55,278 bases of DNA from contig CAJTBO010000033.1 in NCBI GenBank assembly GCA_910573755.1, positions 1 through 55,278 on the forward strand, read 5' to 3'. The position numbers and the translations under genes are program-made. Positions 1 through 55,278 of this stretch are shown here, piece by piece. Position 1 is the first letter of the stretch, and each line of letters starts with the position of its first letter. The notes under the pieces were generated by a model, which searched no databases, was not told where the DNA came from, and was given only the letters and a program-made list of their open reading frames with translations. The stretch comes from Lachnospiraceae bacterium. GTDB lineage: Bacteria; Bacillota; Clostridia; Lachnospirales; Lachnospiraceae.

Positions 1-46
1 AGATAAATATGCAAAATCTTATCCTCATAAGGATTGTGTAAAATTT

Positions 47-1255
47 TCAAGGTACTATATAGGAAGTCAGAGAGTTTCTAAAAACTCTTTTGACCCCAAC
101 ATCATAAAATAATTTAATCAGCATTTGAAATATTTCCAAAACCATTGTACCGCTTATCCTGCCCGAATAGCGATACAGAAGCGTAACCAGCTCATTGATC
201 TCAACAACCAATTTCTCTTTATCTGCATCCGCAATTATTTTTAGAAACCGTTTTCTAAATGCATCATCTACAAAACAGGCTGCTTCTAACTCTTCTTTGG
301 GGATATCTTCATATTTAATTATTTTATTTTTTCCCTTAATAACCTTATGATCTATACAAGCAGCGCACTCTCTGACACAGATATGAATATCACCAAAATC
401 TTCATATATGTTACTAATACCGATCGTAAAATTGATCTTTTGCAGAATATCATTTACAACAAGCAGTTTGTTTCTCACTTGGCTCAATATGTTTTTTCCC
501 TGTTCCAACGTGCCTCTGTCACTGTTAAACAAACAGTAAAAGCTATTCTCCATAAGTGTAGTCAGCATCTCTGTCCTGTCATTTTTCATCTCCTCCAGTA
601 CGATGTCTTTTATTTTCTGTCCCAAAAACTCCTGTAGAGATAACGTATTTTCTTCACTACTTAAAATGCATTCGATCTGTAGTAACTGCCATGCATTTCC
701 ATGAAATTTCAAATGATATTCTTCCAGAAACCTTTCTCTACTGAAAACCTTCGCTGACTGACCGCCCCCATCCAGTATGAGCGTCAACAGATTATCTTTG
801 ATTTCTTGCATGGATCGTAATGCCAGATCTTTGCTTTCCATCGTTCTGACAGCTTCTTTATCAATCAGATTAAGCCCTTTTAGCAGGGCACTCTCCAGTT
901 CCTCTTTCTGTATAGGCTTTAACAAATAATCTACCACTCTGTATTTCAATGCCTGATGTGCATACAAAAACTGGCTGTAGCCTGTAATTATAATCACTTT
1001 TATATCGGGAAATGCCTCATATAATCTTCTGATTAGTTCTATTCCGCTGAGTCCCGGCATTCTAATATCGGTAATCAGGAGATCAGGGGACAATTCTTCA
1101 CACATCGCAAATGCTCTGTTCCCGTCATTCGCAAATCCAATCACCTCTAGCCCGTATTCCTCCCAGTCAATCAACGCTTTGATCAACTTACAGATATGGT
1201 GTTCATCATCTGCTATGATAATCTTTCGTCGCCTTTCCTTTCCATCCTTTTTCAT
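47..1255 (-). CDS. YesN-like response regulator, lacking its DNA-binding domain
   Basis: Two-component response regulator. The N-terminal receiver domain (about residues 11-125) has the acidic pair D16/D17, phospho-acceptor D63 in LITDIRMPG, T91 and K113 in LLKPI. A long middle region (about 150-400) resembles the linker of YesN/AraC-type regulators. Those proteins usually end in an AraC helix-turn-helix and are over 500 residues; this one stops at 402 without it. In the neighbouring frame the last 48 nt of the window stay open (LKILHNPYEDKILHIY), so a frameshift near the stop is possible. It is the last gene of the glycyl radical enzyme operon in this window, 153 nt after the activase, with a good ribosome site (GGAAGGATGG). 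It presumably senses the operon substrate through a histidine kinase outside the window. The receiver is certain; regulon and intactness are not. Confidence 0.8.
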   Translation of the reverse strand: MKKDGKERRRKIIIADDEHHICKLIKALIDWEEYGLEVIGFANDGNRAFAMCEELSPDLLITDIRMPGLSGIELIRRLYEAFPDIKVIIITGYSQFLYAHQALKYRVVDYLLKPIQKEELESALLKGLNLIDKEAVRTMESKDLALRSMQEIKDNLLTLILDGGGQSAKVFSRERFLEEYHLKFHGNAWQLLQIECILSSEENTLSLQEFLGQKIKDIVLEEMKNDRTEMLTTLMENSFYCLFNSDRGTLEQGKNILSQVRNKLLVVNDILQKINFTIGISNIYEDFGDIHICVRECAACIDHKVIKGKNKIIKYEDIPKEELEAACFVDDAFRKRFLKIIADADKEKLVVEINELVTLLYRYSGRISGTMVLEIFQMLIKLFYDVGVKRVFRNSLTSYIVP

Positions 1256-1408
1256 AAGATTCCATCCTTCCCTTTTATCACTCTAAACACCTGTTCATCC
1301 GTGCATGACCTGTACCGTGACTCAAACGGACAAGCTTTTTTATCATAGCGAAAGAATGCCCTTTGCTGAGATATACATCCCGGCAATGAGCATCTTCCAG
1401 ATCTTTTT

Positions 1409-2377
1409 TCAGAATTTATAAACAGGAATATCATACTCCGCCAAAACCCCATGTAGTTTAGCCATATGCTCCGCTGATGGAGCAACGATATCCTCCAACA
1501 GATATGCTCTGCCCAAACTGTAATACTTTCCCCTGCCCAGTTTATGATACGGAAGCAGTTCCATTCCTTTTATATTTCTGCACCCCGCAACAAAATGAGC
1601 GATTTCTTCTATTTCCTTGAGCTGATCATTAAATCCCGGAATGACCGGAACCCTGATAAAAAGTTTATTTCCATATGTCCCCACCAATTCATCCACATAT
1701 TTTATATTATTCAGTATTTTTACATTTTCCATTCCTGTCCATACCTGATGTTTTTCAGAGTTCATATGTTTGATATCCATAAACACCGTATTCAGATAGG
1801 GAACGATCTTTTCATAATCCTCTTTCTCTGCATATCCGCATGTCTCAATTGCCGTATCAATCCAGCGTTCCGTCAAAACTCTTACTAGAGCATAGATAAA
1901 TTCCGGCTGCGCCATTGGTTCTCCTCCTGATATCGTCACCCCACCATCAGATCTCTCATAAAATGGTACATCACGTTTCACCACTTCATATATTTCCCGA
2001 ACTGACATTTTTTCTCCAGTAACCTTTATGCATTTCACATAACATTTTTCTGTGCAGGGAAACGACTTTTCTATCAGGCTGCATTCGCCGCATATCTTCC
2101 GATCAGCTTTCAAATCTTCTCCGATTGCTCCGTATGGGCAGAATCTTGCACAGTTCATACACGCTATACACTTATCAGGGAAAAAACTCATTTCCGGCAA
2201 GAAGGACTGCGTTTCTGGATTACTGCACCACTTACATCTTAAATAACAGCCTTTTGTAAAAACAGTTGTTCTTACACCATTTCCGTCATTTATCGCATAC
2301 CGCTCAATATTAGCTGTCATTCCACAAATTTCCATCAATTCGTCAGCATTTCTCTTTACTATCTCAGCACGAATCAT
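1409..2377 (-). CDS. glycyl radical enzyme activating enzyme (radical SAM activase)
   Basis: Radical SAM activase that uses S-adenosylmethionine to abstract hydrogen from the glycine of a partner glycyl radical protein. The radical SAM cluster motif is KGCYLRCKWC (Cys44, Cys48, Cys51 from the chosen start). A ferredoxin-like insert follows with two cysteine sets (about 70-80 and 96-116), as in PflC/CutD/HpdA-type activases, then SGGEP near 150. The ATG at 2377 is preferred over one at 2440 because it has GAGG nine bases upstream and begins 22 nt after the permease stop, whereas the upstream start overlaps the permease. The 322-residue length fits the family. Its target is presumably the separate 84-residue glycyl radical subunit, which would make the activation partner a small free domain. 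It lies after the transporter genes rather than next to the enzyme. Confidence 0.93.
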   Translation of the reverse strand: MIRAEIVKRNADELMEICGMTANIERYAINDGNGVRTTVFTKGCYLRCKWCSNPETQSFLPEMSFFPDKCIACMNCARFCPYGAIGEDLKADRKICGECSLIEKSFPCTEKCYVKCIKVTGEKMSVREIYEVVKRDVPFYERSDGGVTISGGEPMAQPEFIYALVRVLTERWIDTAIETCGYAEKEDYEKIVPYLNTVFMDIKHMNSEKHQVWTGMENVKILNNIKYVDELVGTYGNKLFIRVPVIPGFNDQLKEIEEIAHFVAGCRNIKGMELLPYHKLGRGKYYSLGRAYLLEDIVAPSAEHMAKLHGVLAEYDIPVYKF

Positions 2378-2399
2378 ATCTTCCGACCTCAATTCTTTA

Positions 2400-3350
2400 T
2401 TATTTTTTCTTATAAAGTAATACCGCCAAAACGATGACAACTCCTTTTACAATCATCTGCGGATAAGAGGCAATTCCCATCAGGTTCATAATATTATAAA
2501 GTACCCCCATTAGCATTGCTCCCACAATCGTCTTTGAGACACTTCCCGAGCCACCATTCATGGATGCTCCCCCGATCACAACCGATGCAATAGCATCCAT
2601 CTCATATCCATCTCCTACCGTGGCTGTTCCCATACCTAGGCGCCCACAGAGAAGAATACCACCGATTGCAAAACATAGTCCTCCGAGCGCATAACTGAGT
2701 ACTAGGTAACTTCTTACCCTAATGCCTGCCAGATACGCAGTCTCTTTATTGCCTCCGATAGCATAAATACCACGCCCGAATCTGGTACGGTTCAACACAA
2801 ACAGAAATACCAGAAACACCACTATCATAACAAGTACCGGATTGGGAATCCCAAATGTGGAATCCTTCACCCATTTTGGCAAAAATGTTCCGTCTATTCT
2901 TCTGTTCTGCCCTGTCTGATACATGTATGCCGCGCCTTTTAAGATCGTAGTCATTGCAAGCGTTGCTATAAATGGTGCTATATTTAAAAACGCGACCATA
3001 GATCCTGAAACAGCTCCGATAGCAAATGCTAACAGCAATACAATAAAAACAGAAGATATTCCGTGTCCGCCCTGAATCAATCCTGCCGTCAGACAAACCA
3101 CAATACACACGTAAGCACCTGTCGAAAGGTCAATGCCCCCAGTTATAATGATAACTAACATTCCAATCGCACAGATCGCGTATATGGAGTTCTGAATCAG
3201 CACAGACAACAGGTTATTTTTTGTCAAAAACGCCGGTGACAAAAAACAACTTGCTACAAACAATATAATAAAAGCAATAATAACAAAATTAGATAATGCA
3301 AAATCAATAATTTTTTTAATTCCGTCTTTCTCTAGTTTGACTTTTTCCAT
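2400..3350 (-). CDS. ABC sugar permease, CUT2/RbsC type
   Basis: Inner-membrane permease of a carbohydrate-uptake type 2 ABC importer. It has about eight to ten hydrophobic segments. Family landmarks are GGIDLS near residue 90, IGGN followed by AGI in the cytoplasmic coupling loop, and the C-terminal VIGGASMNGGSGS stretch. At 316 residues it matches RbsC/MglC-like proteins. AGGAGG precedes the ATG and the gene starts 12 nt after the ATPase stop, so it is co-transcribed. CUT2 systems import monosaccharides and related small molecules (ribose, galactose, xylose, autoinducer-2); the substrate here is not determined, but the context makes it the probable feed for the glycyl radical enzyme. Confidence 0.93.
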   Translation of the reverse strand: MEKVKLEKDGIKKIIDFALSNFVIIAFIILFVASCFLSPAFLTKNNLLSVLIQNSIYAICAIGMLVIIITGGIDLSTGAYVCIVVCLTAGLIQGGHGISSVFIVLLLAFAIGAVSGSMVAFLNIAPFIATLAMTTILKGAAYMYQTGQNRRIDGTFLPKWVKDSTFGIPNPVLVMIVVFLVFLFVLNRTRFGRGIYAIGGNKETAYLAGIRVRSYLVLSYALGGLCFAIGGILLCGRLGMGTATVGDGYEMDAIASVVIGGASMNGGSGSVSKTIVGAMLMGVLYNIMNLMGIASYPQMIVKGVVIVLAVLLYKKK

Positions 3351-3362
3351 GTAAATCTCCTC

Positions 3363-4880
3363 CTAAGCAATTCCTGTCGCATAGCGCATGATTGAGTCTT
3401 CACTTAATTCTTCCTTTAACAGTTCTCCGCGTACTTTTCCTTCATACATTACATACACTCTATCGCTCATCCCGATCACTTCCGGCAAATCAGAAGAAAT
3501 CATGATTACTGTATTTCCCTTTGCTGCCATTTCTTTTATAATAGTATATATCTCATACCTTGCCCCTACGTCAACGCCTCTGGTAGGTTCATCCAGAATC
3601 AGAATACTTGGATTTATGGCAAGCCATTTTGCCAATACAACCTTCTGTTGGTTGCCGCCGCTTAAACTGCTCACAGCATTCTCGATATTGTCTGTTTTGA
3701 TTTGCAAATCCTCCTTCAATCCGTTCACAATAGCTTTTTCTTTTCTTGGATAAAGTACACCTTTTTTTATGATCCTAGACAGAGATGCCATCGATATGTT
3801 AAAGCGAATCGACTGCTTTAAAATTAATCCTGTTGTCTTTCTATCTTCTGTCACATAACCTATTCCCGCTCTGATTGCAACAGCCGGTGAATCAAACCTC
3901 ACCGTTTTTCCGTTCAATCTGATTATGCCTTTTCCCTTCATCTGATAAGCTCCTATGACAGCCTGCATCAGTTCAGTCCGCCCGGCTCCCAGCAGTCCCG
4001 ATATCCCAACGATCTCCCCGGATCTAAATTTCATGGAAACACCATCCACAATATTGGTATCGTATAGAGGATGGAGTACCGAATAATCAGAAATTTCCAG
4101 TGTAATGTCCCCAACCCTTGTTTCCATCTGCGGATACATATTCTCCATTTTCCTGCCCACCATCGCGGCTACCAATTCGTCCACTGTAATATCCCTTAGG
4201 TCGAAAGTATTTATCATCCTACCGTCACGCATGACGGACACTCTGTCAGCAAGTTTGAATACTTCATCCAGACGGTGAGTAATATAAATAATTGAAATAC
4301 CTGTTTTCTTAAGATTCTCCAACATATCCATCAGAAAATTTATCTCTCTCCCTGTCAGAGGTGCCGTCGGCTCGTCCAGAATCAGAACATTGCCACCCAG
4401 ATATACCGCCTTTGCGATTTCCACAAGCTGCTGCTGACCAACGCTTAAAAATTTAATTTTTGTCTTCACATTCATATCCAGTGAAAACTTGCTTAAAATA
4501 TCTTTTGCCTCCACATACATCCTCTTCCAATCCATCCCGAAGGCTGAGGTGGGCTGGTTTCCCAGAAAAATATTTTCCGCAATACTCAACTCCGGAATCA
4601 ATTCCAATTCTTGATGCACTATTGTGATCTTCTCTTTTCTAGCATCTTTGGGGGAACCTATTTTTACCTTGTTACCCTCCAAAAAAATTTCCCCCTTATA
4701 GGAATTTGTCGGGAACTTCCCCGTAAGTACGTTCATCAGAGTACTTTTCCCGGCTCCGTTCTCTCCGCACAAAGCATGGATTTCTCCCGATCTTACTTTA
4801 AAATTTACATGATCCACAGCTGTCAACCCGCCAAATTTTTTGGTAATATCCTTCATCTCTACCACATACTCATTACTCAT
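3363..4880 (-). CDS. ABC sugar importer ATP-binding protein, CUT2 type (duplicated nucleotide-binding domain)
   Basis: Energises the adjacent CUT2 importer. It is 505 residues with two fused ATPase domains. The first has Walker A GENGAGKST (about 39-47), the signature LSVGQQQ and Walker B LILDEP. The second has the degenerate Walker A GLLGAGRTEL, signature LSGGNQQK and LILDEPTRG, as in RbsA/MglA. The ATG at 4880 is chosen because AGGAGG lies six bases upstream; a TTG two codons earlier sits too close to that site. The gene lies between the binding protein and permease, separated from the former by a perfect palindrome. Confidence 0.94.
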   Translation of the reverse strand: MSNEYVVEMKDITKKFGGLTAVDHVNFKVRSGEIHALCGENGAGKSTLMNVLTGKFPTNSYKGEIFLEGNKVKIGSPKDARKEKITIVHQELELIPELSIAENIFLGNQPTSAFGMDWKRMYVEAKDILSKFSLDMNVKTKIKFLSVGQQQLVEIAKAVYLGGNVLILDEPTAPLTGREINFLMDMLENLKKTGISIIYITHRLDEVFKLADRVSVMRDGRMINTFDLRDITVDELVAAMVGRKMENMYPQMETRVGDITLEISDYSVLHPLYDTNIVDGVSMKFRSGEIVGISGLLGAGRTELMQAVIGAYQMKGKGIIRLNGKTVRFDSPAVAIRAGIGYVTEDRKTTGLILKQSIRFNISMASLSRIIKKGVLYPRKEKAIVNGLKEDLQIKTDNIENAVSSLSGGNQQKVVLAKWLAINPSILILDEPTRGVDVGARYEIYTIIKEMAAKGNTVIMISSDLPEVIGMSDRVYVMYEGKVRGELLKEELSEDSIMRYATGIA

Positions 4881-4910
4881 TTTCAACCTCCTATTTCAGT
4901 TTTTATGACA

Positions 4911-4932
4911 AATGCCGGAATATTCCGGCATT
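4911..4932 (-). promoter_or_regulatory. intercistronic palindromic stem-loop between binding protein and ATPase genes
   Basis: A perfect 22-bp palindrome (half-site AATGCCGGAAT) lies between the binding-protein stop and the ATPase start. As RNA it folds into a nine-pair stem with a four-base loop and has no U-tract, so it is not a classic terminator. Stem-loops here commonly protect the upstream binding-protein message so that it is made in excess over the membrane components; that role is inferred. Confidence 0.6.
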
Positions 4933-4962
4933 CATCAAAGTACCTTTATTCATATAGAGAGT

Positions 4963-6201
4963 TCAGTATGTTGACGTCGAATCATAATACTCATCAACAT
5001 TCTCTGTCGTGACAAGGTCATTCATCACATAATAAGTGGAAGGCGTCGATACACCGTCTGCCTGTAATGCTGCCATATATACAGCCCATTTCCCCATCTG
5101 CCTCGGATCATTAAAAGCATCCGCCACTACACCTTTGTCTCCGTCCTTGATCCACTCCAGTACGGATTTTCTTCCGTCAATCGTACAGATCAATACATCA
5201 CCAAGCTTGTCTATCTGTTCGAGCGCAGCTACAGCACCCTGCGCGCCACCATCACATGCGGCAAATATGATATCCAGTTCCGGATTCGCCTGCATCACAT
5301 CAAGTGTCGCATTCATTGCCGGTTCAGGCAGCCATTGATAATACTGGTATGCTACGATATCCAGATTGTTTTTGCCATACTTATCCAGCATGTAGTCTGT
5401 CCATCCCATCACTTGTCCCCATCTGCGGTAATCGGATTCAGCCTCCTGGGGAGCAGAGGAAAGAACCAATGCTTTTACTTCGTCCTTCCAGCCGTATTTC
5501 TCATCATAGTAGCGTGCCAGTTCGAACCCTGACTTATAGCCGGAATTTTCTACATCTGCAGATACAAATGTATACGGCCCACTGAATTCAACTGCCTGAT
5601 TCACCACCGTCAATGGAATATCAGCCGCTACGATCGCATCTAAACCCACATTTGCAGAATTATAAGGATTCACGATAATGGAATCCATCCCCAGATTGAT
5701 CAGCGTCTCCACATCAGATATCTGTTGATTCATATCATCATTCGCGTCATAGATCGTCAGATTAACCCCCAGATAATCAGCCTCCGCCTTTGCAAAGTCC
5801 ACAAGCTGTTCATACCACTCAGACCCTGCGATCCTATGCTGTGAAAAGCCGATATTCATACCTTCAAACTGCTTCTCTGTCCCTATCATCTGTGTAGCCA
5901 AAGATCCCTTCTCTTCAGGAGTCGCCTGGAAAGATCCATCGACGATATCAGCCCCTTCAGGATCTATTGCCTGCGAATAGTCAATGGTTAATTTTGCCGT
6001 TCCTTCAAAAGCACCCTCTGCTTCTATTGCCTCTGCTACTGTTTCTCCTGCTCCTGTCGTTTCTTCTCCGGATTCTTCTGCGGGCGTTACCAATTCCCCC
6101 GTTTCTGTCACCGGTGCTCCGCTACCGCAGCCGGCAAGTACGGAAACTGCCATTACCGCAACAAGTACTAGACTGTTGACTTTTTTGAAATTCTTTTTCA
6201 T
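4963..6201 (-). CDS. sugar ABC transporter substrate-binding lipoprotein
   Basis: Extracytoplasmic binding protein of the CUT2 importer. The chosen start at 6201 has AGGAGG six bases upstream and gives a typical lipoprotein signal: positive MKKNFKK, a hydrophobic stretch, then lipobox LAGC at about residues 22-25. An Ala/Glu/Thr-rich tether (about 30-70) leads into a periplasmic-binding fold of type 1 (about 100-400), with motifs such as MNIGFSQ, SIIVNPYN and ADAFNDP as in ribose/galactose-type receptors. It is 412 residues. It follows the two glycyl radical enzyme genes directly. The ligand cannot be read from the sequence. Confidence 0.9.
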   Translation of the reverse strand: MKKNFKKVNSLVLVAVMAVSVLAGCGSGAPVTETGELVTPAEESGEETTGAGETVAEAIEAEGAFEGTAKLTIDYSQAIDPEGADIVDGSFQATPEEKGSLATQMIGTEKQFEGMNIGFSQHRIAGSEWYEQLVDFAKAEADYLGVNLTIYDANDDMNQQISDVETLINLGMDSIIVNPYNSANVGLDAIVAADIPLTVVNQAVEFSGPYTFVSADVENSGYKSGFELARYYDEKYGWKDEVKALVLSSAPQEAESDYRRWGQVMGWTDYMLDKYGKNNLDIVAYQYYQWLPEPAMNATLDVMQANPELDIIFAACDGGAQGAVAALEQIDKLGDVLICTIDGRKSVLEWIKDGDKGVVADAFNDPRQMGKWAVYMAALQADGVSTPSTYYVMNDLVTTENVDEYYDSTSTY

Positions 6202-6237
6202 CTCTTTCCTCCTTGTTATCATATTGTGATGATTGTA

Positions 6238-6492
6238 TTATAATTTCTCCTCAGTTCTTGCAATGATGTCTTCCTGTACATCTTTCGAGAGCTGTGTAAA
6301 ATAAGCGCTGTAGCCAGCCACACGAACCAGAAGATTGGCATATTTGTCTGGTTCCTTTTGTGCCTCTAACAATGTTTTTTTGCTCACTACATTAAACTGT
6401 ATCTGATTGCCACCCATAGCAAAATACTGGTCAATAATGCTTACAAATCTTTTTAAACCATCATTTCTGTTAATCTGTACTGTATTTTCCAT
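6238..6492 (-). CDS. stand-alone glycyl radical domain subunit of a split glycyl radical enzyme
   Basis: An 84-residue protein that corresponds entirely to the C-terminal glycyl radical domain. It contains GLKRFVSIIDQYF, the conserved QIQFNVV strand and the radical loop RVAGYSAYF, with the radical glycine at residue 60; it ends RTEEKL like full-length GREs. It has its own ATG and a ribosome site (AAAGGATGG, about 11 bases upstream) and lies 106 nt after the stop of a GRE core that lacks this domain, in a different frame. The known stand-alone relative is YfiD/GrcA, which replaces the damaged tail of pyruvate formate-lyase; here no full-length GRE is present, so this is probably the obligatory radical-carrying subunit. 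A recent split by mutation is possible but disfavoured by its own start signals and the unrelated spacer. Confidence 0.88.
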   Translation of the reverse strand: MENTVQINRNDGLKRFVSIIDQYFAMGGNQIQFNVVSKKTLLEAQKEPDKYANLLVRVAGYSAYFTQLSKDVQEDIIARTEEKL

Positions 6493-6536
6493 CTTTTATT
6501 CCATCCTTTCTTTTTTTATTGTTACTATTTCTTTTC

Positions 6537-6589
6537 CCGGTTTCCATGTCATCACAGAGTAACTCTTTCCTTCTCCATGATGACACCGG
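6537..6589 (-). promoter_or_regulatory. structured stem-loop between the two GRE subunit genes
   Basis: Outer arms CCGGT/ACCGG (6537-6541 with 6585-6589) and inner arms GTCATCA/TGATGAC (6548-6554 with 6578-6584) pair across the intergenic region. A small AGAG/CTCT hairpin sits in the loop and one side carries a bulge. There is no U-tract on the minus strand, so termination is unlikely. It may set the ratio of core to radical-domain message or act as a processing site; this is inference. Confidence 0.5.
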
Positions 6590-6598
6590 AACCTTCAT

Positions 6599-8839
6599 CT
6601 ATGACAATTCCTCCGGACTGAATTTCATGTTATAAAGAGAGCCGCAGGAGAATAACTCATTATGCAATTTCGCCACCGAAGCGATTGCCGCCGTCGGACC
6701 GTTAACGTCCGTGCCCCTCATCGGAGACTGGCCGTCCGCCACTGACATATAGGCATCACGTCCGTCCGGTGTCGCCCCGCATACATGGCCGAAAGGTGTA
6801 TTACTGGAGACCGTACTCGTGGAACAGTGTAGCGTTCCGCCAATTGGTCCTCTTCCATACCTGGTGTTTTTGTAAGAGGAAAGCTCTGTCGCGATCATCC
6901 CCAACATATCTCTCGCGATAAAATCCACCTCATCAACATCATTGCCATACTTGGGCACAGCCAGGCACATTGCTTTAATCTGCGGTCCTGTGGGATTTGT
7001 CTCCTCATCCTGCCAGTTGGTCTCCAGCGCATGTTGCAACTGCGCCCCTGTGACCGCTTTATCTTCGAAAACCAGCTTCTTGATCACATACAAGCTGTTA
7101 GCGATATTCGCTGTTCCGATTGTCTGCTGTCCTGTCAGGTCATACTTCGCCCCACCCTGCTTAATAGGCTTTCCGCGAGGAATCGTCGTGGTGGGGCAGG
7201 CAAAGATCGCTGCCATCGGCTCCTCCAGCATCTCCTCCCAGACCTGGTCTATCGTATTTTCCAGTATCGCTTCCATCTTAATATAGTATTTCATCTGATC
7301 CACAAAAGCGTCTTCTGCCTCCTGATAAGTTTCAAATGTTGCCAGAGTCTTTCCACTCTTATTCTTATGCAGGCAAATCCCTGTCCTCGGGTCTTTCCCA
7401 TTATAAAGAGACATTTCCAATGCTTTTGTGCAATTCAGCCAGGCTCCCCCGGTACGTCCACCCAATAATCCGGGTGCCCCTGGTTCAATACAGCCAATGA
7501 TACAATAATTGTATGCGTCTTTCATTTCATATCCACGGTTCATCATCGCCCTAGTGTAGGTCTCGTCATTAAAGATGGAAGGCAGACCAGTTCCAAGCCT
7601 CACCACTTCCGCTACACGCATTTTAAATTCCATAGGTGTCTTTTTATGAAAACGAACTGTCAAAGAAGGCTGTGGTATTCTTGTATTGTAGGTCGCATCC
7701 AGCGCGATATAACTCATATCGTTTGTAGCGTCATCCATAGTCTCCGGATCCACACCGCCGATTGTAAGGTTCTGGAACATCGGCACGCCGCGAAAGAAAT
7801 CCGTATCTCCCCAACTCCGCACCTTATTACAGGTATATATCTGGAGGAAGAAATTCTCTGTCAGTTCCGTCGCCAGTTCTTTTGTCAGGGTACCATCCAT
7901 AATGCCTGCCTCATAGTATGGCTGCATAAACTGATCAAAACGCCCAAAGGAAATACCCGCTCCATTGTCTTCGATCTGGATACAGATATGTGTCAGGATG
8001 ATGAACTGCAATGCCTCCCTGAAATTGCGTGCAGGATTTTCAGGTACATGACGGCAGATATCTGCCATCTCCAGAAGTTCTGTCTTTCTCACAGGATCGC
8101 TTTCCTTCGCTGCCGACTTCTCTGCAAGATCTGCATACCTCGCAGCAAATTTGATGACTGCCTTCGCACTGATCTTTGCCGCCTCATAAAAATCTCTTTT
8201 CTTAATGCATTCAGGATCATTCTTATAATCAATCTTCCTTAGCCCTTCCTCACATCCCCTGATGATCTCCTTCACACCATGTTGAATCAGCCACGGATGA
8301 TCAGGTGCAAAATGTCCGTCACCACCCTGAAAATATGCTCCAATATCAGCCGCTTTGATGTGGAAATGTGTATCGACAGCTTCCTTCGGTAGTCTGGTGC
8401 AGAGTATATCTGTAACCGTTTTTCCCTTCCACCAGTCACAAATTTCCTGAACAACGGTTTTATCCTCCTCCGGAAAGATATAGCGATCCTCCGGACGTTT
8501 ATCCGGAAAATACGGATCACCTTTTATCATCTCATCTTCCATCCACTGTGCGTCAAACTCTGGAAATAACGGCGCCCACCGCGGATGAGAGGCATGATTT
8601 CCTGCAAACAGGCTTCCTGGCATAATATATATACTCATATTCTGCAGTACATGGTCGATCGCATTTGCCCTCCTGACGATCGGCGCCTGATCTGGATGTT
8701 CTCTGTAATATTCTGTGAGCAGCCTAGCTCTTTCAACACAGATACCATATGTAGAAGAAGTGATATATTGATATAATCTGTCAATACGTTCCGTCCTTAC
8801 GGGCTGTGTCGAAATCTGATAAGAATCTTTTACTTTCAT
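6599..8839 (-). CDS. glycyl radical enzyme catalytic core, missing the glycyl radical domain (split GRE large subunit)
   Basis: Large subunit of a pyruvate-formate-lyase-like radical enzyme, 746 residues. It shows the GRE N-terminal region, the barrel, and the active-site loop with GCIEP (Cys450, Glu452). A single cysteine followed two residues later by glutamate is typical of GRE dehydratases, lyases and decarboxylases rather than pyruvate formate-lyase, which has adjacent cysteines. Near the end come RYGRGPIGGT and SLYNMKFSPEELS, the point where other family members run straight into the radical domain; here a TAG follows. The radical domain is the next gene. Start at 8839 is chosen from AGGAGG five bases upstream; an ATG at 8902 lacks such a site. 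First gene of the operon with a CUT2 importer, activase and regulator. Oxygen-sensitive cytoplasmic enzyme; the substrate is unknown. Confidence 0.92.
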   Translation of the reverse strand: MKVKDSYQISTQPVRTERIDRLYQYITSSTYGICVERARLLTEYYREHPDQAPIVRRANAIDHVLQNMSIYIMPGSLFAGNHASHPRWAPLFPEFDAQWMEDEMIKGDPYFPDKRPEDRYIFPEEDKTVVQEICDWWKGKTVTDILCTRLPKEAVDTHFHIKAADIGAYFQGGDGHFAPDHPWLIQHGVKEIIRGCEEGLRKIDYKNDPECIKKRDFYEAAKISAKAVIKFAARYADLAEKSAAKESDPVRKTELLEMADICRHVPENPARNFREALQFIILTHICIQIEDNGAGISFGRFDQFMQPYYEAGIMDGTLTKELATELTENFFLQIYTCNKVRSWGDTDFFRGVPMFQNLTIGGVDPETMDDATNDMSYIALDATYNTRIPQPSLTVRFHKKTPMEFKMRVAEVVRLGTGLPSIFNDETYTRAMMNRGYEMKDAYNYCIIGCIEPGAPGLLGGRTGGAWLNCTKALEMSLYNGKDPRTGICLHKNKSGKTLATFETYQEAEDAFVDQMKYYIKMEAILENTIDQVWEEMLEEPMAAIFACPTTTIPRGKPIKQGGAKYDLTGQQTIGTANIANSLYVIKKLVFEDKAVTGAQLQHALETNWQDEETNPTGPQIKAMCLAVPKYGNDVDEVDFIARDMLGMIATELSSYKNTRYGRGPIGGTLHCSTSTVSSNTPFGHVCGATPDGRDAYMSVADGQSPMRGTDVNGPTAAIASVAKLHNELFSCGSLYNMKFSPEELS

Positions 8840-8947
8840 ACGTCCCTCCTGTTTCTTAATAAAATTAAATATTACTGTATTTATTCTAGTGAATATGTCC
8901 ATTTCACGAAACCGAGGATTTTTAGTTAAAAGTGTCAGATTTTAAGA

Positions 8948-8976
8948 TAGCCAATTCACTCTTCCTGTGCTAGAAT
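8948..8976 (+). promoter_or_regulatory. probable promoter of the flavodiiron gene
   Basis: -35 TAGCCA (8948-8953) and -10 TAGAAT (8971-8976) are separated by 17 bp, with a TGC extension before the -10. Predicted transcription start is near 8983, which rules out the ATG at 8975 and supports the one at 9020. Confidence 0.55.
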
Positions 8977-9019
8977 GAAAATGAATATATCAACCGGAAA
9001 AGAAAGGGGAACTTTTATT

Positions 9020-10171
9020 ATGTTTATCACAAATGACATCAAATATCTTGGCGTGAATGACCATGATATCGACTTATTTGAGGGCCAGTATGACGTACCG
9101 AACGGCATGGCATACAACTCTTATGTGATCTGTGACGAAAAGACCGCCGTATTGGATACGGTAGACGCCAGCTTTACGGATACCTGGCTGAAAAATCTGG
9201 AGGAAGCGCTCTCTCAAAAGGCGCCTGATTATCTGATCGTTCAGCATATGGAACCCGATCATTCCGCCGGCATCCGCGTATTGATGGAGAAATACCCTGC
9301 AGCCACCATCGTTGCGACTGCCCAGGCATTCCGCATGATGAAACAGTTTTTCGGAGAAGAATACGAAGGCCGTCGTATCGTTGCCGCAGAAAAAAGCACA
9401 CTGTCTCTCGGCAGACATACCCTCACCTTTGTCACCGCTCCGATGGTACACTGGCCGGAGGTTATGGTCACTTACGATGATGCGGACAAGGTACTGTTTT
9501 CCGCCGACGCCTTCGGTAAGTTCGGCGCGCTGGATGTGGAGGAAGACTGGGCATGTGAGGCCCGCCGCTATTATATCGGCATTGTGGGAAAATACGGCAT
9601 GCAGGTACAGGCCCTTCTGAAAAAGGCTGCTGAACTGGATATTCAGAAGATCTGCCCGCTCCACGGTCCCGTACTCACCGAAGATCTCGGCTATTATCTG
9701 AACCTCTACAATATCTGGTCTTCCTACGGCGTGGAATCGGAAGGCGTTATGATCGCCTATACCTCCGTCTACGGCCACACAAAAGCCGCCGCCAAGCTGC
9801 TGGCAGAATTACTGGAAAAGAAGGGATGCCCGAAAGTTGTCCTTACCGATCTGGCAAGGGAAGACATGGCGGAAGCCGTGGAAGACGCCTTCCGCTACGG
9901 AAAACTGGTGCTCGCCACCACTACTTATAATATGGACATCTTCCCTTTTATGAAACAGTTTATTGAACATCTGACAGAGCGCAATTTCCAGAACCGCACG
10001 ATCGCTGTCATCGAAAACGGCTCCTGGGCGCCTGCCGCAGCCCGCACCATAAAGAAAATGCTGGAAAACAGTCAGAATATCACCTATACGGAAACTGCCG
10101 TGACGATCAAATCCGCACTGACGGAAGAAAATAAGGCGGAGCTGGATAAACTGGCAGATGAACTGTTATGA
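9020..10171 (+). CDS. fprA: flavodiiron protein (FprA-type A flavoprotein)
   Basis: Reduces oxygen to water and/or nitric oxide to nitrous oxide in anaerobes. The 383-residue protein has an N-terminal metallo-beta-lactamase-like di-iron domain with ligands in HMEPDH (His76, Glu78, Asp80, His81), a further His in PMVHWPE, Asp in LFSADAFG and His in CPLHGP. A C-terminal flavodoxin domain begins around 240 with YTSVYGHT as FMN phosphate loop. Start at 9020 is chosen for AAAGGGG upstream and because the likely promoter overlaps the earlier ATG. It is divergent from the GRE operon, sharing about 180 bp of intergenic DNA; an oxygen-scavenging enzyme beside an oxygen-labile radical enzyme is sensible, but a functional link is inference. 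Confidence 0.95.
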   Translation: MFITNDIKYLGVNDHDIDLFEGQYDVPNGMAYNSYVICDEKTAVLDTVDASFTDTWLKNLEEALSQKAPDYLIVQHMEPDHSAGIRVLMEKYPAATIVATAQAFRMMKQFFGEEYEGRRIVAAEKSTLSLGRHTLTFVTAPMVHWPEVMVTYDDADKVLFSADAFGKFGALDVEEDWACEARRYYIGIVGKYGMQVQALLKKAAELDIQKICPLHGPVLTEDLGYYLNLYNIWSSYGVESEGVMIAYTSVYGHTKAAAKLLAELLEKKGCPKVVLTDLAREDMAEAVEDAFRYGKLVLATTTYNMDIFPFMKQFIEHLTERNFQNRTIAVIENGSWAPAAARTIKKMLENSQNITYTETAVTIKSALTEENKAELDKLADELL

Positions 10172-10204
10172 CAGTAATATACCGGACTGATCTGCATATC
10201 CTTA

Positions 10205-10285
10205 CAGAACGCGCAGGAAATGCAAAATCCTGAGTTGATCTGTTAAATCATGTTCTCACGGAACGCACAGGAAATGCCATTCCTG
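10205..10285 (+). repeat. REP-like structured repeat, two half copies (family also at 52.7 kb)
   Basis: Two related units follow the flavodiiron gene: one at 10205-10234 (AGAACGCGCAGGAAATGC then ATCCTG) and one at 10247-10285 (ATCATGTTCT, CGGAACGCACAG, GCCATTCCTG). Each can form a short hairpin (CAGGAA with TTCCTG). The second unit closely matches 52762-52801. TTGTTACTAT at 10307-10316 resembles the companion unit found near 49.7 and 52.7 kb. Looks like an intergenic dispersed repeat family. Confidence 0.6.
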
Positions 10286-10341
10286 ATCCGCAAAAAGCAA
10301 CAAACTTGTTACTATCTGCAGCCCTTATGTCGGCAGAAACG

Positions 10342-10370
10342 TTGATATAGGGGCTCTTTTCTGGTATAAT
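10342..10370 (+). promoter_or_regulatory. strong sigma-A-type promoter of the glycosidase-like gene
   Basis: TTGATA (10342-10347), 17-bp spacer, then TATAAT (10365-10370) with a TGG extension. It lies 75 nt before the downstream ATG. Confidence 0.8.
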
Positions 10371-10444
10371 CACAGGCATAAAAGTGCCCGGAAGAAAAAT
10401 TGATCCTGACCGGAAAAATGCCCGGCAGAAAATGAGGTTCTATT

Positions 10445-11818
10445 ATGCACAGGGGAAAAAACAAAAAGAAGATCATCATTACTATAAGTATTCTGCTGCT
10501 ATTGTGCGGGGCAGGGGCCATCGCCCTGCTGATATACCGCCATATGGACATAAGCAGTACAGCAATGCCTGTCATTGCTTCCGCAGATACCCATAATGAC
10601 AATGACCTGCAGACAGCAAATACCGGATCAGAAGACGGTGAAGCGACAGAAACAGCGTCAGATACAGATACAGATACAGATACAGATACAGATACAGATA
10701 CAGATACAGATACAGATACAGATACAGATACAGATACAGATACAGATACAGATAATATTATCCTGCCCGAACGAATTAAAGTCAAGGGAATCTACGTCAC
10801 CGGCCCCACTGCCGGAAGCGCTTCTGTGAATGATCTGATCAGGCTGATCGACGAGACCGAACTAAACACCATGGTCATCGATGTGAAAAACGATGAGGGT
10901 CAGATCACATACCAGATGGATCTGGAAACAGCACAGGATATGGACGCCTGTGTCAGTTATATCGGCGATATGGAATCTCTGATGGCAACGTTAAAGGAAC
11001 ATGGTATTTACACGATAGCCAGAATCGTCTGTTTCAAGGACCCTTATCTGGCACAAAACTACCCGGACCTCGCGCTGAAAAAAGCCGACGGCACACCGTT
11101 GACGGATGCCTACGGGCTGGCATGGGTCAATCCCTGCAAGGAGGAAGTGTGGGAATACCTGACCGAAGTTGCCGCAGCGGCTGCAGATGCCGGCTTTGAC
11201 GAGATCCAGTATGACTATATGCGTTTTCCCATCGGCAGTGATGCGGATGCGGCTGACTACGGCATAGCCATGGAAAGCGGTACCAAAGAACAGATGATCA
11301 CGGATTTCCTGACCTATGCGTCAGAAGAACTGCATGAAAAAGGAATCGTCGTCACAGCGGACGTATTTGGAACCATTATCGGAAATGATGTAGATATCGA
11401 ACGCGTGGGGCAGGATTATACGGCTCTGGCCGGCACGGTCGATGTCCTGTCCCCTATGATATATCCCTCGCATTACGGCACCGGCGTGTACGGTTACCGC
11501 GTGCCCGATGCGGAGCCCTACGGAACCGTTCTCGCGGCGCTCAACGATTCCGCCGAGGAATTGCTGGCGCTGGAGGAGGCGGACAGGGCCATTGTACGCC
11601 CCTGGCTGCAGGCTTTCACCGCAACCTGGGTGGACGGACATATCTCCTACGGCGGAGAACAGATCAGACAGCAGATTCAGGCGGTCTATGACGCGGGATA
11701 TGAAGAGTGGATTCTCTGGAATTCCCGCAATCATTATTCATCCGACGGTCTGCTCTTTGCTGATGAGACGGATACAGACAGCGGCCCTGAAAGCCCCGAT
11801 ACAGAAAATACGGATTAA
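10445..11818 (+). CDS. membrane-anchored putative glycoside hydrolase (DUF4015 type) with Asp-Thr repeat linker
   Basis: 457 residues. One N-terminal membrane segment (about 9-27, IIITISILLLLCGAGAIALL) is followed by an acidic tether containing 15 consecutive Asp-Thr pairs plus one Asp (residues 73-103). A TIM-barrel domain (about 113-440) resembles the DUF4015/GH-like family: KGIYVTG, VIDVKNDEG, IARIVCFKD, AWVNPC, EIQYDYMRFP, ADVFG and SPMIYPSHYG. Such proteins are predicted polysaccharide-active enzymes outside the cell; activity is unproven. The ATG has GAGG seven bases upstream. The 3' end overlaps the end of lysA by four bases in convergent orientation. The linker is encoded by a pure hexanucleotide repeat and so can change length without losing frame. 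Confidence 0.85.
   Translation: MHRGKNKKKIIITISILLLLCGAGAIALLIYRHMDISSTAMPVIASADTHNDNDLQTANTGSEDGEATETASDTDTDTDTDTDTDTDTDTDTDTDTDTDTDTDNIILPERIKVKGIYVTGPTAGSASVNDLIRLIDETELNTMVIDVKNDEGQITYQMDLETAQDMDACVSYIGDMESLMATLKEHGIYTIARIVCFKDPYLAQNYPDLALKKADGTPLTDAYGLAWVNPCKEEVWEYLTEVAAAAADAGFDEIQYDYMRFPIGSDADAADYGIAMESGTKEQMITDFLTYASEELHEKGIVVTADVFGTIIGNDVDIERVGQDYTALAGTVDVLSPMIYPSHYGTGVYGYRVPDAEPYGTVLAALNDSAEELLALEEADRAIVRPWLQAFTATWVDGHISYGGEQIRQQIQAVYDAGYEEWILWNSRNHYSSDGLLFADETDTDSGPESPDTENTD
10661..10753 (+). repeat. (GATACA)15 in-frame microsatellite
   Basis: Fifteen uninterrupted copies of GATACA plus a terminal GAT, encoding (Asp-Thr)15-Asp. The period of six preserves the frame, so slippage would alter the surface tether length two residues at a time. 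Its antisense reads as a long Ser-Val run, an artefact. Confidence 0.97.
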
Positions 11819-13089
11819 ATATCCAGTTCTTTATAGACATCCAGCCCGTCAAAGGTTGCAAAATAATCCTTCGGTGTCTCCGCCCTGCGGATCAGCTTCA
11901 CACTGCCGTCTTCCTGTAACAGAAGTTCCGCGGACCGCAGCTTGCCGTTATAGTTATATCCCATGGAGAAACCGTGCGCGCCGGTATCATGAATAAAAAG
12001 ATAATCCCCCATTTCTATCTCCGGCAGCATCCTGTCTATGGCAAACTTGTCATTGTTCTCACAGAGGGAGCCCGTCACATCATACTGATGATCACAGGGC
12101 GCATCTTCCTTCCCCAGCACCGTGATATGGTGATATGCCCCGTACATGGCGGGACGCATCAGATTCACCGCGCAGGCATCCACGCCGATATATTCCTTAT
12201 AGATATGCTTCTCATGGATCGCCTTTGTCACAAGGGCGCCGTAAGGCCCCATCATAAAGCGTCCCATCTCCGTATAAATGGCCGCATCCCCCATCCCGGC
12301 GGGAACCAGCACCTTTTCATAAGCCCTTCTCACGCCTTCCCCGATCTTATAAATATCATTCGGCTCCTGATCCGGCGTATAGGGAATCCCCACACCGCCC
12401 GAAAGATTGATAAACGCGATATGCACGCCTGTCTCCTCCTTCAGTTTTACCGCCAGTTCAAAAAGCTGCTCCGCCAGTACCGGATAATATTCATTTGTCA
12501 CGGTATTGCTCGCCAGAAAAGCGTGGATGCCGAAATGCTTCACACCCTTTTTCATCAGGATCTTATAAGCCTCCGCCATCTGCGCCGGCGTCATACCGTA
12601 TTTGGAATCCCCGGGATTATCCATGATGCCGTTGCTCATCCGGAATACGCCGCCCGGATTGAACCGGCAGCTCATAGTCTCGGGCAGCTTTCCTCCGCAG
12701 GCCTCCTCACAGAACTCAATATGGGTGATATCGTCCAGATTGATGATCGCCCCCATTTCATTGGCATACGCATATTCCTCCGCCGGCGTATCATTGGAGG
12801 AAAACATTACCTGCTCTCCCGATAAGCCGATCGCTTTGCTGAGCATCAGTTCCGTCACAGAAGAACAGTCGCTTCCGCAGCCATACTCCGCCAGAATCTT
12901 CATCAGATAGGGATTCGGCGTCGCCTTCACCGCAAAGTACTCCCGAAATCCCGCATTCCACGAAAAAGCCTCTTTCACAGCCTCTGCGTTTTCCCGGATT
13001 CCCTTTTCATCATAAATATGGAACGGCGTCGGATATTCCCTCGCGATCTCCTCAGCCTGTATTTTTGTTATAAATGGTAATTTCCGCAT
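11815..13089 (-). CDS. lysA: diaminopimelate decarboxylase
   Basis: PLP-dependent fold-III decarboxylase that converts meso-diaminopimelate to L-lysine, the last step of lysine synthesis. 424 residues. The PLP lysine is K55 in YFAVKATPNP; other landmarks are LSGGVGIPY (phosphate loop), YTEMGRF and the C-terminal active-site cysteine motif GSLCENND. The alanine racemase-like barrel occupies about 20-290, then the beta domain. Ribosome site GGAAGGGA precedes the ATG. No lysine riboswitch was seen in the 117 nt upstream. It is slightly divergent from canonical LysA, so a related substrate such as carboxynorspermidine is a weaker alternative. Confidence 0.85.
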   Translation of the reverse strand: MRKLPFITKIQAEEIAREYPTPFHIYDEKGIRENAEAVKEAFSWNAGFREYFAVKATPNPYLMKILAEYGCGSDCSSVTELMLSKAIGLSGEQVMFSSNDTPAEEYAYANEMGAIINLDDITHIEFCEEACGGKLPETMSCRFNPGGVFRMSNGIMDNPGDSKYGMTPAQMAEAYKILMKKGVKHFGIHAFLASNTVTNEYYPVLAEQLFELAVKLKEETGVHIAFINLSGGVGIPYTPDQEPNDIYKIGEGVRRAYEKVLVPAGMGDAAIYTEMGRFMMGPYGALVTKAIHEKHIYKEYIGVDACAVNLMRPAMYGAYHHITVLGKEDAPCDHQYDVTGSLCENNDKFAIDRMLPEIEMGDYLFIHDTGAHGFSMGYNYNGKLRSAELLLQEDGSVKLIRRAETPKDYFATFDGLDVYKELDI

Positions 13090-13207
13090 TCTTCTGTCCC
13101 TTCCGGTTCTTTATTTCATTTTGTATCTTTACTGCATATAAGAACAGTCCGCAAAACGTATCAGGCGCACCGTCCATTGTCTGTTATCTTTCTTTTCACA
13201 ACAAAAT

Positions 13208-14071
13208 TCAGGCATCTTTCTCCCGCTTCCTGTCCATACCCGCATACATATGCGTCGTGGAGATATCCGAATGCCCCAGCATCTCCTGCACGCTCTTTAG
13301 ATCCGCGCCGTTTTCCACCAGATGCGCGGCAAAAGTATGACGCAGTGTATGGGGCGTGATATCCTTTGTTATCCCCGCTTTTTTCGCATAATACTTTACG
13401 ATCTTCCAGAACCCCTGCCGGCTCATCGGCGCTCCCTGACAATTTACAAACAGGACATCCCTGGCCTCATTTGTCACCATTCGCTCTCTTGCCCTGTTTA
13501 AATACCGATGCAGTGCCCTCCGCGTCCGGCTGTCGAAAGGTATCATCCTTTCCCTGCCGTCCTCCCTGCAGATCAAAAATCCCATCTGCATATTGACGTC
13601 CGATAACTTCAGGCCGATCAGTTCCGACACCCGTATCCCTGTGGCATACAGAAGTTCGAGCATGGCGCTGTCCCTGATCTCCTTTTCCGAATCTCCCGCC
13701 GCGCCCTCTAACAGCCTCTCTATCTCCTCCGATGTCAGAACCTCCGGCACTTTCCGCTCCACTTTAGGCGCCCTCAGACAACCGGAAATATCCTTCTGTA
13801 TCATACCTGATTTCAGCAGATAGTGGAAAAAAGCTTTTATAGCGGCAACATTTCTGGATATGGTGGACGCCTTGAACTTTTTGCGCTCCATATATGCCAT
13901 ATATTTTTTCAGATTTTCCTCCGTTATTTCATGAACCGCGGGGGAGGCGGCTGTTATTTCCAGATAGATACGCATCTTTGTCAGATCGCGTCTGTAGGAC
14001 ATCTCGGTATTAAGGGACGTTTTTTTTACATTATGCAAATATAAAATAAAAGCTTCGATTTCCCGTTCCAT
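13208..14071 (-). CDS. xerD: tyrosine recombinase XerD-like
   Basis: Site-specific recombinase that with its partner resolves chromosome dimers at dif. 287 residues: SAM-like core-binding domain (about 1-90) and catalytic domain (about 105-285). Catalytic residues are Arg147 (ATGIR), His241 and Arg244 (HTLRH), His267 (LGHSD) and Tyr276 (MYAGM). The beta-hairpin lysine normally in a GKGxKER segment is absent; the equivalent stretch reads REDGRER. Position beside spoIIM and nudF matches the xerD neighbourhood of Bacillus and clostridia, which supports a chromosomal rather than phage origin. Confidence 0.88.
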   Translation of the reverse strand: MEREIEAFILYLHNVKKTSLNTEMSYRRDLTKMRIYLEITAASPAVHEITEENLKKYMAYMERKKFKASTISRNVAAIKAFFHYLLKSGMIQKDISGCLRAPKVERKVPEVLTSEEIERLLEGAAGDSEKEIRDSAMLELLYATGIRVSELIGLKLSDVNMQMGFLICREDGRERMIPFDSRTRRALHRYLNRARERMVTNEARDVLFVNCQGAPMSRQGFWKIVKYYAKKAGITKDITPHTLRHTFAAHLVENGADLKSVQEMLGHSDISTTHMYAGMDRKREKDA

Positions 14072-14151
14072 ACATTCAGTACCTTTCCTTCGGGCAGATT
14101 CCGCAATTAATTCTCATCATAGTATATTTTTGAAGGAAAAGCAACGAAATA

Positions 14152-14784
14152 TCAGAAAAGCCGTAAAATAAATTTCAATATTCCGGGATTAATATACGCC
14201 TCCACAAAGCAGCCCGCCGTTATCAGTATGATGCAGCCCGCCATATACGTTCCTTCTTTTACAAGAACCCTTCCTCTGTCCCTTCCCGAAAAGCCTCCGG
14301 AAATGCCCCGGAAATACATGATCCTGCACAGTTCACAGCATTTCATAGACAGCAGCAAAAAAGCGGGTATCAAAATAAGCTGCTGCGGCAGAAGGCTTCC
14401 CGCGACCAACAGTATACCTTTTATACCATAGCGTATTACGCTGCCGGCCGCCAAAACGCCCGCCGCGAGCCCGCTCCAGAGCTGATAGAGATACGCCGCC
14501 ACACTGCCCAGATAGGTCGTCGATAAAATAACAAGTAAAACAGCCACACCGATCCTCTGCATCACGACAGTGACTAAAAGCTTCCCGGTATCCGGCTCCA
14601 GATATTTGATCGGCCCCAGTGTATAGCCGTCCAGAAACCCTGTATTGTAAAGCAGATTCTCCTGTTTCAGGATCATACCCAAAGCTCCCGCAAAAAAGCC
14701 GAACAGCAATGTATAGAGCAGTTTTGCCATCTGCTGCGCTTCCTCTGTCTCCATTCTTTTCTGTCTTAACCAGTTCACATTCAT
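14152..14784 (-). CDS. spoIIM: stage II sporulation protein M
   Basis: Integral membrane component of the DMP complex (SpoIID-SpoIIM-SpoIIP) that remodels septal peptidoglycan during engulfment. 210 residues with about five hydrophobic segments (roughly 20-40, 68-92, 100-122, 128-150, 180-205) and the family landmarks GYTLGPI and SLLPQQLILIP. Lies between nudF and xerD as in other Firmicutes, supporting the assignment and indicating a sporulating lineage. Closely spaced with both neighbours on the same strand. Confidence 0.87.
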   Translation of the reverse strand: MNVNWLRQKRMETEEAQQMAKLLYTLLFGFFAGALGMILKQENLLYNTGFLDGYTLGPIKYLEPDTGKLLVTVVMQRIGVAVLLVILSTTYLGSVAAYLYQLWSGLAAGVLAAGSVIRYGIKGILLVAGSLLPQQLILIPAFLLLSMKCCELCRIMYFRGISGGFSGRDRGRVLVKEGTYMAGCIILITAGCFVEAYINPGILKFILRLF

Positions 14785-14867
14785 AAAAAGGACTTCCTCT
14801 ATATTCCATTAAATATATGAAAAAATCCTTTTCGATATGACATGTCCTTAGACAGACCGCCGCCTCT

Positions 14868-15419
14868 TTACAGTTTTTTGTCCATCAGCAGGCTTTTATA
14901 TGTCATAACCGCACCGACCGTTTTTGAGTCCTCGATTTTCCCGTCGTAGATCATCTGTACAAGTTCCTCCAGCTCACAGGCTTCCACATCGATAAACTCA
15001 TCTTCGTCCAGATGCTGGCCTTCCTGCCGTTTTAAATCTCTTGCCAGATAGATATCGATCTTTTCATTACAGAAAGCCACCGTGGTATAGATACTCAGAA
15101 GGAACTGTACTTTTCCCGCAATATAACCTGTCTCCTCTTCCAGCTCCCGGACCGCCGCTGTTTCTGTCGGCTCGTCTATACTGTTCTTACCGCCCGCAGG
15201 GATCTCCAGAGTATACCGGTCCAGCGCGTTTCTCCACTGGCGCACCATCAAAAGCTTGCCGTCCTCTCTGACCGCCAGCATCGCCGCAGCCCCTTTATGG
15301 CCGATAAAGTCCCACTTTACCACATTTCCATTGGGAACCTGTACCGTGTCCTGATAATAATCTATGATCTTGCCCTTCCGGACCAGCGTCCTTTCAAGGC
15401 GCTTAAAATCTTCCGCCAT
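14868..15419 (-). CDS. nudF: ADP-ribose pyrophosphatase (Nudix hydrolase)
   Basis: Hydrolyses ADP-ribose to AMP and ribose 5-phosphate. 183 residues. A complete Nudix box GX5EX7REUXEEXGU runs from Gly77 to Tyr99 (GGKNSIDEPTE then RELEEETGY). N-terminal beta strands with PNGNVVKWDFIGHKGAA match the ADP-ribose pyrophosphatase subfamily. Located upstream of spoIIM as in Bacillus subtilis. Confidence 0.88.
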   Translation of the reverse strand: MAEDFKRLERTLVRKGKIIDYYQDTVQVPNGNVVKWDFIGHKGAAAMLAVREDGKLLMVRQWRNALDRYTLEIPAGGKNSIDEPTETAAVRELEEETGYIAGKVQFLLSIYTTVAFCNEKIDIYLARDLKRQEGQHLDEDEFIDVEACELEELVQMIYDGKIEDSKTVGAVMTYKSLLMDKKL

Positions 15420-15490
15420 ACTGCCGCCTCGCTTTCTATAATATATAAACTATACTGTTATATGCATTCTTCCCTTAAAACTTTTTCTGT

Positions 15491-16774
15491 TTATTTCTCC
15501 AGCAGTTTTTCAATACTGATAAGCTTCACACACAGCACAAACAGCTTTGTCGCTTCCTTCATCTCCGTCAGGGAAGGATAGGAAGGCGCAATCCTGATAT
15601 TGCTGTCTTTCGGGTCCACGCCGTATGGATATGTTGCGCCCGCGCCTGTCAGCACCATGCCGCCCTCTTTGCATTTTGCCACGATAGCCTTTGCACAGCC
15701 TTCCAATGCGTCGAAGGAGATAAAATAACCGCCCAGCGGATTGGTCCACTTGCCGATACCAAGACCGCTCAGCTCTTTTTCCAGCATATCGATCACCAGT
15801 TCAAACTTCGGGCGGATCAGTGCGGAATTCTTACTCATCTGAGCCCTCAGTCCTGCCAGATCCTTATAATATCTGACATGGCGGAGCTGATTGATCTTAT
15901 CGGGACCGATCGTCTGTACGGTCATGGACTGCTTAAACCACTCTCTGTTCTTCGCCGAACTTGCCACTGCCGAAACACCGGCGCCCGCAAAACTGATCTT
16001 GGAAGTGGAAGCAAACTCAAATACCAGATCAGGATGACCAGCCTTCTCGCACTCTTCCAGAATTTCCAGAAGCTTATCGCTCTTATCCTCATACAGATCA
16101 TGAATACAATAAGCATTATCCCAGTAAATCCTGAAATCCTCCGCCGCAGGCTCTAAAGCCGCAAAACGTTTTACCGTCTCATCCGAGTAAGTATATCCCT
16201 GCGGATTGGAATACTTCGGCACGCACCAGATTCCCTTCACAGAGGCATCTTCCTGTACATATTTCTCCACCAGATCCATATCCGGGCCGTTTTCAGTCAT
16301 AGGAATCGTGATCATCTCAATGCCGAAATACTCTGTCACCTTAAAATGTCTGTCATAACCGGGAGCCGGACATAAAAATTTCACCTTATCCAGCTTGCAC
16401 CACGGAGTACTGCCGCACACGCCATGTGTCATAGAATGCGATACCGTATCAAACATCAGCGACAGGCTGGCGTTTCCGTCAACGATCACATTTTCAGGTT
16501 TTGTCTCAAGCATCTGCGCTATCAGTCTTTTTGCTTCCGGAATGCCGTCCATAATACCATAGTTCCTGCAGTCTGTTCCGTTTTCCGTCTGCATATCAGA
16601 CCCTGCGTTTAAAATGTCCAGCATCGGCATTGCCGTGTCAAGCTGCTCCGGCGCCGGTTTTCCTCTGGACATATCCAGCTTTAACCCTTCAGCCTTGATC
16701 TCCTCAAACTGAACGGTCAGTTTACTATGCATCTCTTCCAGTTCCTGTCTGCTCATTTCCTGAAATGTTTTCAT
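15491..16774 (-). CDS. class I-like PLP aminotransferase (aspartate aminotransferase, MocR-like subgroup)
   Basis: 427-residue fold-I PLP enzyme. Landmarks: Asn190 in SNPQG, Asp219 and Tyr222 in WDNAYCIHDL, PLP lysine Lys259 in STSKISFAGAG, and the carboxylate-binding arginine in SNIRIAPSYP. The N-terminal LDMSRGKP and the ATYPYGVDP segment are typical of the putative aspartate aminotransferase family (type Ic subgroup) common in clostridia. Likely transfers an amino group between aspartate and 2-oxoglutarate; exact substrate not provable. Good ribosome site AGGAGG upstream. A palindromic operator-like sequence lies about 60-80 nt upstream. Confidence 0.85.
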   Translation of the reverse strand: MKTFQEMSRQELEEMHSKLTVQFEEIKAEGLKLDMSRGKPAPEQLDTAMPMLDILNAGSDMQTENGTDCRNYGIMDGIPEAKRLIAQMLETKPENVIVDGNASLSLMFDTVSHSMTHGVCGSTPWCKLDKVKFLCPAPGYDRHFKVTEYFGIEMITIPMTENGPDMDLVEKYVQEDASVKGIWCVPKYSNPQGYTYSDETVKRFAALEPAAEDFRIYWDNAYCIHDLYEDKSDKLLEILEECEKAGHPDLVFEFASTSKISFAGAGVSAVASSAKNREWFKQSMTVQTIGPDKINQLRHVRYYKDLAGLRAQMSKNSALIRPKFELVIDMLEKELSGLGIGKWTNPLGGYFISFDALEGCAKAIVAKCKEGGMVLTGAGATYPYGVDPKDSNIRIAPSYPSLTEMKEATKLFVLCVKLISIEKLLEK

Positions 16775-16835
16775 GTTGACTCCTCCTGATCATTCCACAA
16801 TTCTTTTTATCATATTGGGTTTTCAGCACATTTTT

Positions 16836-16856
16836 TATACAACGTATCATTGTATA
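16836..16856. promoter_or_regulatory. operator-like inverted repeat upstream of the aminotransferase
   Basis: TATACAA (16836-16842) and TTGTATA (16850-16856) form a perfect seven-base inverted repeat around a seven-base centre; TTGTATACAA itself is a nested palindrome. It resembles dimeric repressor sites such as those of the GntR family. The regulator is unknown. Confidence 0.4.
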
Positions 16857-16960
16857 CAATTATCCACCTCTGACATTTTACTACAATCAAACAAAACAGG
16901 GCAATAGAAAAACCATAAAAATTACTCCGCAAAATATATCGTTTTTAAGGTAAATAGCAC

Positions 16961-16993
16961 AAAAAAGCCCTGCAGCATCACACTGCAGGGCTT
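16961..16993 (-). terminator. Rho-independent terminator of rny
   Basis: Perfect 11-bp stem AAGCCCTGCAG/CTGCAGGGCTT followed on the minus strand by TTTTTT, 13 nt after the rny stop. Confidence 0.93.
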
Positions 16994-17005
16994 ATTTCCA
17001 TGTAC

Positions 17006-18553
17006 TTATTTTGCATAATCAACTACACGGCTTTCTCTGATCACATTGACCTTGATCTGCCCGGGGTATTCCAATTCAGCTTCTATCTTCTTGGAAACAT
17101 CCCTTGCCAGCAGAACCATATCGGAATCAGATATCTGCTCCGGAACTACCATTACCCGAATCTCTCTGCCCGCTTGAATAGCAAAAGATTTATCTACGCC
17201 TTTGAAATTGTTTGTGATTTCTTCTAATTGTCTCAGTCTGCTTGTGTAAGTCTCAAGAGTTTCCCTTCTTGCCCCCGGCCTTGCCGCAGAAATAGTATCA
17301 GCCGCCTGTACGATACATGCGATGAGAGACTGCGCCTCCACATCTCCATGATGGGATTCCACCGCGTTAATGACAGTAGCAGATTCCTTGTATTTTCTGC
17401 AAAGTTCGGAACCAAGCTGTATATGGGAACCTTCCATTTCATGATCGACGGCTTTGCCGATATCATGAAGCAGTCCGGCTCTTTTTGCCATTCTGACATC
17501 CAGCCCCATCTCGGCTGCAAGCAGCCCGGAAAGCTGTGATACCTCAATGGAATGCTTTAATGCATTTTGCCCATAACTTGTTCTGAACTTCATCTTACCA
17601 AGTAATCTGATAAGTTCAGGGTGAATACCATGTACACCAACTTCGAGAGTTGCCGCCTCACCTTCCTCTTTGATCATTACTTCGACTTCTTTTTGCGCCT
17701 TTTCAACCATTTCTTCGATTCTTGCCGGATGGATACGGCCATCGACGATCAGCTTTTCAAGCGCGATACGTGCCACTTCCCTTCTGATCGGATCGAAAGC
17801 GGAAAGGATAACTGCCTCCGGTGTATCATCAATGATCAAATCCACACCTGTCATCGTCTCAAGGGTTCTGATATTCCGTCCCTCCCTGCCGATGATCCTT
17901 CCCTTCATTTCGTCATTCGGAAGCTGCACAACAGATATTGTAGTTTCTGAAACATGGTCAGCCGCACATTTCTGGATGGCTGTGACAACATATTCCTTCG
18001 CCTTTTTGTCTGCTTCTTCCTTCGCCCGCGTCTCCATTTCCTTGATCATGACCGCGGACTCGTGTTTCACTTCATCTTCAACAATTTTCAGTAAATATTC
18101 TTTTGCCTGTTCAGAGGTTAATCCTGAGATTCTTTCCAGTTCCTGTAATCTTTGCTCGTTCAGTTTTGAAACTTCTTCCCGCTGCTTATTCAAACGATCT
18201 TCTCTTGCAGCGAGGCTCGCTTCCTTCTTCTCAATGGCATCGGACTTCTTTTCGATGTTCTCTTCTTTCTGCTGTACCCGGCGTTCGTAACGCTGCGCTT
18301 CCGCCCTGCGCTCTTTGATCTCCTTGTCCAGTTCATTCTTTACACGAATGGACTCTTCCTTCGTCTCGAGCTGTGCTTCACGTTTTTTCGTCTCCGCAGT
18401 CTTAAGAGCTTCATCAATGATCTCTCTCGCCTTCTCCTCCGCACTTCCTATCTTGGATTCCACTACCTTTTTTCGATAGTTGATCGCAAAATAAGCAGAT
18501 ACAGGGATCGCGATCACAAGAGTAACCAATACCGCTATTATGACCTCAAGCAT
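17006..18553 (-). CDS. rny: ribonuclease Y
   Basis: Membrane-anchored endoribonuclease that initiates bulk mRNA decay in Firmicutes. 515 residues: N-terminal membrane helix (about 3-22), a long charged coiled coil (about 30-190), a KH domain with [15 protein letters not shown] (about 210-270), and an HD domain with [10 protein letters not shown] (about 335-430). ATG at 18553 is chosen since it has AGGAGG 11 bases upstream, while the GTG at 18565 directly abuts that site. Has its own promoter and a strong terminator, separate from recA-recX upstream. Confidence 0.97.
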
Positions 18554-18653
18554 GTACAGGAGCACCTCCTTATTCAGTTTTCATTGTACAAATCTATCAT
18601 AGAATTTCTGTTACAGACACAGATATTCTAATTAGCATATTTACAACACTTCA

Positions 18654-18682
18654 ATTCTAAACAAAAAAAGATATTATGTCAA
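18654..18682 (-). promoter_or_regulatory. sigma-A-type promoter of rny
   Basis: On the minus strand TTGACA (18677-18682) and TAGAAT (18654-18659) are spaced by exactly 17 bp, about 100 nt upstream of the rny start. Confidence 0.85.
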
Positions 18683-18743
18683 GTATTTTCAAATACTGCA
18701 CTGTCATAAATATCGCATAAATATCGCAGATCAACTGATAAGT

Positions 18744-19358
18744 TTAAAGAATCTTCTCTATATTATCCAGAGAAAAACCTTTTCTATACAAAAAAGCGCC
18801 CATTTTTTGCCTTTCCCGATAATCAGCACTCTCCCTGTCATAATTTTTTTTCTCCAGCCATTTCTCTATTAAAGGCATTTCATCCGGAAGTTTCTCCCCG
18901 CCCAGATCCTCCTCATAAACCGCACGGATCAGTTCCTTGCCGATTCCCCTGCGCAGCAGATCCTGCTCTATCCTGCCGCGGCTGCGGCTCTCACTGTAAT
19001 AGACGATATAATCCTTTGTATAACGTCTGTCATCAATATAGCGGTAGGATTTTACGTACTCTACCGCCTCGTCGATCGCCTCCTCCGGATAGAGCCCCTG
19101 CTTCAGCTTTTCCCTGATCTGGTACTCTGTATACTCCCGGCCCTTTAAAAGATTCATGCTCCGCAGTTTTGCCCGTTTCGGGAGAACCTCCGATAATATT
19201 TCCTTCAGGAAATCATCGGACAGCCTCTCCCCCTCTTTTATATGATAAGTCCGCAGTTCGCCTTTATACAATACAAATCTGAACCTGCCGTCGATCTCTA
19301 TTTTACAGCGCCCTTTGGAAAACGCCGTAATACCTGTTACTATATTTTCCTGCTGCAT
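18744..19358 (-). CDS. recX: regulatory protein RecX
   Basis: Modulator of RecA filament activity. 204 residues made of tandem three-helix repeats; KGREYTEYQIREKL and the C-terminal KMGAFLYRKGFSLDNIEKIL are typical of the family. Begins one nucleotide after the recA stop, with an ACGGAG ribosome site inside the recA 3' end, so it is translationally coupled and SOS-regulated with recA. Confidence 0.92.
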   Translation of the reverse strand: MQQENIVTGITAFSKGRCKIEIDGRFRFVLYKGELRTYHIKEGERLSDDFLKEILSEVLPKRAKLRSMNLLKGREYTEYQIREKLKQGLYPEEAIDEAVEYVKSYRYIDDRRYTKDYIVYYSESRSRGRIEQDLLRRGIGKELIRAVYEEDLGGEKLPDEMPLIEKWLEKKNYDRESADYRERQKMGAFLYRKGFSLDNIEKIL

Positions 19359-19359
19359 C

Positions 19360-20436
19360 TTACTCCGTCACTTTTTTTCTGGAAGATTTCTCTTTCTCCG
19401 CGGCTTTTTCTTCCGTTTTCGTCTCTGCCGCCGTCTCTTCCTCTCCCATGGAAAAATGCTTTCTTACTTTCTGTTCGATCTCTTCGCAGACTGCCGGATT
19501 ATCCTTCAGATACTGTTTTGCGTTTTCTCTTCCCTGTCCGATCTTATTCCCCTCATAAGCATACCAGGCGCCGCTCTTATTAACCACATCGATACCCGCC
19601 GCTATATCCAGGATATCACCCACACGGGAAATCCCTTCGCCAAACATGATATCAAACTCCGCCTCTTTAAATGGAGGCGCGATCTTATTTTTTACGACCT
19701 TTACCCTGGTCCTGTTGCCGATCACTTCCCCTGCCTGCTTCAGGGACTCTATCCTTCTTACATCCAGACGGACAGAGGAATAGAATTTCAGAGCGCGGCC
19801 GCCCGTTGTCGTCTCCGGATTGCCGAACATAACACCGACTTTTTCACGGAGCTGGTTGATAAATATTACGGTACAGTTGGATTTGCTGATCACCGCGGTC
19901 AGCTTTCTGAGCGCCTGAGACATCAGCCTTGCCTGCAGGCCCACATGGGAATCCCCCATCTCTCCGTCGATCTCCGCCTTCGGCACCAGCGCCGCCACAG
20001 AGTCCACCACAATGATATCCACGGCCCCGGAACGCACCATAGTCTCCGTGATCTCAAGCGCCTGCTCTCCGCAGTCCGGCTGGGAAATATATAAATTATC
20101 CACATCCACCCCGATATTCTTCGCATACACCGGATCCAGCGCATGCTCCGCATCGATAAAACCCGCGATGCCGCCGCGCCTCTGCACCTCTGCGATCATA
20201 TGCAGCGTTACCGTGGTCTTACCGCTGGACTCCGGTCCGTAGATCTCCACGATCCTTCCTTTCGGGATACCGCCAAGTCCCAATGCCAGATCAAGGCTTA
20301 AAGAACCGGTGGGTATCGTCTCTATATTCATCTGCGCCGACGGGTCACCGAGCTTCATTACGGTTCCTTTTCCGTACTGCTTTTCAATCTGGGCGATCGC
20401 CGCATCCAATGCCTTCAGTTTTTCACTATTATCCAT
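19360..20436 (-). CDS. recA: recombinase RecA
   Basis: ATP-dependent strand-exchange protein and LexA co-protease. 358 residues: Walker [10 protein letters not shown] (67-75), Walker B in [12 protein letters not shown], the L2/loop region with [20 protein letters not shown], and a lysine/glutamate-rich C-terminal tail. Expressed from a promoter with a LexA box within its spacer, so clearly DNA-damage inducible. Forms an operon with recX. Confidence 0.99.
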
Positions 20437-20469
20437 TTTTTATATCCTTTCTTCTACACCGACATTGCA

Positions 20470-20481
20470 GAACATCCGTTC
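20470..20481. promoter_or_regulatory. second LexA (SOS) box in the recA leader
   Basis: GAACATCCGTTC matches the Gram-positive GAAC-N4-GTTC LexA site. It is downstream of the recA -10 and about 35 nt before the start codon, so it may tighten repression. Confidence 0.65.
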
Positions 20482-20494
20482 GTCATCTTCCCTT

Positions 20495-20523
20495 ATATTA
20501 GAACAAACGTTCTTTTCTGTCAA
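20495..20523 (-). promoter_or_regulatory. recA promoter with embedded LexA box
   Basis: Minus-strand TTGACA (20518-20523), 17-bp spacer, TAATAT (20495-20500). The spacer contains AGAACAAACGTTCT (20500-20513), a near-perfect GAAC-N4-GTTC LexA/DinR operator. Bound LexA would directly block RNA polymerase. Confidence 0.93.
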
Positions 20524-20868
20524 GATTTATTTTATCTTTCCCTACCATAACACAATAAGTGTCCCATAAATGACCCTCAACGGCATCCCTCCCTTATTTT
20601 TATTTTGATTTGCTTTGAAATAAATGGCGACATGCCGGATATGCAAAGCAGACAACTGACTTATCTAATAAAATTACTCTACCATACACACTCTTTTCAG
20701 TCAACTATGATTTTCACTGATTTCGGATCAGCCTCACGCCGGGAACCCTCATGCGCCTGATACTTTGGCATATTTCACAGGTTCCCGAAAACCGCAGCCG
20801 CCCGGAACAGGACGGCAAAGGATCCGCCCTCTCTCCGAACGGATCCGCACAATAACCCTGCATCTTCT
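20524..20868. other. intergenic region between recA promoter and the acidic repeat gene
   Basis: About 345 nt with no credible gene. It holds a GGATCCG/CGGATCC stem-loop (20820-20846) followed on the minus strand by TTTG, a weak terminator candidate for the acidic repeat gene. Nothing else was recognised. Confidence 0.5.
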
Positions 20869-21882
20869 TCAGATATTCTTCAGATATTCTTCATAATCCG
20901 GATAGGTCACCGTCACCCATCCCTCATCCACATTCATCCCGATCTCCATCCCCTGAGGACAATAAAACAGGATCAGATAATAAGAATCCTCCAGAAAATA
21001 CATCAGATCCTCATCATCATAGTAATCGAGCACGCTGTCCGCATTCTGTTTCCTGCTTCTCTCCCGGAAATCCTCCACAAACTCCTCGTCAATATCGAGC
21101 ATCCCGGTATTTTCCAGAAGCTGCCCGTTTTTCATATCAAAATTCAGGCAGTACAGGTAAAAATCCGACTGGTAATCCAGATACTCCCCGTAATAGACAG
21201 TCTCCCGGTAGACAACGCTCAAAATATCCTCCGACATATATGTAACACAGCCGTCCAGCTGAGCTAAAATACCGTCCCCGCTGTACATGTAGTCCCTGTA
21301 ATCTTCCTCATAGTAATCTAAAAGGCTTTCCCACTCGGCACAGATCGTGTCATTGATATAATCCACATTCGGCACATCGCCTTCCACAACCGGATAAGAA
21401 AAATAAATATCGGTGGCAGTCCCGTCATGGTATTCGTCTTCCTTTATCTCCACAGAATAAGCAAGCCCTTCCACCCTGTTATCTGCCGGAAAGGAAAAAT
21501 ACTCTCCTGTCCCGTACCCCTCAATGTCCTCATCATGGGTGGGACGGTCGAACCGCTCCTTCGGATCATAGTCCTCATCCTCGTCAAAATAATGAAAGTT
21601 ACCGTCCTCGTCATAGTAGCCGAACCTGTTATCATCATCTTCAGTTTCGCCGTAATAATGAAAATAGCCGTCTTCGTCATAGTAGCCATACTCGGAAGTC
21701 CCGTCATAATCCTCTTCTGCATGAGCCTCCGTCCACCGATCCAGCTTGCCGTTTCTCGACAGTTCCACAAACTGCATCACAACTGCGATACAGCCCGCAA
21801 AAAGCCCGATAAAAACCAGTGTAACAATAACACCGATCGCAATATGTTTCCCTTTCCCGGAATGATTATTTTCAGGATACAT
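20869..21882 (-). CDS. membrane-anchored acidic Tyr/Asp/Glu-rich protein of unknown function
   Basis: 337 residues. One N-terminal transmembrane segment (about 14-38) with a cytoplasmic lysine-rich start, then an outside portion. Residues about 60-110 hold two copies of the motif YYDEDGxFHY and stretches of Asp/Glu/Tyr. The C-terminal part (about 130-335) has alternating Tyr and acidic residues with the look of DUF3298-like extracytoplasmic domains (ending YDDEDLMYFLED, then VTVTYPDYEEYL), but I do not recognise it securely. It separates cinA from recA, which are often adjacent in Firmicutes. It starts 18 nt after the cinA stop, so it probably shares that transcript. No function is assigned. 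Confidence 0.75.
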   Translation of the reverse strand: MYPENNHSGKGKHIAIGVIVTLVFIGLFAGCIAVVMQFVELSRNGKLDRWTEAHAEEDYDGTSEYGYYDEDGYFHYYGETEDDDNRFGYYDEDGNFHYFDEDEDYDPKERFDRPTHDEDIEGYGTGEYFSFPADNRVEGLAYSVEIKEDEYHDGTATDIYFSYPVVEGDVPNVDYINDTICAEWESLLDYYEEDYRDYMYSGDGILAQLDGCVTYMSEDILSVVYRETVYYGEYLDYQSDFYLYCLNFDMKNGQLLENTGMLDIDEEFVEDFRERSRKQNADSVLDYYDDEDLMYFLEDSYYLILFYCPQGMEIGMNVDEGWVTVTYPDYEEYLKNI

Positions 21883-21900
21883 ACCAGATTCCCTCCTGTC

Positions 21901-23163
21901 TTAATTAGAAAACATCACATTGCTGCAATACTGCAGTATACACTCCCGCATCAGGGAAAGCGCCGCCGAAACCGACGCTTCCCTGATCTTATTTCTGTTT
22001 CCCTTGAAATGATATTCCTTTATCGTGGTCTCGCCGCAGACCCTGCAGCCGATATAGACAAGCCCCACCGGCTTTTCCTCACTGCCTCCGTCCGGTCCGG
22101 CGATTCCTGTTACGGAAACCGTCACATTCGCCTTGCTGAGCACAGAAGCGCCCTTTGCCATCTCTTTCGCCACTACGCTGCTGACCGCACCGTGTTTTTC
22201 CAGAGAACTTCTCTTCACCCCGAACAGTTTCCGCTTTGTTTTATTGGAATAGCTGACATAACCCGCCTTAAATACCTCGGAAGCTCCCGGTACGTTGATC
22301 AGCCTTGCGGAAAGCAGTCCGCCTGTGCAGGACTCCGCCGTAGCAACGGTCAGATGGTTGGCCTCAAGCAGATCGACCACGGACTTTTCCAGCGTCACTT
22401 CCGTATCCGTCGTATAGATACTGTTGCCGAACCTGCCCTTTAACTCCTTCACCACAGGTTTTACAAGTTTCCGGGCTTCTTTTTCATCCTCCGCTTTCGC
22501 AGTCACCCGGAGATGCACTTCCCCGGTCTTGGCATAAGTCGCGATCGTGGGATTGCTCTGTGCACTGATCAGATCCTGTATCATGGTTTCCGCAATACTC
22601 TCGCCCACACCGCACACCTTCACGGTCTTTGAATAGATCACACCGGGCTGCAGTTTATTCAGATAAGGATAAATATCCTTTTCAAACATGGGACGCATTT
22701 CATTCGGCGGTCCCGGCAGCAGGATCACCCTCTTATCGCCTTTTTCAATGATCAGTCCCGGCGCGGTGCCGTTCTCATTATCGATGATAACGGCTCCCTC
22801 CGGTGCAAGCGCCTGCTTCCAGTTATTTTCCGTCACGCTGAAGCCTCTTGCCTCCAGATATTCCCGGATCCGCTCCTCGGTATGGGGATCTTTTACCAGA
22901 GAAAGCCCCAGCACCCTCGCCGCCACTTCCTTTGTCAGATCATCCTGTGTAGGCCCGAGGCCTCCCCCCAATATAACAATGTCCGACCGCTCAAGAGCCG
23001 TCTGCAGAGTCTGCGTCAGCCTGTCCACATTGTCCCCCACCACCGTCTGATAGTAACAGGAAAGCCCGAGCCCCGCGCATTGCTCCGCCAGATAAGCCGC
23101 GTTTGTATTTACAATATTTCCCAGTAAGATCTCCGTTCCTACGCTGATCAGTTCTACAACCAT
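21901..23163 (-). CDS. cinA: competence/damage-inducible protein CinA (NMN amidohydrolase / ADP-ribose pyrophosphatase)
   Basis: 420 residues. The N-terminal MoaB-like domain (about 1-170) contains ELISVGTEILLGNIVNTN and GGLGPTQDDLT; a KH-like middle follows; and the C-terminal PncC-type amidase domain (about 255-410) contains TAESCTGGLLSARL and VTGIAGPDGG. The family recycles pyridine nucleotides, deamidating NMN. Position between pgsA and recA is the usual Firmicute order. Confidence 0.95.
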   Translation of the reverse strand: MVVELISVGTEILLGNIVNTNAAYLAEQCAGLGLSCYYQTVVGDNVDRLTQTLQTALERSDIVILGGGLGPTQDDLTKEVAARVLGLSLVKDPHTEERIREYLEARGFSVTENNWKQALAPEGAVIIDNENGTAPGLIIEKGDKRVILLPGPPNEMRPMFEKDIYPYLNKLQPGVIYSKTVKVCGVGESIAETMIQDLISAQSNPTIATYAKTGEVHLRVTAKAEDEKEARKLVKPVVKELKGRFGNSIYTTDTEVTLEKSVVDLLEANHLTVATAESCTGGLLSARLINVPGASEVFKAGYVSYSNKTKRKLFGVKRSSLEKHGAVSSVVAKEMAKGASVLSKANVTVSVTGIAGPDGGSEEKPVGLVYIGCRVCGETTIKEYHFKGNRNKIREASVSAALSLMRECILQYCSNVMFSN

Positions 23164-23175
23164 CTTGTTCTCCTA

Positions 23176-23243
23176 TTCCAGTTCCGCATATGCCCTGACA
23201 CTGCACTGTCCGGGCTTATGCTGTTTTCCAGTTCCGCATATGC
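23176..23243. repeat. 18-bp direct repeat in the pgsA-cinA gap
   Basis: TTCCAGTTCCGCATATGC occurs at 23176-23193 and again at 23226-23243, exactly 50 bp apart, within an 85-nt intergenic region. No function recognised; possibly a small tandem duplication. Confidence 0.7.
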
Positions 23244-23248
23244 GGATC

Positions 23249-23821
23249 CTATTTTGTCCCCTGCATAACCTCTTTGTTTTTTATCAGATAGTCCGCCAGA
23301 GAGACCACCGTCAAAAGCACCGATATCCACATCACAATATCTGTCACCAGTCCAAGCGCCGCAATATCGGCAATCATCAAAATAACCATGACCATCTGGA
23401 ACGTTGTCTTAAACTTTCCCCAGTAGCTTGCCGCGATCACTTTTCCGTTGTCCGAAGCGATCAGCCTGAAACCGCTGATCACAAACTCCCTGCTGATAAT
23501 GATGATCACGACCCATGCCGGAATCCTGTCCATAGCCGTCAGGCAGATCATGGCGGAACATACCAGAAGCTTATCCGCCAGCGGATCCATAAACTTTCCG
23601 AAATTTGTGATCAGATTGTATTTTCTCGCGATCTTTCCATCCAGCAGATCCGTCAGCGAGGCAATCACAAATATTGCCAGCGCAATATAATCCGTATAGG
23701 CAAGAATGCCTCCGAATAGCATCGTAAACCAGCTCCATCCCTCATAGCCCCCCAAAAGAAATGCCACAAAGGGAATGATCAGTACCACACGAAATACAGT
23801 CAGTTTATTTGGTAAATTCAT
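23249..23821 (-). CDS. pgsA: CDP-diacylglycerol--glycerol-3-phosphate 3-phosphatidyltransferase
   Basis: Makes phosphatidylglycerol phosphate, the committed step of acidic phospholipid synthesis, in the membrane. 190 residues with about four to five membrane helices. The CDP-alcohol phosphotransferase signature DG-x2-AR-x8-G-x3-D-x3-D is present from LLDGKIARKYN through GKFMDPLADK. Its ATG overlaps the rimO stop as ATGA, indicating translational coupling. Confidence 0.95.
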   Translation of the reverse strand: MNLPNKLTVFRVVLIIPFVAFLLGGYEGWSWFTMLFGGILAYTDYIALAIFVIASLTDLLDGKIARKYNLITNFGKFMDPLADKLLVCSAMICLTAMDRIPAWVVIIIISREFVISGFRLIASDNGKVIAASYWGKFKTTFQMVMVILMIADIAALGLVTDIVMWISVLLTVVSLADYLIKNKEVMQGTK

Positions 23822-25161
23822 ATACCTCTTTCCCCCGTTAAAACTTCCACGCCGACCAGATCATAATCACTGCTGTCCGTCACTTCCACCTCTACAAAAC
23901 TGCCGGATTCGATCTCTCTCTCCGCTTCAAAAAACAGATAACCGTCCACATTCGGCGCATCCATATAAGTTCTCGCCACATAGATACGCTCCTCCGGCAG
24001 ATATCCTTCCACCACCGCTTCCAGTACCTGTCCTTTTTTCTCCGCCGCCTTCTCAAAAGCGATCTCCTGCTGCAGCTCCATCAGTTCATTCCGTCGTCCT
24101 TCCCTGACCTCTTCCCCGATCTGGTCCGGCATCAGCGCCGCGGGCGTATCCTCCTCCAAAGAGTAGGCAAAAACGCCCAACCTGTCAAATTCCATCTCGT
24201 TCACAAACTGATGCAGTCTGATAAAATCCTCTTCGGTTTCCCCCGGAAATCCGGAGATCAGCGTTGTCCGCAGACAGATATCCGGTATTTCGGCCCGCAG
24301 CATCGCGATAACCTTCCTTAAATCCGCCTCCGAAGTACGCCGCCCCATACGTTTCAGTACCGCATCGGAGGCATGCTGGATCGGAATATCCAGATAGTGG
24401 CAGACCTTCCGCTCCTGCCGCATCACTTCCACCAGTTCCTTTGTGATCTCCTCCGGATAACAGTATAGAAGCCGTATCCAGCGCAGCCCCTCTATCCGGC
24501 AAAGCTCCCTCAAAAGTTCCGGCAGCCTTTTCTCTCCGTACAGATCTACGCCGTAAACCGTCGTCTCCTGCGCCACCAGAATCAGTTCCCGCACCCCCTG
24601 CGATGCCAGATAAGCCGCTTCCTCCAGCAGATCTTCCATCGGCACGCTGCGGTAGTTCCCCCTGATCTTCGGTATGATACAGTAGGTACAGTGTTTATCG
24701 CAGCCCTCCGCTATTTTCAGATAGGCATAATGGCCGCCCGTCGTGACGATCCGCCTTGTGCCGGAGACAGGCGCGGGCGCGCTTTCGCCGATATGGTTTT
24801 TGGCTCCTCCCGCCAGTGTTTCCCTCACTGCCCGCACGATACTGTGAATATCCGTGATCCCTAAAACGGCATCCACTTCCGGTATTTCCTTTTGAATTTC
24901 CTCCCGGTACCGCTGGGCAAGACAGCCTGTCACCAAAAGAGCCCGGATCTGTCCCGTTTTTTTCAGTTCCGCCATACTCAGTATCGTTTCGATACTTTCC
25001 TCTTTGGCATCCCTGATAAAGCAGCAGGTATTGATGATCACAATATCCGCCTCCGCCTCTTCGTCCGTAAACAGGTATCCCTCTTCTGCAAGTTCTCCCA
25101 GCATCACTTCCGTATCCACCAGATTCTTGTCACAGCCGAGGGATGTAAATAATATCTTCAT
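23818..25161 (-). CDS. rimO: ribosomal protein S12 methylthiotransferase RimO
   Basis: Radical SAM enzyme that methylthiolates an aspartate of ribosomal protein S12. 447 residues from the chosen start: UPF0004 domain with cysteines in FTSLGCDKN, NTCCF and GCLAQ; radical SAM motif CDKHCTYC (about 145-155); C-terminal TRAM domain. The start at 25161 gives the family-standard MKILFTSLGC; an in-frame ATG 36 nt upstream would add an unusual charged extension. Ends in a four-base overlap with pgsA. Confidence 0.95.
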   Translation of the reverse strand: MKILFTSLGCDKNLVDTEVMLGELAEEGYLFTDEEAEADIVIINTCCFIRDAKEESIETILSMAELKKTGQIRALLVTGCLAQRYREEIQKEIPEVDAVLGITDIHSIVRAVRETLAGGAKNHIGESAPAPVSGTRRIVTTGGHYAYLKIAEGCDKHCTYCIIPKIRGNYRSVPMEDLLEEAAYLASQGVRELILVAQETTVYGVDLYGEKRLPELLRELCRIEGLRWIRLLYCYPEEITKELVEVMRQERKVCHYLDIPIQHASDAVLKRMGRRTSEADLRKVIAMLRAEIPDICLRTTLISGFPGETEEDFIRLHQFVNEMEFDRLGVFAYSLEEDTPAALMPDQIGEEVREGRRNELMELQQEIAFEKAAEKKGQVLEAVVEGYLPEERIYVARTYMDAPNVDGYLFFEAEREIESGSFVEVEVTDSSDYDLVGVEVLTGERGI

Positions 25162-25210
25162 AGAATCTTCTCTTTTCTGCGCATCTCTCCTGCGCACCGT
25201 GAATTCGGTT

Positions 25211-25243
25211 CAAAAAAGTTGCGGAAAAACTGTGTTTTTCCGC
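25211..25243 (-). terminator. Rho-independent terminator after rpoZ
   Basis: Nine-base stem GCGGAAAAA/TTTTTCCGC with a five-base loop, followed on the minus strand by AACTTTTTTG, 14 nt after the rpoZ stop. Confidence 0.9.
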
Positions 25244-25256
25244 GTTTGTCAAATCC

Positions 25257-25496
25257 TTACTCTTCCTCGTCACTTAAAATATGGATCTTCCCCTGTTCCA
25301 GTTCGCTGACCGCGATGGAGAGAGGCTTTCCGTCAGATATATCATCCACCATGGGATCATCCCCCGCGATGATCTGTCTCGCCCTCTTTGCCGTCGCCAT
25401 CACGATGGAATACCTGCTGTTGACAACAGGCGCCTCCCCCGGCTCTACCTCACTGTTTACCACTTTCATCAAATCTGCATAAGACGGATGTAACAT
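25257..25496 (-). CDS. rpoZ: RNA polymerase omega subunit
   Basis: 79 residues. Core omega motif NSRYSIVMATAKRARQI (about 27-43) and an acidic C-terminus. Aids assembly and stability of RNA polymerase beta prime. The ATG directly follows the gmk stop codon (TAAATG), the usual gmk-rpoZ pairing. Confidence 0.95.
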   Translation of the reverse strand: MLHPSYADLMKVVNSEVEPGEAPVVNSRYSIVMATAKRARQIIAGDDPMVDDISDGKPLSIAVSELEQGKIHILSDEEE

Positions 25497-26132
25497 TTAC
25501 TTTTCTCCTTTCCATAACTGCTCCAGGTCATTCCGGATGCCCCGGATAAACTCCTCATTTCTGCCCGTTGTCTGATGGGCAGCTTCGATCAGGCCATGAA
25601 GCGTCCTGACGCTCTTATCTATCTCATCATTTATCACAATGTAATCATATTCCCCGATCGCGCCGGCTTCTTCCCTGGCCCGGCTCATTCGTTTTCTGAT
25701 CACATCTTCTGTCTCTGTTCCGCGGTTTTTAAGCCTTCTGTACAATTCCTCCACGCCGGGCGGCAGTACGAAGATCAAGACCGCGTCCGGGAAACGTTTC
25801 TTTACCTTTAACGCGCCCTGGATCTCTATCTCCAGCACCACATCTTTCCCCGCCGCCATCTGCTCTTCCACATAATCCCTCGGTGTTCCGTAATAGTTTT
25901 CCACATAGGAGGCATACTCAATCAGCCCGCCTGTTTCTATTTTCCGCTCAAATTCCTCTTTTGATACAAAAAAATATTCTCTGCCGTATACTTCACCGGG
26001 CCTGGGATCTCTTGTTGTCATGGAAACGGACAGGGCATATCCCTCATAATCCTCCACCAGCCGTTTCATCAATGTCCCTTTTCCTGAACCCGCAAAACCG
26101 GAAACCACAATCAGAAGTCCCTTTCTCTCCAT
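25497..26132 (-). CDS. gmk: guanylate kinase
   Basis: Phosphorylates GMP to GDP with ATP. 211 residues. The P-loop reads GFAGSGKGTL (about 13-22), slightly off the common GPSGVGKGT form; the GMP-binding SMTTRDPRPGE and REYFFVSKEEF segments are present, as are EIEIQGA and the lid region. Co-transcribed with remA upstream and rpoZ downstream. Confidence 0.95.
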   Translation of the reverse strand: MERKGLLIVVSGFAGSGKGTLMKRLVEDYEGYALSVSMTTRDPRPGEVYGREYFFVSKEEFERKIETGGLIEYASYVENYYGTPRDYVEEQMAAGKDVVLEIEIQGALKVKKRFPDAVLIFVLPPGVEELYRRLKNRGTETEDVIRKRMSRAREEAGAIGEYDYIVINDEIDKSVRTLHGLIEAAHQTTGRNEEFIRGIRNDLEQLWKGEK

Positions 26133-26206
26133 GTCCCCTCCAATATGCCGCCAAATCTCCTGTGTTCTTCAAAAGCCGTTATCTATCATACTTCTTCACA
26201 CTTCTG

Positions 26207-26467
26207 TTATCTATCTTCCGCCGTCTCCGGCAAAACGCCTGCTCTCCCCGACAGCGTTTCCGGCGTCAATGCCGATAATACCACACTGCCGTTCTCCATG
26301 ACAAGCACCGCCTTTGTCTTTCGCCCCTGGGTCGCGTCGATGGCTGTCCCTCCTTCTTTCGCTCCCTGCACCATCCGCTTGATCGGTGCGGAATCAGGGC
26401 CTACAATGGCAATGATCTTTTCCGCGTTTATCATATTGCCGAATCCGATATGAATCAATTTACTCAA
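26207..26467 (-). CDS. remA: RemA family extracellular matrix regulator (DUF370)
   Basis: 86 residues; IHIGFGNMIN, APIKRM and IDATQGRKTKAV are diagnostic of the RemA/YlzA family, a ring-forming DNA-binding protein that activates matrix and osmoprotection genes in Bacillus. The ATG overlaps the yicC stop by eight bases. yicC-remA-gmk-rpoZ is a conserved Firmicute cluster. Role in this organism is inferred. Confidence 0.93.
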   Translation of the reverse strand: MSKLIHIGFGNMINAEKIIAIVGPDSAPIKRMVQGAKEGGTAIDATQGRKTKAVLVMENGSVVLSALTPETLSGRAGVLPETAEDR

Positions 26468-27338
26468 TGTTCTGAATCTGTTCCCTCACTTTTTCAATCT
26501 CGTTTTTCAGTTCGATCGCCCGCGCCGAAATCTCAAGGTCATTTGCCTTAGAGAGGATCGTATTCGCCTCCCGGTTCATCTCCTGCGCAATAAAATCCAG
26601 CTTCCTGCCGATACTGCCGCCGGATAAAAGTGCCTGCTTTGTGCTTTCCACATGGCTTTTCAGGCGTACCAGTTCCTCGTCCACACAGACTTTATCGGCG
26701 AAAATCGTCACTTCCATATAAAGGCGGTTTTCATCGATCTGAACGTCATCCAGCAGTTCGCAGACCTTTTCTCTCAATTTCTCCTTGTATTCCTGAATCA
26801 GTTTCGGAGAACGTTCCGTGATAAACGCCACATGTTCCAGCATCGTATCCAGCTTTGTTATCAGATCCCTTGACAGGTTCTCCCCCTCCGTGACCCGTGT
26901 CTTTACAAAGTTTTCCGCAGCGCCCCGCAAAGCGCCCTGCAGGTCTTTCCAGAGTTCCTCCTCGTCGATATTCTGCTCTTCCATCACGAACACATCCGGA
27001 TATCTCGAAAGCGTGGATACCCTGACATCATCGTCCAGCCCGAACTCCTCCGCCATCTGCCGCAGATACGTCAGGTACTCCTTCGCCAGCGCCCTGTTGT
27101 ATTTTAAAGAACCGCTCTCCTCGCTGTAATCCTCATAAGTGATAAAAACATCCACTTTTCCTCTGGCGATATAGTTTTTTAACTCTGTCCTGATGGCACT
27201 TTCAAAAAAATTCAGTTTCTTCGGCATCTTGATGTTCACATCCAGATACCTGTGGTTGACAGACTTCATCTCCACCGTTATCTTTCTGTCCTTCCCCGCT
27301 GTTTCACATCTGCCAAACCCCGTCATGCTCTTGATCAT
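26460..27338 (-). CDS. YicC family endoribonuclease
   Basis: 292 residues. Starts MIKSMTGFGR, the family hallmark, with an N-terminal YicC domain and a C-terminal DUF1732 domain (GRKLDFIAQEMNREANTILSKA near 250-275). E. coli YicC is an endoribonuclease affecting small-RNA turnover. First gene of the yicC-remA-gmk-rpoZ run, divergent from rqcH through one intervening gene. Confidence 0.93.
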   Translation of the reverse strand: MIKSMTGFGRCETAGKDRKITVEMKSVNHRYLDVNIKMPKKLNFFESAIRTELKNYIARGKVDVFITYEDYSEESGSLKYNRALAKEYLTYLRQMAEEFGLDDDVRVSTLSRYPDVFVMEEQNIDEEELWKDLQGALRGAAENFVKTRVTEGENLSRDLITKLDTMLEHVAFITERSPKLIQEYKEKLREKVCELLDDVQIDENRLYMEVTIFADKVCVDEELVRLKSHVESTKQALLSGGSIGRKLDFIAQEMNREANTILSKANDLEISARAIELKNEIEKVREQIQNIE

Positions 27339-27431
27339 GATTTTTATCCTTCTTCGTATTTTATCGGCTCAGGATTCCTATCCCGGTATACGGCACAGGC
27401 CGCCTGCACCACTTTGCATATCGCCGTACCC

Positions 27432-27992
27432 TTAAACCGCCATATCTACATTTTCCCCCCTGAGCCCCATACCCTGCTGAAACTTTCTCTCTTTCTGATA
27501 GGGATTATCTTCATTCGGATAACTGATCTTTGTGTGGGTCGTACCGCCGGACACATAGGTCCTGCCGCACTCCGGGCAGATCGCGGTTTTTATGCTGACA
27601 GAAGCCTGAAGCACCTTGCCGCCGTCTTCCTGCGCCTTATTATAGGCGTTTGACACATGTTCGCCTTCATGGGCGCGCACCCTTGCCCCGGCGCTGCCCG
27701 GCGAAATATGCTGCGCCGACTTAAAGGAGACATTTTCATCGGAACCGTCCTGATACTTCCGCTCCTTACAGGTCTGGCATTCCTCCGGTGAAGACTTTCT
27801 CCCCACTTTTCTCCGGGAATCCGAATCCCCCTGAATTTCCTTTGTTTTTTCTGTTCCCGATACGCCCTGCGTATCTTTTCCCCCGGAATCCTCTGTCCAC
27901 GGCGCAATAACAAGGACCGCCTCTTCTCCGGGACGCCCCCAAAACTTCTGCCACGCGGCTTCATATGGATTTTGCACATTTCCGATATTCAT
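27432..27992 (-). CDS. putative zinc metalloprotease-like protein with HEGEH motif
   Basis: 186 residues. The C-terminal half has VRAHEGEHVSNA with an HExxH zinc-protease motif (His108, Glu109, His112), as in SprA-related putative metallopeptidases. Two CxxC pairs (CQTC about 72-75, CPEC about 139-142) could bind a metal. The N-terminal third is low-complexity and charged. The ATG at 27992 is chosen for GGAG six bases upstream. Has a promoter at 28045-28073. Protease activity is inferred from the motif only. Confidence 0.75.
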   Translation of the reverse strand: MNIGNVQNPYEAAWQKFWGRPGEEAVLVIAPWTEDSGGKDTQGVSGTEKTKEIQGDSDSRRKVGRKSSPEECQTCKERKYQDGSDENVSFKSAQHISPGSAGARVRAHEGEHVSNAYNKAQEDGGKVLQASVSIKTAICPECGRTYVSGGTTHTKISYPNEDNPYQKERKFQQGMGLRGENVDMAV

Positions 27993-28044
27993 ACCCGACT
28001 CCCGATCATACATGCCTGATATTCAAAAGGTTTTATTCCTCTGC

Positions 28045-28073
28045 ATTGTAGCACATAACAGAGGAAAAGTAAA
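28045..28073 (-). promoter_or_regulatory. probable promoter of the HEGEH protein gene
   Basis: Minus-strand TTTACT (28068-28073), 17-bp spacer, TGC-extended TACAAT (28045-28050), about 55 nt upstream of the start. Confidence 0.55.
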
Positions 28074-28162
28074 ATACTTAATTTCCATAAACAGTTTGAA
28101 ATTTGTGAGCGGAGATGTTACTCTATGTAAAGATTATATTTTTGAGATATTGGAGAGAGATC

Positions 28163-29971
28163 ATGGCTTTTGACGGTATTACAGTTGCGGCTGTTGTAAA
28201 GGAGTGCAGGGAACTTTTGACAGGCAGCCGTATTTATAAGATTGCGCAGCCCGAGGCGGATGAGCTGCAGCTCACTTTAAGGACAAAAACAGGGCAGTAT
28301 TATCTGCTGCTTTCCGCCAGCGCGTCCCTTCCGCTGATCTACCTGACCGGTACGACCAAGCAAAGCCCCCTGACGGCGCCCAATTTCTGTATGCTGCTCC
28401 GGAAGCATATCCAGAACGGGCGGATCGTGGATATCACCCAGCCCGGGCTTGAGCGGGTCATGCATATTCATATCGAGCACTTGAACGAACTGGGGGATCT
28501 CTGCCGGAAAAAACTGATCATTGAGGTGATGGGAAAACACAGCAATATCATTTTCTGTGATGAAAACGATCATATCATAGACAGCATCAAACATATTTCC
28601 GGCATGGTCAGTTCCGTCAGGGAAGTTCTGCCCGGAAAGCCCTATTTTATCCCGAAAACGGAGAACAAGGCAGATCCTGCCGCATTTATGGAGAAAGCCC
28701 TCTCTGACGAAGATCGGAAAAAGGAATTCCGTGCGCTTGTATTCCAAAAGCCCATGCCGCTGTATAAGGCTCTCTATACCTCTTTTACCGGCTTTTCCCC
28801 GATTCTGGCGCAGGAACTTTGTTTCAGAAGCGCTCTGGATTCTGACCGCTCCGCCCTCAGTTATCTGCAGGAGGAACTTCCGGTTTCGTCAGATGCTGCC
28901 GTGAACACCCAAAATCCTGCCGTCCAGCAGCTTTATGAGCAGTTTGTATTGCTGATGAAACAGATCCTTGCAGGAGACTTTTCGCCTGTGATCGTCTATG
29001 ACGGGAAAGCCCCTGTAGAATTTGCCGCTGTTTTGCTGAATATATACGGCGCTTCCTCCACCAGGGCCTTTTCCTCCGTTTCGGCGCTTCTGGAAACCTA
29101 TTACGCGGAGAAAAACGCGCTGACCCGCATCCGCCAGAGATCGGCGGATCTGCGGAAGATCGTGCAGACTGTACTGGAGCGCACCGTAAAAAAATATGAT
29201 CTCCAGTGCCAGCAGATCAAAGATACGGAAAAACGGGAAAAATATAAACTTTACGGGGAACTTCTGCATACCTACGGCTACAATGCCGAGCCCGGCGCCA
29301 AATTTCTGGAAGCGGAAAATTATTATACCGGAGAAACCGTCAGGATCCCGTTAGATCCTACCCTCACCGCTTCGGAAAACGCGAAAAAATATTTTGACAG
29401 ATACGGAAAACTGAAACGTACCTGCGAAACCCTCTCCGAACTGATCGTGGAAGTGAAGGAAGAGATCAGCCATTTGGAATCCATTTCAACCTCTCTGGAC
29501 ATCGCGGAGCAGGAATCGGATCTTGTACAGATCAAGGAGGAGCTGATCGCGGCAGGCTATGTCCGCAGAAAAGGCGGGACAAAAAAGGAAAAGGTGACAA
29601 GCAGGCCCTTCCACTATATCAGCAGCGACGGATTCCATATGTATGTGGGGAAAAACAACTTCCAGAACGACGAACTGACCTTTAAATTTGCCGTCGGAAA
29701 CGACTGGTGGTTTCACGCCAAAGGACAGCCCGGCTCCCATGTGATCGTCCGCACGGAGGGCGCAAAGCTTCCCGACGCCACTTTCGAGGAAGCCGCAAGG
29801 CTCGCCGCCTACTACTCCAAAGGGCGGGGACAGGCTAAGGTGGAGATCGACTATGCAGAAAAAAAACATGTCAAAAAGCCAAACGGCGCCAAACCCGGCT
29901 TTGTGGTATACTATACCAACTATTCCCTTGTGATCGATTCCGATATTTCCGGGATAAAGCAGATTGTCTGA
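28163..29971 (+). CDS. rqcH: Rqc2 homologue RqcH (NFACT protein)
   Basis: Ribosome quality-control factor that binds stalled 50S-nascent chain complexes and adds alanine tails. 602 residues: NFACT-N domain starting MAFDGITVAAVVKECREL, a fibronectin-binding-like core, a coiled-coil middle (about 280-430), and the C-terminal NFACT-R domain with SSDGFHMYVGKNNFQND and WWFHAKGQPGSHVI. The start at 28163 is chosen because GGAGAGAG lies just upstream and the family begins this way; an earlier in-frame ATG at 28115 lacks a ribosome site. Confidence 0.95.
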   Translation: MAFDGITVAAVVKECRELLTGSRIYKIAQPEADELQLTLRTKTGQYYLLLSASASLPLIYLTGTTKQSPLTAPNFCMLLRKHIQNGRIVDITQPGLERVMHIHIEHLNELGDLCRKKLIIEVMGKHSNIIFCDENDHIIDSIKHISGMVSSVREVLPGKPYFIPKTENKADPAAFMEKALSDEDRKKEFRALVFQKPMPLYKALYTSFTGFSPILAQELCFRSALDSDRSALSYLQEELPVSSDAAVNTQNPAVQQLYEQFVLLMKQILAGDFSPVIVYDGKAPVEFAAVLLNIYGASSTRAFSSVSALLETYYAEKNALTRIRQRSADLRKIVQTVLERTVKKYDLQCQQIKDTEKREKYKLYGELLHTYGYNAEPGAKFLEAENYYTGETVRIPLDPTLTASENAKKYFDRYGKLKRTCETLSELIVEVKEEISHLESISTSLDIAEQESDLVQIKEELIAAGYVRRKGGTKKEKVTSRPFHYISSDGFHMYVGKNNFQNDELTFKFAVGNDWWFHAKGQPGSHVIVRTEGAKLPDATFEEAARLAAYYSKGRGQAKVEIDYAEKKHVKKPNGAKPGFVVYYTNYSLVIDSDISGIKQIV

Positions 29972-29990
29972 AACAAAAATATCTCCCTCC

Positions 29991-30039
29991 GCAAAACAGG
30001 GGATCGCCGCAGATACCAGCATGCTGCGGCAATCCCCTG
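29991..30039 (-). terminator. hairpin terminator between convergent genes
   Basis: A long stem CAGGGGAT.GCCGCAG pairs with CTGCGGC.ATCCCCTG (29997-30012 with 30023-30039, one mismatch). On the minus strand it is followed by TTTTGCGG, so it best terminates the flippase gene; it may also slow transcription from rqcH. Confidence 0.65.
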
Positions 30040-30043
30040 TATA

Positions 30044-31675
30044 CTATCTCAGCAGCCTCATCTTCCGCCCCATCTTGATCAGCAGATGTCCCTTCGGCAT
30101 GCTCTTTAACTCCTCCTGCGTCACCGCCCGGAGCATGATGATCAGCACAAAATAGACCAGCACCGCGACGATGACCGCGACCGCCAGCGCCACCAGATTT
30201 ACCGGCACTAAATAATAAATCCCGTGGTATACCCCGTAAGCCGCCGCTCCCATGATCGCGGAGGCAAAGACCGGCCGCAGGAAAGTCTTGTCTTTTTCCT
30301 GTTTATATTTCAGATATTTCCTCAGAGAGTGTCCGTTCAAAATGCTGACAATCACCGAATACAGCACGGTCGCTATCACATAATAATACATCCGGTATTC
30401 CTTATCCAGATACAGCAGCATCGCAGCCATCAGCGCCGCATGGATCGCCAGCGCCACTGCCGCATGGACGATGGGCGTGATCATCTTTCCGATGGACTGC
30501 AGCACCGCCTGCGTCAGCGTGGACAAGCCGTAAAAGATAATGCTGACGGAGGTTACCGTGAGCAGTGACGAAGAAATCTCAAGAGATTCCGGCTGATTGA
30601 AGATCACCTGCATAATGGGCCTTGCCAGCACGCCGATCCCCACCGCCGCCGGAATCGAGACCAGCATCGTCACCTTCACGGACTTCGCCACCTTTTTCCG
30701 GACGCCCTTCCTGTCTCCTTTTACAAAATCACTGGAAATACCGGGAATCAGCGCCGTAGCCATAGCAGAGGCAAGGGCGATCGGTATATTGGAGATCTTT
30801 GTCCCCTTCGCAATGGCGCTCAGATCCGTGGCAACGATGGACTCCTTTAAATCCATCACCGTCATCATCAGCTTCTGATAGATCGTCTTATCCAGAAAAT
30901 TATTGACATTATAAATGCCCGTGCTCAAAATAAAAGGCGTAACCACAAGCAGGATCGTCCTAAATATCTCCCCGTAAGAATCCTCTTCCTGATGATAATC
31001 CCGCGCCACCTGCTTCATGATCATTTTACGGTTCAGCCCGTACATCCACAGCATAAACAGCAGGCCGGCCAATACACCGGCGCCGGTACCGATCGTCCCT
31101 CCCGCCGCACCGTAGGATGCCCTTGTGGACATGTCCCTGTCCGATACCGCCTGCACCATCACATAAGCCATACCGATACTGACACCGGCGTTGGCGAGCT
31201 GCTCGAGAATCTGCGAGATGGAAGTCTGCGCCATCGTCCTGCGTGCCTGAAAATATCCCCGGAATACCCCCAGGATACCGCTCAGAAAAATAGTCGGCGC
31301 AAGGACTTTGAGCGGCAGAATGGCGCTCTCCATCTCCACCAGAAGCCCTGCGCCGAAAAACACAAATAAGCTGGCAATACCACCGACTACCAGCACATAA
31401 ATAAACGCACAACGGAAGATCCTGTGCGCATTGCGATATTCTTTTAACGCCAGCTTTTGTGCAATCACCTTCGATACCGCCGACGGGATGCTGTAGGAGG
31501 ATATGAGCAGCACGATACTGTAAGCCGCATAAGCGCTGTCATAATATCCAAACCCTTCATCTCCGATGATGGCGACCATCGGTGTATTATACAAAAGACC
31601 AATGATGCGGACGATGATTCCAGCCACAGCCAGAATCCCCGCCTGCATCACAAAATTGTCTTTCTTTTTTGCCAT
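30044..31675 (-). CDS. polysaccharide biosynthesis flippase, SpoVB/YtgP (MOP) type
   Basis: Integral membrane protein of the MOP flippase superfamily, 543 residues with about 14 hydrophobic helices. Starts near KDNFVMQAGILAVAGIIVRIIGLLY and contains DEGFGYYDSAYAAY, motifs of the YtgP/SpoVB branch that flips lipid-linked cell-wall or spore-cortex precursors. Substrate cannot be set from sequence. Ends at a hairpin shared with convergent rqcH. Confidence 0.88.
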   Translation of the reverse strand: MAKKKDNFVMQAGILAVAGIIVRIIGLLYNTPMVAIIGDEGFGYYDSAYAAYSIVLLISSYSIPSAVSKVIAQKLALKEYRNAHRIFRCAFIYVLVVGGIASLFVFFGAGLLVEMESAILPLKVLAPTIFLSGILGVFRGYFQARRTMAQTSISQILEQLANAGVSIGMAYVMVQAVSDRDMSTRASYGAAGGTIGTGAGVLAGLLFMLWMYGLNRKMIMKQVARDYHQEEDSYGEIFRTILLVVTPFILSTGIYNVNNFLDKTIYQKLMMTVMDLKESIVATDLSAIAKGTKISNIPIALASAMATALIPGISSDFVKGDRKGVRKKVAKSVKVTMLVSIPAAVGIGVLARPIMQVIFNQPESLEISSSLLTVTSVSIIFYGLSTLTQAVLQSIGKMITPIVHAAVALAIHAALMAAMLLYLDKEYRMYYYVIATVLYSVIVSILNGHSLRKYLKYKQEKDKTFLRPVFASAIMGAAAYGVYHGIYYLVPVNLVALAVAVIVAVLVYFVLIIMLRAVTQEELKSMPKGHLLIKMGRKMRLLR

Positions 31676-31777
31676 GTCATGCCTCTCTTATGTACAGGCT
31701 GTATGTATCTGTCCCTGCACATATCGAGTTTATACTGTTCAAATGCACCGCTCTGACAGAGTATGGCCTCTATCGCA

Positions 31778-33226
31778 TTAATACCCTATCAGCCAGTCGT
31801 ACATCTCCTGATATTTCATGGCGGACACCTGCCAGGAGAAATCCGCCGCCATCGCCCGGTCTACCATCTTGTTCCACTCCCGCTTCTTATCATAGTAGAT
31901 CCGCTCCGCATAGCGTACCGTCGCCATCATCTCATGGGCATTGTAATTCACAAAACTGAATCCGGTTCCCCTGCTCTCGTATTCGTTATAGGGTTCCACC
32001 GTATCCTTCAGGCCGCCCGTCTCCCTGACGATCGGCAGCGTGCCGTAACGCAGGCTCATCAGCTGGGAAAGCCCGCAGGGCTCAAACAGGGACGGCATCA
32101 GAAACGCATCGCAGGCGCCGTAGATCTTATGGGACAGCGCATCGGAATAATAGATGTTCGCGGATACTTTATTACTGTATTTCCAGTCAAAATGGCGGAA
32201 CATATTCTCATACCGCTCTTCGCCGGTGCCCAGCACCACGATCTGGATCGCATCCTGACACAGTTCATCCATCACGCGGGCGATCAGATCAAATCCTTTC
32301 TGGTCCGTCAGCCTTGATACGATACCGATCATCATGATCTTATCGTTGACTTCGAGTCCCAGTTCCTTCTGCAGGGCACGTTTATTTTTCACCTTTTCTT
32401 TCCGGTAATTCATCGCGTTATACGGAAATTCCAGATATTTATCCGTCTCCGGATTAAAGTCATCATAGTCGATACCGTTCACGATACCGCGCAGATCGCC
32501 GCTGCGCGCACACATCAGCCCCTCCAGATTTTCCCCGTAGAACTCGGTCTTGATCTCCTGAGCATAGGTATCGCTCACCGTTGTGATGGCGTCCGCAAAC
32601 ACAAGGCCGCCCTTTAACAGATTCGCGTCCTTATAAGCTTCCAGCTTATCCGGCGTAAAATAATAATCCGGCAGGCCCGTAATGTCCTGCACATCTTTTA
32701 CGTTCCACTTTCCCTGGAATTTCAGGTTGTGGATCGTCATAACGGTCTTGATTCCCCTGAAGAACTCGTTTCCCTGAAAACGCTCATGCAGATAAACAGG
32801 CACCAGGCCGGTCTGCCAGTCATGACAGTGGATCAGATCCGGCCGAAAGCCGAGAACAGGCAGGGCGGAAAGGCATGCCTTACTGAAATACGCGTATTTC
32901 TCAATCTCAAACAGCGCATTGTCCGTATAGGGTTTTACACCTGTAAAATACCCCTCATTATCTATAAAATAATATTTCACGCCGTCTACTTCGGATTCCA
33001 GAATTCCCACATACTCATCCTTCCAGTGGAAATCCATATAAAAATGCGCCCTGTAACTCAGTTTTTCTTTCATCTTATCTGACATACAGGAATATTTCGG
33101 AATCATAACCCGCACATCATAGTACTCCCGGTCGATGCATTTCGGCAAAGAACCTACTACATCAGCCAGCCCTCCCGTCTTAATAAATGGAACGCCCTCT
33201 GATGCAATAAAAAGAATGTTTTTCAT
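31778..33226 (-). CDS. glgA: glycogen synthase (ADP-glucose type)
   Basis: GT5 glycosyltransferase that elongates alpha-1,4-glucan from ADP-glucose. 482 residues. ADP-glucose-binding KTGGLADVVGSLPK (about 15-28), HCHDWQTGLVP, and the C-terminal PSLFEPCGLSQL and GTLPIVRETGGLKDTV motifs. Start at 33226 has GGAGG upstream and gives the standard MKNILFIASEG; an upstream in-frame extension has no family similarity. Stands alone here, without glgB/C/D. Confidence 0.95.
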   Translation of the reverse strand: MKNILFIASEGVPFIKTGGLADVVGSLPKCIDREYYDVRVMIPKYSCMSDKMKEKLSYRAHFYMDFHWKDEYVGILESEVDGVKYYFIDNEGYFTGVKPYTDNALFEIEKYAYFSKACLSALPVLGFRPDLIHCHDWQTGLVPVYLHERFQGNEFFRGIKTVMTIHNLKFQGKWNVKDVQDITGLPDYYFTPDKLEAYKDANLLKGGLVFADAITTVSDTYAQEIKTEFYGENLEGLMCARSGDLRGIVNGIDYDDFNPETDKYLEFPYNAMNYRKEKVKNKRALQKELGLEVNDKIMMIGIVSRLTDQKGFDLIARVMDELCQDAIQIVVLGTGEERYENMFRHFDWKYSNKVSANIYYSDALSHKIYGACDAFLMPSLFEPCGLSQLMSLRYGTLPIVRETGGLKDTVEPYNEYESRGTGFSFVNYNAHEMMATVRYAERIYYDKKREWNKMVDRAMAADFSWQVSAMKYQEMYDWLIGY

Positions 33227-33350
33227 GATAAACCTCCGTTTGCCTTTCCCCGTCTTATTATCAGGTAAAATCTGTATTATGACTGTATTATACATCAAGG
33301 TTTCGGCTAAAGGAAGTACCTATTTTTAAAAGTTGCGCCAATAGCATTTT

Positions 33351-33944
33351 TCAGGCTTCCCGATACTTCAGCCTCAGTTTATCCGTGATCAGCGCAATAA
33401 ACTCCGAATTGGTCGGCTTACCCTTGCCGGTGTTGATCGTATAGCCGAAAAGGGCATCCAGCGTTTCCATCCTTCCCCTGCTCCACGCCACTTCGATGGC
33501 GTGCCGGATCGCTCTCTCCACCCTGCTGGGGGTTGTCTGGTATTTTTTCGCGATGGACGGATAGAGAAGTTTTGTGATGGAATTCAGCATTTCCATATCC
33601 TTCACCGACATCATGATTGCCTCCCTCAGATACTGATATCCCTTGATGTGGGCGGGCACGCCTATCTCATGGATCATATCCGTCACATCCGTCTCCAGAT
33701 CATAGGAAGGCGGCGTTTCCGGCTGTGCTATAGCCGATGCCGCCCCCGCCGGCAGGGAGGCCGCCTTGAGCGCGCTCTCCCCGCTCCATTTCACCTCCAC
33801 CTCTTTTTCTCCCGTTCCGCCGTTTTTTTCAGAGGAGGAAACCGTTATCATGATCTGAAATTCTTTATCCTGCTTCATCAGTTCATCAATGATCTTATGC
33901 ATTTTTTCCGAGTCTCCCGTAACCGGTACATGAAGCTGTTCCAT
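33351..33944 (-). CDS. Spo0A DNA-binding-domain protein lacking a receiver
   Basis: 197 residues. The C-terminal half (about 85-197) is almost a textbook Spo0A effector domain: [69 protein letters not shown]. The N-terminal 80 residues are not a response-regulator receiver: no DD pair, no phospho-Asp, no conserved Lys. Full Spo0A is about 260 residues. Start has AAGGGG eight bases upstream and no receiver is encoded in the upstream 200 nt, so this is a separate gene, not a fragment at a frameshift. It could bind 0A boxes without phosphorylation. A canonical Spo0A is presumably elsewhere in the genome. Confidence 0.88.
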
Positions 33945-34151
33945 ATAAAATTCCCCTTTTTACATCAGATTTTCCTATTATATAATTTTTTATATAATAT
34001 TTTCACACCATTCAGTATATTTCTTTGTTTCGTTTCCTTCAAGCCTGATCCATCGCCGGATTTTTGATATTTAGTGCTTTTCTTTCTTTTTTCAGGGGAA
34101 TACCGCAAAGTTCGATCACAATACCGTTGTTTTTCCCTTTCCGCATCCTGA

Positions 34152-34727
34152 TCAGTCAATGAGTGATGCGTAAAAATCGCTTTCCTCTTTTGACATCTCA
34201 TAATAAAAGGTCAGAAATTCCTCCGGTATGGGAAAGGCGTTAATACTTTCATCCACCACCGTCATCTTCGCGACATCCGTATTCTCATACAATGTCACCG
34301 TAAATATTTTCACAGGCTCTTTATCCCCGAATTTCGCCACGGGACGTTTATAGACGATAATATGATATGTCTCCTCCGCCTCCTTTACCTTCCCTGCCTC
34401 ATAATGCTCCGTTCCCGTTTCCAGCTCCTCTCCGGATACCTCAAACAACTGGTTAAACTGATATAACATCTCTTCCTCCTCCACGGTCTTTTGCAGTTCG
34501 CCGCTCTCCGCCTCATAGATCTCCAGCTTCACCGGATCGTATGATCCCTCCCGGAAATACCCGCTTTCTTCCGATACGGCGCATCCTGCCAAAGTGCACA
34601 TCGCCAGCGCTATCCCTGCCGGAAGCATCCCGAACTTACCGCCCCGTACATAACGCCCTCCGTCCATGCCGTTTTTCCTTTCCTCATTCTTTTCTATATC
34701 CTTTTGCTTACCGCGCTTCTTTTCCAT
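34152..34727 (-). CDS. small secreted lipoprotein of unknown function
   Basis: 191 residues from the chosen ATG at 34727 (AAGGA upstream). A long basic N-terminus is followed by a hydrophobic stretch and lipobox TLAGC (near residues 45-49). The mature part is acidic (EEEEM, EELETGTEHYEAGK) and has a beta-rich look (IIVYKRPVAKFGDKEPVKIFTVTLYE). I recognise no family. Start is uncertain because several in-frame ATGs exist. It follows the XRE-family membrane regulator. Confidence 0.65.
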   Translation of the reverse strand: MEKKRGKQKDIEKNEERKNGMDGGRYVRGGKFGMLPAGIALAMCTLAGCAVSEESGYFREGSYDPVKLEIYEAESGELQKTVEEEEMLYQFNQLFEVSGEELETGTEHYEAGKVKEAEETYHIIVYKRPVAKFGDKEPVKIFTVTLYENTDVAKMTVVDESINAFPIPEEFLTFYYEMSKEESDFYASLID

Positions 34728-34842
34728 GTCGTTATCCTTCCTTTTTCCTCTCCTCAGCCATACTATGTTTTTTCTGCCTTTTCCGCCGGCTGCACACTTT
34801 ATCTGTCTTTTTCCTCTGTTCACATGCTTTGCCCATTCGCTC

Positions 34843-35733
34843 CTACTCCCTCTTCTCCAGAAGCAGTCTGCACATCGTCACAAGCAGCCCGCAGAACAAA
34901 ACAAAAACAGGCGCCATCGGATTCCACACATGGGAGACCACCCCCACCAGAACCAGTATTGCCGTCACCGGGACTGCCCAGTATACCCATGTAAATCTTC
35001 CCTTTTCCTTTTTCGGCATATCCTCCGTATTCCGCACGACCACGCTCTCCGCTCCGGCGGACATAAACGCCCACAGGACAAAGGCAAGTCCTGCCGTATC
35101 CAGGATCCACTCCGCCCCGAAGGACCGGTGTCCCATGCCGTTTTCCAATAAGCCCGCCATCTCCGAACTGAACATCAATAATCCAACGCCTGCGATCATC
35201 ATGAACGCGTATTTTTTCCGCTCCCTTTCACGCCTGCTTTTAAACGCTTCATATACTTTGTTGTCAAAGATCAGTCTTTCATTCCTGATCTCCCGGTATT
35301 TCTTCGTCTGAAAACACTGCCAGATCAAAAGGGCAAGCCCTGCCAGCGTGACGCCCCAGTATACCCCTTCCATGATGCTGCCGATGCTTCCTCTTCCTAT
35401 TTCATCAAAGATATTTGCCAGCATCAGCAGACTGATCCCTCCTATGATCCTTTTTCGCTTCTGCTTCTCCCATGCCAGATATCCCTCCAGCGCCTCCCCG
35501 CTGACATAATAGCCGTTTTCCGCAGCCGGACCGCTCTTCTCCTCCTTTAACAGATAGTCAAGGGATACGCCGAATATATTGCTGATCTGGATCAGCTTCG
35601 TTACCTCCGGAATCCCTTTGTCATTGACCCACTTTCCCACTGCCTGTCTTGATACATCGAGCTGCTCCGCCAGTTCCTCCTGCGTCATATTCTTCTCTTT
35701 TAATATGGTTTTCAGTTTCTGTCCCAATGTCAT
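34843..35733 (-). CDS. XRE-family regulator fused to a membrane domain
   Basis: 296 residues. The N-terminal Cro/C1-type helix-turn-helix (about 5-60) reads MTQEELAEQLDVSRQAVGKWVNDKG. About four to six hydrophobic segments follow (around 95-115, 122-140, 176-195, 208-228, 243-290). This architecture occurs often in clostridia as membrane-tethered regulators. Good AAGGAG ribosome site. Its target is unknown, possibly its own neighbourhood. Confidence 0.85.
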   Translation of the reverse strand: MTLGQKLKTILKEKNMTQEELAEQLDVSRQAVGKWVNDKGIPEVTKLIQISNIFGVSLDYLLKEEKSGPAAENGYYVSGEALEGYLAWEKQKRKRIIGGISLLMLANIFDEIGRGSIGSIMEGVYWGVTLAGLALLIWQCFQTKKYREIRNERLIFDNKVYEAFKSRRERERKKYAFMMIAGVGLLMFSSEMAGLLENGMGHRSFGAEWILDTAGLAFVLWAFMSAGAESVVVRNTEDMPKKEKGRFTWVYWAVPVTAILVLVGVVSHVWNPMAPVFVLFCGLLVTMCRLLLEKRE

Positions 35734-35864
35734 ATCCTGCTCCTTTTCCCGGATAATGGTTCCGCCTTTACTTCCGAAAATCTGCTCCTCTTAAAGGCTG
35801 ATCGTTATCCGTTATGTTTTTAATGAAAACTGCTTACCGGTCTGCCGTTTCTGATGATTATCCT

Positions 35865-35902
35865 ACAAAAAAACCGCTCCGGCCACCACCAATCTGCGGT
35901 TT
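35865..35902 (-). terminator. terminator downstream of the small membrane-anchored gene
   Basis: AAACCGC (35871-35877) pairs with GCGGTTT (35896-35902); on the minus strand the stem is followed by TTTTG. A second stem, ACGGGGATAT with ATATCCCCGT (35928-35963), lies closer to the gene end without a U-tract. Confidence 0.65.
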
Positions 35903-35990
35903 CTTTTTGTCAACTTTGCCGTTGCAAACGGGGATATTCCGGCATTTTTCAAAATATCCCCGTCCTTTTACCATGTTTTTTATATTTTTC

Positions 35991-36383
35991 CTATAACTTC
36001 CGGAAAAAGCTTATTGTGATATAATGATCCCGATCCGGCTGTTTCCAAAAGTCCTCATCAAGCTCCGAATCATATATTGCGATATCGCTCATACCGCCGT
36101 ATTCGTAAATCTGAATATACTTTAATTCGGCTTCGCTGTTATGGGTTTCGATATATTCCTTTGCTTCCCTGTAATCCAGATCGCATTTTATGACTTTCTC
36201 CCCTTTTACATGCAGCCAGTATACATCCGAGATATGTACCTTCACCGGATATACCGTCTCACAGCCCTCCGGCAGATCCAGAGTTTCTATCCTGATAAAG
36301 ACCGGTATTTTCCAGCCAAAAAAGAGACATATGAGTATCACTGCAATCGCTGCACCGATCATGTATTTTTTGTTCACATTCAT
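35991..36383 (-). CDS. small membrane-anchored protein of unknown function
   Basis: 130 residues. One N-terminal membrane segment (about 8-24) then an outside or inside domain with no recognised motif (VYPVKVHISDVYWLHVKGE). Ribosome site GGGGGA seven bases before the ATG. It lies downstream of dus, with the same orientation. No function assigned. Confidence 0.6.
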   Translation of the reverse strand: MNVNKKYMIGAAIAVILICLFFGWKIPVFIRIETLDLPEGCETVYPVKVHISDVYWLHVKGEKVIKCDLDYREAKEYIETHNSEAELKYIQIYEYGGMSDIAIYDSELDEDFWKQPDRDHYITISFFRKL

Positions 36384-36446
36384 TCTGTTATCCCCCGGAA
36401 ATTTTACTCCGATCCCTCTTTCATCCGCCTGTTGCGATCCTCTCTT

Positions 36447-37403
36447 TTATCCCGGCCCCAATCCGCAGTTGTCAAATACCTGATTCACCGCAGAAACATA
36501 CGCCTCCTGCCTGTTCGCCTTCCGTATCTTTTTTAAGTATTTTTCCGCATCCTGAAATCCTTTTCCCAGATAAGACCAGAGTTCCTTCATTTTAAAAAGC
36601 GCATCCTTCTCGCTGCCCAGCGCCTCCCTGTAGCCTGCATATAATGCATCATGGTATTCCTTCAATGCCTCTTTTGAGATCCGCTCTCCGGTCCTGATCT
36701 CCCTGACAAGGCCGGGATTTGCCACAATACCCCGTCCCAGCATAATCCTTTCCACTGCCGGAAACTTTTTTATAAAATCCTCATACTGCTTCCCCGTAAA
36801 GATATCCCCGTTATAACAGACCGGATGGATACACTGTTTAAGGGCATCGGAAAACACATCGAGATCCGGCGTGTTATTGTAATAATCCTTCTGCAGCCTC
36901 GGATGGATAATGATCTCGCTGAACGGATAACGATTGTATATCTTCAAAATATCTTCAAACTCTTCCGGAAGCTCCAGCCCGATCCTTGTTTTGACGGATA
37001 TATTCACCAAAGCCCTGTCTTTCCCAAGTGTCTCAAATACCTCCTCAAAAAACCGGTCCAGCCTGTCCGGGTCCGCAAGAAATCCGCTTCCCCTTCCCTT
37101 TCTCACCACCGTAGCGGAAGGACAGCCCAGATTCAGGTTTACCTCCCGATATCCGAGTTCCAGAAGCAGGCCGCAGGTATCCGTAAACTGCCCGGCATCA
37201 TTGGTCAGGATCTGAGGCACGACACGGATCCCCTGATTATGTTCCGGTTCTATCTCCTTCCGGTCCCTCGTCTTTAACACTCTCTTTTGTGCGGGCGTGA
37301 TAAAAGGCGTAACATATTTATCGATATCATCAAACAGTGCATGATATACCGCCCGGTATACATACCCTGTGACCTCCTCCATCGGCGCAAGATAAAACCG
37401 CAT
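36447..37403 (-). CDS. dus: tRNA-dihydrouridine synthase
   Basis: FMN- and NADPH-dependent reduction of uridine in tRNA. 318 residues: TIM barrel with LAPMEEVTG near the N-terminus, catalytic cysteine in NLNLGCPSATV followed by GRGSGFLADP, SVKTRIGL, IIHPR (altered from the common IHGR), NGDIF and MLGRG. C-terminal helical RNA-binding part. Its ATG overlaps the yhcC-like stop as TAATG. Confidence 0.9.
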   Translation of the reverse strand: MRFYLAPMEEVTGYVYRAVYHALFDDIDKYVTPFITPAQKRVLKTRDRKEIEPEHNQGIRVVPQILTNDAGQFTDTCGLLLELGYREVNLNLGCPSATVVRKGRGSGFLADPDRLDRFFEEVFETLGKDRALVNISVKTRIGLELPEEFEDILKIYNRYPFSEIIIHPRLQKDYYNNTPDLDVFSDALKQCIHPVCYNGDIFTGKQYEDFIKKFPAVERIMLGRGIVANPGLVREIRTGERISKEALKEYHDALYAGYREALGSEKDALFKMKELWSYLGKGFQDAEKYLKKIRKANRQEAYVSAVNQVFDNCGLGPG

Positions 37404-38290
37404 TATTCTCTCTCCTTTTCCCGGATCGCTTTTTGCAGCGCATTCAATACCCTCTTTTTATCCATGCTCCATTTCGGTGCGATCAGCGTTTTTTTATCAC
37501 CGTCCCCTGTCATGCGGTGTATGACCATCCGCTCAGGCAGCAGGGCGATACAGTCCGCCACCAAACGGACATACTCCTCAGCTTCCATCATCCTGCAGTT
37601 TCCTTCCCGATATGCCCTCTCCAGATCCGTTCCCTTCATCACATGCAAAAGCTGCAGCTTTATCCCGTCCGCGCCGCTTTTTCCGACATAGGATACGGTC
37701 TCTTTCATTTCCTCTTCTGTTTCACCGGGAAGCCCCAGTATCACATGGACGATCACCTGCACCCCGATCTCTTTTAACGCTTTTACCGCCCCGTCATAAA
37801 CCGAAAGCGGGTATCCTCTCCGGATATACTCCGCGGTTTTTTCATGGATCGTCTGCAGCCCCAGTTCCACCCACACCGGTTTTCTCCGGTTCATCTCCTG
37901 CAGCAGCGCGACAACCTCCTGCGAAAGGCAGTCCGGCCTTGTGGCAACAGACAGGACTGCAATATCCGGATGGGATACCGCCTCCTCATAAAGCGCCCTG
38001 AGCCTTTGCACCGGGGCATAGGTATTGGTAAATGCCTGAAAATACGCAATGTACTTTCCATTTTTTATTTTTTTCTTTATGCGCTCTTTTCCCTGTTCGA
38101 TCTGAGCGGTGATCGAATCCTCCGCCTTCCCGGCAAACTCTCCGGAACCGGCGCCGGAACAAAAGATACACCCTCTTGTATCCAGCGTGCCGTCCCTGTT
38201 CGGACAGGTAAAGCCGCCGTTCAACGCAATTTTATATACTTTTTCCCCGAAGGTATCCTGTAAATAATCGTTCAGTGCATAATATCTCAT
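37403..38290 (-). CDS. TIGR01212-type radical SAM protein (YhcC-like)
   Basis: 295 residues from the ATG at 38290 (AGGA seven bases upstream; the family starts with an equivalent YxxxNDYLQxxFGxKVYK). Radical SAM cluster residues are in FTCPNRDGT and GCIFC. Other motifs: YFQAFTNTYAP, SVATRPDCL, WVELGLQT and HVILGLPGETEEEM. E. coli YhcC is of uncertain function. An upstream ATG at 38332 overlaps the ogt stop as ATGA, so that start is possible too. Coupled to dus. Confidence 0.88.
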   Translation of the reverse strand: MRYYALNDYLQDTFGEKVYKIALNGGFTCPNRDGTLDTRGCIFCSGAGSGEFAGKAEDSITAQIEQGKERIKKKIKNGKYIAYFQAFTNTYAPVQRLRALYEEAVSHPDIAVLSVATRPDCLSQEVVALLQEMNRRKPVWVELGLQTIHEKTAEYIRRGYPLSVYDGAVKALKEIGVQVIVHVILGLPGETEEEMKETVSYVGKSGADGIKLQLLHVMKGTDLERAYREGNCRMMEAEEYVRLVADCIALLPERMVIHRMTGDGDKKTLIAPKWSMDKKRVLNALQKAIREKERE

Positions 38291-38328
38291 TCTGCTATCC
38301 TGCTTTGCCCCCCGTGTTCTTCCGCGGG

Positions 38329-38859
38329 TCATTTCGGCACGGAAAATACAGCGGTATCCACGCCTTCATGTTCCAGTAATTTTATTTTCTTCTCGATTCC
38401 CCCCGCATAGCCTGTCAGGCTCCCGTTTGTACCTACGATCCGGTGACAGGGAATGATCACGGAAATCGGATTATGCGCCACCGCGCCTCCCACCGCCTGC
38501 GCCGACATGGCCTCTCTCCCCATTTTAAGCGCCATTTGCTTCGCGATCTCCCCGTAGGTCAGCACGCTTCCATAGGGAATCTCACAGAGTATCTTCCATA
38601 TATCCTGCCGGAACGCGCTTCCCGCGGGCTTAAGAGGCAGCACGGAAGGCACAGGTTTTTTCCCCGCAAAATATGCATCCAGCCAGTCCTTTGCTTTCTG
38701 CAGCACCGGGATGCCCTTCCCGCAGGCCGGCCTCTCAGACAAGGTGCTCTGAAAATATTTCTGTCCCTCTATCCATACCCCCGTGATATATTTCCGGTCC
38801 GCATCACAGACGATCATCATATTTCCGATCGGCGATCTGTAAGTGATCTGATAGTTCAT
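38329..38859 (-). CDS. ogt: methylated-DNA--protein-cysteine methyltransferase
   Basis: Suicidal repair of O6-alkylguanine in DNA. 176 residues; acceptor Cys138 in PCHRIVG, preceded by VAHNPISVI, and the helix-turn-helix region PYGSVLTYGEIAKQ (96-109). Length and layout match Ogt-type single-domain enzymes. First of a three-gene overlapped run with the radical SAM gene and dus. Confidence 0.95.
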   Translation of the reverse strand: MNYQITYRSPIGNMMIVCDADRKYITGVWIEGQKYFQSTLSERPACGKGIPVLQKAKDWLDAYFAGKKPVPSVLPLKPAGSAFRQDIWKILCEIPYGSVLTYGEIAKQMALKMGREAMSAQAVGGAVAHNPISVIIPCHRIVGTNGSLTGYAGGIEKKIKLLEHEGVDTAVFSVPK

Positions 38860-39017
38860 TTTCCTTCCCTCTGTCTTTCTCTTCTCCCTTACCGAAGAAT
38901 AAACCTGCCGCTTTCAATAACGCTGAAATTATAACATATCCCGGACCGGATCACAATAACACAGACCCAGGCCCATACATATCAAAAAGGATTGCATTTT
39001 GATACATGATGTAAATA

Positions 39018-39060
39018 TAAAAATAGCCTGCCGGCCGCAAAAACCGGTAAGCTATTTTTA
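39018..39060 (-). terminator. terminator of the anti-sigma gene
   Basis: AAAATAGC (39020-39027) pairs with GCTATTTT (39051-39058), with an inner CCGG/CCGG contact; the minus-strand product continues TTTTTATA. Lies about 50 nt after the DUF4179 gene stop. Confidence 0.8.
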
Positions 39061-39107
39061 CTTTTTTGTACTGAAAAATAAATTATGGATCAAGTGTTAT
39101 ATGTTTA

Positions 39108-40166
39108 TCATGCAGTTCTGAGCTGCAGTTCAAAGCTCTCCCCGAGCTGTATATAGTCATGGCTCATCTGTCCGCTCTCTTTGGGCAGTTCCATCGCATA
39201 AAGCGTTATGGTGACAGACTCCGCGCCATCATCAATCCTGCCGTCGTCGATAATTTCCTCATTCTGCATATAACCGGATCTCTTATCCTGTGTCCGCACG
39301 CCGAACTCCACCTGTTTTCCTGTGGAATCTACCGCTTCCGCCTTAAAAATATAGTCTGTTGTGCCGGAGAAGCTGTAGGATATCCTCTGCTCCAGATCGT
39401 TTGTCGTAAACTCCTCCAAAGTCACCGTCACGCCGTCCGGCAGTTCAAAAGATCTGTCGATATTTATGCGCTTTGTATCGGCGATCAGATCCGTTCCGTC
39501 CGCTGTAAATTCAAATTCCCATTTTCCTGTCACACTGTCCGTTATCCCGATCCTGTCATAAGCGAGCCTGAAGTGATTCTCCTTTGAAAAATCTATCCCT
39601 GACACATAATAGTTTAACACAACGCCCACGATCGTCTGCTCTTCATCCAGAAACTCCACGCTCCCGCCTACTCCGTCCGTTACATTTTTTCCGTTGATAT
39701 ACAGGCCGCCGTCCGCCATCGGCATCTCCTCCATCGCTTCGCCGTCTTCCCGCTGAAGCGTATAGTTGATCACCAGTTTCTCTTCCGAGACCACCGCCTC
39801 CTGCAGCGTGATAACATAGCCGCTGTCTGCCACGGAAGTATTCACCACCTCCCTGTAATCCGCCAGATCCGCAGCAATACCCAGCGCGTTGCCGATGCTC
39901 CAGCTTACCTGCCTGATCATCGCATGTACCTCATCACCGAAAGCAACTGTTCCCGCCAGAAGTATCAGCGCCGCGCAGGCCGCAGCGGAAGTTTTGCGGA
40001 ATGTACTCTTTTTCTTCTGTTTTTCCTTTTTTATCTCCTGTAATACCGTATCTTTATATTTTTTTGTCATAATATCACCGGGGCCTTCTGTCAGGTAGCT
40101 GCGCTCTGCATCAAGCTCCGTATTTATTCTGTTTGCCAGTTCATAAGCTTCCCTGTTCATACTCAT
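39108..40166 (-). CDS. DUF4179 membrane protein, probable anti-sigma factor
   Basis: 352 residues. Basic N-terminal cytoplasmic region (about 1-57), one membrane segment (AAACAALILLAGTVAFG, about 60-76), and a large outside beta-rich domain starting with the DUF4179 region (SIGNALGIAADLADYREVVN). This layout is typical of regulators that hold an ECF sigma factor. Its ATG overlaps the sigma gene stop by four bases, so the two are translated together. Signal sensed is unknown. Confidence 0.85.
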   Translation of the reverse strand: MSMNREAYELANRINTELDAERSYLTEGPGDIMTKKYKDTVLQEIKKEKQKKKSTFRKTSAAACAALILLAGTVAFGDEVHAMIRQVSWSIGNALGIAADLADYREVVNTSVADSGYVITLQEAVVSEEKLVINYTLQREDGEAMEEMPMADGGLYINGKNVTDGVGGSVEFLDEEQTIVGVVLNYYVSGIDFSKENHFRLAYDRIGITDSVTGKWEFEFTADGTDLIADTKRINIDRSFELPDGVTVTLEEFTTNDLEQRISYSFSGTTDYIFKAEAVDSTGKQVEFGVRTQDKRSGYMQNEEIIDDGRIDDGAESVTITLYAMELPKESGQMSHDYIQLGESFELQLRTA

Positions 40167-40723
40167 GCCCTTTTCCTTTCCTTGAATTTTCTGCGGATCT
40201 TCTGTTTTCCGCGAAAGATCCGTACATACACGTTATCTCTGCTGATTCCCAGCGCGGCTCCCGCCTTTTCAGGCTCCTCTTCCCCCATAAAGATCCGGCA
40301 AAAAAGTTCCCGGTCTTTCGGATTCAGGCATTCGAGGATTTTCTTTGTCTCTCCGGAAAGTTCCAGTTCCGTCAGTTCCAGAAGTGAAACATCCTCCTGC
40401 GGGATCTCCACATCTTCCAATGGAACCGCCTGAAAGCGGAGTTCCCTCTGTATCCTGCGGAGCATATCTATCGCCTCTAAGCGCGCCACGCCTGCCGCCC
40501 AGCCTTCAAAGCTGCCTTTTTCCTTATCAAAACTGTTTATATTCTCCCAGATGCCGAGAAAAATATCGTTCATGCATTCATCGACCCGGTCCGGCGCCGT
40601 AAACAGACGCCTGCGCACTATCGAATAAAGCAATGACCCGTAGGTATCTATCACGTACAGGAGTCCCTCTTCCCTGCGCTTTTTGATCAGCTCTACAAAA
40701 TTATTTTCATTCGCCTTCATCAT
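40163..40723 (-). CDS. ECF-type RNA polymerase sigma factor
   Basis: 186 residues. Region 2 (about 15-90) with DRVDECMNDIFLGIWENINSFD and GSFEGWAAGVARLEAIDMLRR; region 4 (about 125-180) with LNPKDRELFCRIFMGE and the HTH AGAALGISRDNVYVRIFRGKQ. Coupled to a membrane anti-sigma candidate. Ribosome site GGAGAGAGG; a second ATG immediately follows the first, so the start may be one codon later. Confidence 0.9.
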   Translation of the reverse strand: MMKANENNFVELIKKRREEGLLYVIDTYGSLLYSIVRRRLFTAPDRVDECMNDIFLGIWENINSFDKEKGSFEGWAAGVARLEAIDMLRRIQRELRFQAVPLEDVEIPQEDVSLLELTELELSGETKKILECLNPKDRELFCRIFMGEEEPEKAGAALGISRDNVYVRIFRGKQKIRRKFKERKRA

Positions 40724-40970
40724 GTTCCTCTCTCCGTAAGCTTACGTGACACCCGGCCGCGGTGTCCTGTCCGGGATAAAAAGTTCTGCTGTTTCATCCC
40801 TTTCACCTTATACTTCGTTTCCCAAACGGAAAATCTTACAGTTTTTCAAATTTTATGCAAATTTTTTTTGCGGATTGAAAAAGTGTGCGGCAGCAGCCAT
40901 TTTCCTTATGCGCGCACTGCGCATCCCCCGGAGGATTTTGTCATATAGGGCAGACTTTCCTATAATGACA
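40724..40970. other. intergenic region upstream of the sigma gene with an extra stem-loop
   Basis: No credible gene. It contains TGTCATATAGG with CCTATAATGACA (40940-40970), an almost perfect inverted repeat with one bulged base, directly beside the 40971-41031 terminator. It could be an operator or a second fold; no promoter was confidently placed. Confidence 0.45.
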
Positions 40971-41031
40971 AAAAAAGCCTGCCGGAGCCTTTTTTACATG
41001 TCACCCAACTGATCAAAAAAGGCTCCGGCAG
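40971..41031 (-). terminator. strong Rho-independent terminator of the HD-domain gene
   Basis: Perfect 17-bp stem CTGCCGGAGCCTTTTTT (40979-40995) with AAAAAAGGCTCCGGCAG (41015-41031), followed on the minus strand by CTTTTTT. Ends 16 nt after the HD gene stop. Confidence 0.92.
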
Positions 41032-41046
41032 ACTGTTCTATCAGCC

Positions 41047-41547
41047 TTAGGGCTGTTTTCTGTTTCTCTGCATCCTCACATAATTTCTCTTCAGCACGCC
41101 TTCCCCGAAAGCGCAGATCTTATCCGCAAGACAGACCAGTACCGCTTCTCTGGATCTCGGAAAATGAAAAAAATTCAGAGGCCACATATGGCTTATAATG
41201 ATATTTTTTTCCAGATCCGAAAGCTGGAATTCCTTTTCCGCATTTTTCAGCGCCGTGCCGGGATGTCCGAACCAATGCTCTTTTGTGCCTATGGTTTCGT
41301 TTCTCCATGCTTTATACAGATAATAATCATGCAGCATGGCTCCCTTTGCCAGACTTGTACCGTCTATATCCACATGCAGCCTGCGGGATATATCATAGGC
41401 GCAGAGCGCCACTCTGGAGCTATGGTCAAACAGATTGGATATTTTGTGATTGGGATATTTTTTCAATTCCTGAATGGACGGATTTTCTCTGAGCGTGATA
41501 AAGGTCTCCCAGAATTTTTCCCTGTCCCTGTTTCCTTTATAATGCAT
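41047..41547 (-). CDS. HD-domain phosphohydrolase-like protein
   Basis: 166 residues. HD metal-binding motif: His in DHSSRVALCAY, HD in AMLHDYYLYKAW and a later HP/H pair (WFGHPGTAL) with D in CLADKICAF. Resembles the HDIG-type small phosphohydrolases. Substrate unknown. Has its own promoter and terminator and is monocistronic. Confidence 0.82.
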   Translation of the reverse strand: MHYKGNRDREKFWETFITLRENPSIQELKKYPNHKISNLFDHSSRVALCAYDISRRLHVDIDGTSLAKGAMLHDYYLYKAWRNETIGTKEHWFGHPGTALKNAEKEFQLSDLEKNIIISHMWPLNFFHFPRSREAVLVCLADKICAFGEGVLKRNYVRMQRNRKQP

Positions 41548-41606
41548 CTCTTTTATTTCTTCTTTCTCTGTCTTATTGTTATTTATTTTATTTTTTATTG
41601 ATTATT

Positions 41607-41635
41607 ATTATAACATGCCGCCTGATCCGATACAA
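41607..41635 (-). promoter_or_regulatory. promoter of the HD-domain gene
   Basis: Minus-strand TTGTAT (41630-41635), 17-bp spacer, TGT-extended TATAAT (41607-41612), about 60 nt upstream of the start. The remainder of the 308-nt intergenic region holds a second TATAAT on the plus strand (41775-41780), a weak candidate for the XRE gene. Confidence 0.7.
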
Positions 41636-41855
41636 GCCGGATCGCGATTTCCTTTGCCGGCAGCCGGATACGCCTTTCCGGGTGCAGACTGTTTCTTTTA
41701 CTGTTTCTGTGCTACAATATTACCTGTTATCGCCCGGATAACGCAGGTGCAACTTAAAGTTTCCGGACTGCAACTATAATTTGCCGCCGTTTCCACAAAT
41801 GTTGGTGGCAGGCAACCGGAAAAATATGATATTTTCTCTATACGGAGGTGAAAAC

Positions 41856-42218
41856 ATGAACATAGCTGACCGACTGAAAGAACTGCGGAAAAAAGCCGGC
41901 TACTCTCAGGAACAGCTCGCCGAGATGCTGAATATCTCAAGACAGGCCGTTTCCAAATGGGAATCCGCCCAGGGAAATCCCGATATCGAAAACCTGATCA
42001 AACTGACAGAAATTTACAATGTCAGCGCGGATTATATCCTGTCAGGACAGGAAAAAGAAGAGGTCCCGGAGCCCCCCGAACCAAAACAGACAGATAAAAT
42101 GCAGATGTATCCGGAAATCAGGCAAGCCCTCTGTATCATGGCTATTATCATGGCAACGGCTCTAAGCGGCTCTCTGTTTATCGCCTTGCTCAGCCTGATC
42201 ACCAGATACTTATCATAG
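41856..42218 (+). CDS. XRE-family regulator with C-terminal membrane segment
   Basis: 120 residues. Cro/C1-type HTH at about 2-62 (YSQEQLAEMLNISRQAVSKWESAQG), then a proline/glutamate linker and one hydrophobic helix at the C-terminus (about 93-117). The ATG at 41856 has GGAGGTG upstream; earlier in-frame codons lack family similarity. It precedes a CAAX-type membrane protease by 34 nt, so it likely controls it. Confidence 0.87.
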   Translation: MNIADRLKELRKKAGYSQEQLAEMLNISRQAVSKWESAQGNPDIENLIKLTEIYNVSADYILSGQEKEEVPEPPEPKQTDKMQMYPEIRQALCIMAIIMATALSGSLFIALLSLITRYLS

Positions 42219-42252
42219 TTATGGCATTACAATAATGCGGAAAGGAAAAACA

Positions 42253-42984
42253 ATGCACCTGATTATTACTGACAACAAAAAACCACAGACAAACACAGAT
42301 AAAAGCCCGGAAAGAAACCGGGAAATCCTTGAGATCATCCTGTGCTTTTTTCTGCTCGTTTCTCTTATTTTTATTCTGGATCTAGCCGGGAGATTTCTTC
42401 CCATAGACGGACGATGGACGGGAGTCCCTGTTTATCTGCTCCCCTGTGCCGCCCTTATTTTTTATGTCGGAAAGATAAAAAAGACGCCTCTTTCTTCCAT
42501 AGGGCTGAAAAAATTCCGGCTGCAGGATATCCCGACAGGCCTTCTGCTGGGCTTTGGTATGTTTTTGATACAGCAGATACCGCTGCTCCTTATGAAAATA
42601 GATTATTCGGTTTATGCGATGCAGCCTGATCCCGGTTATATCATCGGGACTTCGCTATACTGCTTTTTATATGCAGGGTTTGCGGAAGAACTTATCTTTC
42701 GCGGCTTTATCCTGCACCGGACACTGTCCGTATGCCGCTCTAAAGTGCTGTCTGTCCTTATCAACATACTGCTCTTTTATGCTGCCCACTTCTCCGCCAT
42801 GCAGTTTGTGTTCGGCGAATTTTATAATATAGCTACTAATGTACTGATATTATGCATCTGTTTATTTTTATCGAGGCGTAAAAGCATCGTGCCTCTCATG
42901 ATAGCACACGGTTTCTATGATATGCTGACATCTGTGCTGCTTCCGCTGTTTATCTTTTTTGGCAACGGCTTCTCCCCCCACTGA
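42253..42984 (+). CDS. CPBP (CAAX/Abi) family intramembrane metalloprotease
   Basis: 243 residues with about seven hydrophobic segments. Active-site motifs: FAEELIFRGF (EExxxR), AHFSAMQF and AHGFYDML, in the usual order. The family includes prenyl-protein proteases and bacteriocin self-immunity proteins; no bacteriocin gene is visible nearby. The ATG at 42253 is chosen for AAAGG upstream. Confidence 0.88.
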   Translation: MHLIITDNKKPQTNTDKSPERNREILEIILCFFLLVSLIFILDLAGRFLPIDGRWTGVPVYLLPCAALIFYVGKIKKTPLSSIGLKKFRLQDIPTGLLLGFGMFLIQQIPLLLMKIDYSVYAMQPDPGYIIGTSLYCFLYAGFAEELIFRGFILHRTLSVCRSKVLSVLINILLFYAAHFSAMQFVFGEFYNIATNVLILCICLFLSRRKSIVPLMIAHGFYDMLTSVLLPLFIFFGNGFSPH

Positions 42985-43016
42985 ACCGTTTCCATATCCC
43001 GGCCGGCCAGCCCATC

Positions 43017-43039
43017 CTGCCTGCATCATATGCAGGCAG
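43017..43039. other. hairpin between convergent genes
   Basis: CTGCCTGCA and TGCAGGCAG form a perfect nine-base stem with a five-base loop in the gap between the CAAX protease and manA. No U-tract on either side, so termination activity is uncertain. Confidence 0.45.
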
Positions 43040-43054
43040 CGCCGCTATCCATCT

Positions 43055-44083
43055 TCAGCATCTCACATCCAGAAATTCCATTTTCCCGTGTATACGGACA
43101 TCCGCAGAATCCGCCGGGACAAAAATGCAGTCTCCCCTGTATATTTCCAGCATCGTATCTTCAAAATACAGTATGCCGCATCCGTCTATACAGAGCAGTA
43201 CCCGAAAACTCATCCCGTCCGCCCTGTATTTCACGATCTGTCTTCTCTCCGTATTTACCAGCATCCGGTACACCTCAAAGTACCGGCACCTGCCCAGCAG
43301 TTCCCGGGCACAGCCCGGCGTATATTTCAATACCCGCATAGGCTGTTCCGGTTCCTTCTCCACCGCCAGATTTGCGGCATCCAGCGCCTTTTCTATATGA
43401 AGCTGTCTTTTTTCCCCTTTTTTATCCGTTCTGTCATAATCATACAGCCGGTATGTCAGATTGGAATTTTCCTGTATTTCCGCGATCAGGCAGCCAGCCC
43501 CGACTGCATGGATCGTCCCAGCCTCCACAAAGAAAACCTGATTCTTCTTCACCGGTATTTTCCGCAGATATTTCTCCAGCGTACCGCTCTCTGCCGCTTT
43601 TCTCAATGTATCCTTATCCGCCATGCGCTTCAATCCATAGACAACATGGGCGCCCTCCGCCGCTTCCACCACATACCACAGTTCCGTCTTTCCCTGCTGC
43701 CCGTTCTCAAATTTTCCGGCGAACTCATCCGTAGGATGGACCTGCACCGACAGATCCTGTTTCGCATCGATGAATTTCACAAGGATGGGAATCTGTCCGT
43801 CCTCTGCACTGTACTTATCTCCTGCTTCCTTTCCATATTCCGGAGTTCTTCCGTTCCGCACATGGCTCCCCAGATATTCCGGATGCAGCTTCAATATCTC
43901 CCGCAGCTCCATCCCCGCAAACGCCCCGCCGGATGCCGTGGAAAGCCCGTCCGGATGCGTAGAGCACTCCCAGCTCTCCGCCAGGCGGGAAAAACCGCCC
44001 TCTTTCTCCCAGTCCTCCTGCAGTTTTCTCCCGCCCCAAATATAATCCTTCCCCGCCGGTGTACATATAAACGGTCTGTTCAC
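43055..44083 (-). CDS. manA: mannose-6-phosphate isomerase, class I
   Basis: Zinc enzyme interconverting fructose 6-phosphate and mannose 6-phosphate. 342 residues from a GTG at 44083 with GAGG nine bases upstream; the family begins about here (RPFICTPAGKDYIWGGRKL). Metal-site and substrate motifs: QVHPTDE, GKTELWYV, AGTIHAVGAGCLIAEIQ and YDRTDKKG. An ATG 96 nt upstream would overlap manC and adds nonhomologous sequence. Supplies mannose units for the GDP-mannose/GDP-fucose pathway with the genes upstream. Confidence 0.9.
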   Translation of the reverse strand: MNRPFICTPAGKDYIWGGRKLQEDWEKEGGFSRLAESWECSTHPDGLSTASGGAFAGMELREILKLHPEYLGSHVRNGRTPEYGKEAGDKYSAEDGQIPILVKFIDAKQDLSVQVHPTDEFAGKFENGQQGKTELWYVVEAAEGAHVVYGLKRMADKDTLRKAAESGTLEKYLRKIPVKKNQVFFVEAGTIHAVGAGCLIAEIQENSNLTYRLYDYDRTDKKGEKRQLHIEKALDAANLAVEKEPEQPMRVLKYTPGCARELLGRCRYFEVYRMLVNTERRQIVKYRADGMSFRVLLCIDGCGILYFEDTMLEIYRGDCIFVPADSADVRIHGKMEFLDVRC

Positions 44084-44175
44084 ATTCAAAATCCTCTTTT
44101 CTGTCCAACATGCATGCCAAACTCTATATCCCATCTCCGGCATCCGGTTACTGCCACGGCATGCCGGGCTCCCTC

Positions 44176-45495
44176 TCATCCGGCATTGTATTCAAACTTC
44201 TGTTTATCCTCCACCGAAATCTCCTCTCCGATCTGCACCTCAATCAGCTTCAATTCCGTCTCCGCAATGACAGTATGCCTGCACCCCGCACTCATCGTGA
44301 CCACATCCCCCGCCTTCACCTTCTGTTCCATGCCGTCCACGACAGTCCTCCCACACCCGGAAACCACCGTCCAGACTTCGTCCCGGTGCCTATGGGAATG
44401 ATAATTCATGGAATGCCCTGCGTTCAGCGTCACTTTTATGGTCATGCTGCCTTTTTCCACATCGATCACCCTGTAACTCCCCCAGCTTTTCTCCGCAAAC
44501 ATGACCTGACTGTCCATCCGGTCCACAAAGGGTTTCATATAAGAACTCTGTTCCCTGTCCGACACAAGAATCCCCTCCGGCGAAGCGGATATCACCACAT
44601 CCTTCAGCCCCATGGCAAGTATCGGCACATCCATCTCATTGATGATATGAACACTTTCACAGGTTTCGTTCATCACGCCCTGCCCGACAACAGTCTCCTC
44701 CATCGCCTCCGTCAAAGTATTCCAGGTCCCCAGATCCTTCCACTGCCCTGCAAACCGCATCACCTGAATACTGGATTCCTGCTCCGCCACCGCATAATCA
44801 AAGGATATCTTTGTCAGCGTGTCATACTTTTCATATAAATCCTGATAATCCGCAAAATCAATCAGTTCATGTGCCTTATCCAGAAGATATCCCAGTCTGC
44901 AGGCAAATACACCGCCGTTCCAGAGTGCCCCCTGCCCGATATACTCCGCCGCCCTCTCTGCTGTCGGCTTTTCCCGAAAAGTGGTTACAGATGTGATCCG
45001 TTTATTGTCCGCCGGTATGATATAGCCGTATTTCTCGCTCGGATAAGTCGGCGTGATCCCCAGAAGAACCAGTCCGGCTTCTCCCGTCTTTGCCTGCCGC
45101 GACAGTTCTTTCAGCGCTTTAAAATACTCCTCCTCCACATAGGGATCCACCGGACAGACCACAATGCTCTCCTCCCGGCTGATCCCCTGCACATCCTGAA
45201 GATGCGCCGCCGCCAGCGCCATCGCGGGAAACGTATCCCGCCTGCAGGGCTCCGCGGATATCGCCGCCTGTTCCCCTAACTGATTATGGATGGCGGATAT
45301 CTGGGACTTGCTTGTGGCAATCGTCACCTTCGCCTCTGCATCCGCCTCTTTGATCTGCCTGTAGACACGCTGCAGCATGGACTCATAACCGCCCCCCGCC
45401 TTCCGGAATATTTTGATAAACTGTTTGGAGCGGATATCATTGGAAAGAGGCCAGAGCCTTTTTCCTGAACCGCCTGATAATAATATGATATGCAA
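44176..45495 (-). CDS. manC: mannose-1-phosphate guanylyltransferase (with cupin domain)
   Basis: Makes GDP-mannose from GTP and mannose 1-phosphate. 439 residues from a TTG at 45495 with GGGTGG six bases upstream, giving the canonical HIILLSGGSGKRLWPLS; the ATG upstream would prepend an unrelated tail. Nucleotidyltransferase domain (about 1-280) with FREKPTAE and GAFWNGG-like GALWNGGVFA; C-terminal cupin (about 320-430) with SWGSYRVID, HSMNYHSHRHRDEVW and HTVIAETEL, as in bifunctional ManC/AlgA. Third gene in transcription order after gmd and fcl. Confidence 0.92.
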   Translation of the reverse strand: MHIILLSGGSGKRLWPLSNDIRSKQFIKIFRKAGGGYESMLQRVYRQIKEADAEAKVTIATSKSQISAIHNQLGEQAAISAEPCRRDTFPAMALAAAHLQDVQGISREESIVVCPVDPYVEEEYFKALKELSRQAKTGEAGLVLLGITPTYPSEKYGYIIPADNKRITSVTTFREKPTAERAAEYIGQGALWNGGVFACRLGYLLDKAHELIDFADYQDLYEKYDTLTKISFDYAVAEQESSIQVMRFAGQWKDLGTWNTLTEAMEETVVGQGVMNETCESVHIINEMDVPILAMGLKDVVISASPEGILVSDREQSSYMKPFVDRMDSQVMFAEKSWGSYRVIDVEKGSMTIKVTLNAGHSMNYHSHRHRDEVWTVVSGCGRTVVDGMEQKVKAGDVVTMSAGCRHTVIAETELKLIEVQIGEEISVEDKQKFEYNAG

Positions 45496-45652
45496 ACAAA
45501 ACCACCCGTCATGCCGCCTGCCCGGATAGAAGCCAAATTCCGGCAATATAACCGGATGCCGGTTTCATGACCGTTTTGACCCGCCTGCAAGCTGACATCC
45601 TTTCTTTCATAATTACATTATTTCTGCTCTGCTTTTGCGCATCCCGCTTCCT

Positions 45653-46594
45653 TTATCTCTCCGCCCGCATCGGATGGCACAGAAAATCCTCATAACTGAG
45701 CCGGATTCCCTCTTCCAGTTCCGTTTTGTAATGCCACCCCAGTTTTTCCGCTTTGCCAACATCCAAAAGCTTCCTCGGCGTCCCGTTTGGCTTTGTGGTA
45801 TCCCACAAAATCTCCCCCTGATAGCCGATCACCTCCGCCACAAGCTCCGCCAGTTGTTTAATACTCAGTTCCTTTCCTGTTCCGGCATTCACCGCCTCCC
45901 CGCCGCTGTAGCAGTTCATCAGAAAAACGCACAGCTCAGCCAGATCATCCACATAAAGAAACTCCCGCAGCGCAGAGCCGTCTCCCCAGCAGACCACTGT
46001 TTTTTCCCCCTTTGTTTTCGCCTCATGAAAGCGGCGGATCAGCGCCGGCAGTACATGAGAATGGGTGGGATGATAGTTGTCCCCCGGCCCGTACAGATTT
46101 GTGGGCATCACGGAAATATAATCCGTTCCATACTGCCTGTTTAAATAAGCACAATATTTCAGCCCGGAGATCTTCGCCAGCGCATAAGCCTCATTGGTCT
46201 GCTCCAGCGCCGAAGTCAGCAGACAGTTCTCCTTCATGGGCTGGGGCGCCATCCTCGGATAAATACAGGAAGAGCCCAGAAATTCCAGTTTTTTACAGCC
46301 ATTTTTCCATGCGGCATGGATCACATTCATCTCCAGCATGATATTGTCCCACATAAAATCGGCGGGAGCCTCCTGATTTGCCATAATACCGCCTACTTTT
46401 GCCGCCGCCAGAAAAACATATTCCGGTCTCTCCTGCCCAAAAAACCGCTCCACATCCTCCTGTCTGCAGAGATCCAGTTCCTGATGCGTCCTTGTGATGA
46501 TATTGTCATAGCCCTGCCTCCGCAGTTCCCTGACAATAGCGGAACCCACCATTCCTTTGTGCCCCGCCACATAAATCTTAGCTTCTTTTTCCAT
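45653..46594 (-). CDS. fcl: GDP-L-fucose synthase
   Basis: Epimerase-reductase converting GDP-4-keto-6-deoxymannose to GDP-L-fucose. 313 residues, short-chain dehydrogenase fold: [10 protein letters not shown] nucleotide loop, LGSSCIYP, catalytic [18 protein letters not shown] and [15 protein letters not shown]. Lies 69 nt downstream of gmd, its substrate supplier. Confidence 0.96.
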
Positions 46595-46663
46595 TCTTTT
46601 CTTCCCTCTTTGTACTACTGCATAATTTTGAATTATTCTTCACTATTCCTGGTTTTGCTGGCA

Positions 46664-47701
46664 TCACAGTTGTTCCAGCGCCGCCTTTTTCAGATCATGT
46701 TCCACCATGATCCGAACCAGTTCCTCAAATCCCGTTCCGGCAGGATTCCACCCAAGCTGTTTCCGCGCCTTTGCCGGATCTCCCCAGAGATTTACCACGT
46801 CTGTAGGCCGGTAGAAATCCGGTGAAACTTCCACCAGCACCTTCCCCGTCTTTTTATCGATGCCTTTTTCCTCTATCCCTTCGCCCTGCCAGTAAAGTTC
46901 TATCCCCGCATAACGAAACGCCAGTTCGGCAAACTCCCTGACCGAATGCTGCACACCGGTGGCGATCACAAAATCGTCCGGCTTTTCCTGCTGCAGGATC
47001 AGCCACATGCATTCCACATAATCCTTCGCGTATCCCCAGTCCCTTAAAGAGGAAAGATTTCCCAGATACAATTTTTCCTGTTTTCCCTGCGCAATGCGGG
47101 CAGCCGCAAGAGTGATCTTTCTTGTGACAAAAGTCTCCCCCCGGCGTTCCGATTCATGATTGAATAAAATGCCGGAACAGCAGAACATCCGATAAGCTTC
47201 CCGGTATTCCTTCACGATCCAGAAACCGTACTGTTTCGCCACCGCATAGGGCGAGTACGGATGAAACGGCGTAGTCTCTCTCTGGGGAGCCTCCTCCACC
47301 TTTCCATAGAGCTCCGAAGTGGATGCCTGATAAATCCTGCATGTCTTTTCCAGTCCGCAGATGCGCACCGCTTCCAGCACCCTGAGTACGCCCACTGCCA
47401 CCACATCCGCCGTATACTCCGGTACATCAAAAGATACCTGTACATGGCTCTGTGCCGCCAGATTATAGATCTCATCCGGCCTGATCTCCCCGACCAGCCT
47501 GACAAGGCTTATGGAATCTCCCAGATCACCGTAGCGCAGATGAAAATGTTTCCCTCCCTCCAGATGCGCGATGCGCTCCCGGTAATCCACGGAAGAGCGC
47601 CGCACCATGCCGTATACCTCATAGCCTTTTTCCAGTAAAAATTCCGCAAGATAGGAACCGTCCTGTCCTGTCACACCTGTGATCAAAGCTCTTTTTCCCA
47701 T
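46664..47701 (-). CDS. gmd: GDP-mannose 4,6-dehydratase
   Basis: First step from GDP-mannose to GDP-L-fucose. 345 residues from the ATG at 47701 (GGAGAG upstream). [16 protein letters not shown] nucleotide loop, AAQSHV, catalytic [25 protein letters not shown], and [21 protein letters not shown]. An upstream in-frame extension to 47812 is not conserved. First gene of a gmd-fcl-manC-manA cluster; the needed phosphomannomutase is not in the window. Confidence 0.96.
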
Positions 47702-47999
47702 ATTCTCTCTCCAATCTGTTTTTTTGTGATTCTTTTTGTATTTCTTTTTTTGCATTTCTTCTGAAACACTATATCGCTTTATGAATCGTATTATTACAGA
47801 AATTATTGCCATTAATTTGCATTATATTGACATTTTGGGTATAATGAACTTCAGATAATATTCCGCAATTAAGGCCCCTTATAAAACAAAACCTGCAGCC
47901 AAATCCACAATAAACCGCTGCGGATATCCGGCATATTAAAACATATTAAAAAAAGAAACCGTTTATAAAGCCGGACACAGTTTGAAAAGGAAAACAGAC

Positions 48000-48860
48000 A
48001 TGAAACATTCCAGCTACCACGGCGAATACGTCAGTTCCAACCGCGTACTGTATACCCCTTCGGAATTTGCCAGAGAGAACCTACTCTACCTGCAGGAGAT
48101 CGGACAGGTTCACGCCAGACGGCCCCACACCAGTTCCCATCCCGATCTTTCCTCCTACCTTTTTCTCATGGTGCTCTCCGGCAGCGGCACGCTCTCCTAT
48201 CTGGGACAGCAGTATACCCTTTCCGAAGGCGGCTGTGCCCTGCTGAATTGTAAAAATGAATACTATCACAAAAGTTCCGACGATCTCTGGACGATCCGCT
48301 GGGTCCACTTTTACGGTCCCACCGCCTCCGGTATTTATCAGAAATACATGGAACGGGGCGGCCAGATCACCTTCTACCCACGTCAGATCGGAGATTTTAC
48401 AGATTGCTGGGAAAAAATATTCACTCTGGCGTCTTCCGACGACCATATAAAAGATATGAAGATCAACGAACAGCTTTCCTCCCTCCTTTGTCTTGTTATG
48501 GGGGAAAGCTGGCATCCGGAATCCGGACAGAGCGGCGGCAAAGGGCAGTCTCTGCTGGAGATACGGGAATATCTGAGAGATCATCTGTCGGAAAAGATCA
48601 CATTGGATATGCTGTCAGAAAAATTTTATATCAACAAATATTATGTAACCCGGCTCTTCCGGAACGAGTACGGGATAACGATAAACGACTATCTTCTGCA
48701 GGTTCGGATCTCCCATGCAAAAGAACTGCTGCGGTTTTCCAAAATGTCCGTCGAAGAAGTCGGAGAAAACTGCGGCATCACACCGCTGTACTATTTCTCC
48801 CGCATCTTTAAACAGGTGGAAGGCATCAGTCCGAGGGATTACCGGAAGAAGTGGCAGTGA
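48000..48860 (+). CDS. AraC-family transcriptional regulator
   Basis: 286 residues. The N-terminal cupin-like sensor (about 20-170) has SYLFLMVLSGSGTLSYLGQQY and WVHFYG. The C-terminal double HTH (about 185-285) has ITLDMLSEKFYINKYYVTRLF and the signature GITPLYYFSRIFKQVEGISPRDYRK. ATG at 48000 has AAAAGGA upstream; an earlier TTG is less likely. Divergent from gmd; it could regulate that cluster or another locus. Confidence 0.92.
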   Translation: MKHSSYHGEYVSSNRVLYTPSEFARENLLYLQEIGQVHARRPHTSSHPDLSSYLFLMVLSGSGTLSYLGQQYTLSEGGCALLNCKNEYYHKSSDDLWTIRWVHFYGPTASGIYQKYMERGGQITFYPRQIGDFTDCWEKIFTLASSDDHIKDMKINEQLSSLLCLVMGESWHPESGQSGGKGQSLLEIREYLRDHLSEKITLDMLSEKFYINKYYVTRLFRNEYGITINDYLLQVRISHAKELLRFSKMSVEEVGENCGITPLYYFSRIFKQVEGISPRDYRKKWQ

Positions 48861-48874
48861 ACGCTCCCACCGTT

Positions 48875-49342
48875 TTACATGATAAATTTTATCATAAAGA
48901 GCGCAAACGCAATCAGTCCGGGAACCTCTGCCGCTGCCATATACAGCATGGCTTTTGAAATCCCTTTTTGTTTTTCCGCCCCCGTACAATCGGACAGCCT
49001 CAAGCCGCCTATGATTCCTTTCATGATACAGGACACCACACTTAATACACTGACCATAAGAAAAAACGCGATCGATACTCCTGTTATTTTGTCAACTGTG
49101 ATCTTTCCGTTGACAAACAACAGAAGAACCGACATAACAGAATACATCAGATTCGTCATGCATACAGGTATGAACAGCATGGCCGCGCCTGTAAGTTCCC
49201 CGCTGTCTGCCCCGCCACGCTCATTGTTTTTCTTGGAACGGAAAAGGTAAACAACTGATACCGAAAATGCTGCTACCGTCGGCACAAGCAACAATAGAAC
49301 CTTTATCAGTACGTCCTTATTTTGCAGTAATTCCATATTCAT
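48875..49342 (-). CDS. small four-helix membrane protein of unknown function
   Basis: 155 residues, with hydrophobic segments at about 12-30, 48-72, 82-104 and 132-153 and polar loops (FRSKKNNERGGADSGE; CTGAEKQKG). Ribosome site AAGGAG seven bases before the ATG. Convergent with the AraC regulator, 14 nt apart. No family recognised. Confidence 0.6.
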   Translation of the reverse strand: MNMELLQNKDVLIKVLLLLVPTVAAFSVSVVYLFRSKKNNERGGADSGELTGAAMLFIPVCMTNLMYSVMSVLLLFVNGKITVDKITGVSIAFFLMVSVLSVVSCIMKGIIGGLRLSDCTGAEKQKGISKAMLYMAAAEVPGLIAFALFMIKFIM

Positions 49343-49947
49343 TGCTTTTCTCCTTTTTCTGAAACTGTTTCTGACTATTTTTATCCTGTTCTTTCCGGGA
49401 AGATCTTTCCGGCTATTTTATCCGGCTTTTTCAGAAATCATTTCTGTGCTTTTTATCCAGTTCTTCCCGGAAACAATCTCTTTCCTTTTTATTTGGCTCT
49501 TCCCGTAAACGGCTTCCTGCAATATAGATTCCGCCCTGTATTCCCACGAAATACGACATGAATCGATATACAATAATACCTTTTCTTATTTTATCACATT
49601 TTCGATGTATTACAATATTTTCTGGAATTATTGTCCCCTGATCCACGATTTATGACCGCCATTTGCCATTCCATTAAGTGAGCTGGTCATTACTACGAGC
49701 GGCTTCAGGACCATGAATAGTAACAGTCGGTCCAATCTTACTTTAACAGATACAGAGAACTCTATTTCATTTTTCGGAATAAAGTGTTACAATAAAACCA
49801 CCAGCAAAGATTCGTCCTGCAGGTTTTAAGGAAGACAGACATGCCTGCTGCTTTTTGGATCAACAACAAGACAGGAAAGTTCCCCCTTTTCAATGAATGC
49901 AGGAATGGATTTGAAATAAAAAGAAAAGCAGAATGTGAGAATATGAT
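49343..49947. repeat. 605-nt gene-poor region with a degenerate tandem repeat and a REP-like unit
   Basis: Two imperfect direct repeats of about 70 bp (approximately 49357-49427 and 49429-49498) share TTTTTATCC-GTTCTT and CCGG-AA blocks; a third partial copy runs to 49516. A REP-like element sits at 49687-49725. Short ORFs across the region have no ribosome sites and no similarity, so no gene is called. Confidence 0.5.
49687..49725 (-). repeat. dispersed structured repeat, copy related to 52673-52711
   Basis: Read on the minus strand it contains TGTTACTATTCATGG, then AGCCGCTCGTAGTAATGA. The same blocks, TGTTACTATTCACGG and AGCCGCTCATAGTAACGA, occur at 52673-52711 on the plus strand. TTACTA and TAGTAA arms can pair. 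Confidence 0.6.
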
Positions 49948-50370
49948 ATGAGAATGGTGGAACAATCAGATGTTTGTTACAGCAATGATAAGGAAAAACG
50001 CTGCTCCGTTTTTGCCGGTATCTGTCAGTCCCGGGAATTGTTTGAGCAATATTGGGAAAAAGATTACGAACTTCTGAACGATGATTATATTGGTTTTGAA
50101 ATGGGAGTTGATTTTGGCATCAATACCTATGATGAAGATTTTGCGGTCATGGTATTACAGAAAAAACCGACTGATCAAATCGATGAACTTGTTAAGGATG
50201 CGGAGATATTCGATATTAACGCACTGAAAAAAATGTATCCTGACGGATTGGACAGACCCTACAACGCGATCATCGTTCTGGACAGGGTGATCTATGACGG
50301 GGCGGTCAGGGAGGTACAGAACGAAACTTTCGGTTATTTCAGATTTCTGGGCGTATTTGACAGCGATTGA
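49948..50370 (+). CDS. Imm22-like (DUF4284) putative immunity protein
   Basis: 140 residues, acidic. VFAGICQSRELFEQYWEKDY, then GFEMGVDFGINTYDEDF, resembles the Imm22 family of polymorphic-toxin immunity proteins, which share an S-x-EE/L-F-x-x-Y region and a DFGI-x-YDEDF motif. No toxin gene is present nearby. Ribosome site is weak, so the start may be a few codons later. It begins a run of three small plus-strand genes of similar look. The family assignment is by memory of motifs. Confidence 0.55.
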   Translation: MRMVEQSDVCYSNDKEKRCSVFAGICQSRELFEQYWEKDYELLNDDYIGFEMGVDFGINTYDEDFAVMVLQKKPTDQIDELVKDAEIFDINALKKMYPDGLDRPYNAIIVLDRVIYDGAVREVQNETFGYFRFLGVFDSD

Positions 50371-50392
50371 CCATTTTGATAGCTTGTTTTAC

Positions 50393-50415
50393 TTGCCTAT
50401 GACGTGTATAGGCAA
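50393..50415. other. perfect stem-loop in the gap between putative immunity genes
   Basis: TTGCCTAT and ATAGGCAA pair around a seven-base loop, 23 nt after the preceding stop. No U-tract, so a role as terminator is doubtful. The rest of the 201-nt gap shows no gene. Confidence 0.5.
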
Positions 50416-50571
50416 ATGCGGCTATCCATCTTAAATATCGGCGGCAGTTTGAGTTTATCGGGCAATTATCCGTAATAAGCATTTGCTACCCCAGCCCTTT
50501 TGACGAAGGGTTGGTAAAATATGATTTTATCGACATAAGAGAAAAAATGAACGGGTACAGGAGAACATAAA

Positions 50572-51057
50572 ATGAACCCCAGTTATTTCAGGATCAAAGT
50601 CAATATGAAAGAAGCGGTAGAACGGTTATGCATCTGGAACGGTTCGGACTGCAAAGAATGGATCGAAACCGGCCTTTCCGACGCTGTGGACGTTTCCTTG
50701 AATGAAAACGGCACATGGAAGGGCACCTGTTTATATGTATATGAAAAGGATGGATGGACCATATTCGAGGATCTTTCCGGTTCCTACTCTTTTCTGGAAC
50801 CGGATGAATGGAAAAAACTTGCCGCAAAGGACGAACTGGTCTATGCCGGTTACAATGATGCGATAATTTATGCGGAAATGGTAAAGATCCAAAACAGCAC
50901 TGTGACAAAATATTTTCTGGAATGCTTTGATGCGCCGGAAGAAAACACGAACGAAGGCGATGGCATCGCGGATATTGAAAACTGGACGGATGTAGCCTCC
51001 TTTGTAGATAATGATGAACTTGCCTATTCCGATCATGGTGTTGTTCTTGTTTTTTAA
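50572..51057 (+). CDS. small acidic protein of unknown function, possible immunity protein
   Basis: 161 residues, soluble, rich in Asp/Glu/Tyr/Trp (DGWTIFEDLSGSYSFLEPDEW, ELVYAGYNDAIIYAEMV). No signal peptide or membrane segment. The strong AGGAG ribosome site and codon use match the flanking genes. The size, acidity and location between two other small orphan genes suggest a toxin-immunity locus; I recognise no specific family. Confidence 0.55.
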   Translation: MNPSYFRIKVNMKEAVERLCIWNGSDCKEWIETGLSDAVDVSLNENGTWKGTCLYVYEKDGWTIFEDLSGSYSFLEPDEWKKLAAKDELVYAGYNDAIIYAEMVKIQNSTVTKYFLECFDAPEENTNEGDGIADIENWTDVASFVDNDELAYSDHGVVLVF

Positions 51058-51143
51058 TAAAAGCAAAAACGAACATTCATTTTCCGCAACCTTTGCTGTC
51101 ATCACTATTTTCAGCTTAATAAAATACAGAACAGGGAGCATAA

Positions 51144-51824
51144 ATGGAATATTTAGTACACAGATGGGATACTTTTCAGTTTTTCTTATCCCCGGATGAA
51201 TTAAAGCAGATCCTGTCTGCATACCATCTCGTTATTTTTAATGCGCATGTGCCGGCGGATTATGTTGAATCTCCCCTTGAGGAGTATATCGCCGTTTACA
51301 ATAAACTGTATGAACTGCTGCTTTCCGGGGAAAAGATCCTCTGGGAACAGAACCACTCCCTGTTTCTACACCGGGGCATTACGTCAGATCTGTCAAACTG
51401 CAGATATGGGCATCTTCATACCTACATGGAAAAACAATACAAAAGGGCTGATTTTTTTGAACCTGTCACCGGCATCTCCCCAAAGGCGCTGGCTGTCAAT
51501 ATTGACGAAGACGGCGGGCTTCACTGCTCCTCTTCCTGCTCCTACGCTTTTTATCCCGAGGGATATATGGGTACCGAACTGCAATATCCCAAAATGATCC
51601 AATATAAATATGGCGATGATTATGAAGCTTTGAGATCCACCAAAGAATTAAGATCCCGTCAGGATTTTGAAGAATTGAAACATGCCATAAAACGTATCTC
51701 CCGTCCGCTTACCATTAAGACAGATCACGCAGAAAGACGGCTGAATATCAGAGTGAGCGATGAAGTGAGATACAGGCTGAACGGATGCTACACCTTTCGC
51801 CTGAAAGGGATTCGTGTGAAATAA
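51144..51824 (+). CDS. unknown soluble protein, possible immunity-locus member
   Basis: 226 residues, soluble. Aromatic-rich N-terminus (MEYLVHRWDTFQFFLSPDEL), LFLHRGITSDLSNCRYGHLH in the middle, then GYMGTELQYPKMIQYKYGDDYE and a basic C-terminus. GGGAG precedes the ATG. It ends 15 nt from the end of a convergent pseudogene. I do not recognise it; it may belong with the two preceding genes. Confidence 0.55.
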   Translation: MEYLVHRWDTFQFFLSPDELKQILSAYHLVIFNAHVPADYVESPLEEYIAVYNKLYELLLSGEKILWEQNHSLFLHRGITSDLSNCRYGHLHTYMEKQYKRADFFEPVTGISPKALAVNIDEDGGLHCSSSCSYAFYPEGYMGTELQYPKMIQYKYGDDYEALRSTKELRSRQDFEELKHAIKRISRPLTIKTDHAERRLNIRVSDEVRYRLNGCYTFRLKGIRVK

Positions 51825-51838
51825 GCCGGAGAATTCGT

Positions 51839-52560
51839 CTAAATATCAAACTGTTTTCGGATCTTTTCCACCATTTCAATGCTGCAGCCACCGGACGCCG
51901 CAAGTATACCGTTGTCCGTCTGCCCTTAAGTATTTCCCTGTAAATATGGATTCCTATGTCCACTCCCTCTTCTCTTCCGATCGCCTTTCCCTTTTCGAGT
52001 CCAATCGCCTCACCATCTTCTAAAAGCACCTGATCATGAAGTTCCTGATCAAATTCATATATTCCCATTTCTATCACTTCCTCACTGTGCCTTTTAAAAA
52101 AACCGTCAAGAACGCCTTCTGAAATGCATTCGTCTACAGCCTGACGGACCGCCTGCTCCAGCTTTATGCCGGAAGCTTTCTTATTGCGTGCCTTCTCCAC
52201 AAATGCCATATATCCCCTCAGACTTTCACACTTATCCAGCAATTCCCTGTTGTAGCCGGGATTAATATTGATCACCATTACTTTCAATTCCAGTTCAGGA
52301 TTCTGATCATCCCTTGAAAAGAGATCCAAAAGCCTGTATACCTGTCTTTCCGGTTGTTGTCTTTTTCCATTATAAAAAACTATAATTTTCGGTGCCGGAA
52401 TTTTTACTTTTGTCGTCCGATGCAGCCTGCCGGGCGGCGCGATCTTTTTCAATTCCTCCGTCACATAATATAAATCTCTAAGTGACATATTCGGATTGAC
52501 ACTCGCCTGCTGTTCATACAGATTCAGCCTTGCATCTATCACAAAAGCCGCGTTTTGAAA
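51839..52560 (-). pseudogene. Rpn-type PD-(D/E)XK nuclease (transposase-like), truncated and frameshifted
   Basis: The readable part contains FQNAAFVIDARLNLYEQQ, LYYVTEELKKIAP, KIIVFYNGKRQQPERQVYRL, ELKVMVININPGYN and LRGYMAFVEKARN, typical of the Rpn/PD-(D/E)XK transposase family of Lachnospiraceae. The N-terminal region that normally precedes FQNAAF is missing; the frame upstream soon hits a stop. Near 51925 the frame breaks: after EILKG the protein-like continuation GILAASGGCSIEMVEKI and a TAG at 51839 lie in another frame, consistent with one lost G in a short G run. The gene is therefore a relic. Confidence 0.8.
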
Positions 52561-52582
52561 TACATAGAATATATTATATTTA

Positions 52583-52634
52583 TTAAAATAATCTGCTTTT
52601 TCAAGACTATATCACGAAAAGCAGATTATTTTAA
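52583..52634. repeat. perfect 18-bp inverted repeat at the broken 5' end of the Rpn relic
   Basis: TTAAAATAATCTGCTTTT (52583-52600) is repeated inverted at 52617-52634 with a 16-nt spacer. It sits where the relic loses homology, like a terminal structure left by a rearrangement. No U-tract on the minus strand. Confidence 0.75.
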
Positions 52635-52672
52635 GTAAATTTTTTATTTTCCGCCCTTTCCGTCAGCGGGTT

Positions 52673-52801
52673 TGTTACTATTCACGGCTTGGGAGCCGCT
52701 CATAGTAACGATTCGGGGCGATATCGAAAGTTTTGCTACGCAAAAATCGCCCCGAATTTGAATCATGTTCTTTCGGAACGCGCAGTAAATGTGCATTCCT
52801 G
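52673..52801 (+). repeat. composite REP-like structured element
   Basis: Three parts: (i) GTTACTAT...ATAGTAAC with inner GGCT/AGCC (52673-52711); (ii) a perfect 12-base stem ATTCGGGGCGAT/ATCGCCCCGAAT (52711-52722 with 52746-52757) with nested TTTTGC/GCAAAA; (iii) ATCATGTTCT...GCATTCCTG (52762-52801). Part i matches 49687-49725 and part iii matches 10247-10285. It lies right after the stop of the C45 peptidase. Confidence 0.7.
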
Positions 52802-53863
52802 TCACTCGAAAAGTAATGCTGATTTCATAAGCATATCACACAGCCTCCTATCCTCCACAAATTTTGTCTTCCGCGGGTCTTTCTCCGCCCGGTAGACCAT
52901 CAGGGACTTCACGTCAAATATGGAACTCCAGACAGTTTCAAAATCCGGTTCCCGGTCATACTGGCAGATAAACCCGTAATCCCCTCTCAGAAGCCGCTTT
53001 GTCGCTTCTATGCAGTCATCATCGATGTATTTTTCAAAGCTGTTCATCACCGTCTCATACCGTTTGCGGGAATCGTAGTCTTTTCCGCAGGCATCGTCGT
53101 AAGCCTTCATCTCATCGGAAGTAAAACTGTTGACCGTACATACGATCTTATCCCTGCCAAAGCTTTCCGGCTCCCTTATCCTTTTCATCAAAGGCGTGCA
53201 CTCCGCCACTGCCAGCCTTCCGCTTTTATCCGCCAGCAGGATATTACAGTTAGAGGCAACGGGCAGTTCATTAAGAAGCGCTATCGCCTGCCCGGTATCT
53301 TCTGCTTTTTCCAGCAGATACCGCACGATAAAGCAGGAGTTAAATCCCGGCAGGATCTTTTCAGTATCCGTCATGACAAAGGTCATAGCAACGGCAAGCC
53401 CATGCTCGTTTAACCCTTCCTCTCCATTGATAAAGGATGAGGTGGTAATTTGAAATCTGCTGCCGCCATCCGGCGCGTAAATCTCGCTTTTACTGCCCTT
53501 CCGCAGATACGGGGGCAGATCGTTGTTCCTGCCGTATATCACTTTCTCTCCTTTTACATAGGCAAAAGCGGTACAGCCTCTGATCTCCACCGGGATATTC
53601 TGTTCCAGATTATACATGCAGCATCCCATGCACAACATCCAGGATGCAAAATACAGATAATCGGCTCCCGCCGTATCACTCACTCCCCTGATCTCTTCAC
53701 AGACTTCCGGGAAAAAACTTCTCAATATCTTCTCGCTTTTTCTCCCGTGTTCCAGCTGAAAGGCATCCAGCCGCAGCGGAAACGATACCCTGCCCCTGTT
53801 AAAAATTTTACCGCGTTTTACACCCATCTCATAGTGACTGCCTTTTAATCTCAAATGATACAT
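52802..53863 (-). CDS. C45 family peptidase / acyltransferase-like Ntn hydrolase
   Basis: 353 residues. Family start YHLRLKGSHYEMGVKRG; nucleophile Cys97 in IRGCTAFAY, which becomes N-terminal after self-cleavage in acyl-CoA:6-aminopenicillanate acyltransferase-like proteins; then GRNNDLP, TTSSFINGEEGLNEHGLAVAMTF and VASNCNILLADKSG. Likely hydrolyses an amide bond of an N-acyl compound; substrate unknown. No signal peptide, so cytoplasmic. AAAGGAG precedes the ATG and a consensus promoter lies about 70-100 nt upstream. Confidence 0.88.
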   Translation of the reverse strand: MYHLRLKGSHYEMGVKRGKIFNRGRVSFPLRLDAFQLEHGRKSEKILRSFFPEVCEEIRGVSDTAGADYLYFASWMLCMGCCMYNLEQNIPVEIRGCTAFAYVKGEKVIYGRNNDLPPYLRKGSKSEIYAPDGGSRFQITTSSFINGEEGLNEHGLAVAMTFVMTDTEKILPGFNSCFIVRYLLEKAEDTGQAIALLNELPVASNCNILLADKSGRLAVAECTPLMKRIREPESFGRDKIVCTVNSFTSDEMKAYDDACGKDYDSRKRYETVMNSFEKYIDDDCIEATKRLLRGDYGFICQYDREPDFETVWSSIFDVKSLMVYRAEKDPRKTKFVEDRRLCDMLMKSALLFE

Positions 53864-53930
53864 CTTCTGATCTCCTTTGATCTTATGGAAGCACTTCGCA
53901 TTATTTTTTCTTTTCGGTCAACCTTTCTTT

Positions 53931-53959
53931 AATGTAATAAAATATAAATTTTATGTCAA
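53931..53959 (-). promoter_or_regulatory. promoter of the C45 peptidase gene
   Basis: Minus-strand TTGACA (53954-53959), 17-bp AT-rich spacer, TACATT (53931-53936). Confidence 0.75.
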
Positions 53960-54134
53960 TACATTTATTTTATTCCTATATGCCATCTCTCACTTTCCAT
54001 TATGTCATCATTGACATCACAGATAATCAGAAAAAAACTCCACATAGCAGCGGTTTTGTGCTGGTAGTATTTAGTTGGGAGCGTGGCTCGACACACCGGA
54101 ATTTTCTTTTTTATTCAAACATAAAGTTGTTAAG

Positions 54135-54611
54135 TTACTGCCAAAACATTTCCACACCATTTGCATCTGTGATTTTTTCCCATGCTTCATCATCTATTTC
54201 TTCACGTTTGTAATAATAGCGGCAATCTGCGTCGGTGATACTGCGAATTACTTTACAAGGATTTCCCACGGCAACTACCATATCGGGAATATCAGAGGAA
54301 ACAACACTTCCTGCTCCGATTACAACGTTATCGCCTATGTGAACTCCGGGCAAAATAGTAACGCTTCCACCGATCCACACATTATCTCCTATGGTAATGC
54401 CTTTTCCATACTCATAACCGCTATTTCTCGTAGAGGGATGGATTGGGTGACCTGCTGTGTATAGAGAAACATTCGGCCCAAACATACAATTATCACCGAT
54501 TCTGATGGCAGCAACATCGATCATAACACAGTTATAATTTGCAAAAAAATTCTTTCCAGTGGAAATATGTGTTCCGTATTCGCAATAAAATGGCGGAATT
54601 ACAAAAACATT
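54135..54611 (-). pseudogene. maltose/galactoside O-acetyltransferase, 5'-truncated
   Basis: Left-handed beta-helix acetyltransferase of the Maa/LacA type. Readable from NVFVIPPFYCEYGTHI through FFANYNCVMIDVAAIRIGDNC, the catalytic-histidine region YTAGHPIHP, and the C-terminal GGSVTILPGVHIGDNVVIGAGSVV. The N-terminal ~60 residues found in intact homologues are gone; homology ends near 54611 where IS21-like end repeats begin. An internal ATG at 54524 could still express a fragment, which would lack part of the coenzyme A-binding trimer interface. Confidence 0.8.
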
Positions 54612-54619
54612 CTGAGAAT

Positions 54620-54812
54620 TTGGAATAACTGAATATTCTAACGTTTCGGAGCCACCGTTTTATCGCTTGAGAGCCATTTGATTTTGGTATTCTAATGCTT
54701 GAGAGCCACCACAACATCTAGTGGTCTTTGATATTTGATTTTATATAGGATTTCCTATAGATTTTGATAGAAAGCCTGGTGCTTTTAATAAATCTATAGG
54801 AGGTCTTTTATT
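54620..54812 (+). mobile_element. left end of an IS21-like element with three internal repeats
   Basis: TATTCTAACG-TTTC-GGAGCCACC (54634-54656), TATCGCTTGAGAGCCA (54661-54676) and TATTCTAATG-CTTGA-GAGCCACC (54688-54710) are related repeats immediately upstream of istA. IS21-family ends are known to carry several such transposase-binding repeats. The element interrupts the acetyltransferase gene. The exact terminus and target duplication cannot be fixed. Confidence 0.65.
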
Positions 54813-55170
54813 ATGTACAAAAAGACGAAACCCAGAAGCGTAATGGAGCTTCTAAACAAAAATCTAAGCGAAAAGGAGGTGGCGGCAATACTTGGATGCT
54901 CAAGAAACACAGTCTCTGAAATTAAAGAACTCTGCAGACAGCAGGGCATGACTTGGGATGACATTCAGGATATGACAGATGACGGGTTGTACGATATTTT
55001 ATATCCTAAGAAATTCAAGCGGACAACAAACTATGTGCCTGTCGATTATGCATACGTACATTCAGAACTCAAGAAAACTGGAGTGACTATGAAACTGCTG
55101 TGGGAAGAGTATCGGGACAGATGCGTGAGCGAGGGCAGGGAATACTGTGCGTATCCTATATTTACTGTCA
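54813..55170 (+). pseudogene. istA: IS21-family transposase IstA, truncated
   Basis: About 119 residues of the N-terminus: HTH with LSEKEVAAILGCSRNTVSEI (about 18-37), GMTWDDIQDMTDDGLYDILYP, and VDYAYVHSELKKTGVTMKLLWEEY, all characteristic of IstA. It has GGAGGT eight bases before the ATG. Full IstA is about 400-500 residues; here similarity stops near YCAYPIF, and the frame runs into a hairpin-rich sequence and a stop at 55226. It lacks the DDE catalytic domain and istB is not seen, so it is inactive by itself. Confidence 0.85.
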
Positions 55171-55278
55171 AAGTTAGCAACCCCCATTTCAAATGGGGGT
55201 TTAGTTTTAACCCCTCCGGGGTATAGTACTGGTTCCGCCTAAGGCGGGGTTCCGCAATACCATCTTTACCAGTTGCCC
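55171..55278 (-). ncRNA. candidate omega RNA-like right end of an IS200/IS605 element
   Basis: A dense array of stems: CCCCCAT/ATGGGGG (55181-55199), ACCCC/GGGGT (55210-55222), CCGCC/GGCGG (55235-55247), with ACTGGT/ACCAGT (55228-55233 with 55268-55273) and GCAAC/GTTGC (55177-55181 with 55272-55276) closing the fold. It interrupts istA. Multi-stem ends followed directly by flanking DNA are typical of IS200/IS605 right ends, where tnpB-associated omega RNA ends; here the RNA would run on the minus strand and read istA flank as guide. No tnpB is visible before the window ends. A plain terminator or another mobile end is possible. Confidence 0.35.

Follow-up and report, generated by a model that had tools for sequence, protein, structure and literature searches.

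The window, the whole 55,278-nt stretch of Lachnospiraceae DNA analyzed here, most probably (at roughly 80%, judging from sequence) encodes a two-polypeptide glycyl radical enzyme (GRE), with the break in the linker that leads into the radical domain. The usual description of a GRE is a single chain that loses its radical domain irreversibly to oxygen, YfiD acting as a rescue device. The YfiD-type rescue domain is already known; what would be new is a natural GRE whose radical always sits on a separate small protein. No naturally split GRE appears among the titles listed in searches of open-access literature.

The catalytic core gene (positions 6599-8839, minus strand), delineated by its ORF, a profile match and alignment, encodes 746 residues without a radical domain. 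A GGAGG ribosome site lies a short way 5' of its ATG, Cys450 and Glu452 sit in a GCIEP motif, and the C-terminus, GSLYNMKFSPEELS, is followed by a TAG stop codon. The Pfam PFL-like catalytic domain (PF02901) matches the core with an E-value of 3e-192 and 641 bits. A spacer of 106 nt separates the core stop from the start of the small gene (6493-6598, minus strand), and ORF comparison places the two flanking genes in different frames. The small gene (P0001; 6238-6492, minus strand) has its own ATG, preceded by the purine-rich, ribosome-site-like stretch AAAGGATGG, and encodes a putative glycyl-radical subunit of 84 residues that matches PF01228 and carries the radical glycine, Gly60, in RVAGYSAYF. 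The Pfam Gly_radical model (PF01228) is divided between the two chains, with positions 1-46 falling on the core C-terminus and 44-106 on the small ORF; at E = 9e-21, chance is excluded. Aligned with glycerol dehydratase 1r8w, the core stops matching at residue 710, and the match of the small protein, which starts at its own residue 9, sets in at 712, so that one chain takes up where the other leaves off along the fused enzyme. The split described in the original prediction, including the chain lengths, key residues, gap and frames, is confirmed by the ORFs and the division of PF01228, and its claim that the core ends where the radical domain would start agrees with the 1r8w alignment.

By profile and alignment, the enzyme is a PFL2-class (glycerol/propanediol dehydratase) GRE present as two genes. 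The best relatives in a PDB search with the core belong to this class (1r8w, with 476 bits, and 5i2g). The window enzyme shares with these dehydratases and with YbiW/PflD the same family, the Cys-X-Glu pair, a homologous radical domain and a nearby radical-SAM activase, but the 1r8w and 5i2g chains contain the radical domain that is a separate gene here. Against the TIGR01774 cut-off of 678.2 bits, the core alone scores 586.2 and thus remains below, and the small protein scores 92.1. The core also stays under every cut-off of the NCBIfam equivalogs for CutC, HypD, HpsG/HpfG, indoleacetate decarboxylase and Hpd, the best score being 489 of 1000. The alignment places GAGIS where 1r8w has GHSIS, and GGRTGGAWLN at the HD (WHD) segment; both set the core apart from the YbiW-like fused clade as well. 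Since GHSIS and WHD are what we take to be the substrate-site motifs of 1r8w, the substrate is probably other than that of glycerol dehydratase. Multi-subunit GREs are found in 4-hydroxyphenylacetate decarboxylase and in the benzylsuccinate and alkylsuccinate synthases, but their extra subunits are accessory and the radical domain is in the large chain (P0001 matches 2y8n, 4pkc and 9o8u).

The same arrangement recurs in relatives. The locus survey comprises 18 rows for 15 distinct loci (L022, L051 and L069 duplicate the Diplocloster locus), and the small gene lies 3' of the core in 11 of them. Three others (L012, L015 and L059) are cut off by the contig edge, either inside the core or immediately behind it. 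At L010 the contig ends 181 nt past the core stop without a small gene, which is found at the end of another contig of the same genome. L130 (genome G385) joins a core end to a small gene, and L106, from another family and 65% identical, also has the pair. The search of genomes for this arrangement, proposed originally, therefore returned the small gene after the core in 13 of the 14 loci that run far enough, the window included and L010 being the exception. The presence of the two-gene arrangement in 12 other genomes rules out a sequencing error. Among the 11 loci, the stop-to-start distance ranges from a few nucleotides (L058) to about 134 nt (L014), the core stops are TAG, TGA or TAA, and all three relative frames occur. 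Rather than giving way to an uninterrupted frame, the break is seen again in locus after locus with differing spacers and frames, a variety that speaks against a common read-through or frameshift.

Core and small gene also occur together. With thresholds of at least 54% identity for the core and E up to 1e-26 for the P0001-type gene, the core is present in 7 of 397 Lachnospiraceae genomes and the small gene in the same 7 and no other; these genomes are kin to each other and do not count as seven independent events. The core search matched 18 genomes, the other 11 containing relatives with 34-40% identity and frames of 802-829 residues, the size of fused enzymes. All 12 core-bearing genomes examined for P0001 have one such small gene each (60-100% identical), even the two that carry two cores. 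The remaining P0001 matches in the 12 genomes are at most 59% identical and mostly lie in long frames; twelve are short frames (90-128 residues, 35-50% identical), and the two in the present genome are of the pyruvate formate-lyase (PFL) type.

A tree built from 49 cores, 13 of them split and 36 fused, with five partial or duplicate rows omitted, unites the split cores in a single clade with support of 100/100. A tree of the radical domains, built from 48 rows and 73 columns with one duplicate omitted, also places split and fused forms apart, with weak support of 74/78; the small gene may have arisen by fission in place or by recruitment of a radical domain from another GRE. The nearest fused relative found, L107, is 46% identical and has an 844-residue frame. 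Close relatives that are all fused would have contradicted the split, and no fused enzyme with at least 54% identity occurs among the cores compared. The Cys-X-Glu pair is kept in 13/13 split cores aligned, and RVAGYSAYF in 11/11 small proteins. Two pairs of cores give dN/dS values of 0.031 and 0.035, and four pairs of small genes give values of 0.013-0.043. The dS of these pairs is high (1.3-2.2), and other pairs are saturated. By this measure, both genes are under purifying selection. The comparisons support the view that this clade maintains its radical domain as a separate subunit.

The two genes open an operon that continues with a sugar-type periplasmic binding protein (4963-6222, Peripla_BP_4), a ribose/xylose-type ABC transporter ATPase (3363-4883, profile match), a ribose-type permease (2400-3350, profile match), a radical-SAM GRE activase (1409-2377; TIGR02494, 322 bits vs a cut-off of 174) and a two-component response regulator (47-1255, profile match) cut short near the contig end, all on the minus strand. 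Several relatives have a histidine kinase in addition, and at L104 and L105 the gene order differs and most operon parts recur. The activase is present at 10 of 12 loci compared, the contigs of the remaining two ending before it. No further metabolic enzyme common to the loci was seen. The substrate may be sugar- or polyol-like. According to one report (PMC12441222), YbiW and PflD cleave 1,5-anhydrohexitol phosphates after PTS uptake, in contrast to the ABC importer at the window locus.

A conserved element lies 43 nt 5' of the core start (8883-8936, minus strand). The query was a 54-nt element from L009, and each match was compared with the best of 200 shuffles (29-32 matches; 31 for the window). 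The element is found above shuffle level 43-64 nt before several cores: the window (37/54), L009 (34), L010 (34), L014 (35), the second core of L011 (36/54) and both cores of L013 (38 for the first, 47 for the second). Upstream of the first L011 core and at L016, L102, L103, L104 and L105, the best match is within shuffle level. At L009 the element also lies in the gap separating the core from the small gene, and the same stretch is found 3' of the L010 core; none precedes the window small gene. The small gene of L009 may thus have its own transcription. Our guess is that the upstream element is possibly the operon promoter; a consensus promoter scan of the stretch upstream of the core, and of L009, does not include it among its sites. 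That scan returned three promoter-like sites and no terminator for the window small gene vs 1.2 (SD 1.0) in shuffles, two vs 1.7 for the L009 small gene, and three vs 1.5 upstream of the window core. None of these is convincing, and none coincides with the conserved element. One coding-strand site (6552-6524, 9 of 12) overlaps an RNA hairpin predicted in the window spacer at about 6539-6593 (z = -5.0). The hairpin was dismissed as a conserved structure, with z values of 0.3 (L009), -0.1 (L013), -1.6 (L014) and -0.6 (L057) in other spacers.

Spare-part proteins that consist of a radical domain alone are known, and the small gene could be a YfiD/GrcA-type spare for a full-length GRE, next to a truncated core decaying as a pseudogene. 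The genome's unlinked second copy of a PFL-type small protein fits such a reading, which we nevertheless regard as improbable. The truncation is clade-wide, with Cys and Glu intact and low dN/dS in the core, and in the 397-genome sample the P0001-type gene is found solely alongside the truncated core. P0001 scores below the cut-offs of the curated models GrcA (47/170 bits), GrcA2 (50/145) and GrcA3 (72/158). A full-length partner is also missing from the GREs found in this genome, whose assembly is 95% complete. PF01228 has eight matches there: the window pair (two), a split PFL pair (two), the unlinked PFL-type small gene and three fused enzymes. The closest of the three, at C16:16429, is glycerol-dehydratase-like and only 34% identical over the core; another, on C11, is short and 28% identical, and the third, on C3, is the anaerobic ribonucleotide reductase. 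No full-length form of the window subtype is among them, and the possibility raised originally, that such an enzyme elsewhere in the genome reduces the small gene to a repair spare, finds only other subtypes. The likeness to YfiD/GrcA lies in a stand-alone radical domain given in trans to a GRE core. GrcA, however, repairs full-length PFL cleaved by O2, and its partner is a complete GRE; the window partner is a core that never has a radical domain, and the small protein is presumably needed from the start. For annotation, this means that small genes of such kind, now named spare cofactors or falling below the curated models, are probably required subunits.

Another explanation dispenses with the radical: the core may work without it, for instance in binding or regulation, and some other role may fall to the small protein. 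The active site is indeed unlike that of glycerol dehydratase, as GAGIS replaces GHSIS and GGRTGGAWLN the HD segment. All 13 aligned cores keep Cys450 and Glu452, all 11 aligned small proteins keep the radical motif, and the operon activase is recurrent, which makes this a slim prospect, slimmer than that of a spare part. Slimmest of all is the chance that read-through, frameshift or protein ligation joins the halves after transcription into an ordinary fused GRE. Four loci (L016, L056, L057 and L058) do have core and small gene in one frame, with one or more stops between them; the remaining seven of the 11 are in one or the other of the two alternative frames, core stops include TAG, TGA and TAA, and the small genes begin at starts of their own, with sequences resembling ribosome sites. 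A two-polypeptide enzyme is left as the preferred reading.

At three loci (L011 of Diplocloster agilis, L013 and L014), a single small gene comes after a tandem pair of truncated cores; at L014 the contig edge cuts the first core. Cys-X-Glu is present in both cores at each locus. The L013 cores are 82% identical and saturated in synonymous change, which marks them as old paralogues; those of L011 have a dS of 0.34 and dN/dS of 0.12. The P0001 search finds no further stand-alone radical domain in the L013 genome (G511). At the tandem loci, one small protein thus probably serves two cores, and this genomic pattern is the best, though suggestive, evidence that the subunit is not tied to one particular core. 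The core C-termini were considered as a sharing signal and rejected: the last 46 residues are 96-100% identical between tandem cores, yet also 89-100% between other core pairs. The earlier proposal of an obligatory, exchangeable subunit holds up as far as a standing separate subunit is concerned, given the co-occurrence in 7 of 397 genomes and the single small gene in 12/12; for exchangeability, the tandem cores are suggestive.

The genome's own PFL is also split, with the activase adjoining. Its locus (L049) encodes a 678-residue PFL core (TIGR01255, 1091 bits), a 71-residue ORF, an 80-residue radical protein (GrcA3, 159.3 vs a cut-off of 158) and a PflA-like activase. Against E. coli PFL, the match of the core runs to residue 681 and that of the small protein begins at 680. 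NCBIfam names the GrcA3 small protein an autonomous cofactor. A PFL search matches 284 of 396 Lachnospiraceae genomes at E up to 1e-200, and among the 150 matches listed, 134 have frames of at most 738 residues that align through core residue 674-678, the split pattern. At the sequence level, a separate radical gene was present in 50/50 PFL loci checked (30 including this genome's own, plus 20), a proportion that is no frequency estimate because the loci (40 of the 134 rows, the longer-frame row G422 and nine class-sample loci) were picked for likeness to the split core. The middle ORF occurs in 30/30 of one set and 7/20 of the other, and at L114 it follows the radical gene. Fused-size PFL frames also occur in the same family and class.

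Like the window enzyme, the split PFL breaks before the radical domain and has a separate radical gene, but it is a deep paralogue, PFL proper, and often comes with a third small protein or with a Cys-rich tail on the core. Genome G007 has the split PFL (L073) without a window-type core (best 36%), and G619 combines the window-type split (L106) with a 744-residue PFL frame; the two splits are therefore separate traits. As PFL and the window enzyme belong to different GRE classes, two fissions are indicated, and the simplest reading of the sequences is that GRE fission happened at least twice. The PDB entries 38la and 38lb (formate acetyltransferase) score 1081 and 1120 bits against the split PFL core, compared with 974 for E. 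coli PFL, and neither was matched when the PDB was queried with the radical domain. A PFL without its radical domain, natural or a construct, may perhaps already be under study there.

An engineered PFL pair offers a comparison. According to PMC8683613, tPFL(1-695):truncYfiD(61-127) turns over with a kcat of 204 s-1, and a similar artificial pair shows no measurable binding and poor activation. The engineered pair shows that a non-covalent radical domain can run at full rate, binding and activation being the weak steps. By analogy, a natural split would have to overcome both. The natural PFL break is about 15 residues before the engineered one, where tPFL ends at 695, and the natural PFL small protein therefore probably has one more helix; we would guess that this helix may give stable binding.

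In the mechanism we propose, the small protein would dock into the core in the manner of the covalent domain of fused enzymes, and the activase would install the radical on Gly60 once the complex exists. Gly60 would then oxidize Cys450 to a thiyl, and Cys450 and Glu452 would perform an elimination on the imported sugar- or polyol-like substrate. The idea that the activase acts on a free small domain is unsupported, as YfiD carried no radical unless a PFL variant was present (Andorfer 2021, PMC8683613). With an untethered subunit, one small gene could serve two cores, and a small protein cleaved by O2 could be replaced without a new core. We infer from this that oxygen damage may be repaired by swapping the small protein, as suggested originally. 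An AlphaFold2 model of the pair was generated via L016 of Faecalicatena orotica, with two stops read as Gly and 18 alignment rows; the mean pLDDT is 64.6, the radical domain is mostly below 60 and residues 660-778 are below 50. Foldseek with this low-pLDDT model returns GRE folds, 5i2g being the best (E = 7e-41, rmsd about 10 Å). Deepening of the alignment found no relative in the viral contigs scanned.

A broader reading, which we hold tentatively and at somewhat short of even odds, is that the radical subunit is a freely exchangeable cofactor, loaded after binding, common to different cores and replaced after O2 cleavage at a cost of 84 residues per hit; that such a design has at least two origins in gut Clostridia; and that it is the normal form of PFL in a large part of the Lachnospiraceae. 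A natural two-chain GRE makes the timing of the activase, subunit exchange in turnover and the cost of O2 directly testable. A split PFL in a major gut family would also matter for the question of how strict anaerobes live through short exposures to oxygen.

The gene encoding the flavodiiron-type protein (8975-10171) adjoins the split glycyl radical enzyme (GRE) genes in the window and is divergent from them. The protein combines an ODP (metallo-beta-lactamase-like) domain with a flavodoxin domain, and among the 12 loci compared its gene occupies this position only in the window and in two relatives of the operon, L009 and L010. The predicted product of a further window gene (10445-11818) begins with a hydrophobic segment and contains an extended stretch of repeated Asp-Thr dipeptides (DTDTDT...). 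In the operon itself, the 402-residue response regulator ORF (47-1255) lacks the AraC-type DNA-binding domain that is present in its 550-residue relative at locus L018. The window ORF ends 46 nt from the contig end, which points to an assembly error or truncation. In Faecalicatena orotica (L016), the split GRE operon is preceded by an alpha-L-rhamnosidase gene (1932-4514), the sole member of its cluster among the loci compared for operon content.

The 54-nt upstream element that recurs before several cores is also found 3' of the core in L009 (9983-10036, before the small gene) and in L010 (after 11241). These copies are perhaps remnants of a lost second core, or perhaps promoters for the small gene alone.

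The pyruvate formate-lyase (PFL) of the same genome is likewise in pieces (L049 6661-10192, G000:C16). This locus encodes a 678-residue core, a 71-residue middle ORF, an 80-residue radical protein that belongs to NCBIfam GrcA3, and a PflA-like activase. The radical gene is separate in all 50 of the examined loci that are similar to this split PFL.

The middle ORF (L049 8830-9045) and its homologues in L072-L101 are unannotated, span roughly 55-75 residues, and adjoin the split PFL genes; none match Pfam, NCBIfam, or PHROG. Judged by eye, the N-terminal half resembles the start of a radical domain, and the second half carries a Cys-rich CxxPTLxxGLD motif. Within one set of split PFL loci, 13 are without the middle ORF, and in 10 of these (L109, L110, L112, L115, and L118-L123) the core itself has a similar Cys-containing C-terminal tail, with the full motif in six. 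The middle ORF might serve as a placeholder for the radical domain.

A second PFL-type radical subunit is encoded elsewhere in the genome (L050 7423-7665, minus strand, G000:C35). This unlinked gene has no neighbouring core, and a ribosome-site-like stretch of its own precedes it. Matches to the window's small protein include two short putative radical frames in each of three other genomes (G003, G005, and G008), besides the window-type one. Possibly, the unlinked subunit is a spare for the split PFL.
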